A DNA stretch of 35,499 nucleotides from Kiritimatiellia bacterium. GTDB lineage: Bacteria; Verrucomicrobiota; Kiritimatiellia; JAQICX01. Where the stretch lies: NCBI GenBank assembly GCA_027858345.1, contig JAQICX010000243.1, positions 1-35,499 of the forward strand, given 5' to 3'. Shown in pieces: positions 1 through 35,499 of this stretch. Each line of letters starts with the position of its first letter. Positions within the stretch are counted from its first letter, which is position 1. The position numbers and the translations under genes were made by a program. Below the pieces are notes generated by a model. The model was not told the DNA's origin, did not search any database, and saw only the letters and a list, made by a program, of their open reading frames with translations.

Positions 1-221
1 AAGCTCTCTGGTCTAAAATCACTATCATTCTTAACCAAATCCATTTCAACCCACTGGTATTTTGAATATTTTTGTGTATAATCTAACTTGCGAAATGGTA
101 TAGGGTAAATTCTAATCCACTCGCCATTTTCTTTGACTCCAGCGGTGCATACCAATTCATCATATTTTGTAGATACTGTCGGGTATGTTTTAACGGTTAT
201 TAGAACTTTTGTTTTAGCCAT
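1..221 (-). CDS. Partial conserved hypothetical protein (MAKTKVLITVKTYPTVSTKYDELVCTAGVKENGEWIRIYPIPFRKL...), runs off window; 4-bp overlap with downstream DUF488 gene
   Basis: Own translation of reverse complement from ATG at 221 is open to the window edge; ATGA overlap with the 221-1108 stop. Confidence 0.75.
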   Translation of the reverse strand, partial: MAKTKVLITVKTYPTVSTKYDELVCTAGVKENGEWIRIYPIPFRKLDYTQKYSKYQWVEMDLVKNDSDFRPES

Positions 222-1108
222 CAGATATGCCTTAATTTATAATTAAACCTCTGCAATTTGGATATTGATTCAGCCAAGTGTTTTCTATGACATTGATTTA
301 TATTTGCCTCAAAACAAGTAAGAGCAATACGTTTTTCTTTTTTCAACAAACTCAATATCTCATTCTGTTCTTCACTTGCTTCAACAAGAACCGTCTGCTT
401 ATATTCATCAAAAAGTTTGTCGTAATCAGCCTGAGAGTTTAATGCACGTCTTTTGTCGGCATTAATACCCACTTCAGGAATATGTATAAATTTAATACCA
501 ACACCATTGCATGCTTTACTCAGTTGCGACTTGCTGAATCCATATTTCATACTGAATGAGTTTTTTCTCACATCACAGAGCAGTTTAATATCGTTCGCTA
601 AGAGCCTATTAATACAGCTTTCTAAAGATATACCTTCATATCCTATTGTAAACAATACGGTCTCACTACCAACTGTTTTTTGTTCTTCTACCTGCTTGAG
701 TTCTTCCTCGCTTAATAATTTTTTTGCAATAGTGCTGTTTATCGCATAGTATGGATATTTGTTATATGTAAATCTTATCAACTCATCTGTGCTTAATGAA
801 CCATATTGACTTTTTATATATTCAATGATGGATCTATCTTTTTCCTTGAGAGTGTTCAGGTAATCCTCATCTCCAATATATTTCCAACTTGTTTCGGTTT
901 CTGATACCAAGTTGTATTTCATTAAAGTGCATAAATCAGCATTAGCCTGGAAAGAAAAACAACCATATTTATAAGGCACAAAGTCATATGACTTTTTATT
1001 CTGATAGGTCGTCACAAGAAACAGTAGCTTCTGCAAAGTCAGCTTATCCAACTCTCCAGAAAACATCTGCAAAAGTGCCATTAATATTTTTCTACGGTAA
1101 TACATCAT
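221..1108 (-). CDS. DUF488-family protein with N-terminal SocA/Panacea-like domain
   Basis: C-terminal TIGYEGISLESCINRLLANDIKLLCDVRKNSFSMKYGFSK...ALTCFEANINQCHRKHLAE is DUF488-like; N-terminal KLTLQKLLFLVTTYQ...YDFVPYKYGCFS resembles SocA/Panacea-type domains. Confidence 0.8.
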   Translation of the reverse strand: MMYYRRKILMALLQMFSGELDKLTLQKLLFLVTTYQNKKSYDFVPYKYGCFSFQANADLCTLMKYNLVSETETSWKYIGDEDYLNTLKEKDRSIIEYIKSQYGSLSTDELIRFTYNKYPYYAINSTIAKKLLSEEELKQVEEQKTVGSETVLFTIGYEGISLESCINRLLANDIKLLCDVRKNSFSMKYGFSKSQLSKACNGVGIKFIHIPEVGINADKRRALNSQADYDKLFDEYKQTVLVEASEEQNEILSLLKKEKRIALTCFEANINQCHRKHLAESISKLQRFNYKLRHI

Positions 1109-1449
1109 TTTAACTTCAAATTATAATTTAACTTATTTTATCTCTTTATTTAGATTTAGATTATCAACTTATTATTAAAAAATCAATACTAATCATCAAT
1201 ATTACTATCTGATTTAAACCTACGTACTGTCTCTTCCGACATTTCTCTCCAGAACAAAACAACAATTTCTTGTTTCATTAATTTTCAACAACTTACTAAT
1301 CTGTGACTGATAAAAGGGCTATCAATCAAAACCCAATCAAGAAAAAACTAAAGCCACATCTGTCTGGCAATAAACCACTTAACAATATACAAGCAAGGAA
1401 AACAGAGAACAAAGCAAAATTCAATCAAGAAATTTAATCTTTATTAGCA

Positions 1450-2295
1450 CTAATAAATAGATATATTTGGTACTTTCAATTTAGGGGAGAAAAACATAAT
1501 TTCTTTTCCCTTTCTATTCTGTCCAATTGAATAACTTATATTAAATTCTCTATTTACAACCCCCGAATAAATATCCATAATTTCAGGTACATTGTCATAG
1601 CTTACAATCCAGTGACCACTTAATTGGCTAAGAATATCTGCAATTCTTACATGATCATCATGTTTATAAAAGTTTTTGTATAAACAGAATCCTTTTTCAT
1701 AATATGGAGGGTCTAAATAGATAATAGCATTTTTGAATTCATTTTTATTTTCCTGTAATAACGCAAGTGTATCTTGATTGTAAAGCTCGATTTTATCTTT
1801 ATATGTAGCTATTCTTTCAATTCTCTTTATAAGATTATTTTTATTAAATCGAGCATCAAGTTTATATTTACTTTTTTGTTCTTTACCACCTATGCAGCCT
1901 CCTGTTAAAATACCAGAACGATTACAACGATTTAAGAAAAAAGCAGAAAACCCTCGTTCTAGTTCAGTGTAGTCACATAAATTTTTATAAATATCCTTCT
2001 GTTTGTTCCATTCTGAAATTGTTACAGGTGTATCATGCACTTTCTGAATAAATTCATCAGTCTCGGTTATAATACTTTTCCAAAAAGAAAAAATAGCTTG
2101 GTCAATATCATTGATATGAATTCTAGAAACATATCCACCAAGCAACAAACCTAGCGCAACACCAGCACCACCTGCATATGGTTCCACATATGGACTATTT
2201 AAACAATTGTTTTCTTCAATAACTTTAATTATAAAGTCAAGTATTTTAGCTTTTCCACCAGGGTATCTTAATGGTGACAATCTTTTTAGTTTCAT
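1450..2295 (-). CDS. D12-class (Dam-family) adenine-specific DNA methyltransferase
   Basis: LRYPGGKAKILDFI, YVEPYAGGAGVALGLL and IIYLDPPYYEKG motifs. Confidence 0.92.
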   Translation of the reverse strand: MKLKRLSPLRYPGGKAKILDFIIKVIEENNCLNSPYVEPYAGGAGVALGLLLGGYVSRIHINDIDQAIFSFWKSIITETDEFIQKVHDTPVTISEWNKQKDIYKNLCDYTELERGFSAFFLNRCNRSGILTGGCIGGKEQKSKYKLDARFNKNNLIKRIERIATYKDKIELYNQDTLALLQENKNEFKNAIIYLDPPYYEKGFCLYKNFYKHDDHVRIADILSQLSGHWIVSYDNVPEIMDIYSGVVNREFNISYSIGQNRKGKEIMFFSPKLKVPNISIY

Positions 2296-3914
2296 TTTAC
2301 CACCTTTTGCTCAATAATCGGCAAGCTATTTTTTCTAGCAAGTTTGTTAAAAGTATCTATAAATTCGTTTCTAAAATCTTCAACCTGTTTGTTGTTTGCA
2401 TTCTTCCAGTAATTGAACATTCTAAATTGTTCTATTGTTTTTTTTTGGTCATGAAACCAATGACTATATCTATGACGTTCTGTAGCATCTCTGCTATACT
2501 TTTCTGAATGAGGTCCATTATCAATCAAAAAATATTTTTTTGTCATTCCTTTTTGCTCAAGTCCATCGACGTCCCAAAATTCACAATTAGCATTGTTTAG
2601 GTAATCAAACAAGACTTTTTCAGGACGTTGTGTGCCAATTAATGCAATAACGTTATTTTGGCTCACAAATTTGGGGTTATTTTTTTTGACATCTCCGTCT
2701 ACAACAAATAATACAGTTGAAAAATAAGCAGAATCTTCTTTTAAAAGTTTTGCTAAATCACCACATCCAAAATTTGCATTAACAAATTTTAATTTACCGG
2801 AATAGCCAAATATTAGTTTCTTAAAAAACCAACGGGTGTCATCATCTTCACTATAAACTAATATTTTAGATTTATTTTTATCATCTTGTGATAAGGTTAG
2901 TGCTAGGTTATTTCTAATGAGCTCAAACGGAGGATTATGATATATTTTTAAGTCAATGTTGGCATTAGAAATGAATATTAATTTATAATCTTGTGAAAAT
3001 CTAACATTGTTGTCGTATTTATCTGCAATGTATTCTAAAATTGATAAGCTATGAGAGGTAAATATAATCTGTAAATCATCTTGTTTTGCCTCATGAAATA
3101 GAAATTTAATTAGTTTTTGCTGAGCAATAGGATGTAAGGTTGCGTCTAATTCATCAATAATCAATAATCCTCCTTCCCAGTTTTCAACTTGAGAATGTAA
3201 TCTTCTAAAAGATAGTAATGATAATAAAATCTGTCCCAAATTATCTTGCCCTGCAGAGTTACATAAAGCATCATATTTATTGGTACTAATCCCTGTGAAG
3301 TTTGATTTGACCTCTTTTGTTTTCATATTAGAAATATCAATAATGTCATCTGGTATCGATAAAATTGTTTTATAATTTTCAGCAAACCATGTCTTTTCTT
3401 CTTCAGTTAACTCTAAACTGTCGTTTTCAAGAGTATTACTAGTTTCTCCAAGCGGATATAAGCGACTAAGACCAAGATACATAACAGGTAAGGTGTATTT
3501 TGCTGCTGTCCTTTTAGGTTTGCCTTTGTCATCATAAATGATATTTTGTTCTGAATCTCTTTGTTCGCGGTCGGGAATAATTCTAAATCGTTTGCCATTG
3601 CTTTGCCATGTTGAACGAAAGGTAGCGTGATCAGAAATTGTATCAAAACTATCAGGCAAACAAAAGTTAACCATACCTTTATGCTCTCCTGTTTTATCAA
3701 ATCCTGGCGAACCCTTAAAAATCTCAGAGAATTCAGTTCTGTACTGCTTGCCGAATATATTTTCTTGTTTGTATTCAACCATATTACCAAGGATTCCTAA
3801 TAACGTTGATTTTCCAACTGCATTATGTCCTGCAATTACCGTAATCCGTTTTCCAATTTCAAATTTTACATCCTTAAACAGTCTGAACTTTTCAATATAT
3901 AAGCTATGTATCAT
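2292..3914 (-). CDS. AAA ATPase of the OLD/AAA_21 type with TOPRIM-like C-terminal region
   Basis: Walker A GHNAVGKST, Walker B LLIIDELDATLHP, IIFTSHS; C-terminal KILVYSEDDDTRWF...VLFVVDGDV; 4-bp overlaps with both neighbours. Confidence 0.88.
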   Translation of the reverse strand: MIHSLYIEKFRLFKDVKFEIGKRITVIAGHNAVGKSTLLGILGNMVEYKQENIFGKQYRTEFSEIFKGSPGFDKTGEHKGMVNFCLPDSFDTISDHATFRSTWQSNGKRFRIIPDREQRDSEQNIIYDDKGKPKRTAAKYTLPVMYLGLSRLYPLGETSNTLENDSLELTEEEKTWFAENYKTILSIPDDIIDISNMKTKEVKSNFTGISTNKYDALCNSAGQDNLGQILLSLLSFRRLHSQVENWEGGLLIIDELDATLHPIAQQKLIKFLFHEAKQDDLQIIFTSHSLSILEYIADKYDNNVRFSQDYKLIFISNANIDLKIYHNPPFELIRNNLALTLSQDDKNKSKILVYSEDDDTRWFFKKLIFGYSGKLKFVNANFGCGDLAKLLKEDSAYFSTVLFVVDGDVKKNNPKFVSQNNVIALIGTQRPEKVLFDYLNNANCEFWDVDGLEQKGMTKKYFLIDNGPHSEKYSRDATERHRYSHWFHDQKKTIEQFRMFNYWKNANNKQVEDFRNEFIDTFNKLARKNSLPIIEQKVVK

Positions 3915-5194
3915 GAGATATCCTTTCCAAAATAGAATTCAATTATTTCGCCAACCATTATAGAACAACTTAAGATATCGTCATTAGAAACAACAATATT
4001 GCCATGTGCCATTTTCCCAAGTATACCTTCAAACCTATTAGTTTTGTTCAGCCAGTGCTCCGACAAAGCCAACGAATTAATCTGTGCTTTTGGTGCGTCA
4101 ATATCACGACATGCTAATTTAATAAAATCTTTATATATAGAATCTGAGCCTGCTAACTCTGTCATAATCTGTCTTGCTGCAACTTCCAACAATAACCTTA
4201 AAGACATTCCAACAATCATCAACGTAGAGTTGTCAGAGTCCCCTTTTTTATATATAGAATCAATTGTACAATACAAATCATTAACTCTCCCTGTCTTTAA
4301 TTTTAGTGTTCGTCCAAAAAGAGTTGCAGTAGACTTTGTTCGCTGTGTCTTTCTTGGAGTGGGCGTCGTTGTTTTATTAGTATTGCATAAGTTTACTTGG
4401 TGAGTGGCTTTAGCAGGATTGAATCTTTGAAGTTTAGCAGCTAGTTCTGGGTGATTAGCTATTATTGTTTTTTTTAATTGTCCTCTGTTCTCGCCACGTG
4501 TTGATATTTTCTTTTTGTTAACTACTTCAACAATAGTATGTAACAACTCTTGTTCAAATACTTTGTCATAATTTGAAATAACATTCTTGTTTTTATCAAC
4601 AGAAAAACCAATATCATTCAAGTTTTTTTCAGTTAGAACTTCAGTTTTAACAAACCCCTTGGTCATTTGTGGATTCGAGCTTATTAATCCAGTCTGTTCC
4701 TCAAATTTAATAAACAGGCTTGGGGCAAACCCTCTATGATTTAACAAAAAATAATCTCGTTCCAATGCGTTCCAACTGCCATTAGAGCTATGCTTTCGTT
4801 CTATATTTGTTAACGCAGTTTCTTTGTCACAAACATTACAAGGTATTTTGGTCAGTTGCTTTAACTCTTTTGGTTCATCATCAAAAAATAGTCCACCCTC
4901 AAGTTTTGAATATAATTCTCTGTTTTGTATGTACTTCAAAACGGAAATTCTTCTGTTGCCATCAAAAACAACCATTTCCCCATTGACTCTTACAACCGTT
5001 GGCAACTCACTGAAATCATAATGAGAGCCCATTTCTTTAATCAGATCATTTAACATCCACTTCGTATTATCATCATTTACAGCTCTTGAAATAACATCGA
5101 AATCGGTTAAATCTGTATCAACTGGATCTCGAGGATTCTCTGTCCACAGACTCAAATCTGATATATTAATTTCTTCTATTTCTTGCTTTCTCAT
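3911..5194 (-). CDS. ParB/Srx-like N-terminal domain protein with helical C-terminal domain
   Basis: INISDLSLWTENPRDP...LPTVVRVNGEMVVFDGNRRISVLKYIQN matches the ParB-like nuclease domain pattern. Confidence 0.82.
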   Translation of the reverse strand: MRKQEIEEINISDLSLWTENPRDPVDTDLTDFDVISRAVNDDNTKWMLNDLIKEMGSHYDFSELPTVVRVNGEMVVFDGNRRISVLKYIQNRELYSKLEGGLFFDDEPKELKQLTKIPCNVCDKETALTNIERKHSSNGSWNALERDYFLLNHRGFAPSLFIKFEEQTGLISSNPQMTKGFVKTEVLTEKNLNDIGFSVDKNKNVISNYDKVFEQELLHTIVEVVNKKKISTRGENRGQLKKTIIANHPELAAKLQRFNPAKATHQVNLCNTNKTTTPTPRKTQRTKSTATLFGRTLKLKTGRVNDLYCTIDSIYKKGDSDNSTLMIVGMSLRLLLEVAARQIMTELAGSDSIYKDFIKLACRDIDAPKAQINSLALSEHWLNKTNRFEGILGKMAHGNIVVSNDDILSCSIMVGEIIEFYFGKDIS

Positions 5195-5211
5195 GATTTT
5201 AACCTATTGCC

Positions 5212-6501
5212 TCACAACTCCCCGTTAAATGCTTTTTGTAAGATGCTCTTTTTTAACTCTTCAAGACTATCAAATTTTTGCTGATAAATCAATTCCAATT
5301 TTTTGCACTCTGTTCCTAAAGCATCAAGTTCTGTTACTATTCGTTTTTGCTCTAAAAGAGGTGGAAGGGCTATTTTATAGTTGCGCATAGATTTTAATGA
5401 AAAGTTTTTTATTGTTGCACCAGTTGATGCTTTAACCATGTTTTCAAAGAAAATAGGGCTTTGTACAAGATACTTGATATACTTTTTTTCAATGTTATCA
5501 TAAAAATTAATATAACAAGCACTTTTTCCTAGAATAATTGGTTCGTTATTATAAAATGCAACATTGCCTAGTGTTCCATTGATAGAGATAAGAACCGTGT
5601 TATTCATTAACTGTTTACAATGTTTTTTGTATTCTATTTCATTTACGCGTTTTGTGTTTTCCTTGATTTCAATTACTCCATCATTAAGATTATTTCCATT
5701 AATAAAAAAGTAATTTCCAGAAGAATCATATTTAGGAGTTCCATGCAAACCATCACCAATCTTACTTGATAACTCTTCAAAAGTTTTTTCTTTCCATCCC
5801 TTCGATTGGCTCAGGGTATCATCTCCAGTCTCAATTTTGGTGGCTGAGCTTGTCGAAGGGTCAAAGATGCTTTGCAGCTTTGATTGAAATAGTTCTTTGG
5901 CATTCTGTAAATTTTTTTCGGTAATATTTCGACTTCGCTCAATAACCGAAAAGGCTTCATCTAAAATAGATACTATGCGTTTTTGCTCAGGGAGTGGGGG
6001 AATTATAATATTTTGGGTTGCTAAATATTCAACAGGTATTCTCTTGTGACCAACAGCCCCTGTCATTTTCCTCTTTCCATCTGTTCTAATATAATCCCGT
6101 GATAAAAAATGATATATATATTCTGACATCACTTGTTCCGTTGGTCGAAAAACCATGTATTCACTGGAACCAAACCCAACTCCATTTTTTAGATTCTTGG
6201 CAATGCCTAATTTCCCATTTTCAAAACAAGGGGTAATCTTTGCAAGTAAAACATCGTTGTTCTCAAAATAAACATAGCCTTTATACACATCACTTAATGT
6301 TCTTGTTTGGTGTGCTTTAATATAGTGATTAAAAACTTGTAAGTCTGTCATAGGAAAGAATGACACTAAATCATTATCTTTTAATTTCTTTTTTACTTGT
6401 CCTTTCGAGGGCTTTATTTCACAAACATCCCCCAGATTTTTGATTTTCCATCCTTTTGGCAGGCTTGGTACATCGGTTTTTATATTTTCTATATTATTCA
6501 T
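5212..6501 (-). CDS. hsdS: Type I restriction-modification specificity subunit S
   Basis: Two target-recognition halves, each ending in PPLPEQKRIVSILDEAF / PPLLEQKRIVTELDAL motifs. Confidence 0.93.
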   Translation of the reverse strand: MNNIENIKTDVPSLPKGWKIKNLGDVCEIKPSKGQVKKKLKDNDLVSFFPMTDLQVFNHYIKAHQTRTLSDVYKGYVYFENNDVLLAKITPCFENGKLGIAKNLKNGVGFGSSEYMVFRPTEQVMSEYIYHFLSRDYIRTDGKRKMTGAVGHKRIPVEYLATQNIIIPPLPEQKRIVSILDEAFSVIERSRNITEKNLQNAKELFQSKLQSIFDPSTSSATKIETGDDTLSQSKGWKEKTFEELSSKIGDGLHGTPKYDSSGNYFFINGNNLNDGVIEIKENTKRVNEIEYKKHCKQLMNNTVLISINGTLGNVAFYNNEPIILGKSACYINFYDNIEKKYIKYLVQSPIFFENMVKASTGATIKNFSLKSMRNYKIALPPLLEQKRIVTELDALGTECKKLELIYQQKFDSLEELKKSILQKAFNGEL

Positions 6502-6867
6502 TATTCACTTTCTGTCCCAAAATTCTTTAACTTTCTTCTTCAATATTTTGTTCATTCGTTGTTGCAATTACTATGACTGTTTTAAAAGTAATTACCTTTT
6601 GTATTGTTAGTTTATCGAATTGTAGAAATGCTCGGAAATCAAAGATTCCTAACACAGTAGTTTTGGTAAGGAAATCTGTTTCCTTACCAAAAAGCTTTTT
6701 CCAACATAACTTAAACTGTTGCAACCTTTTACTACTCAAAATCCCGTAACGTGTTTTTTCTGTCCATCTTGCTAGGAGTAACAACTGCTCCCCGGCTATC
6801 CACGCTTTGCGGGATAGTCCCGGTATGCGTGACAGAGGGGATTCATTCCTCAATCGCTTGTGTTACA

Positions 6868-7071
6868 ATACCCCTCCCACCTCGCACGCGAGGTGACCTC
6901 CCCTAATTTAGGGGAGGAGCTTTGGCGAACTAAATTAGTTTGCCAGAAAACGGTTAAATTGCAACTTCAAAGCTAGCTGGTGAAGAGTTTTTCGGCACCA
7001 CCCTTGTTCGTAGCAATAGCTGCTTCCCTAAAATAGGGGAGCTGTCACGCAAAGCGTGACTGAGGGGTATT
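6868..7071. repeat. MITE-like element with perfect 10-bp terminal inverted repeats AATACCCCTC / GAGGGGTATT
   Basis: Direct reading; a partial adjacent copy ends at about 6836-6851 (GAGGGGATTCATTCCT). Confidence 0.7.
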
Positions 7072-7311
7072 CATTCCTGATTTTCTTTTGAAATTATCTT
7101 TCATTTTCAACTGCCCGATTTTTTCGGACACTTCACTACCTTCATCTTTCAGTTTCTTTTTTAAATCACTCCAATATTTCCTTGGGCGTGAATTTTCTGC
7201 TAAAATTGCTACAACATCAACAATTGAAAAATACCAAATTTCTTTTTCTTCATCCCAAAGAGTTCTTACCTTTTGCTTTTGAAATAACTGAATTTTGTTT
7301 TCTTTACTCAT
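7045..7311 (-). pseudogene. Truncated Bro-N-like protein; 3' end replaced by a dispersed repeat
   Basis: MSKENKIQLFQKQKVRTLWDEEKEIWYFSIVDVVAIL...RKYWSDLKKKLKDEGSEVSEKIGQLKMK is typical Bro-N N-terminus; last residues (MNTPQSRFA) are encoded by the repeat end at 7045-7071. Confidence 0.75.
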
Positions 7312-8351
7312 ATTACCTCCTCGTTAAGTTGGGTTTCGATCATATTTCTTAGTTCTTCTTTGTTTGGCAGATAGAGTTGGTATTTATTGACAAAAAGCTG
7401 TGACGAAACATTGTGCATTGCATATTGAATAAGTAGTTCGTCCTTTTCTTTTGCCAAAACAATTCCTATTGGTGGATTATCACCTTCAGTATTTTCTTCG
7501 TTTTCAAAATAGCCCAAATACATATTCATTTGACCAACATCTTCATAGCCAGCCTCTTCCCGCTTTAAATCAATTAGCACAAAGCACTTTAAGATTCGAT
7601 GATAAAACACCAAGTCCACGGCATGTATTCTGTTCCCAATTGGAACACGATATTGTCTGGCAATAAATGCAAAGCCTTTACCTAACTCAAGTAAGAAATC
7701 TTTCAGATGATCAATTATTCTATCTTCTAGTTCTTTTTCTGTATATTGGTGCTTTTCTGGTATTTTTAAAAAATCTAGAATATAGGGTTCTCGTATAATA
7801 TCTTCAGGCTTTTGAATAACAGCCCCTTTTTGTGACAACTCTAAAATACCTTTCTTATCTTTTGATGCCGCCAATCGGAGATATAAAGAGGACTTTTTCT
7901 GTCGAATCAGTTCTGTTGTACTCCACTTTTCATTAATAGTTTGGTTCAGATAAAACCCTCGTTCTAGATCATCAGAAATTTTCAAAAGTTCAACAAAATG
8001 AGTCCAACTCAAAAGGTGCGGAAGCTCCGCACCTTTTGGAAAAACAAGATAAAACTGTCTCATACGCTTGACATTACTAAGACTAAAACCTTTGCCATGT
8101 TGCATTTTTAAGTCTTTAGATAGCCTGTTTAATAATCCCTTTCCATATTCAGCCCGCTCTTTGCCTTGTTGTTCAAACTCAACAATATATTTGCCAATTC
8201 GCCAATAAGTGCCAACCATTTGTGAATTCACTGCTGCAATAGCTTCTGATTGTCCAGCAGTATATATTTCCGAAATAGTTGATACTAAATTATTGTAACT
8301 TTCCAGATTACTTTGTGTTCTATTGACCATATCACTCATAACATCCCCCAT
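7308..8351 (-). CDS. DUF1016/YhcG-like PDDEXK nuclease domain protein
   Basis: YWRIGKYIVEFEQQGKERAEYGKGLLNRLSKDL...; HAVDLVFYHRILKCFVLIDLK nuclease motif. A start at 8339 is possible. Confidence 0.88.
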   Translation of the reverse strand: MGDVMSDMVNRTQSNLESYNNLVSTISEIYTAGQSEAIAAVNSQMVGTYWRIGKYIVEFEQQGKERAEYGKGLLNRLSKDLKMQHGKGFSLSNVKRMRQFYLVFPKGAELPHLLSWTHFVELLKISDDLERGFYLNQTINEKWSTTELIRQKKSSLYLRLAASKDKKGILELSQKGAVIQKPEDIIREPYILDFLKIPEKHQYTEKELEDRIIDHLKDFLLELGKGFAFIARQYRVPIGNRIHAVDLVFYHRILKCFVLIDLKREEAGYEDVGQMNMYLGYFENEENTEGDNPPIGIVLAKEKDELLIQYAMHNVSSQLFVNKYQLYLPNKEELRNMIETQLNEEVI

Positions 8352-9040
8352 CTTCGACTTAGCTCAAAAGGTGCGGAAGTTCTGATAACAGCAGACAGCA
8401 TAGAAACACCTTGTTCTGTAAATGCATAAGGTTTGGCTCCACCAAAATACTTTGAAGATGGTATCACAGATTGTGATACCATGGACTCAATATCTGCATT
8501 ATTCAACTCAAACATAAAATCTGAAGGAAAGCGTTCAGTGTTACGTTTAACTGCCTGTTTCAAGGTTCGAGTTTCTGTCTGATAGAAATCAGCAAGGTCT
8601 CTATCCAACATTACCGCAACGCCTCTAATATAATAAATTCTATCACCTACAGTGTTGACTGATAGTTCTTTACCCAAGTAGACCTCTGTTACTATAGCCC
8701 TGTTTTCTTCTATAATTCTATCTGCCCAGACCCTAAATTGCTCTCTTTGATCTGAGTTCATTTTATATCCCACAGAATTGATAACATCGAGGTTGTAATA
8801 CTTAACATTGTATTTTTTTCCATCTGCGGCAGTTGTTCGGAATTTCCGAACAGCTGAAGCCTCGTCTAAGTCTTCAGATTTAAAAACATTGTTAATATGT
8901 TCACTAATATTAGCTTTACTGCTTTCAAATAAAGTTACAATCTGAGATTGTGTAAGCCAGACAGTCCCTTCCTCTAGTCTTACCTCTATTTTAATGGAAT
9001 TATCATCTTGTATGCTATATAGTTCTGTTTTATTTTTCAT
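8336..9040 (-). CDS. RhuM-like N-terminus fused to truncated ORF6N domain (chimeric)
   Basis: RhuM-like EGTVWLTQSQIVTLFESSKANISEHINNVF...NLDVINSVGYKMNS; ORF6N-like IYYIRGVAVMLDRDLADFYQTETRTLKQAVKRNTERFPSDFMFEL...YAFTEQGVSMLSAVIRT. Confidence 0.82.
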   Translation of the reverse strand: MKNKTELYSIQDDNSIKIEVRLEEGTVWLTQSQIVTLFESSKANISEHINNVFKSEDLDEASAVRKFRTTAADGKKYNVKYYNLDVINSVGYKMNSDQREQFRVWADRIIEENRAIVTEVYLGKELSVNTVGDRIYYIRGVAVMLDRDLADFYQTETRTLKQAVKRNTERFPSDFMFELNNADIESMVSQSVIPSSKYFGGAKPYAFTEQGVSMLSAVIRTSAPFELSRRWGML

Positions 9041-9368
9041 CTTCGACTCCGCTCAGATACCGTCGGTAGTATTTATAATTAGTTTTGTTTTTACATTCCG
9101 CAAGTTTATTCAAATCTTTGTCCATTCCATCTATTAAAGCTTCTTTCTTCTTCCTACTCCATCCTTGCACCTGTTTTTCCCGGTAGAAAGCATCATCTAT
9201 TCTTTGAAATTCTTCGCAATACACTAACTTTACAGGAAGACGACTCTTTGTATGCCTAGCACCATTTCCTTCTTGATGCTGTGCAATCCTTAGTTCAAGA
9301 TTATTAGTACTTCCTGTGTAATAGCTGCCATCAGCACATTCTAATATATACATCCAACCTTTTTTCAT
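9030..9368 (-). CDS. GIY-YIG nuclease family protein
   Basis: GWMYILECADGSYYTGSTNNLELRIAQHQEGNGARHTKSRLPVKLVY. Confidence 0.92.
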   Translation of the reverse strand: MKKGWMYILECADGSYYTGSTNNLELRIAQHQEGNGARHTKSRLPVKLVYCEEFQRIDDAFYREKQVQGWSRKKKEALIDGMDKDLNKLAECKNKTNYKYYRRYLSGVEDEK

Positions 9369-9438
9369 CTTCGACTCCGCTCAGATACCGGTTTTCGACT
9401 CCGCTCAGACACCAGTGGTAGTTGAGCGTAGTCGAAAC

Positions 9439-11058
9439 TCATAGCATCTCCGCAATTGAGTTTAGAATCTCTGCACTCTCTGCATCAAGTTTTTTCATCG
9501 CTTCAAGAATTTTTTGAGGCGACCTCAGCGGAGCTTCTTCCGGAGCATTTGGATTTTTAACAGAAAGATCGACTTCGGCAAGCTCAGTCACCTGACTTCG
9601 GCTATGCTCAACCACCTGATTTCGGCTACGCTCAGTCACCTGACTTCGGCTACGCTCAACCACTATCTTTGTATCAATATTCCATGAATTTGGTGTTTCA
9701 GGTCCCCCGGTAGCTGAGTTTACCGAAGCTTGCAGTTCGACAAATTCTTCAAGGTCTTTTTCGCTTAGCGGATTCGTCTTGCCAAGGTTTCTGTCCAAAT
9801 TTAATTGGTAGAACCATGTCTTTTTAGTTGGTTTTCCTTTTTCAAAGAAGAGAACAACAGTTTTCACTCCTGCACCGGTAAATGTTCCGCCGGGCAGATC
9901 TAAGACAGTGTGAAGATTGCATGAAGAAAGCAGTTCTTTTCGTAAGGCAACAGATGCGTTATCTGTATTGCTTAAAAATGTATTTTTGATGACCACACCA
10001 GCTCTGCCACCAGCCTTTAGCATCTTAATGAAATGCTGCAGAAATAGCGATGCGGTTTCGCCAGTTCTGATTGGGAAATTCTGCTGAACTTCAGCTCTTT
10101 CCTTACCCCCAAACGGTGGATTGGCCAAAATAATGTTGTAACGGTCTTTTTCCTGAATATCAAAAATATTTTCAGCAAGTGTATTGGTATGGACAATGTT
10201 TGGTGCCTCAATTCCATGAAGAATCATATTCATGGTGCCAATGATATATGCCATGGCTTTCTTTTCTTTTCCATAAAAAGTTTTTTTCTGCAGAGTCTCG
10301 GTGTCAGCAGTAGATAATCCTTTTGAGGTGGCGGTGGCTGAGCCTGTCGAAGCCGAGCTTGTCGAAGTCAGATAGTCAAATGCTTCAACCAAAAAGCCTG
10401 CGGAACCCACTGCACCATCATAAATTGTATCGCCAATTTTTGGATCAACAACTTTGACAATGGTTCTGATGAGGGGACGTGGTGTATAATATTCGCCACC
10501 ATTACGTCCGGCATTACCCATGTTTTTAATTTTTGATTCATAGAGATGACTCATCTCATGTTTTTCTTTATGGGTTCTGAAACGTAGTTCATCAATCAGA
10601 TTTACAACTTCTCTTAAATTGTATCCGCTCTGGACTCGATTTTTCAACTCACTGAAAATTTCACCAATTTTATATTCAATGGTGTCTGGATGTTCTGCAC
10701 TAGTTTTGAAAAGCTTAAGGTAGGGGAATAGTTTGATGTTCACAAACTCTACCAGATCATCACCTGTCAGAGCGTTGTTGTCCACTTCGACAAGCTCAGT
10801 GAACGTTCCATCTTTATTTGTGCGAGTACTTTTAAGTTTGGGAGCAGCCCATGTTGACCATTGGAATTCGGGAGAGATTATTTGTTCATACTCTTTGCCT
10901 GTGAGTTCGGCAGCTGTGGCTTTATCCTTTTCAAGGTCGTCAAGATATTTCAGAAACAGAATCCATGATGTCTGTTCAACATAATCCAGTTCACTACCGC
11001 AACCTGCATCTTTATGCAATATATCATCAATATTTTTGAAAGTCTGTTCAAACATCAT
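9439..11058 (-). CDS. hsdM: Type I restriction-modification DNA methyltransferase subunit M
   Basis: GRNGGEYYTPRPLIRTIV, YDGAVGSAGFLVEAF, NIILANPPFGGKE; contains several in-frame short-repeat insertions. Confidence 0.95.
   Translation of the reverse strand: MMFEQTFKNIDDILHKDAGCGSELDYVEQTSWILFLKYLDDLEKDKATAAELTGKEYEQIISPEFQWSTWAAPKLKSTRTNKDGTFTELVEVDNNALTGDDLVEFVNIKLFPYLKLFKTSAEHPDTIEYKIGEIFSELKNRVQSGYNLREVVNLIDELRFRTHKEKHEMSHLYESKIKNMGNAGRNGGEYYTPRPLIRTIVKVVDPKIGDTIYDGAVGSAGFLVEAFDYLTSTSSASTGSATATSKGLSTADTETLQKKTFYGKEKKAMAYIIGTMNMILHGIEAPNIVHTNTLAENIFDIQEKDRYNIILANPPFGGKERAEVQQNFPIRTGETASLFLQHFIKMLKAGGRAGVVIKNTFLSNTDNASVALRKELLSSCNLHTVLDLPGGTFTGAGVKTVVLFFEKGKPTKKTWFYQLNLDRNLGKTNPLSEKDLEEFVELQASVNSATGGPETPNSWNIDTKIVVERSRSQVTERSRNQVVEHSRSQVTELAEVDLSVKNPNAPEEAPLRSPQKILEAMKKLDAESAEILNSIAEML
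9571..9664 (-). repeat. Four tandem 23/24-bp units (GACTTCGGCTACGCTCAxyCACCT) inside hsdM, encoding VVERSRSQVTERSRNQVVEHSRSQVTELAEV
   Basis: Direct reading; in frame with hsdM. Confidence 0.9.
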
Positions 11059-11672
11059 AATTTAAAATCCCTTTAATTTTTCGTTTAATTCATTTTTTTC
11101 TTTGAAGTTTGGAAAGCCATTCTTTCAAATAGTTTATAGTTTATAGTAAATAGTAAATAGTTCTCTACGAGGTTAGGAAGTCGCTTCGCTCTATTATGAT
11201 TTATGCCAGCTTTGCTGGTCCCGCAAAGCGGGATGCAATGCGCAAAGCGTAATTTATAGCTAAGTCATTTATCCTAAGTCAATTGTAGTTTTTTTATCGC
11301 TATTGTCATCCCAAATGCAAAAATCAAACACATCTCCAGAATCGAAAACTAAAAAATCTTAGTCTTTGAAAATTCTGTTAAAAATGGAAACCTTAGTTGA
11401 AAACGTTTTGATTATATATCTTTGGACTACTTTACGCAATAATAAAACCGTCCTTTTTTGGCTGAATGCCAGTTTAGGTGGGGGATCAGTCTTCGGTGAG
11501 CCATTCTTCGCTTAAGAGCTACGCAGTACACAGCTAATCGATTTAAAAGATTAAAAGTTTTAGAACGTTACTTTCACCCTCAGCATTGCTCGCGCACCGT
11601 GCATTTAATGTTGTAGGAGTACAAAGTTTTGTTGACCCCGTTTTTTCTACTCTTGCCCTTGCCCTGTCGGCA

Positions 11673-12563
11673 CTATTTGGCTTCCTTTGTGTCTTGCCTA
11701 TCCCGTCGCGTGTAGAACCGCAGAGACTCCGCGAAGCCGTCGAACCCTGGGAAGAGCGTGGCCTCGTGGATGTTCATATCGTGTAAGTCCATTAGTAACT
11801 TGAAGCGTTCCTCCTTGGGTAAGATGCACTTAATAATCCAGTGACTCCGTAACTTCGAACTATTGTGTAAATCCGAATCATAGGGCTCAGCGTTTGACGG
11901 GACGTTCAGGTTGTGAAGTCCCTCGGCCTCGACCATTCTCTCAATATTCTCCTCGATTGTTCGTGTGGTGTCGCAGGGGAATAGGAACAGGCCTTGCTGC
12001 GATTCCTGTCGCTCATTAGAGTGCGTCGGTACTATTGGGAACGCCAACGCGCCTTCTGCCTTTCTAGTGAGAAACTCATTGGCCTTGGTGTGCATTGCGC
12101 TATGGAAATCGAGTGCCTGGAAGGCAGGATCGATATCGAGACCAAAACGTGTAGTAGCTGATTCCCTGAACTGCTTCCAGTTGAAGGCCCAGATCGCAAA
12201 GTCTCCCTCGCCCTCGCATGCAGCGAAGAAGGCGGCAACAGGAAATGAAAACGTGCAATCGAGAAGCCGCGTCGGAGCACCGTGGTGTTGCATGAGCGCG
12301 AGCCATTCGAGTGGATCGTTGTCTGCCGGGGAGTGTGTCAGGTAGTTATGAGCATACCCGCAGAATTTTCTCAGCATCCAGCGCTCCGTATGATCCCAAT
12401 CCCATGAAGAGCCGTGGTCAACTCCGATATTTCGCTCCAGCGACGATGTTAGGGACCAACTGTCGCAAGACTGTCCGCGGTAGAACCAGTTATCCAGGCT
12501 GCGGCCAAAGCTGAACAGGTCATTCCAAGAGTGAAACCTAATCGCTGCGAATTTTGTTGTCAT
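11673..12563 (-). CDS. FRG-domain protein
   Basis: FHSWNDLFSFGRSLDNWFYRGQSCDSWSLTSSLER...WLALMQHHGAPTRLLDCTFSFPVAAFFA. Confidence 0.85.
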   Translation of the reverse strand: MTTKFAAIRFHSWNDLFSFGRSLDNWFYRGQSCDSWSLTSSLERNIGVDHGSSWDWDHTERWMLRKFCGYAHNYLTHSPADNDPLEWLALMQHHGAPTRLLDCTFSFPVAAFFAACEGEGDFAIWAFNWKQFRESATTRFGLDIDPAFQALDFHSAMHTKANEFLTRKAEGALAFPIVPTHSNERQESQQGLFLFPCDTTRTIEENIERMVEAEGLHNLNVPSNAEPYDSDLHNSSKLRSHWIIKCILPKEERFKLLMDLHDMNIHEATLFPGFDGFAESLRFYTRRDRQDTKEAK

Positions 12564-12820
12564 GCCTACTCCTTTGGTTGCTTGTGCTGAACTTGTCCAT
12601 GTCGGACTTTGTGAGCTAACGTAAAGTTCAGTGAGTAATTTTTTTCTGTGTAGCAGAATTAAATTATTTACTGCAACGACTTGTCAGTCAATTTGCGTTT
12701 AATTTTTCTGTAGTTGTTTGAACGCTTTGCGTTCTTGTATATGACCTTGAATTAAAGATCATCCGATTCAATCGGTGCTTGCAGCATCGATTTTTTAAAG
12801 CGACTTGATTTTGTAGCTCT

Positions 12821-13393
12821 TCAGTCGGTTGTTAGCCGATATGTCTTTCCTGTTTTCTTCGTCCCCTTTTCTGTCAACAGGGTGGCGAGTTCGCCGTTGT
12901 CGATTCCAGACCAGAGCAGACCACAATCTTGGCACGCCACAAACCTGTTCCCTTGTTTTGTTTTCAGGTCCGAAACGGTGAAGGAGAAGAATCGCAAGCC
13001 TTTGGGCCGAAATGCTGGCGTGTCCGTGGTGGTTGTGGTGCCGAGAACCAAACGTTGGCTGTCGCATTCTTCACACCTGTGCTGAACAAGCGCTTCCTGC
13101 GGGGTCGGGGACTGCATTTTTTTCACCGTCTCGTCAGTCCCATTGCTCTCAAGGGATTTGCTCAACTTCTTGGGGTCAACATGAGACCAAAGGAATCCAC
13201 AATCGAGACAGGCGAGGAATTTCTCTTTACCACGAATAGCCAGACTGGGATCAAACAATGTGAAATGCTTTAGCCCGTCCGGCTTGAATCTTGGCGCTTG
13301 CGCCTGAGAACTGTGGATCGCCTTTGGGTTGAAGTAACGACCACGCACAACGCGGTCGCTCTTGCATCCTGGACATGTAGTTTCTTTTTTCAT
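12821..13393 (-). CDS. Protein with two tandem duplicated zinc-ribbon-like modules
   Basis: CPGC...FLACLDCGFLWSHVDPKKLSKSL and CEEC...FVACQDCGLLWSGIDNGELATLL are internally homologous. Confidence 0.7.
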   Translation of the reverse strand: MKKETTCPGCKSDRVVRGRYFNPKAIHSSQAQAPRFKPDGLKHFTLFDPSLAIRGKEKFLACLDCGFLWSHVDPKKLSKSLESNGTDETVKKMQSPTPQEALVQHRCEECDSQRLVLGTTTTTDTPAFRPKGLRFFSFTVSDLKTKQGNRFVACQDCGLLWSGIDNGELATLLTEKGTKKTGKTYRLTTD

Positions 13394-13406
13394 CTTTTCG
13401 CTAACG

Positions 13407-14048
13407 TTAGGATGACGGTTTTTCAGAATCCTCTGGTTGGGTATTCTTAGTTTTCGTTCTTGTTATAATGTATTCCACCTTGTTGTTCTTGAAAATGAAG
13501 AAGAGTGATAGAGCAAGGATGATGAGTTGGGGCCACATTTTGATGCCGGATAAGCTGTGGTAGACTGATGTCGAGGTGCGGGTAAAGTCGAGAGCCAACG
13601 CAGGAATGAGCGAAGCGACTTTTGTAGCAGAGGATACAAAATAATACAGCCCGATGATTCTGATCCAGAATGAAAGCCTGCCATACGCTGGGGTTTCATG
13701 CCTGTCTACGGTTTCATTTTGTTCCCCCGAAATTCTCAGCACATTCAGAACCATCTCGGTTTTTATAACAAACACGTAGGATAAGGCGAGATTGATTAGA
13801 GGATAGAGACAAGTCAGCAACACGTACAACGTATTGTTGGTGATATAGTCATCCATTCCGGTTGTAACGAAAAACATAGGCAAGTTTGGAAGGAACCGGA
13901 CAAACAGAATAAAGCAGTACACCCCCAAAATTTTGATGACTACTTCTAAAAGATCACGCTTTGTCATATTTCTAATCCTTTCATATATCTGTAACAATTG
14001 TTGTTGAAAAATTAAGTCGATTTTATACTCAATCATCGGTGCTGTCAA
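13407..14048 (-). CDS. Hypothetical multi-pass membrane protein
   Basis: Several hydrophobic segments (VVIKILGVYCFILFVRFLPNLPMFFV; LYVLLTCLYPLINLALSYVFVI; LIILALSLFFIF). Confidence 0.6.
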   Translation of the reverse strand: MTAPMIEYKIDLIFQQQLLQIYERIRNMTKRDLLEVVIKILGVYCFILFVRFLPNLPMFFVTTGMDDYITNNTLYVLLTCLYPLINLALSYVFVIKTEMVLNVLRISGEQNETVDRHETPAYGRLSFWIRIIGLYYFVSSATKVASLIPALALDFTRTSTSVYHSLSGIKMWPQLIILALSLFFIFKNNKVEYIITRTKTKNTQPEDSEKPSS

Positions 14049-14089
14049 CCATTGATTTTTTGATGCAAATTTTTCCTAAAAGTTTTTCT

Positions 14090-14164
14090 CGCTAACAATA
14101 AGCATGACCTTCGTTTCAAAATGCGGCGCGGTTTGAAACGTACGAGTCGATGCTCTGGTTGGGT
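14090..14164 (-). other. Putative attC-like (59-be) recombination site
   Basis: Minus strand ACCCAAC-CAG-AGCATCGAC...CGTTTCAAA...TTTGAAACG...GTCATGCT-TATT-GTTAGCG: paired R''/L'' and L'/R' with one unpaired base in the L arms, directly downstream of a stop codon. Confidence 0.45.
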
Positions 14165-14171
14165 AATATTC

Positions 14172-15335
14172 TCATTGTCTTGGTAGCGTAAGAGTGTCAC
14201 CAGCTCTAATATCATTTGTGTCGAGGTTATTCAATTTTTTGATTTCAGAAATGCTAGTCTCTAGCTTCCTAGCTATACCAGAAAGCGTGTCTCCGGGCTG
14301 GATAACATAGATGGCTGGTATAGTCTCGGAAGCATGGTCGCCGGAAGGCGCATTATTGTGACCTATGATGCTATCAGAATCACGCGCATCAATCATTCTA
14401 ACCTTTTTCCCTTGTGGGGAAGAGAGAATGCACCCGACTCGCTGAAGTGTTTCATGGAGAGCATTAGCTGTTGTATCGCTGGGATTGAGCTGAATAGTTC
14501 TGCCGTCCTTGAGATGTACGCGAAAGACGTCGTCTGTCTTTTCGATGGAGGCTAGAGGCATTCTCCACTCGGCACAAAACTCCTTAATGATCTCTTCGGG
14601 AGTATTCTTCTCTGCGGGTGGTGTGACGGGAGACAAACCCGGCAAAGCAAATGACAATTTAGGTAGAGCGTGGGAGGTAACTGTGCATGTGGGGGATTCG
14701 CCGATTGGCCCAATACCATAGGTGCCACAGGATGGACACTCCAGTGAAGAAGCCCCGTCCTTGATGTAACCGGATATCTGATCTTCTGTCACGGATGAGC
14801 CGTTTGACAGCTCAAGCTCCAGTGCCGCCATTTCCTTGGCCGCATCAATCATACGGAGGTTGTTTCTGCAAATGAGAGCGTCTGTGTCCTGTTTCTTCTG
14901 GCGGAATAGTGATCCTTCTTTATTCTCCAGACGAGCAATTGTCTCTTCCGTAACCGACTGAGAGACCTCTACTATTTCCATCATGACATCCGGCATGACT
15001 CGAACGATCTTCTTTCCTGTATCGGTTCGATAGAATCGAATAAGATCATCCAACTCATCGTCCGAGAAGTGTTTGGCGTAGACAGCACTGTAAAGCTTGA
15101 TTAATTTCTGTTTGTCAAGTTCTTGCCTGAATTCCTGTTTGATTTCTCTGTGTGGGTCGTCGGGATGCTCGCTGATGTCGAAACCAATCTGTACGAATTT
15201 GTCGGCTTTGGTTAGAGACATCAATTCACTCACCTTGTCTTGAGATGCACCTTCTTCACGTTGACCACATCCGGCACAAACAAGAAGCATGCAAATTAAT
15301 AAGATAGTGTGTTTTTTCATTTTTTTATCCAACAA
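14172..15335 (-). CDS. Lipoprotein with DUF2059-like region, pseudopilin-C-terminus-like segment and C-terminal LysM
   Basis: Lipobox LLVCAGC; KLIKLYSAVYAKHFSDDELDDLIRFYRTDTGKKI; CRNNLRMIDAAKEMAALE...CPSCGTYGIGPIGESPTC; YVIQPGDTLSGIARKLETSISEIKKLNNLDTNDIRAGDTLTLP. Confidence 0.8.
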   Translation of the reverse strand: MLDKKMKKHTILLICMLLVCAGCGQREEGASQDKVSELMSLTKADKFVQIGFDISEHPDDPHREIKQEFRQELDKQKLIKLYSAVYAKHFSDDELDDLIRFYRTDTGKKIVRVMPDVMMEIVEVSQSVTEETIARLENKEGSLFRQKKQDTDALICRNNLRMIDAAKEMAALELELSNGSSVTEDQISGYIKDGASSLECPSCGTYGIGPIGESPTCTVTSHALPKLSFALPGLSPVTPPAEKNTPEEIIKEFCAEWRMPLASIEKTDDVFRVHLKDGRTIQLNPSDTTANALHETLQRVGCILSSPQGKKVRMIDARDSDSIIGHNNAPSGDHASETIPAIYVIQPGDTLSGIARKLETSISEIKKLNNLDTNDIRAGDTLTLPRQ

Positions 15336-15711
15336 TTATTGTACCTGTTCGTAAAATAATGTCTTTCAATAATGTTGTTAATAATCTCAAAGAGCATTTT
15401 TTTACTCTTTGATGTTTGAAAATTGTAAAAAGTCTTGATCACAGAGCTCTAGCTCTGCTAGTCCCGCAAAGCGGAATATCACTTCCCACGTAACACTTAA
15501 TTACTTCTAATTAAAGAAACAATCAAGTAATTCAGCATTTATAATTTATAATTCCAAAGCTTCTAGCTTTGACACAGCTTCGCCACGTTAATTATGCACT
15601 TTGTTTAAGTGTAAGTCATTGATATAGTTGTGTTTTTATACTAATATGAGTTTATTATATTACAAATTTCATAAAATTACAATTTTTTTTGTAATAAATA
15701 AAATATTCTTG

Positions 15712-15865
15712 ATTTTTCGGATGGACATCCTTTTCGACGGTCAGCGACCGCCGCTACATTATGAAACGTGCAGTTCAACGGTTGATTGCAAAATTCACCA
15801 CCTGTAGCGTCGGTCGTTGACCGATGAATATGCCGTCATGAAATGTCTAAGCCGAAAAATTGAGG
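15712..15865. repeat. MITE-like element with terminal ATTTTTCGG / CCGAAAAATTGAGG and internal arms GACGGTCAGCGACCGCCGCTACA / TGTAGCGTCGGTCGTTGACCGAT; second copy at 34982-35119
   Basis: Read by eye on both strands; two copies with the same architecture. Confidence 0.75.
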
Positions 15866-15892
15866 GTCATTTTTGGGTGCATAAAGAAATAA

Positions 15893-15921
15893 TTGACAAA
15901 TAAATGCGAAAAATATATATT
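15893..15921 (+). promoter_or_regulatory. Sigma70-like promoter TTGACA-N17-TATATT
   Basis: Direct reading; 27 nt downstream of the GCCGAAAAATTGAGG motif. Confidence 0.65.
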
Positions 15922-16196
15922 AAAATATGATTAGGGGCTTTCTTTACAAGCAGTGGTAAGGTAAAGGGCTGGCTGCGCCAGCAGGAAAAAGGAAGTAGGG
16001 GGTCAATTAAAAATTAAAAATTAAGAATTAATAATTGAGGAATGCCTCCGGCGGTGTTTATTATGCCGAACTGGGGCTCGGCGTTCCCGGGAGTTTTCCC
16101 GCGCCGGGGCGACGCGGCTACAGAAGACGCGAAGCGTAGAATGAGCTGGGGCTCGGCGTTCCCAGAGTCACCCCTCCGTCTCGCGTTGCTCGCCAC

Positions 16197-16248
16197 CTCC
16201 TCCCGCAGAGCGGGACTATCCCGCAAGGCGTGGATAGCCTGGGAGGAG
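16197..16248 (+). repeat. Cloverleaf-like dispersed repeat CTCCTCCCGCAGAGCGGGACTATCCCGCAAGGCGTGGATAGCCtGGGAGGAG
   Basis: Nested inverted repeats; other copies at 17446-17497, 19960-20000, 25911-25962, 27176-27227, 31494-31535, 34902-34953 and inverted at 6786-6821. Confidence 0.85.
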
Positions 16249-16405
16249 CTTTGGCGGACAGGGCTGCTCGAGGAAAATGTTAAATTGGGCGATGAGGTCT
16301 TTAGCCCGCAAGGCGGGGATTTAGTTAACAGGTAGTACGTATCACTTATTACATTTATAAATGTATGCTTTTGTGGAATTAAAAAAATAAAAATAGGGAG
16401 TTAAA

Positions 16406-17092
16406 ATGTCAGATGTTGTAGTAGAAATTCAGCAACCAGAGAAAAAACATGGTTGTCTTAAAGCTTTGGGTATTGGTTGTCTTGTTGTTCTAATTTTAGG
16501 TGTAGTAGGGGGATTCTTTGCATTTAAGGGAATAAAGGGACTGGTTTTCAATGTGGCCAACAAATATACATCGACAGCAGCAGTTGAGCTTCCGGTTGTT
16601 GATGCTTCTGAAGATGAAATTGTTGATACTCTTAATAGGGTAGATGATTTTGTATATGCTATAGACAAGGGTGAAAAGGCAGACAAACTTGTGTTGACCC
16701 CCGAAGACATAAACATTCTTATACAGGAGCATGAGGAGTTGTCTGAAATTGCAGATGTCTTATATGTGGATATTAAAGGGGATAAGATTTATGCAGATGT
16801 TAGTGCTTCTTTAGATAAACTTGGAAAAGTAACAGATCTCGATGAGAATTTGAAGGGACGCTATTTGAATGGAACTGTTGTTTTTCAGGTCGAAATGGCA
16901 GCTGGTCGTCTGGTGCTGTATCTTGATTCTGTAACTGTTGGTGACAAGGTTGTGCCTGAGGCTTTTATGCAGGCTTTGCGTGCTGAAAATCTTGCTAAGG
17001 AGGTAAATCAGAATCCTGATGTTGTGGAAGTTCTTGACAAATTGGAGTCGATTAAGGTGAAGGATGGGGAGCTTTTTATCGTGCCGAAGTAA
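16406..17092 (+). CDS. Hypothetical protein with one N-terminal transmembrane segment
   Basis: Long ORF; ALGIGCLVVLILGVVGGFFAF; upstream GGAGTTAAA-ATG. Confidence 0.75.
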   Translation: MSDVVVEIQQPEKKHGCLKALGIGCLVVLILGVVGGFFAFKGIKGLVFNVANKYTSTAAVELPVVDASEDEIVDTLNRVDDFVYAIDKGEKADKLVLTPEDINILIQEHEELSEIADVLYVDIKGDKIYADVSASLDKLGKVTDLDENLKGRYLNGTVVFQVEMAAGRLVLYLDSVTVGDKVVPEAFMQALRAENLAKEVNQNPDVVEVLDKLESIKVKDGELFIVPK

Positions 17093-17445
17093 AATCAATT
17101 AAGGAAGAGGTTTTAACCACGGAAAACACTGAAGACACGGAAAAGAGAGGGATAGTCAACGAATTTCACGAATTTTTGAAGAATGTGCTGCCATTAGGCC
17201 TTGCAGCTGGCTTTGCCAGCAGTGGTAAGTTAGAAGTTAGAAGTGGGCCGTTTCTCTGCGAGGCTTGGACTCCAATATCACTGCAAAACCTATGGCAACA
17301 CAAGTTTAAATCGCTTTTAAAAATAGGGAACCAAAACTCCTAATCGGCTAGCTTTTCTATTCCCGTAAGGCAGGATTGAGGTTGAGAGCCGAGCAGGAGC
17401 TCGGCGTTCCCAGAGGTACCCCTCCCACCTCGCAGGCGAGGTGAC

Positions 17446-17497
17446 CTCCTCCCGCAGAGCGGGACTATCCCGCAAGGCGTGGATAGCCGGGGAGGAG
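17446..17497 (+). repeat. Cloverleaf-like dispersed repeat copy
   Basis: Near-identical to 16197-16248. Confidence 0.85.
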
Positions 17498-17642
17498 TTT
17501 TGGCGGACTTTGCGGGGACGAAAATATAATAGAGAAACAACGTGTCAGTCCTGCCTGTGTCCTGCATAGTCGCAGACGACGCATGGAAAGGGCGAAACAT
17601 ATTAGCATAGGGCGAAACCCTATGAGGTTAAGATATAAAAAC

Positions 17643-17730
17643 CGCGCCGGGGCGACGCGGCTACAGAGGTCGGCGGTCACCGCCCGCCGCTACAGAAGAA
17701 CCGCGCCGGGGCGACGCGGCTACAGAAGAC
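17643..17730 (+). repeat. Tandem short hairpin repeats CGCGCCGGGGCGACGCGGCTACAG / GGTCGGCGGTCACCGCCCGCCGCTACAG
   Basis: Two CGCGCCGGGGCGACGCGGCTACAGA copies flanking a related unit; another copy at about 16101. Confidence 0.7.
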
Positions 17731-17806
17731 GCGAAGCGTGGAATGAGCTGGAGGTCGGTGTTTTCTGGGGGCGAAAAGCGATTATTTGCTGGTTTTTTAT
17801 CTTTTG

Positions 17807-17835
17807 TTGACAATTATAAATAAAAAATATATATT
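17807..17835 (+). promoter_or_regulatory. Sigma70-like promoter TTGACA-N17-TATATT for the symporter operon
   Basis: Direct reading; about 160-nt leader before 18000. Confidence 0.7.
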
Positions 17836-17999
17836 TCTCAAAGAATCGTTTCTTTATTGTAGAAACGACAATGTAATTTAGGGTTTCCTGTTTGATGCAG
17901 AAGTAGGTTTTATGGATTGAACAGGAAGCTGTAGTGTAAAGTGTAAACTCTTGGTGACTCATCTAGTAGGGGTTGCTTAATAAAGGAAGGAACTGTAAT

Positions 18000-18179
18000 A
18001 TGCTGGGATTAGAAGGCAATTCAATATTTTTGGCCTATATCTTATCAATCATTTCAGCACTTGGATGCCTGATTTATGGTATCATCAACTGGAATAAGGG
18101 TGGGGATAACGAACCTCAAGAGATGGGTGAAGAGAAAAAATGGGAATCTGACGAAGAAAAGGTTTCAGAAACATTATAA
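18000..18179 (+). CDS. Symporter small accessory protein
   Basis: MLGLEGNSIFLAYILSIISALGCLIYGIINWNKG, one TM segment, immediately upstream of the SSS transporter; GGAAGGAA SD. Confidence 0.78.
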   Translation: MLGLEGNSIFLAYILSIISALGCLIYGIINWNKGGDNEPQEMGEEKKWESDEEKVSETL

Positions 18180-18190
18180 AGGAGTAAAAA

Positions 18191-19789
18191 ATGTTTAATA
18201 TTCTGGCAGTAGTAATATATATTTCTATTTTATCATACTTTGCTTATTTGGGTTTTAAAGGTACCAAGACTGCAAAGGATTATCTTGTTGGTGGTGGACA
18301 GATTCATCCATTCATCATGGCTCTTTCATATGGAGCAGCGTTTATAAGTACATCAGCCATTGTTGGTTTTGGTGGTGCAGCGGCATTCTTCGGAATGAGT
18401 CTTCTCTGGTTGACATTCCTGACAATATTTGTTGGTGTATTCATTGCATTTGTTGTTTATGGCAAGCGAACAAGAAAGATTGGTCACAATCTAAGTGCTC
18501 ATACGTTTCCTGAATTTTTGGCAAAACGTTATAAATGTCCTGCAATGCAGAAATTTGCAGCGGTTGTAATATTTCTGTTCATGCCTATTTATGCAGCAGC
18601 AGTTATGATTGGTGCCGCTAAATTTCTTGAAATCAGTTTGAGCATTCCTTATGTTACAGCACTATTTTTTACATCAATAATTGTTGCAATATACGTATTT
18701 TTTGGTGGTTTAAAGGGTGTTATGTATGCAGATGCTTTCCAAGGTGGTCTGATGTTTGTTGGCATGTTGTTTCTGATTATCTTTGTATATGTAAAGCTTG
18801 GGGGAGTTGTTCCTGCTCATACAGCACTTAGTGAACTACTTACAAAGCCGGAAGTTGCCGGTCAGTTGAAAATGTGTAAAATGCCACCAGTATTTAATGG
18901 TTGGGCAAGTATGCCTGGATTTCTTTCAATTAACTGGATGGTTGTTGTTACATCACTTGTGATGGGTGTTGGTATTGGTGTTTTGGCACAACCACAGCTA
19001 GCAGTGAAATTTATGACAGTTAAGAGTAACAGAGAGTTGAACAGAGCTGTTCCAATTGGTGGCGTTTTCATTCTTATGATGACAGGTGTTGCCTTTACAG
19101 TGGGTGCTTTGTCAAACGTATTCTTCTTTAATGACACAGGTAAGATTGCAGCAGTTGCTGCTGGTGGTATTGATAAAATCATCCCGTTATTTCTAAATAC
19201 ATATCTACCTGAGTGGTTTGTTGCTCTATTCATGATTGTTCTTATTGCAGCTGGTATGTCAACTTTGAGTTCTCAGTTCCATGCAATTGCTACAGCATTC
19301 GGACACGATTTGTTATACTCAGAAAAACAATCACAAGAAAAACAAGTTCTGATCACTAGAATTGGTGTTCTTATTGCATTTGTCTTAACATTTGTTCTTG
19401 CTTTCTACCTGCCCAAAATTTGGGATGGTGCAATTGCAAGAGGTACAGCAATCTTCTTTGGACTTTGTGCTGCATCATTCCTTCCAATGTATACAGCCGC
19501 TCTATATTCAAAGAAAATAAAGAGAAAAGCTGCACTAGGTGGAATGCTTACAGGGTTTGTTGTTAGTTTGTTCTGGATGATCTTCGTCCATTTCAAAACA
19601 GCTACTGCACTTGGAATTTGTAGTGCAATGCTTAACAAGCCATTCCTGTTTAAAGGAACAAAAATGCCGTTTGTAGATCCAATTGTTATTGCTCTTTCAG
19701 CATCAATAATTGTTACAGTCATCCTTACTCTTGTTTTCAAGAAGGATATTGATGATGAGCATATTGAAAAGACTTTTGAGGGAGTATGA
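18191..19789 (+). CDS. Sodium:solute symporter (SSS) family protein
   Basis: DYLVGGGQIHPFIMALSYGAAFISTSAIVGFGGAAAFFG and multiple TM segments. Confidence 0.9.
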   Translation: MFNILAVVIYISILSYFAYLGFKGTKTAKDYLVGGGQIHPFIMALSYGAAFISTSAIVGFGGAAAFFGMSLLWLTFLTIFVGVFIAFVVYGKRTRKIGHNLSAHTFPEFLAKRYKCPAMQKFAAVVIFLFMPIYAAAVMIGAAKFLEISLSIPYVTALFFTSIIVAIYVFFGGLKGVMYADAFQGGLMFVGMLFLIIFVYVKLGGVVPAHTALSELLTKPEVAGQLKMCKMPPVFNGWASMPGFLSINWMVVVTSLVMGVGIGVLAQPQLAVKFMTVKSNRELNRAVPIGGVFILMMTGVAFTVGALSNVFFFNDTGKIAAVAAGGIDKIIPLFLNTYLPEWFVALFMIVLIAAGMSTLSSQFHAIATAFGHDLLYSEKQSQEKQVLITRIGVLIAFVLTFVLAFYLPKIWDGAIARGTAIFFGLCAASFLPMYTAALYSKKIKRKAALGGMLTGFVVSLFWMIFVHFKTATALGICSAMLNKPFLFKGTKMPFVDPIVIALSASIIVTVILTLVFKKDIDDEHIEKTFEGV

Positions 19790-20349
19790 GAATAATGGTT
19801 AATTGTTAATGGTAAATGGTTGAGGAAAGGAGACGGAAGTAGGGGATCAATTAAAAATTAAGAATTAATAATTGTGGAATGCCTCCGGCGGTGTTTATTA
19901 TGCCGAGCTGGAGCTCGGCGTTCCCAGAGGTACCCCTCCCACCTCGCAGGCGAGGTGACCTCCTCCCGCAGAGCGGGACTATCCCGCCAGGCGTGGATAG
20001 CTGAAGCCCGTTGGTCTTCAACTTTTGTTCTATTGCTTATTTCTGTAGAAAAAGCAATAGTGCCAAAAGTTTATGGAACAATGCATGTTAGCAATTCTTG
20101 TAGGTACTTTAAGGCAAAAGTTGGCGAGTAGTTTGAGAATAGTATCATCAGTTGATGTATAAAGACTTATGAAATAGACTGTGTAAAAAACGATCATAGA
20201 AAACAAGAAGATGAGAGGTTGTAGTACAGATTACCACAGATTTATGTGTTCTAAAGCTATTAATTTATGTATAGGCAACAGTGAAGTTTGGAAGATGGTC
20301 TACATGAAAATATTATTTTTTACTGAGATATCTTGTTGTTAGGTTTTAT

Positions 20350-21099
20350 TTATACTGCTTTATTATCATAAAGATCAGAAAGTATAGCTGTTGTTAGCTC
20401 AAGGTATTTTCTGTAGTCAGATGGAATTTGCTCAGAAATATTGTATATCTTTAGTCCTTCTTCTGAAGTAATAATGAAAAGTGGTTTAAAAGACGCAATA
20501 TCACGTATGTCTTGGATGATTTGAAAGTGCTGTGCGGATGTCAAGTTATGTGCATTTTTTTCCATTATATCATTTAACCTTTTGTGTTCTTTTAGTTGTT
20601 CTTGAGTATCTATAATAGAGTGAGGCACATAAAGAGGAATTCTATGTGCTGCCGGATCTCGAAATTTGGCAAGATCAACTCCCCATGTTTTTACGTTATT
20701 AATAATATTTATTAGGTCAGCATTTAAATCAGCAAGTGATTTCAGAAAATCTTTTCCAAACAAGCTTATTTTCATACGATCGCTACTAGATGTTGTTGAT
20801 ACGGTTTTAATTATATTGAGTTCAAATTGAAGAATCCATGCGAGGTTATCTAATGCTCCGCGAAGATTGAGATAAAATGCGTTTATAAAAAGAGCAGCTT
20901 CTGTTGTTTCATAAACGCTGAGTGAGTTTTCTTTTTGTTTTGCACAGTTCGCTGTAAGATAGTCATGGCAACGTCTAATAATATAGTGCCTTTGGGTTAA
21001 TCCATCTTGTAGATGCTCTTGTGCCTGTTTGTTTGATAAAAATGTTTTAAGTTGATAAAGTAGTTCTTCTGTTTTAAGTTCTAAACGATTCATTTTCAT
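20350..21099 (-). CDS. Conserved hypothetical protein, helical
   Basis: Complete ORF; FINAFYLNLRGALDNLAWILQFEL and RDPAAHRIPLYVP look like a conserved family. Confidence 0.75.
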   Translation of the reverse strand: MKMNRLELKTEELLYQLKTFLSNKQAQEHLQDGLTQRHYIIRRCHDYLTANCAKQKENSLSVYETTEAALFINAFYLNLRGALDNLAWILQFELNIIKTVSTTSSSDRMKISLFGKDFLKSLADLNADLINIINNVKTWGVDLAKFRDPAAHRIPLYVPHSIIDTQEQLKEHKRLNDIMEKNAHNLTSAQHFQIIQDIRDIASFKPLFIITSEEGLKIYNISEQIPSDYRKYLELTTAILSDLYDNKAV

Positions 21100-21119
21100 G
21101 ATTATTGTGTATGGCTTTG

Positions 21120-21242
21120 TTATTTTATTATTGTACTAGCGAATGATTTGAAAACTAATGGTATTACAACAAATGCCATAATAAGTACTCCAATCACATA
21201 AAAAACGAATTCACCAATTGTCATTTTTTGTTTTCTTGCCAT
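21120..21242 (-). CDS. Small (40 aa) single-TM membrane protein, absent from the ORF track
   Basis: MARKQKMTIGEFVFYVIGVLIMAFVVIPLVFKSFASTIIK; GGAG SD upstream of the ATG. Confidence 0.5.
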   Translation of the reverse strand: MARKQKMTIGEFVFYVIGVLIMAFVVIPLVFKSFASTIIK

Positions 21243-21513
21243 GATTTGCTCCATATTTATTTGATTTGAGATAATATATCATTGTGTGCATAAAAATGCA
21301 AAACAATATTAATTTGCAAGTTTGGGATCCTCCTTCGCAATCCTTGTCTACGGCGCGACAGGTCGAGACTCGAGCCTGCGAGAGAGGCTCAACCACTCAA
21401 GATAAATAATAGGGTGAAGCAATGAACGTAGTGAATGGCCTACATTCGTCCTCGTTCTCATAAAGCGTCTCAACCGAAAAATTAAGGGAAGAACCAAAAG
21501 TTGTATTTTTTAA

Positions 21514-21542
21514 TTGATAACGAGGCCGATATTGATTATTAT
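21514..21542 (+). promoter_or_regulatory. Sigma70-like promoter TTGATA-N17-TATTAT for the STAS gene
   Basis: Direct reading; 26 nt downstream of CAACCGAAAAATTAAGG. Confidence 0.65.
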
Positions 21543-21597
21543 ATTGGAAATGTGTAAATATAATGGGAAATCAACTTAAAAAAAGGAAAATTGAATC

Positions 21598-21936
21598 ATG
21601 ATGACATTTGAGCATAGTCGAATAGGTACAAGTATCGTAGTTACACTTGGTGGACGAATTGATAATCAAACAATACCTGTTTTTGATAACCATATTCAAA
21701 GACTTCTAGATGCGGGAGAATCCTCATTCATACTTGATTTCACAGATGTAGAATATTTAAGCAGTGCTGGTCTTAGGGGATTGCTCAAGTTGACAAAAGA
21801 GACAAAAGCCAGAGGCGGGAAAACAGTTATTGTTGCTGCAAATCCTAGTATTCAGCATCTATTTAAAATTTCCGGATTTGATAAAATATTTATCATTGCC
21901 AAAGACCTTCTTGAAGCTACAGGGATAATGCTTTAA
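21598..21936 (+). CDS. STAS-domain anti-sigma factor antagonist family protein
   Basis: GGRIDNQTIPVFDNHIQRLLDAGESSFILDFTDVEYLSSAGLRGLLKLTKETKARGG. Confidence 0.92.
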   Translation: MMTFEHSRIGTSIVVTLGGRIDNQTIPVFDNHIQRLLDAGESSFILDFTDVEYLSSAGLRGLLKLTKETKARGGKTVIVAANPSIQHLFKISGFDKIFIIAKDLLEATGIML

Positions 21937-22378
21937 AAAGTGCTAAGTGGGAAGTAGGAAGTGGGAAGGGCTCGCAAAGCTCGCAGGTTAAGATAAAGAC
22001 TGAGGTTGAGAACTGGAAAGTTTCAAGTTCGTAAATGCGCAAGTCGGAGGAATAGCTGCCGCAGGTATTTATTATGCGTGAGAAAGTTCAACGTTCAATA
22101 TTGAATGAATACCCCTTCAGCCTTCGCCATTAAGTGCATGGCATTAGCTTTAATCATGGTTTGCTTTAGTCGAGAGTCGTTAGTCCTAAATATCCAGTTC
22201 AGCAATTATCCTGCATGGCAAGCCTGATAGAGCTGCAAATTTAATTGGATATGTGTTTGTAGCTAAATGCTTTTTCGGTAGGGTGAAAAGTTAAAGAAAA
22301 TCATTTTTTTTGGAGTTTGATGAAATATTTTATTGAATGCTGATATTTTTTATGATACAGTTTCGAAAATTAAAAATA

Positions 22379-25300
22379 ATGGAGAAAATAATGCGAAGAA
22401 TTATGATGTTGTTGTTGATGGTGCTCTTTGGAGTTAATGTATCCGGGGTGGTGGTTTCATCTGAAGTTAGTAATCCTGATACTTCAATTTGGAGTGATTC
22501 AGGGGGATCTTTTGCTGTAGATATAAGTGCATCTGATTTTAAAATTGATGCTAAAAACGTTAGAGGTATCTCCGCAAAAGTTAATATTCCCGGCAATGGT
22601 TTTGGTGTAGCTACATTTAAGCCAGAGGGAATGAGTGCTTCAGGAAATTTGAAATCAGTTGAAATTCTTTCTAAAATTAACATGACTAAATATGGGGTTT
22701 TCCTGAGATTCAATGATGGTAATGGACAAAACGTTGTAGATGGAAATAAACTAAATTCTGTTATAAAGTATAAAGGGATTATTGGGCAATGGCAAAAAAC
22801 AGAGTTTGTTATCCCGGATGATTGGGTTCAACCAGTTGAGTTTATTGGTATAATGGTATGGAATTGGGAAGCAAAGACTGTAAAAGCTCAACCTGTTGTT
22901 GACATTGCAGGCTTGAAATTAAATGTTGATATTGCAGATGATGTTAAGAAAGAAGATCTTCTGAGTGTTTCTTGTGATTCAGGGTTGATGAGAAATGTTT
23001 TTACAACCTCAATGCCACCAAAGTATAAATTAATGGTTTCCACATGGGATTCAGAAAATCTTAAGGGCAGTGTAAAGTATACAGTATCTGACTATAGCAG
23101 TGGTAAGGTTGTTGATGCCGGGGAGTTTAAGCTTGAAAATAAAAGAGCTCTTTGCCTTGATATTGAGTTGAAGGTAAATAAGTTTGGTGTCTACAACTTT
23201 GAAGCCGTTGTCAATGTTGAAGGTATAAAAGAGATAAAAGAGAGTAGTAGATTTGCATATGTCCCAACACCAAATGTTTTGACTGAAAAAGATAAGAAAT
23301 ATTCACCTTATGGCATGGATATTCATAGTGGAATTGATGGTGTCGCATATCAGCAGATTGCTGATCTTGGAGTTGTATGGGCTCGTGATTTTGGTTTTAG
23401 TCGTAACTGGATGGTTCGTGCCAGAGGTCAAAACGGCAATTATGAAGGATGGCCTTTTTATAGAAGTAAGCTTCCCAAAATTGATGCAGCAGGTCTTATA
23501 ATTGCTCCTGTCTTAATGGGAATGATAGGAAATGCTCCAAAAGATGGAACAACAGTTCCAGACAAAGAGTGGGCTAGAGATCTTTCTCATTTCTTGTGGG
23601 CATTTCCTAATATTACTTCATGGGAAATTGATAATGAGTGCGATCTGCATGACAAAAGACTTGCTGGTGATTCGGAAATATACAAAGGATATCACAAGAG
23701 ATTTGGAGAGATTGTAAATACACTTGATGAGAATCTCTGGGCAGTAGAGAATGGGACGGCCGGGGTTCATCCTGATAAATTAAAAATTGCTATAGATGAA
23801 GGCGCATTTGATAATATTGATGTTGTAAATGCACATTTTTATTGTGGAACAGCGATTCCAGAGTTAAGTACGAGAAATGCCAATACAGGGCAGGCTGGTG
23901 AAGCTCCGTCACTGATGCGAGATACACTGCGCGAATTTTCGAAAGTTGCAGATTCCGATGGCAAAGATCGTCAAGCTTGGATAACCGAATTTGGCTGGGA
24001 TACACTAGCTGTACATATCGTTACAGAGTATGAACAGGCGGCATATCTTCAGCGAGGCTATTTAATGGGATTAAACGCCGGTTTAGATAAGATGTTCTGG
24101 TATTGGAACCTAGATACCAAGGGGATTCCTGGTGGTTTTTTTGATGGTTGTGGTGTGTTTTCCGGAAAAGATGAGCCAAAACCGGCAGCTGTTGCATATT
24201 CAGCAATGGCAAAGATGCTTCCTAATCCAAAGCCACTAGGTAGTTTTGATGTGGGAGAAGGAACTCTTGGATACCTTTTTGCGTCTGAAGGCAAATTGGT
24301 GGCAGCTGTTTTCAAACTATATGAAGATGGTCCATCAACTATGCAGAAAATCGGTAGTGGTGTTGTCTATGATTATTATGGCAACAAGATTGAAGGTAAC
24401 AGTTTTAAATTGCAGGTTGCTCCAACCTGGATTGTTGGAATTGATGCAAAAGAGACAATGCTGAAAGGTACAGCTTGCGATATTATATCTTCCAGCTATA
24501 TTCGTGCATCCGCAGGAGACAAATTTGTTTCAACCATTAAGGTTGATCCATCAAAATATCTCACAAAGAATTCCACAATAAGTGCAGACTTGCCAAATGG
24601 CTGGGAGCTTGTTAAGCGGGATGTTGTATCATCTGAAAATAGTGATATGAACTTTAATATTCAGATCAGGATTGCTGCAGACAGTAAAAGAGGTTTTTAT
24701 GATGTAGTCTTTGCAATGAAAGATGGAGACTATGTTCAGTATTTCCCTATACAAGTTGAAGTTTTAGATGCTGCAAGTATAAAAGTATATCCATTGCAGG
24801 GTACATTTGATAACTCTACATTAAAAGTTCAGATAAAGAATAACTCAATGTATGACAAGACCTTTATGTTTAAATCAGAAATACCTTCAAGTTGGAGTGT
24901 TGAACCTCAAAATTTGAAGTTGGATATGAAGGCTAAAGAGACTGTTATACAGGAATTTAAGGTTAAGTGGAATGTTGAAGACATTCAAAAGACCAAGGCC
25001 ATGCTTCAGATTGCTGATGTTGATGGAACAGTATTGGCAGCAGAGGGTATTATCCCTAATCAGTTAATCATTCCCAAGGTTTCAGATATTAAGTTTGATG
25101 GCAATTTAAGTGATTGGCCAAAAGGTTCAAAGATTCCATCATGGACACTTGGTTGTATTGGGCAAGATGCAAATGTTGATCTATATGTTGCATATGGTAA
25201 GAAGGGCATTTATCTTGCATTTGAAGTTCAAGATGGCTTGAAGGCTCAAGTTATTCCTGAAAGTTTCTGGAATTCAGATGTTCTTGAGGTAATTGTTGAT

Positions 25301-25672
25301 ACAAAAGTTGATTCAACAGATCGAAATGAGTATGCTAAGACAGACCATCAATTCTGGATTTGTCCATTAGTTGATAGTAAAAGTGTTTATCTTGGTCGCT
25401 GGAAGAGAAACTCTGAAATTGCTGAAACACAATTTGATATAAAATCTGTTGAAGGAGTTTCAATGTTGAGAAAGCCTGGAAGTTACGTGGTTGAGGTTTT
25501 GATTCCTGCAGAAGCTATAACCGGATTTAATCCGGATGTAAAAACTCTTGGGTTGAATCTTAATCTTACTATCTCTGGTGAAAAATCAAAACGAGAAGTT
25601 TTCTGGATTTATGATAAGCCATCTGGTGTCATTCAGAAACCTGGAAAGATTGGAAGAGTGATAATCAAATAG
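22379..25672 (+). CDS. Large secreted glycoside-hydrolase-like protein ((beta/alpha)8, clan A-like) with C-terminal CBM9-like domain
   Basis: Signal peptide MEKIMRRIMMLLLMVLFGVNVSG; WEIDNECDLHD; WITEFGWDT; FDGNLSDWPKGSKIPSWTLG...LYVAYGKKGIYLAFEVQD. The track ORF begins at 22337. Confidence 0.75.
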   Translation: MEKIMRRIMMLLLMVLFGVNVSGVVVSSEVSNPDTSIWSDSGGSFAVDISASDFKIDAKNVRGISAKVNIPGNGFGVATFKPEGMSASGNLKSVEILSKINMTKYGVFLRFNDGNGQNVVDGNKLNSVIKYKGIIGQWQKTEFVIPDDWVQPVEFIGIMVWNWEAKTVKAQPVVDIAGLKLNVDIADDVKKEDLLSVSCDSGLMRNVFTTSMPPKYKLMVSTWDSENLKGSVKYTVSDYSSGKVVDAGEFKLENKRALCLDIELKVNKFGVYNFEAVVNVEGIKEIKESSRFAYVPTPNVLTEKDKKYSPYGMDIHSGIDGVAYQQIADLGVVWARDFGFSRNWMVRARGQNGNYEGWPFYRSKLPKIDAAGLIIAPVLMGMIGNAPKDGTTVPDKEWARDLSHFLWAFPNITSWEIDNECDLHDKRLAGDSEIYKGYHKRFGEIVNTLDENLWAVENGTAGVHPDKLKIAIDEGAFDNIDVVNAHFYCGTAIPELSTRNANTGQAGEAPSLMRDTLREFSKVADSDGKDRQAWITEFGWDTLAVHIVTEYEQAAYLQRGYLMGLNAGLDKMFWYWNLDTKGIPGGFFDGCGVFSGKDEPKPAAVAYSAMAKMLPNPKPLGSFDVGEGTLGYLFASEGKLVAAVFKLYEDGPSTMQKIGSGVVYDYYGNKIEGNSFKLQVAPTWIVGIDAKETMLKGTACDIISSSYIRASAGDKFVSTIKVDPSKYLTKNSTISADLPNGWELVKRDVVSSENSDMNFNIQIRIAADSKRGFYDVVFAMKDGDYVQYFPIQVEVLDAASIKVYPLQGTFDNSTLKVQIKNNSMYDKTFMFKSEIPSSWSVEPQNLKLDMKAKETVIQEFKVKWNVEDIQKTKAMLQIADVDGTVLAAEGIIPNQLIIPKVSDIKFDGNLSDWPKGSKIPSWTLGCIGQDANVDLYVAYGKKGIYLAFEVQDGLKAQVIPESFWNSDVLEVIVDTKVDSTDRNEYAKTDHQFWICPLVDSKSVYLGRWKRNSEIAETQFDIKSVEGVSMLRKPGSYVVEVLIPAEAITGFNPDVKTLGLNLNLTISGEKSKREVFWIYDKPSGVIQKPGKIGRVIIK

Positions 25673-25737
25673 GGGATCTCTGTAGAGATTTCCTGTTTAA
25701 TGTGAGTATATAAATAGTTCTGCTATGTATATTTGCC

Positions 25738-26213
25738 TTAATTTTTCAGTTATTTCACTTTATGAGAACGTTTTTCATGCCGTCACGCAGGTGACCGTTC
25801 TCGACCTGTCGAGCCGTAGACAAGGATTGCGAAGGAGTATCTTAAACTTGCAAATTAATATTGTCGTGTAGGAATGGGAACCCACCCCTCCGTTCTCGTT
25901 CCTCGAACACCTCCTCACGCAGAGCGGGACTATCCCGCAAGGCGTGGATAGCCGGGGAGGAGCTAATACGTCCTCATCGTCATTAAAAATTGTTTTGCCA
26001 TTTTATCAGCCACTGTGTCCTCCATCATGTCCGCCGTCTTGTCGCGCCGTAGGCACTGCGAAGGCGGAAGTCCGGAACGGCGAAGGCTGGAAGCACCCCG
26101 ACCCTACAAAACACCTGCGAATAAACCTTTTAGCTTTGGTTGCAGCATCCGTAACTTGTAGGGTCGGGGTCCTTGACCCCGCCAAAAAGGGTGTTCAACC
26201 GAAAAATTGAGGT
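25738..26213. repeat. Composite dispersed element bounded by CCTTAATTTTTCAGTT and AACCGAAAAATTGAGG inverted ends
   Basis: Terminal inverted repeats match 14/16; internal segments recur at about 21306-21385 (inverted) and 34785-34960. Confidence 0.6.
25911..25962 (+). repeat. Cloverleaf-like dispersed repeat copy
   Basis: Near-identical to 16197-16248. Confidence 0.85.
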
Positions 26214-26238
26214 TTTTTGTCATTTCAGATAAAAACAC

Positions 26239-26267
26239 TTGAAAACATATTAGGTAAGGTATACTAT
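26239..26267 (+). promoter_or_regulatory. Sigma70-like promoter TTGAAA-N17-TACTAT
   Basis: Direct reading; 26 nt downstream of CAACCGAAAAATTGAGG; upstream of the ABM gene. Confidence 0.55.
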
Positions 26268-26487
26268 TCATTCAAACGATTAAAAATGTTAAATATTATG
26301 TTAGAACAGGTAGATTTTTGTGGTTTAAAAGTAGCACGTCTGAACAATTGATGGACAACATTCGACCATGGTTTGTTTTAGTCGTGAGTCCGGAGTCCAG
26401 AGTCCTAACGAGCAAAGCTAAGCGATTGACTTTGCACGACAAACGTGAACAGTGCACTGTTCTCTAAAAAGAAATGAGGAAAAGAAA

Positions 26488-26793
26488 ATGATAGCAGTAT
26501 TAGCATCGATAACAGTTAAGCTTGATGAAAAAGCTAAATTTATTGAAATTTTCAATGAAAACGTACCAAATGTATTGGCAGAAAAGGGGTGTATTGAGTA
26601 TGCACCAATGGTTGATGCTCATTCAGGAATTCTTGTTCAGGAAAAAGATGACGCAATGGTTACAGTTGTAGAAAGATGGGAGTCAATTGAAGATCTTAAA
26701 GCTCATCTTAAAGCTCCTCATATGGATGCATACAGGGAAAAAGTTGCCGATATCGTTCAGCATGTGACACTAAAAGTTCTGGAAAAAGTATAG
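26488..26793 (+). CDS. Antibiotic biosynthesis monooxygenase (ABM)-fold protein
   Basis: MIAVLASITVKLDEKAKFIEIFNENVPNVLAEKGCIEYAPMVDAHSG...VVERWESIEDLKAHLKAPHMDAY. Confidence 0.88.
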   Translation: MIAVLASITVKLDEKAKFIEIFNENVPNVLAEKGCIEYAPMVDAHSGILVQEKDDAMVTVVERWESIEDLKAHLKAPHMDAYREKVADIVQHVTLKVLEKV

Positions 26794-27060
26794 CTCGCTA
26801 CGCGAGCTAGTGATACGTGGGATGTAGGAAGTGGGAAGATGACTAGCTCTGCTAGTCCCGCAAGGCGGGATTAAGGTTAAGATGCTGACATACTGTCAAC
26901 GGAATTAAGGAATGGCGAAGCCATTGTTTGTTTTTTAGGACGTGCGTTGCCGTCAATCATGGTTCCACGGGGGCAAGCCCCGAGGTGACCTTAAAAGCTA
27001 GAACGTCGAATCCACGCTTTGCGGGACTAGCAAAGCTAGCACGTTCACCGTTCAATGATG

Positions 27061-27319
27061 AATACCCCTCCCACCACTCGACATTTTGCTTTGAGGAGCA
27101 AAATGACAGAGTAGTGACCTCCCCTAAAAGCGGGAGGAGTTTTGGCGGACTAGGGCTGGCTTCCGCCTTCGGCACCTCCTCCCGCCGAGTGGGACTATCC
27201 CGCGATGCGTGGGTAGCCGGGGAGGAGTTGGTGAGTTGTTTTGTAAACCGTTTAAATTGCAAGTTTTACAACTGCTCCCGCTTTTAGGGGATCTGTCATG
27301 CGTGCATGACTGAGGGGTA
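27061..27319. repeat. MITE-like element with AATACCCCTC / GAGGGGTA ends, with the cloverleaf-like repeat nested inside
   Basis: Same ends and internal CCTCCCCTAA...GCTCCC...GCATGACTGAGGGGTA architecture as 6868-7071. Confidence 0.65.
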
Positions 27320-27367
27320 CGCAACAGAAAAATTAATGAGAAAAATTGAGAAAACAGAAAAAAAGAC

Positions 27368-27396
27368 TTGAAATACGAAGCAAAAAGATATATATT
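27368..27396 (+). promoter_or_regulatory. Sigma70-like promoter TTGAAA-N17-TATATT for tRNA-Leu
   Basis: Direct reading; -10 ends 18 nt before the tRNA start. Confidence 0.7.
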
Positions 27397-27414
27397 CTCG
27401 CCTCGTTTTCCAGT

Positions 27415-27500
27415 GCTCGGGTGGTGGAATGGCAGACACGCTAGCTTGAGGGGCTAGTGGGCGAAAGCCCATGCGGGTTCAAGTCCCGCCCCGAGCACCA
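27415..27500 (+). tRNA. tRNA-Leu (anticodon GAG), CCA encoded
   Basis: GCTCGGG...CCCGAGC acceptor stem, CTAGC-TTGAGGG-GCTAG anticodon arm, long variable arm, GGTTCAAGTCC T-loop, ACCA end. Confidence 0.93.
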
Positions 27501-27617
27501 TAATTACGTAATAAAATACGTAAAACTGTAAATTGCTGGCTTTGCTAGTCCCGCAAGGCGGGAGTAAACGGTAAACGATTGTGTTGCTCCGCGACCTATC
27601 ATTAAGCTACCCACTTT

Positions 27618-27779
27618 TTATCTCTTTCTTGTAGCTCTATATAATGAAGACAAGAAACAGACGTAGCTATGATAAATTTCTTTAATCTTTGAGATAGATT
27701 CATTTTGATTTTTTGCATCACCCTCAATTATTTTAGATAGAAACTCTTGTGCTTCAATTTTGTATGTTTTGTCACTCAT
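27618..27779 (-). CDS. DpnD-like small protein (53 aa), overlapping the DpnI homologue by 4 bp; absent from the ORF track
   Basis: MSDKTYKIEAQEFLSKIIEGDAKNQNESISKIKEIYHSYVCFLSSLYRATRKR resembles the YKVEIxExLSRxVEVEAxxxxEAIxKV pattern of DpnD/PcfM proteins; ATGA overlap. Confidence 0.6.
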   Translation of the reverse strand: MSDKTYKIEAQEFLSKIIEGDAKNQNESISKIKEIYHSYVCFLSSLYRATRKR

Positions 27780-28546
27780 TGTTCAATTTTTCGATAGTTA
27801 CCACGCTTCGCAAATTCAATAATTCCTTTATCTCTCAAAATTTGTAATTGTTGTCTTATTTTGTCTTTTACGAAGTTGTTATTAGGATATTTTATCTTTA
27901 ATTCCTTCTCGAATACGTAAACTTCCTCAAGAGAGAAATCAGTTTTATTAATTCTATCAATACACCTCATTACATCTAAAATCCAACCTTTTGAGGAAGG
28001 TTTTTTCTCTCTTAAAAAAAGAGTCTTTTCAAAAGCTTCTTTGACAATATTTGGGTTAATGACTTGAGAGTTTTTAACTAAAAAAATTTTGCCTGCATTT
28101 GTGATTCTTGAAATATCTATATTGCAACCTATCCACCCCGCTCGTCTGGCAGTTTCGTTGAGAGGAGGTCGCTCAATAATTATATCTTTAGTAAAAAAAT
28201 GTTTAGGAATAATTAAAAAATTATCAACTGACCACTGTTTAGAATAAGTCAGCAAGAAAAAATTCGGATTGTTATCAGAGTTTATTCTATCTATCATTGT
28301 TGAATAAGCACCATCAGTAATCGTGCTTGATAATTTGCCGTTTTTACTTTTTAATTCAAATTCTTCTTTGCAATTATTACAATAAAAGTCGGCAACAGGT
28401 TTATTGTTTTCAAAGTCAGTTAAAGTAATTTCACCACAATTTGGACAATAACCATTGTTTTTTACCCAATTTTCTGTTAGTACTCGGGCAATCTGTGATT
28501 TGTTTGAATAACCCTCTGCTTTTTTTATGTTAAAAGTTAGCTTCAT
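27776..28546 (-). CDS. dpnC: DpnI-like methyl-directed restriction endonuclease
   Basis: YCPNCGEITLTDFENNKPVADFYCNNCKEEFELKSKNGKLSSTITDGAYSTMIDRINSDNNPNFFLLTYSK...TARRAGWIGCNIDIS...IRQQLQILRDKGIIEF closely matches the recalled DpnI sequence. Confidence 0.95.
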   Translation of the reverse strand: MKLTFNIKKAEGYSNKSQIARVLTENWVKNNGYCPNCGEITLTDFENNKPVADFYCNNCKEEFELKSKNGKLSSTITDGAYSTMIDRINSDNNPNFFLLTYSKQWSVDNFLIIPKHFFTKDIIIERPPLNETARRAGWIGCNIDISRITNAGKIFLVKNSQVINPNIVKEAFEKTLFLREKKPSSKGWILDVMRCIDRINKTDFSLEEVYVFEKELKIKYPNNNFVKDKIRQQLQILRDKGIIEFAKRGNYRKIEQ

Positions 28547-28909
28547 TATATATTAATTGTATTAAATGTTTGATAGACTCGATTGGTATATATATGGTTT
28601 GATGCTACATATTATATGAACTGAAAAATATTTATTAATTCTAAAGCTTATATGAACAAAAAGCAAACAAAAAGTGCGGTTCTAATCGGGGTTTCAACAT
28701 ATTACGTCCAAACATGTAATATGAGTAAATTACAAGAGGAGAAAACAATTATGAATGCTGAATTGTGGAAAGCCTCTGGTGGTATTAATATGCCGAGGTT
28801 TTCCCTCGGATCAGGCGTTCCAACGGTGTGACAGACTAACTATCCGACAAACCAACTCTTTGGCTGTTTGCAATGTCATCGTTTGGGGCTAAAGATTATG
28901 TTGTTAAGT

Positions 28910-29262
28910 TTAGTGTAGAGTTATTGTATCTGCAATATTAAGCAAATCTTGTGCATCACCTAATGTTATGTTGCGTACAGCAGATATGAGTATTTTATCT
29001 TCAAGGTTTTCGCGTGAAGAGATTTGTGAGATTCAAGGAGCTCAACTAGCCATTTTGGCATATTTCTGCGAAATAGTTTTTCATCCTGTCCGGAGGATGC
29101 TATTGTATAGTATCTGTGACTGAATTTGGGATATTGCCTGAAATCTATATCTTCATTATATATCATGCATGCAACCTTGTCAGAAAATGTTTCAGGTCTA
29201 ATTTTAATATGTCCAATGTTTTTAAGACCATCAGCTAATACATATTGAAATGTTTCAGTCAT
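28910..29262 (-). pseudogene. Frameshifted C-terminal remnant of a conserved protein
   Basis: MTETFQYVLADGLKNIGHIKIRPETFSDKV...DIDFRQYPKFSHRYY...MPKWLVELLE, then a protein-like continuation in a second frame, ISQISSRENLEDKILISAVRNITLGDAQDLLNIADTITLH-stop. Confidence 0.55.
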
Positions 29263-29456
29263 ATAAGAAACAGATACTTATCCTTTTGCCGAAATGGTGC
29301 GAGCCTCCCTCTTTACAAAAAATGAAGCATACACACAAGGATTTATTCATGGACTTAATGGTGCCAATAATCATGTAGCATTAAAAACAAAACTAAAATT
29401 GCACATCAAATGCGTGATTTTGGATTGCATATGGTCGGAAGAGGTGCTATAAATGT

Positions 29457-29574
29457 TCTCGCAGGCTGGGCCTCCAAGTTCCAGGCCTAAGCCACCTGTT
29501 TGTCCTTTGCAACCTAGTGTGAAACTTGAGTGAGCTCCTAGTGGTGAATGAAATGCATTGTAAAATATTGTCAT
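29457..29574 (-). pseudogene. N-terminal remnant of a GH52-like glycoside hydrolase
   Basis: MTIFYNAFHSPLGAHSSFTLGCKGQTGGLGLELGGPACENIY matches the GH52 N-terminus (FFNAHHSPVGAFASFTLGFPGKSGGLDLEL), then degenerates. Confidence 0.7.
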
Positions 29575-29665
29575 AAGAATTCCTTTGTTTTTGAAAATAA
29601 TATTTAAGAAGAATACAATAATTTGTGAGTTTTGCAAAGTATTGTTTTTTTGCAAAACTCAAAAA

Positions 29666-29732
29666 AAACAAACGACCTAAAGCTTGGCAACTCAGGTTCC
29701 TTTTATGTCCTTTGAGTCTTTTATGTCGTTTT
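29666..29732. repeat. Left direct repeat flanking the four-helix-bundle gene
   Basis: AACGACCTAAAGCTTGGCAACTCAGGTTCCTTTTATGTCCTTTGAGTCTTTTATGTCGTTTT; partner at 30336-30403. Confidence 0.8.
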
Positions 29733-30300
29733 ACTGGTTAGATTTATTTTGCTTGTTACGAACGTTAATACGTGCATGGCTCATTCGTTCTCGTAAGCCA
29801 CCTTCGCTCAGAAAATCTTGTTCAAGTTTTCTGATTTGGCAGTCAAGCAGGTAGTTGGTTACCTTGATTAACCCAAGAATTGCATTTGCTCGAATTGCAG
29901 GATCTTTGTGTTCAACGGCTGCTTTAAAAGTTTCATAGTCTGCATTTGGGTTCTTTGAAAGTTCACTCAGTCTTTTGGAATAAGGGTGACCTTTTTGCCA
30001 TTCGATGATATCTTTGGTACGCATGAAATCACGGTAATCTTCAAGGAGTTCTTCTAGGCTTGCTCTTGCTACGTTAGTTAGTTTTAGTTCTGTTTCTTTG
30101 GAGGTTCCAGAAGCCATGCTTCCTTCAATGATATTTTGCTTACCTGAGCGAGCCGCTTGCACCATTTGGTCGATTGTTCGGTCATAGCGATTAAAGAAAG
30201 TATTGCAGAACTTAACAGTGGCATCATAAACAACTACTGAACGGTGATAGGATTGCAGATCTTGATATCCACCATGAGGAGGTATGAATCCATCAGACAT
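29731..30300 (-). CDS. Four-helix-bundle (23S rRNA intervening-sequence/IVP-like) protein
   Basis: FCNTFFNRYDRTIDQMVQAARSGKQNIIEGSMASGTSKETELKLTNVARASLEELLEDYRDFM. Confidence 0.88.
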   Translation of the reverse strand: MSDGFIPPHGGYQDLQSYHRSVVVYDATVKFCNTFFNRYDRTIDQMVQAARSGKQNIIEGSMASGTSKETELKLTNVARASLEELLEDYRDFMRTKDIIEWQKGHPYSKRLSELSKNPNADYETFKAAVEHKDPAIRANAILGLIKVTNYLLDCQIRKLEQDFLSEGGLRERMSHARINVRNKQNKSNQ

Positions 30301-30335
30301 CGTTGTATTTCTTTCTTTTTAAAACGACCTAAAAG

Positions 30336-30403
30336 ACACAAATGACCTAAAAGCTTAGTAATTCAGATCCTTTTTATGTTCTTTAAGTCTTTTTTGTCGT
30401 TTA
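30336..30403. repeat. Right direct repeat flanking the four-helix-bundle gene
   Basis: AATGACCTAAAAGCTTAGTAATTCAGATCCTTTTTATGTTCTTTAAGTCTTTTTTGTCGTTTA aligned by eye with the left copy. Confidence 0.8.
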
Positions 30404-30556
30404 TGTTTTTGTGTATAATTTTTTCAGATCATATACTTTTTGTTTGGGAAAAATCAATGTTTTTCCTAAAACAAATTGAAAATTATTGCTTTGAATTGTG
30501 AATTTTCGTATGATTGGAAAAGCCAATGTTAAAGCATTTTTTTTTAAAGGAGTACC

Positions 30557-31315
30557 ATGAAGAAGATAGTGACTAGAGCGGATGATTTCGGGTCTTTTAA
30601 GACCGCCAATAAGGCAATCATTGATTGTGTTAATAATGGCATTGTTAAGAATGTTTCAATTATGGTTGTGACAGATTATTGGCAGGAAGCTGCTGAAGCT
30701 TTTAAGAATCGTAATGATATCTGTCTTGGGTTGCATTTTACAATTAATGCAGAGTGGGATGATATTAACTGGAAACCTGTGAGTTCAGTAGAACAAGTTC
30801 CAAGTTTGGTGACAGAAGATGGTTTATTCAGACAAAGTCCTAGCGATCAGAAAGATGCATCTTTAAATGAAATTATGATAGAGTGTAAATCTCAGCTTGA
30901 ACTTGCGCGTTCAGCTGGTCTTAATATTGAATATCTGGATACACATTGCGGTTTTGAGTGGTTTGGAGAAGGTGAACTTAGAAACCTATTAAATGAGTTT
31001 TGTCAAACCGAAGGATTAGTATATAGTGGTATAATTGATTTTGAAAAACTTCCATCTCCAGAGTCAAAGGATGTTGATGGTTATGTTGAAGTTCTTAAGG
31101 GGGTAGATAGCGAAAGTATTTATTTATGGATTGGGCATCCGTGTAATCCTGTTGATGAAATTATGAATGTTGTGCATGCTGGTTTAAATCCTGGTGATGT
31201 GGCAAAGCAACGTGATCTACAAAGGGATATGTTTCTGAATGAGAAGATTGTTGAAGTCTGTAAAGATTACGGTGTTCAAACAGTAAAATATACCGAACTA
31301 TCTTTTAATGGTTAG
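30557..31315 (+). CDS. ChbG/YdjC-family carbohydrate deacetylase
   Basis: KKIVTRADDFGSFKTANKAIIDCVNNGIVKNVSIMV, LGLHFTINAEWD, YLDTHCGFEW. Confidence 0.9.
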   Translation: MKKIVTRADDFGSFKTANKAIIDCVNNGIVKNVSIMVVTDYWQEAAEAFKNRNDICLGLHFTINAEWDDINWKPVSSVEQVPSLVTEDGLFRQSPSDQKDASLNEIMIECKSQLELARSAGLNIEYLDTHCGFEWFGEGELRNLLNEFCQTEGLVYSGIIDFEKLPSPESKDVDGYVEVLKGVDSESIYLWIGHPCNPVDEIMNVVHAGLNPGDVAKQRDLQRDMFLNEKIVEVCKDYGVQTVKYTELSFNG

Positions 31316-31793
31316 TGCGGGAATAGAATCTGAAGTGATAAGTGGGAAGTAATAGGTAGGAAGTGGGAAGCCAAGATAGGTATAATAACGGTTAATGGCG
31401 GAATTCATTTTTTCATATCTCTTTGTTTTAGTCCAGAGTCGAGAGTCTTGAGTCCTAATGAATGAACCCCCTTCGTCTCGCGTTGCTCGCCACCTCCTCC
31501 CGCAGAGCGGGACTAGCGAGCTAGCCGGGGAGGAGTTTTTGTAAACAGGGTTTTTATTGATGTGCCAACGGCACGTGTCACGAGAAGCCTAGGGTAATCC
31601 CGCCTTGCGGGAGCAACCCTAGGTAATAACAAAGAGCAAAGCTCTTTACCTGCCCACAGCAGTGTCTTGGCTGGCAACTAACTGACAAGGGACGGAACAT
31701 CGAATACCCAACAAACTAATCACCCAACTATCCAACTAATCCAGCTTTGTCAATTGACAAATCAAAAAAAACTATATTATTTTCAGTTATTAA

Positions 31794-31822
31794 TTGTAAT
31801 CAATCTTTCTTTTTGCTATAGT
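31794..31822 (+). promoter_or_regulatory. Sigma70-like promoter TTGTAA-N17-TATAGT
   Basis: Approximate position by direct reading upstream of the 31901 gene. Confidence 0.45.
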
Positions 31823-31900
31823 TTATTTTTCAGATAAAGACTAGAACATTTTTTTATCTTAAAATGTGCATAACTAAACACTTAACACTTATTACTAAAA

Positions 31901-33778
31901 ATGTGGTACCTTAAATTAAACGAAGACAAAACATACGGCCCGATAACCAAACCAAATCTCATCAAATGGGCATTTGACGGACGTATCCCCCCAAACAGCA
32001 AGGTTGCTCAAAACGAGCAATGCTGGTTTCTTGCCGAAACCATGCCTGAACTGGAAATCAACTGGCACATTCAACTGCTAGATGAAACAATTTATGGACC
32101 AGTCAACATAAGCTCAATAAAGCCAATGCTTGTTGACAATCTTATTGACTGGAGCTGTGTTGCATACTCAAATTCTTATCCAACAGGTATTATGCTTGGT
32201 GAAATACAAAACATGGTAAATTCACCTATACCAAGAATAGCCCATAAAGACAAAAAGATTAAAATACAGTTTGATAATCTAAGAAAGATGAACAGCAATT
32301 TTTCAAAATCTTTAGCACAAAAAGACCTTCAGATAAAAGATCTTACTGAACAAATAAATACCCTTAGCAGTCAGGCAGCCGAAACAAACAATACGCAAAG
32401 CACACAGAACGAACAACAGCAAAGTGAAAAAACCTCTCTTGAAAAGAAGTGTCAGAAAATTGAGGATGATAACACAAGACTGATTACTAAAAAAGAAACT
32501 TTAGTTGCAAAGCTAACTCAGATCGAAACAAGCCTAGACAATGAAAAAGCTCAGGTCAAAGAACTAAGCTTAAAGGCACAAGAAGTTGATAAACAACAAA
32601 CTTTAATAGAAAATCAGAACACCGACATTCAGCAACTCAACAAAATAATTCAAGAGCACAAGCTAAAACTTGAAGAAGTCGAAAAGCTCCTGCTACAAGA
32701 GCAGCAAATCAGCAAAGGAAAAGTTGATGAACTGGAAAAAACAAGGCTATTGCTTAAAAACAACAAAGAACTTATAAATAAAAATGATAGCGAAAAGCAG
32801 AAACTGATTGAAGAACTGCAAAAACAGATTGCTCAAGCAAAAGACGATGGGAAAAAGCAGGACGAACTGATTCTGCAAAAAGAAACTCTGATTGACGACA
32901 AAGAAAAGGTCGCTCAAGAGCACAAGCTAAAACTTGAAAAAGTTGAAAAGCGCCTGCTGCAAGAGCAGCAAATCAGCAAAGGAAAAGTTGATGAACTGGA
33001 AGAAACAAGACTGTTACTTAAAAATAACAAAGACCTTATAAGTAAAAATGATAGCGAAAAAGAGCAACTGATTGAAGAACTGCAAAAACAGATTGCTCAA
33101 GCAAAAGACGATGTCAAAAAGCAGGACGAACTGATTCTGCAAAAAGAGACTCTGATTACCGACAAAGAAAAGGTCGCTCAAGAGCACAAACTGCAGCTTG
33201 AAGAAGTCGAAAAACTCCTGCTACAAGAGCAGCAAATCAGCAAAGGAAAAGTTGATGAACTGGAAAAAACAAGGCTGTTACTTAAAAATAATAAAGACCT
33301 TATAAGTAAAAATGATGCCGAAAAGCAGCAACTAATTGAAGAACTGCAAAAACAGATTGCGGGAGCAAAAGACGATGTCTCAAAAGATTTAGAGCAACAC
33401 AAAGCAAAGTATAATGATTTAGAACAAGAAAATCTGAAAATAATTGAAGATCAAAACCTTTTAAAACAAAAACAAGCACAGATCCTATCTGACAATCTGA
33501 ACTTCACCAAAAAAATCGGTGAGATCTGCCATAAACTCAGTTCGACAAACAATAAAAATAGTCTGCTTACAAAAAAAGTTGAACAACTCAGCCAATTATT
33601 GAAAGCTGAAAGGCTTAAAACAACACAAAGCAGACATGCAGACAACACCAGCGCCGCAACAGATCCAAAAGTTCAAAGAAACATAAGTTCTCAAAAACTC
33701 AGCTCATACCTAGAACCTGAAGAAGAAACAACACAACAAGAAAAACGAGCATGGAAGTTTCCTCTTAAAAAACACTAA
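31901..33778 (+). CDS. GYF_2 (DUF4339)-like domain plus long coiled-coil protein
   Basis: MWYLKLNEDKTYGPITKPNLIKWAFDGRIPPNSKV and a second GYF_2-like segment IQLLDETIYGPVNISSIKPML; coiled coil with 88-aa repeats. Confidence 0.82.
   Translation: MWYLKLNEDKTYGPITKPNLIKWAFDGRIPPNSKVAQNEQCWFLAETMPELEINWHIQLLDETIYGPVNISSIKPMLVDNLIDWSCVAYSNSYPTGIMLGEIQNMVNSPIPRIAHKDKKIKIQFDNLRKMNSNFSKSLAQKDLQIKDLTEQINTLSSQAAETNNTQSTQNEQQQSEKTSLEKKCQKIEDDNTRLITKKETLVAKLTQIETSLDNEKAQVKELSLKAQEVDKQQTLIENQNTDIQQLNKIIQEHKLKLEEVEKLLLQEQQISKGKVDELEKTRLLLKNNKELINKNDSEKQKLIEELQKQIAQAKDDGKKQDELILQKETLIDDKEKVAQEHKLKLEKVEKRLLQEQQISKGKVDELEETRLLLKNNKDLISKNDSEKEQLIEELQKQIAQAKDDVKKQDELILQKETLITDKEKVAQEHKLQLEEVEKLLLQEQQISKGKVDELEKTRLLLKNNKDLISKNDAEKQQLIEELQKQIAGAKDDVSKDLEQHKAKYNDLEQENLKIIEDQNLLKQKQAQILSDNLNFTKKIGEICHKLSSTNNKNSLLTKKVEQLSQLLKAERLKTTQSRHADNTSAATDPKVQRNISSQKLSSYLEPEEETTQQEKRAWKFPLKKH
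32651..33380 (+). repeat. 264-bp (88-aa) tandem repeat, about 2.7 units starting at 32651, 32915 and 33179
   Basis: CAAGAGCACAA[GA]CT...CTTGAA[GA]AAGT recurs at exact 264-bp spacing with high nucleotide identity. Confidence 0.92.
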
Positions 33779-33879
33779 AAAGACCCAATATCAAACGGTA
33801 GAAAGCGAATGATTACATTCAACATATTTGCATAGAGTGCTATTTTGCAAAGTAAATAAATTTTTAAAAAAGGTAGGAG

Positions 33880-34350
33880 ATGGATACAAGGTTAGCAAGC
33901 AGGTGGATGCGACTGGGAGGAGCGCTGTTTGACAGTTTGATTATAATAGCTGTAATGATACCGATATTGATTTTTATAGGATACGGTAAAGACTTCCAAA
34001 ATCTCACACCAATGACAATGAAGCAAACTACTTATGCAATAGTAGCTGGCTGGATCATTTTTCTATTACTCAACGGCTACTTATTGGCAACATACGGACA
34101 AACAATAGGAAAAAGAATTGTCAGAACACGTATTGCGAATCTATATGGTGAAGTTCCACCTTTATCTAGAATTATATTCCTGAGATATCTTCCATTTGGA
34201 CTGCTTGGTCAAATACCTTTATATGGAAGTATCATTCAATTAGTCAATGTACTCTTTATCTTCAGAAAAGATAGAAGATGCCTGCACGACCACCTTGCAA
34301 GAACAATGGTTGTGAACTTCAAAGCTGGATCAAAACTGATAAAAGAATAA
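33880..34350 (+). CDS. RDD-family membrane protein
   Basis: ASRWMRLGGALFDSLIIIAVMIP...YGQTIGKRIVRTRI...DRRCLHDHLARTMVV. Confidence 0.9.
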   Translation: MDTRLASRWMRLGGALFDSLIIIAVMIPILIFIGYGKDFQNLTPMTMKQTTYAIVAGWIIFLLLNGYLLATYGQTIGKRIVRTRIANLYGEVPPLSRIIFLRYLPFGLLGQIPLYGSIIQLVNVLFIFRKDRRCLHDHLARTMVVNFKAGSKLIKE

Positions 34351-34427
34351 TTTCACTTTTACAATTTAACAAAAAACAAAATAAAAGTCTGTAGGGTTTA
34401 CCTTCAAAGTGCTCTGTGTCGGGCGAA

Positions 34428-34470
34428 GCCCAGCTACTAACAAGATTTATTATATTGTTAATAGCTGGGC
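34428..34470. other. Inverted repeat / hairpin (possible terminator or repeat element)
   Basis: GCCCAGCTACTAACAA ... TTGTTAATAGCTGGGC, 15/16 complementary with an 11-nt loop. Confidence 0.65.
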
Positions 34471-34901
34471 GAAGCCTGATCACCCCACCTTTTAAATAAA
34501 ATTTTCAACTTTATCACCCGTTTGGTGGTAAAAAATGTGTGTTCTGCTAATTTTATAGGCCACTCGCTTCGCTCATTGCTTTATACTATTGTTTATCCTT
34601 AGAGCATTGAACAAATGAAACGCTGTAAAGATTTTATTCGAGGACGACGTTGGGCTTAAAAAAAAATCAAGTAATAGCAGGCCTATTGCGTATTTTTTTT
34701 AAAGATTCAACGGAAGCCGCAGGACAAAGATTTACTGCGTTTCATTAGTGAAATGCTCTAATGTCAAAAGCCTCTCTCACAAGTTCGAGTCTCGACCTGT
34801 CGCGCCGTAGACAAGGATTGCGAAGGCGGATCCCAAATTTGCAAATTAATATTGTCTTGTAGGAATGGAAGCCCACCACTCCGTTCTCGTTCCTCGAACA
34901 C

Positions 34902-34953
34902 CTCCTCCCGCAGAGCGGGACTATCCCGCAAGGCGTGTATAGCCGGGGAGGAG
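34902..34953 (+). repeat. Cloverleaf-like dispersed repeat copy
   Basis: Near-identical to 16197-16248. Confidence 0.85.
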
Positions 34954-34981
34954 CTAATACATCCCCATCGTCAAAAAAAAA

Positions 34982-35119
34982 TATTTTTCGGCGGTCAGCG
35001 ACCACCGCTACAGTATGAAACTTGCAGTTTAACGGTTAATTGCAAAACTTAGCACCTATAGCGTCGGTCTTTGACCGATGGATATGCCATCATGCAATGA
35101 CTCAACCGAAAAATTAAGG
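34982..35119. repeat. Second copy of the MITE-like element at 15712-15865
   Basis: GCGGTCAGCGACCACCGCTACAGTATGAAACTTGCAG...ACCTATAGCGTCGGTCTTTGACCGAT...CAACCGAAAAATTAAGG. Confidence 0.75.
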
Positions 35120-35145
35120 AACGAATAAATATTTAGAGAAAACAT

Positions 35146-35174
35146 TTGATTTTTTTGTACATAAGCAATATAAT
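35146..35174 (+). promoter_or_regulatory. Sigma70-like promoter TTGATT-N17-TATAAT
   Basis: Direct reading; 26 nt downstream of CAACCGAAAAATTAAGG. Confidence 0.55.
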
Positions 35175-35499
35175 CTGCGCGATTTTTAGGACCAACTATT
35201 ATAATTGCATAATTATGAATATGTTGCAGTATAAATTTTGCCTAAAACAATGTTGAATATACATAGGGCTTACTGTTTAATGCAAGATAAGACGCTTCGC
35301 TACTGTCGCAGGCTCCAGTCTCGGCAAGCCGGTTCCTATATTTTTATGCTAAGATGATTTCGCCTTTAGCCCGCTAAAGGTAACTCATTGCAGTGACACT
35401 CAAGGCGAAGCTGCAGAGAGGCTTTTGCAACTAAAAATAAAATTGCAAGAGCAATGTAGCGAAGCGAAATGGCCTATAAGATGCGTGATATTGCATTAC

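Follow-up and report, generated by a model that had tools for sequence, protein, structure and literature searches.

The window, meaning the whole stretch of 35,499 nucleotides that was analysed, carries next to hsdS three tightly packed genes for a ParB-like protein, an ATPase and a D12 methylase. An initial annotation of the sequence took them for one candidate defence system in which the ATPase is the effector, and the question is whether they constitute such a unit or a combination of parts that also occur, and are inherited, in other company.

Organisation of the locus

The ORFs of all three genes are present at full length on the minus strand with ATG starts, and the coordinates, the two 4-bp ATGA overlaps and the 17-bp gap between the end of hsdS (5212) and the ATG of the ParB-like gene were all verified from the ORFs as initially annotated. 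The genes and junctions, with one further gene that bears on the methylase, are:

5212–6501, minus strand: hsdS, directly upstream, context and no part of the trio (PF01420, 1.6e-35)
3911–5194, minus strand: ParB/Srx-like protein of the PD-Lambda-5_A type, 427 aa (ORF, PADLOC match and fold match)
3911–3914, minus strand: ATGA overlap of the ParB-like stop and the ATPase start, 4 bp (from the coordinates)
2292–3914, minus strand: single-chain OLD-type ABC-ATPase with TOPRIM, phrog_3940 family, 540 aa (ORF, phrog and model)
2292–2295, minus strand: ATGA overlap of the ATPase stop and the D12 start, 4 bp (from the coordinates)
1450–2295, minus strand: D12-class adenine DNA methylase of the PD-Lambda-5_B type, 281 aa (PF02086 and PADLOC)
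27776–28546: DpnI, apparently intact, within the window

Since the gap to hsdS is so short, the trio is probably read on the hsdS transcript, and promoter-like matches in the trio region showed no excess over shuffled sequence. Defence-like genes are numerous in the window (hsdM, hsdS, YhcG, FRG and DpnI). An hsdR gene was not found in the window beside hsdM and hsdS. The contig begins at window base 1, and part of the locus may therefore be missing there; the genome has HsdR loci in other places, including one within an hsdMS operon of its own, but these do not tell whether an hsdR belongs here. The SocA/DUF488 gene at 221–1108 was considered as a fourth component and rejected, as no homologue lies near any other sampled trio or pair.

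The ATPase-TOPRIM protein

The product of the middle gene matches the Pfam families AAA_15 (1.8e-17) and AAA_21 (7.2e-13), and is spanned end to end by phrog_3940 (8.5e-126 over residues 1–528), a PHROGs sequence family annotated as unknown function. The N-terminal part has the features of an ABC ATPase, namely Walker A and B, the signature and the H-switch, with K35, S220, G222, D254, E255 and H288 conserved to at least 99% in 122 non-redundant relatives. The C-terminal TOPRIM was not found by Pfam, and DUF4435, initially suggested as an HMM check, was not matched. The acidic residues of a TOPRIM domain, looked for in the alignment, are present as a glutamate and a DxD motif, both invariant in the 122 relatives, as is D357. 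The motifs are located as follows:

3807–3830, minus strand: Walker A GHNAVGKS, residues 29–36 (G29, N31 and K35 conserved to at least 98% in 122 relatives)
3150–3167, minus strand: Walker B LLIIDE, residues 250–255 (D254 and E255 100% in 122 relatives)
2847–2849, minus strand: TOPRIM glutamate E356, first metal-binding motif (100% in 122 relatives; after model strand 351–355)
2691–2699, minus strand: TOPRIM D406-G-D408, DxD motif (both Asp 100% in 122 relatives; after model strand 402–405)

The AlphaFold model (pLDDT 87), made from an alignment built without rows from phage and plasmid records, has the Thermus OLD nuclease 6p74 as its first Foldseek match (E 3.2e-13, 528 aligned columns), with retron-Eco8 and GajA close behind. 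On motifs and model the protein is a single-chain OLD-type ABC-ATPase/TOPRIM protein and a predicted nuclease, in agreement with its first description. PADLOC-DB 2.0.0 has no end-to-end model for it; its highest-scoring hits are to generic ATPases, at about 1e-20.

The ParB-like protein and the D12 methylase

Twenty PADLOC PD-Lambda-5_A models match the ParB-like protein of the window, the best (2.9e-14) spanning the N-terminal residues 6–135 and others reaching residue 281 or 406. PD-Lambda-5_A matches all 27 members of the ParB-like alignment, at best with 6.6e-223, and the window protein, matched much more weakly than the other members and chiefly at the N-terminus, is a divergent A member. 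N20, R22 and the GNRR motif are invariant in the 27 sequences. Plain Pfam detected no ParB domain in the window protein, and PF02195 matches one of the 27 relatives. The fold model resembles nucleotide-bound ParB structures and sulfiredoxin with a probability up to 0.99 and an E-value of only 2e-3, so that the ParB/Srx-like call is upheld with a modest E-value. The C-terminus is a helical domain with weak, non-significant HEPN-like fold matches; HEPN catalysis was rejected on these matches and on the missing Rx4-6H motif at the conserved histidine. In tblastn the window protein gave no match in plasmids and phages, and closer relatives were substituted as queries there.

The D12 call is confirmed by PF02086 (7.1e-22), and PD-Lambda-5_B of PADLOC covers residues 4–278 of 281 with 1.3e-119. 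The conserved motifs of the two proteins are:

4949–4960, minus strand: GNRR motif of the ParB-like protein, residues 79–82 (invariant in 27 sequences)
1702–1713, minus strand: DPPY motif of D12 (invariant in 101 relatives)

The initial annotation did not recognise the combination as a named system, which stands for the ATPase, given its lack of an end-to-end model, and falls for the other two genes: the trio is not wholly unnamed, because PADLOC lists these two as PD-λ-5 A and B. With respect to the methylation site, DpnI cuts G6mATC, and if the DpnI of the window is active D12 therefore cannot methylate GATC; the presence of this gene argues against GATC methylation by D12.

A scan of viral contigs with the D12 alignment gave 46 family members, 27 with ParB alone as neighbour, 14 with the ATPase alone, one with both and four with neither (one of these at a contig edge, three low-scoring). 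As 42 of the 46 adjoin one or both, the D12 subfamily is largely dedicated to two partners, ParB and the ATPase.

Distribution and gene neighbourhoods

ATPase loci were collected by scanning genome and viral collections with the ATPase alignment, followed by gene calling around each match; the scans are bait-driven, with a ceiling of 80 loci per scan. A viral scan with a single ATPase sequence as query found nothing, and the alignment query gave matches. Among the matches listed (169 ATPase loci) D12 lies within three genes of the ATPase in 154. Most ATPase-D12 loci among the matches listed, often in phages and spread over several bacterial phyla, are without ParB, and the full trio is present in 32 of the loci listed, so that conservation away from hsdMS, proposed at first as a check, was found. 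The trios have the orders ParB-D12-ATPase, ATPase-ParB-D12, ParB-ATPase-D12 and D12-ParB-ATPase, plus convergent forms, and include by record titles Bacteroidota, Firmicutes, Proteobacteria, Melainabacteria and viral contigs. Because it recurs in 32 sampled loci and in several gene orders, the trio pattern is far beyond chance.

The closest relative among the matches listed is a locus of Portibacter marinus (L038) with 60% identity over the ATPase, which is without ParB and has a 4-bp ATPase/D12 overlap at the same junction (3682–3685). An integrase is found within four genes in 32 of the 79 viral loci without ParB among the matches listed. An annotated example of the ATPase-D12 arrangement is present in a Streptococcus phage, and a Vibrio phage carries the trio with ParB split in two. 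The homologue in an E. coli P2 prophage consists of ParB and D12, located next to the portal gene, and lacks the ATPase; this copy is probably the one that was tested as PD-λ-5.

Neighbours belonging to type I restriction-modification (RM) systems recur at four loci (L005, L078, L093 and L114). With D12, the ATPase also shares clusters with a DrmD-like helicase plus a type III methylase (L105, L106, L112 and L116) or with a HerA-like protein (L083 and L094). Without D12, it lies between hsdS and hsdR (L078), adjoins hsdR/hsdS/hsdM (L114) or adjoins a pair of a C5-methylase and an NgoPII-type endonuclease (L074, L108 and L111). In total 15 ATPase loci are without D12, five in other RM operons, four at a contig end and six without a methylase; that an ATPase without D12 always has another methylase thus holds in part only, as 6/15 show none nearby. 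Five of the six are intact (L049, L075, L087, L101 and L189) and the sixth is truncated. At three loci (L005, L008 and L068) a split or truncated ATPase lies beside an intact D12.

Co-inheritance and exchange

In the trios ParB and D12 diverge together: their pairwise distances are correlated, with r 0.80 in one run and 0.72 in another (p 0.0002). The corresponding correlations of the ATPase with ParB or D12 are 0.06–0.22, with rank correlations slightly negative, and are to be read with the ATPase distances near saturation, which may weaken them and limits the inference of co-divergence. In ATPase-D12 pairs without ParB the distances correlate with r 0.45 (p 0.0002). On the D12 tree the label for both partners has to change no fewer than 14 times, and the same minimum of 14 applies to the trio label on the ATPase tree. 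ParB is co-inherited with D12, and the ATPase is frequently exchanged among trios. The window ATPase falls within a clade composed mainly of two-gene cassettes from phages and genomes, and the window ParB groups with four Bacteroidota trios. As far as distances near saturation permit such a reading, the window trio thus appears to combine a ParB subfamily and an ATPase lineage whose histories differ.

Proposed function and alternative explanations

We favour, with about an even chance of being right, the explanation that the trio is a methylase-based anti-phage module of the PD-λ-5 type joined by a separable, methylase-associated effector of the OLD family. D12 would mark host DNA as self at a site other than GATC, and the ParB/Srx-fold protein would be its co-inherited partner, likely a recognition or restriction factor, the two together being PD-λ-5. 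The ATPase-TOPRIM protein would attach to systems built on a methylase as a second effector and be kept inactive for as long as the partner system marks and polices the DNA normally; upon infection the ATPase head might set the TOPRIM nuclease free to attack nucleic acid, which would provide a back-up or an abortive response. That the trio defends and that it marks DNA by methylation are inferences, as are the way in which the TOPRIM step is gated and what it acts on. The ATPase is read as a plug-in for methylase systems because it is also found in the type I, NgoPII-type and DrmD/type III clusters. Counting against this explanation are the few intact ATPases without a nearby methylase and the weak PD-Lambda-5_A match of the window ParB.

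That the ATPase and D12 co-diverge in pairs (r 0.45) would fit a pair dedicated to restriction better than a plug-in that moves freely, and an RM system, with the OLD-type ATPase-TOPRIM as restriction nuclease, D12 as the cognate protecting methylase and ParB as an accessory or regulator, is rather unlikely by our estimate and is the alternative with most to be said for it. The two-gene cassette is the commonest form and often lies near phage integrases, and loss of the ATPase by splitting or truncation beside an intact D12 would follow if, of the two partners, the nuclease were the costly one. Such a role is difficult to combine with ATPases in operons already equipped with a restriction enzyme and an unrelated methylase (the NgoPII type with a C5 methylase, and HsdR), with the few intact copies that have no methylase nearby, and with trios in which the ATPase hardly co-diverges with D12. 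The tight translational coupling in the window and the 32 trios among the matches listed would agree with the model of the initial annotation, taken as a single complex that needs all three proteins, with ParB as the sensor of phage DNA or a nucleotide that triggers the ATPase-TOPRIM and D12 marking self. However, ParB with D12 (27 viral loci) and the ATPase with D12 (most loci) are widespread as two-gene subsets, the closest listed relative is without ParB, and the ATPase is exchanged between trios, which makes one tight unit improbable; the ATPase makes more sense as a second effector that can be separated from the other two. Variable order and orientation, convergent forms included, and a window full of defence-like genes might also point to two or three independent defence genes packed into an island beside hsdMS, with no joint function. 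This is quite improbable in view of the D12 found within three genes of nearly all listed ATPases in several bacterial phyla and in phages, the divergence of D12 that tracks its partner, and the 4-bp overlaps both in the window and in Portibacter marinus.

For the separable effector the data would fit DNA cleavage that methylation blocks as well as a guard or abortive role. Going further, and only tentatively, phrog_3940 ATPase-TOPRIM proteins could form a so far uncatalogued OLD effector class, able to join many DNA-methylase systems and switched on once immunity based on methylation is breached or inhibited, in other words a general methylation-linked guard and no dedicated restriction enzyme. 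The methylase systems named for such a plug-in are the lone prophage D12, PD-λ-5, type I, NgoPII-type and DrmD/type III-like systems.

In the literature searched we found no wet-lab data on any trio or ATPase-D12 pair and no description of the pair, which a defence catalogue newer than PADLOC-DB 2.0.0 may list. PD-λ-5 is known to defend, with a mechanism described just as RM+Abi-like, and the trio shows that its methylase is common to a second and very common partner, an OLD-type protein without a dedicated PADLOC-DB 2.0.0 model. If the explanation is confirmed, the two-gene cassette of many phages would count as a defence or exclusion system, and the gating of an OLD nuclease by DNA methylation, or the guarding of RM, would become directly testable.

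Comparison with known systems

PD-λ-5 came out of a functional selection in E. coli, which it protects (Vassallo 2022, PMC9519451), affecting all but one phage of the test panel, and was termed a compact RM+Abi(-like) system by its authors (PMC9519451). It was assayed in an mrr-deleted host (PMC9519451), which suggests that the methylase is active. The window shares with it the ParB-like A protein and the D12 methylase B in one co-inherited gene cluster, whereas the ATPase-TOPRIM gene lies between A and B in the window and the A protein is divergent. With the OLD nucleases (Thermus OLD 6p74, and GajA of Gabija) the window ATPase has in common a single chain of ABC-ATPase and TOPRIM with E and DxD motifs, but its partner is a DNA methylase and the identity to solved OLD proteins is at most 18% in the fold alignments. 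Among the genes scanned around the trio there is no GajB UvrD-like helicase, the neighbours being ParB-like and D12, and no reverse transcriptase that would go with the match to ATPase-Toprim_I-B of Retron I-B (2.2e-20). Of Menshen, NsnB alone matches (2.7e-20 over 1–317), with the required NsnA/NsnC lacking.

PARIS likewise combines an OLD-type ATPase with a TOPRIM, but as two proteins (AriA/AriB) or an AriAB fusion and with no dedicated methylase; AriAB matches the window ATPase with 1.2e-17 over partial stretches only, and no separate TOPRIM gene is present. PARIS-like ATPase-TOPRIM modules occur beside RM and BREX systems (PMC12839542). The family phrog_3940 agrees with the window ATPase end to end and differs from the systems above in being a sequence family without a described system or function. 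In the PrrC-type guards of RM systems, the gene of an ABC-type ATPase effector lies inside a type I RM operon. The ATPase genes within type I operons at L078 and L114 are placed in the same way, but PrrC has an anticodon-nuclease domain where the window ATPase has a TOPRIM, and a guard role of the latter would be by analogy.

Other genes around the trio

Around the ParB/Srx-like, ATPase-TOPRIM and D12 methylase trio the window carries:
221-1108, minus strand: SocA/Panacea-like N-terminus fused to DUF488 (PADLOC candidate PDC-M19A, 3.7e-126)
7045-9368, minus strand: Bro-N fragment, YhcG/DUF1016 nuclease, ORF6N/RhuM protein and GIY-YIG gene, between hsdM and hsdS
9439-11058, minus strand: HsdM with a repetitive insert, VTERSRNQVVEHSRSQVTELAEVD
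11673-12563, minus strand: FRG-domain protein, upstream of hsdM
27776-28546, minus strand: full-length DpnI (PF06044, 6.4e-79; DpnI_C, 9.1e-35)

The SocA/DUF488 gene has no counterpart beside the other sampled trios. Several genes between hsdM and hsdS match PADLOC candidates (PDC-S02, S05 and S13), and the insert in HsdM resembles an in-frame insertion of a repeat element. The FRG-domain gene is a further defence-like gene. Since DpnI is a G6mATC-dependent endonuclease, its presence implies that GATC methylation would be absent from this host, provided that the enzyme is active.

Partners of the OLD-type protein and of the ParB-like protein

Among the sampled homologue loci, the partners vary as follows:
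L005:5965-8624, L008:6001-8499, L068:7132-9560: split or truncated ATPase, D12 intact alongside
L083:7998-14128, L094:7998-14255: ATPase and D12, with HerA-like protein and unmatched protein of 470-490 aa where ParB would otherwise be
L074:215-3552, L108:605-3992, L111:3349-7117: tight cluster of NgoPII-type endonuclease, C5 methylase and ATPase-TOPRIM
L198:4992-8028, L199:228-3266 (P2-like phages): ParB-like protein, unknown protein of 330-340 aa and convergent DNA methylase

The first three loci look as if the methylase were less readily lost than the effector. The NgoPII-type clusters are complete type II RM systems with an OLD protein attached. A DrmD-like SNF2 helicase, a type III methylase, D12 and ATPase-TOPRIM are clustered in L105, L106, L112 and L116, and these ATPases can, with weak support, be placed as a single group on the ATPase tree. 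In the P2-like phages the convergent methylase is of a type other than D12, annotated as BspRI-like in L199, and these loci are possibly relatives of PD-λ-5, the ParB-like and D12 methylase pair of E. coli, in which the methylase was swapped.
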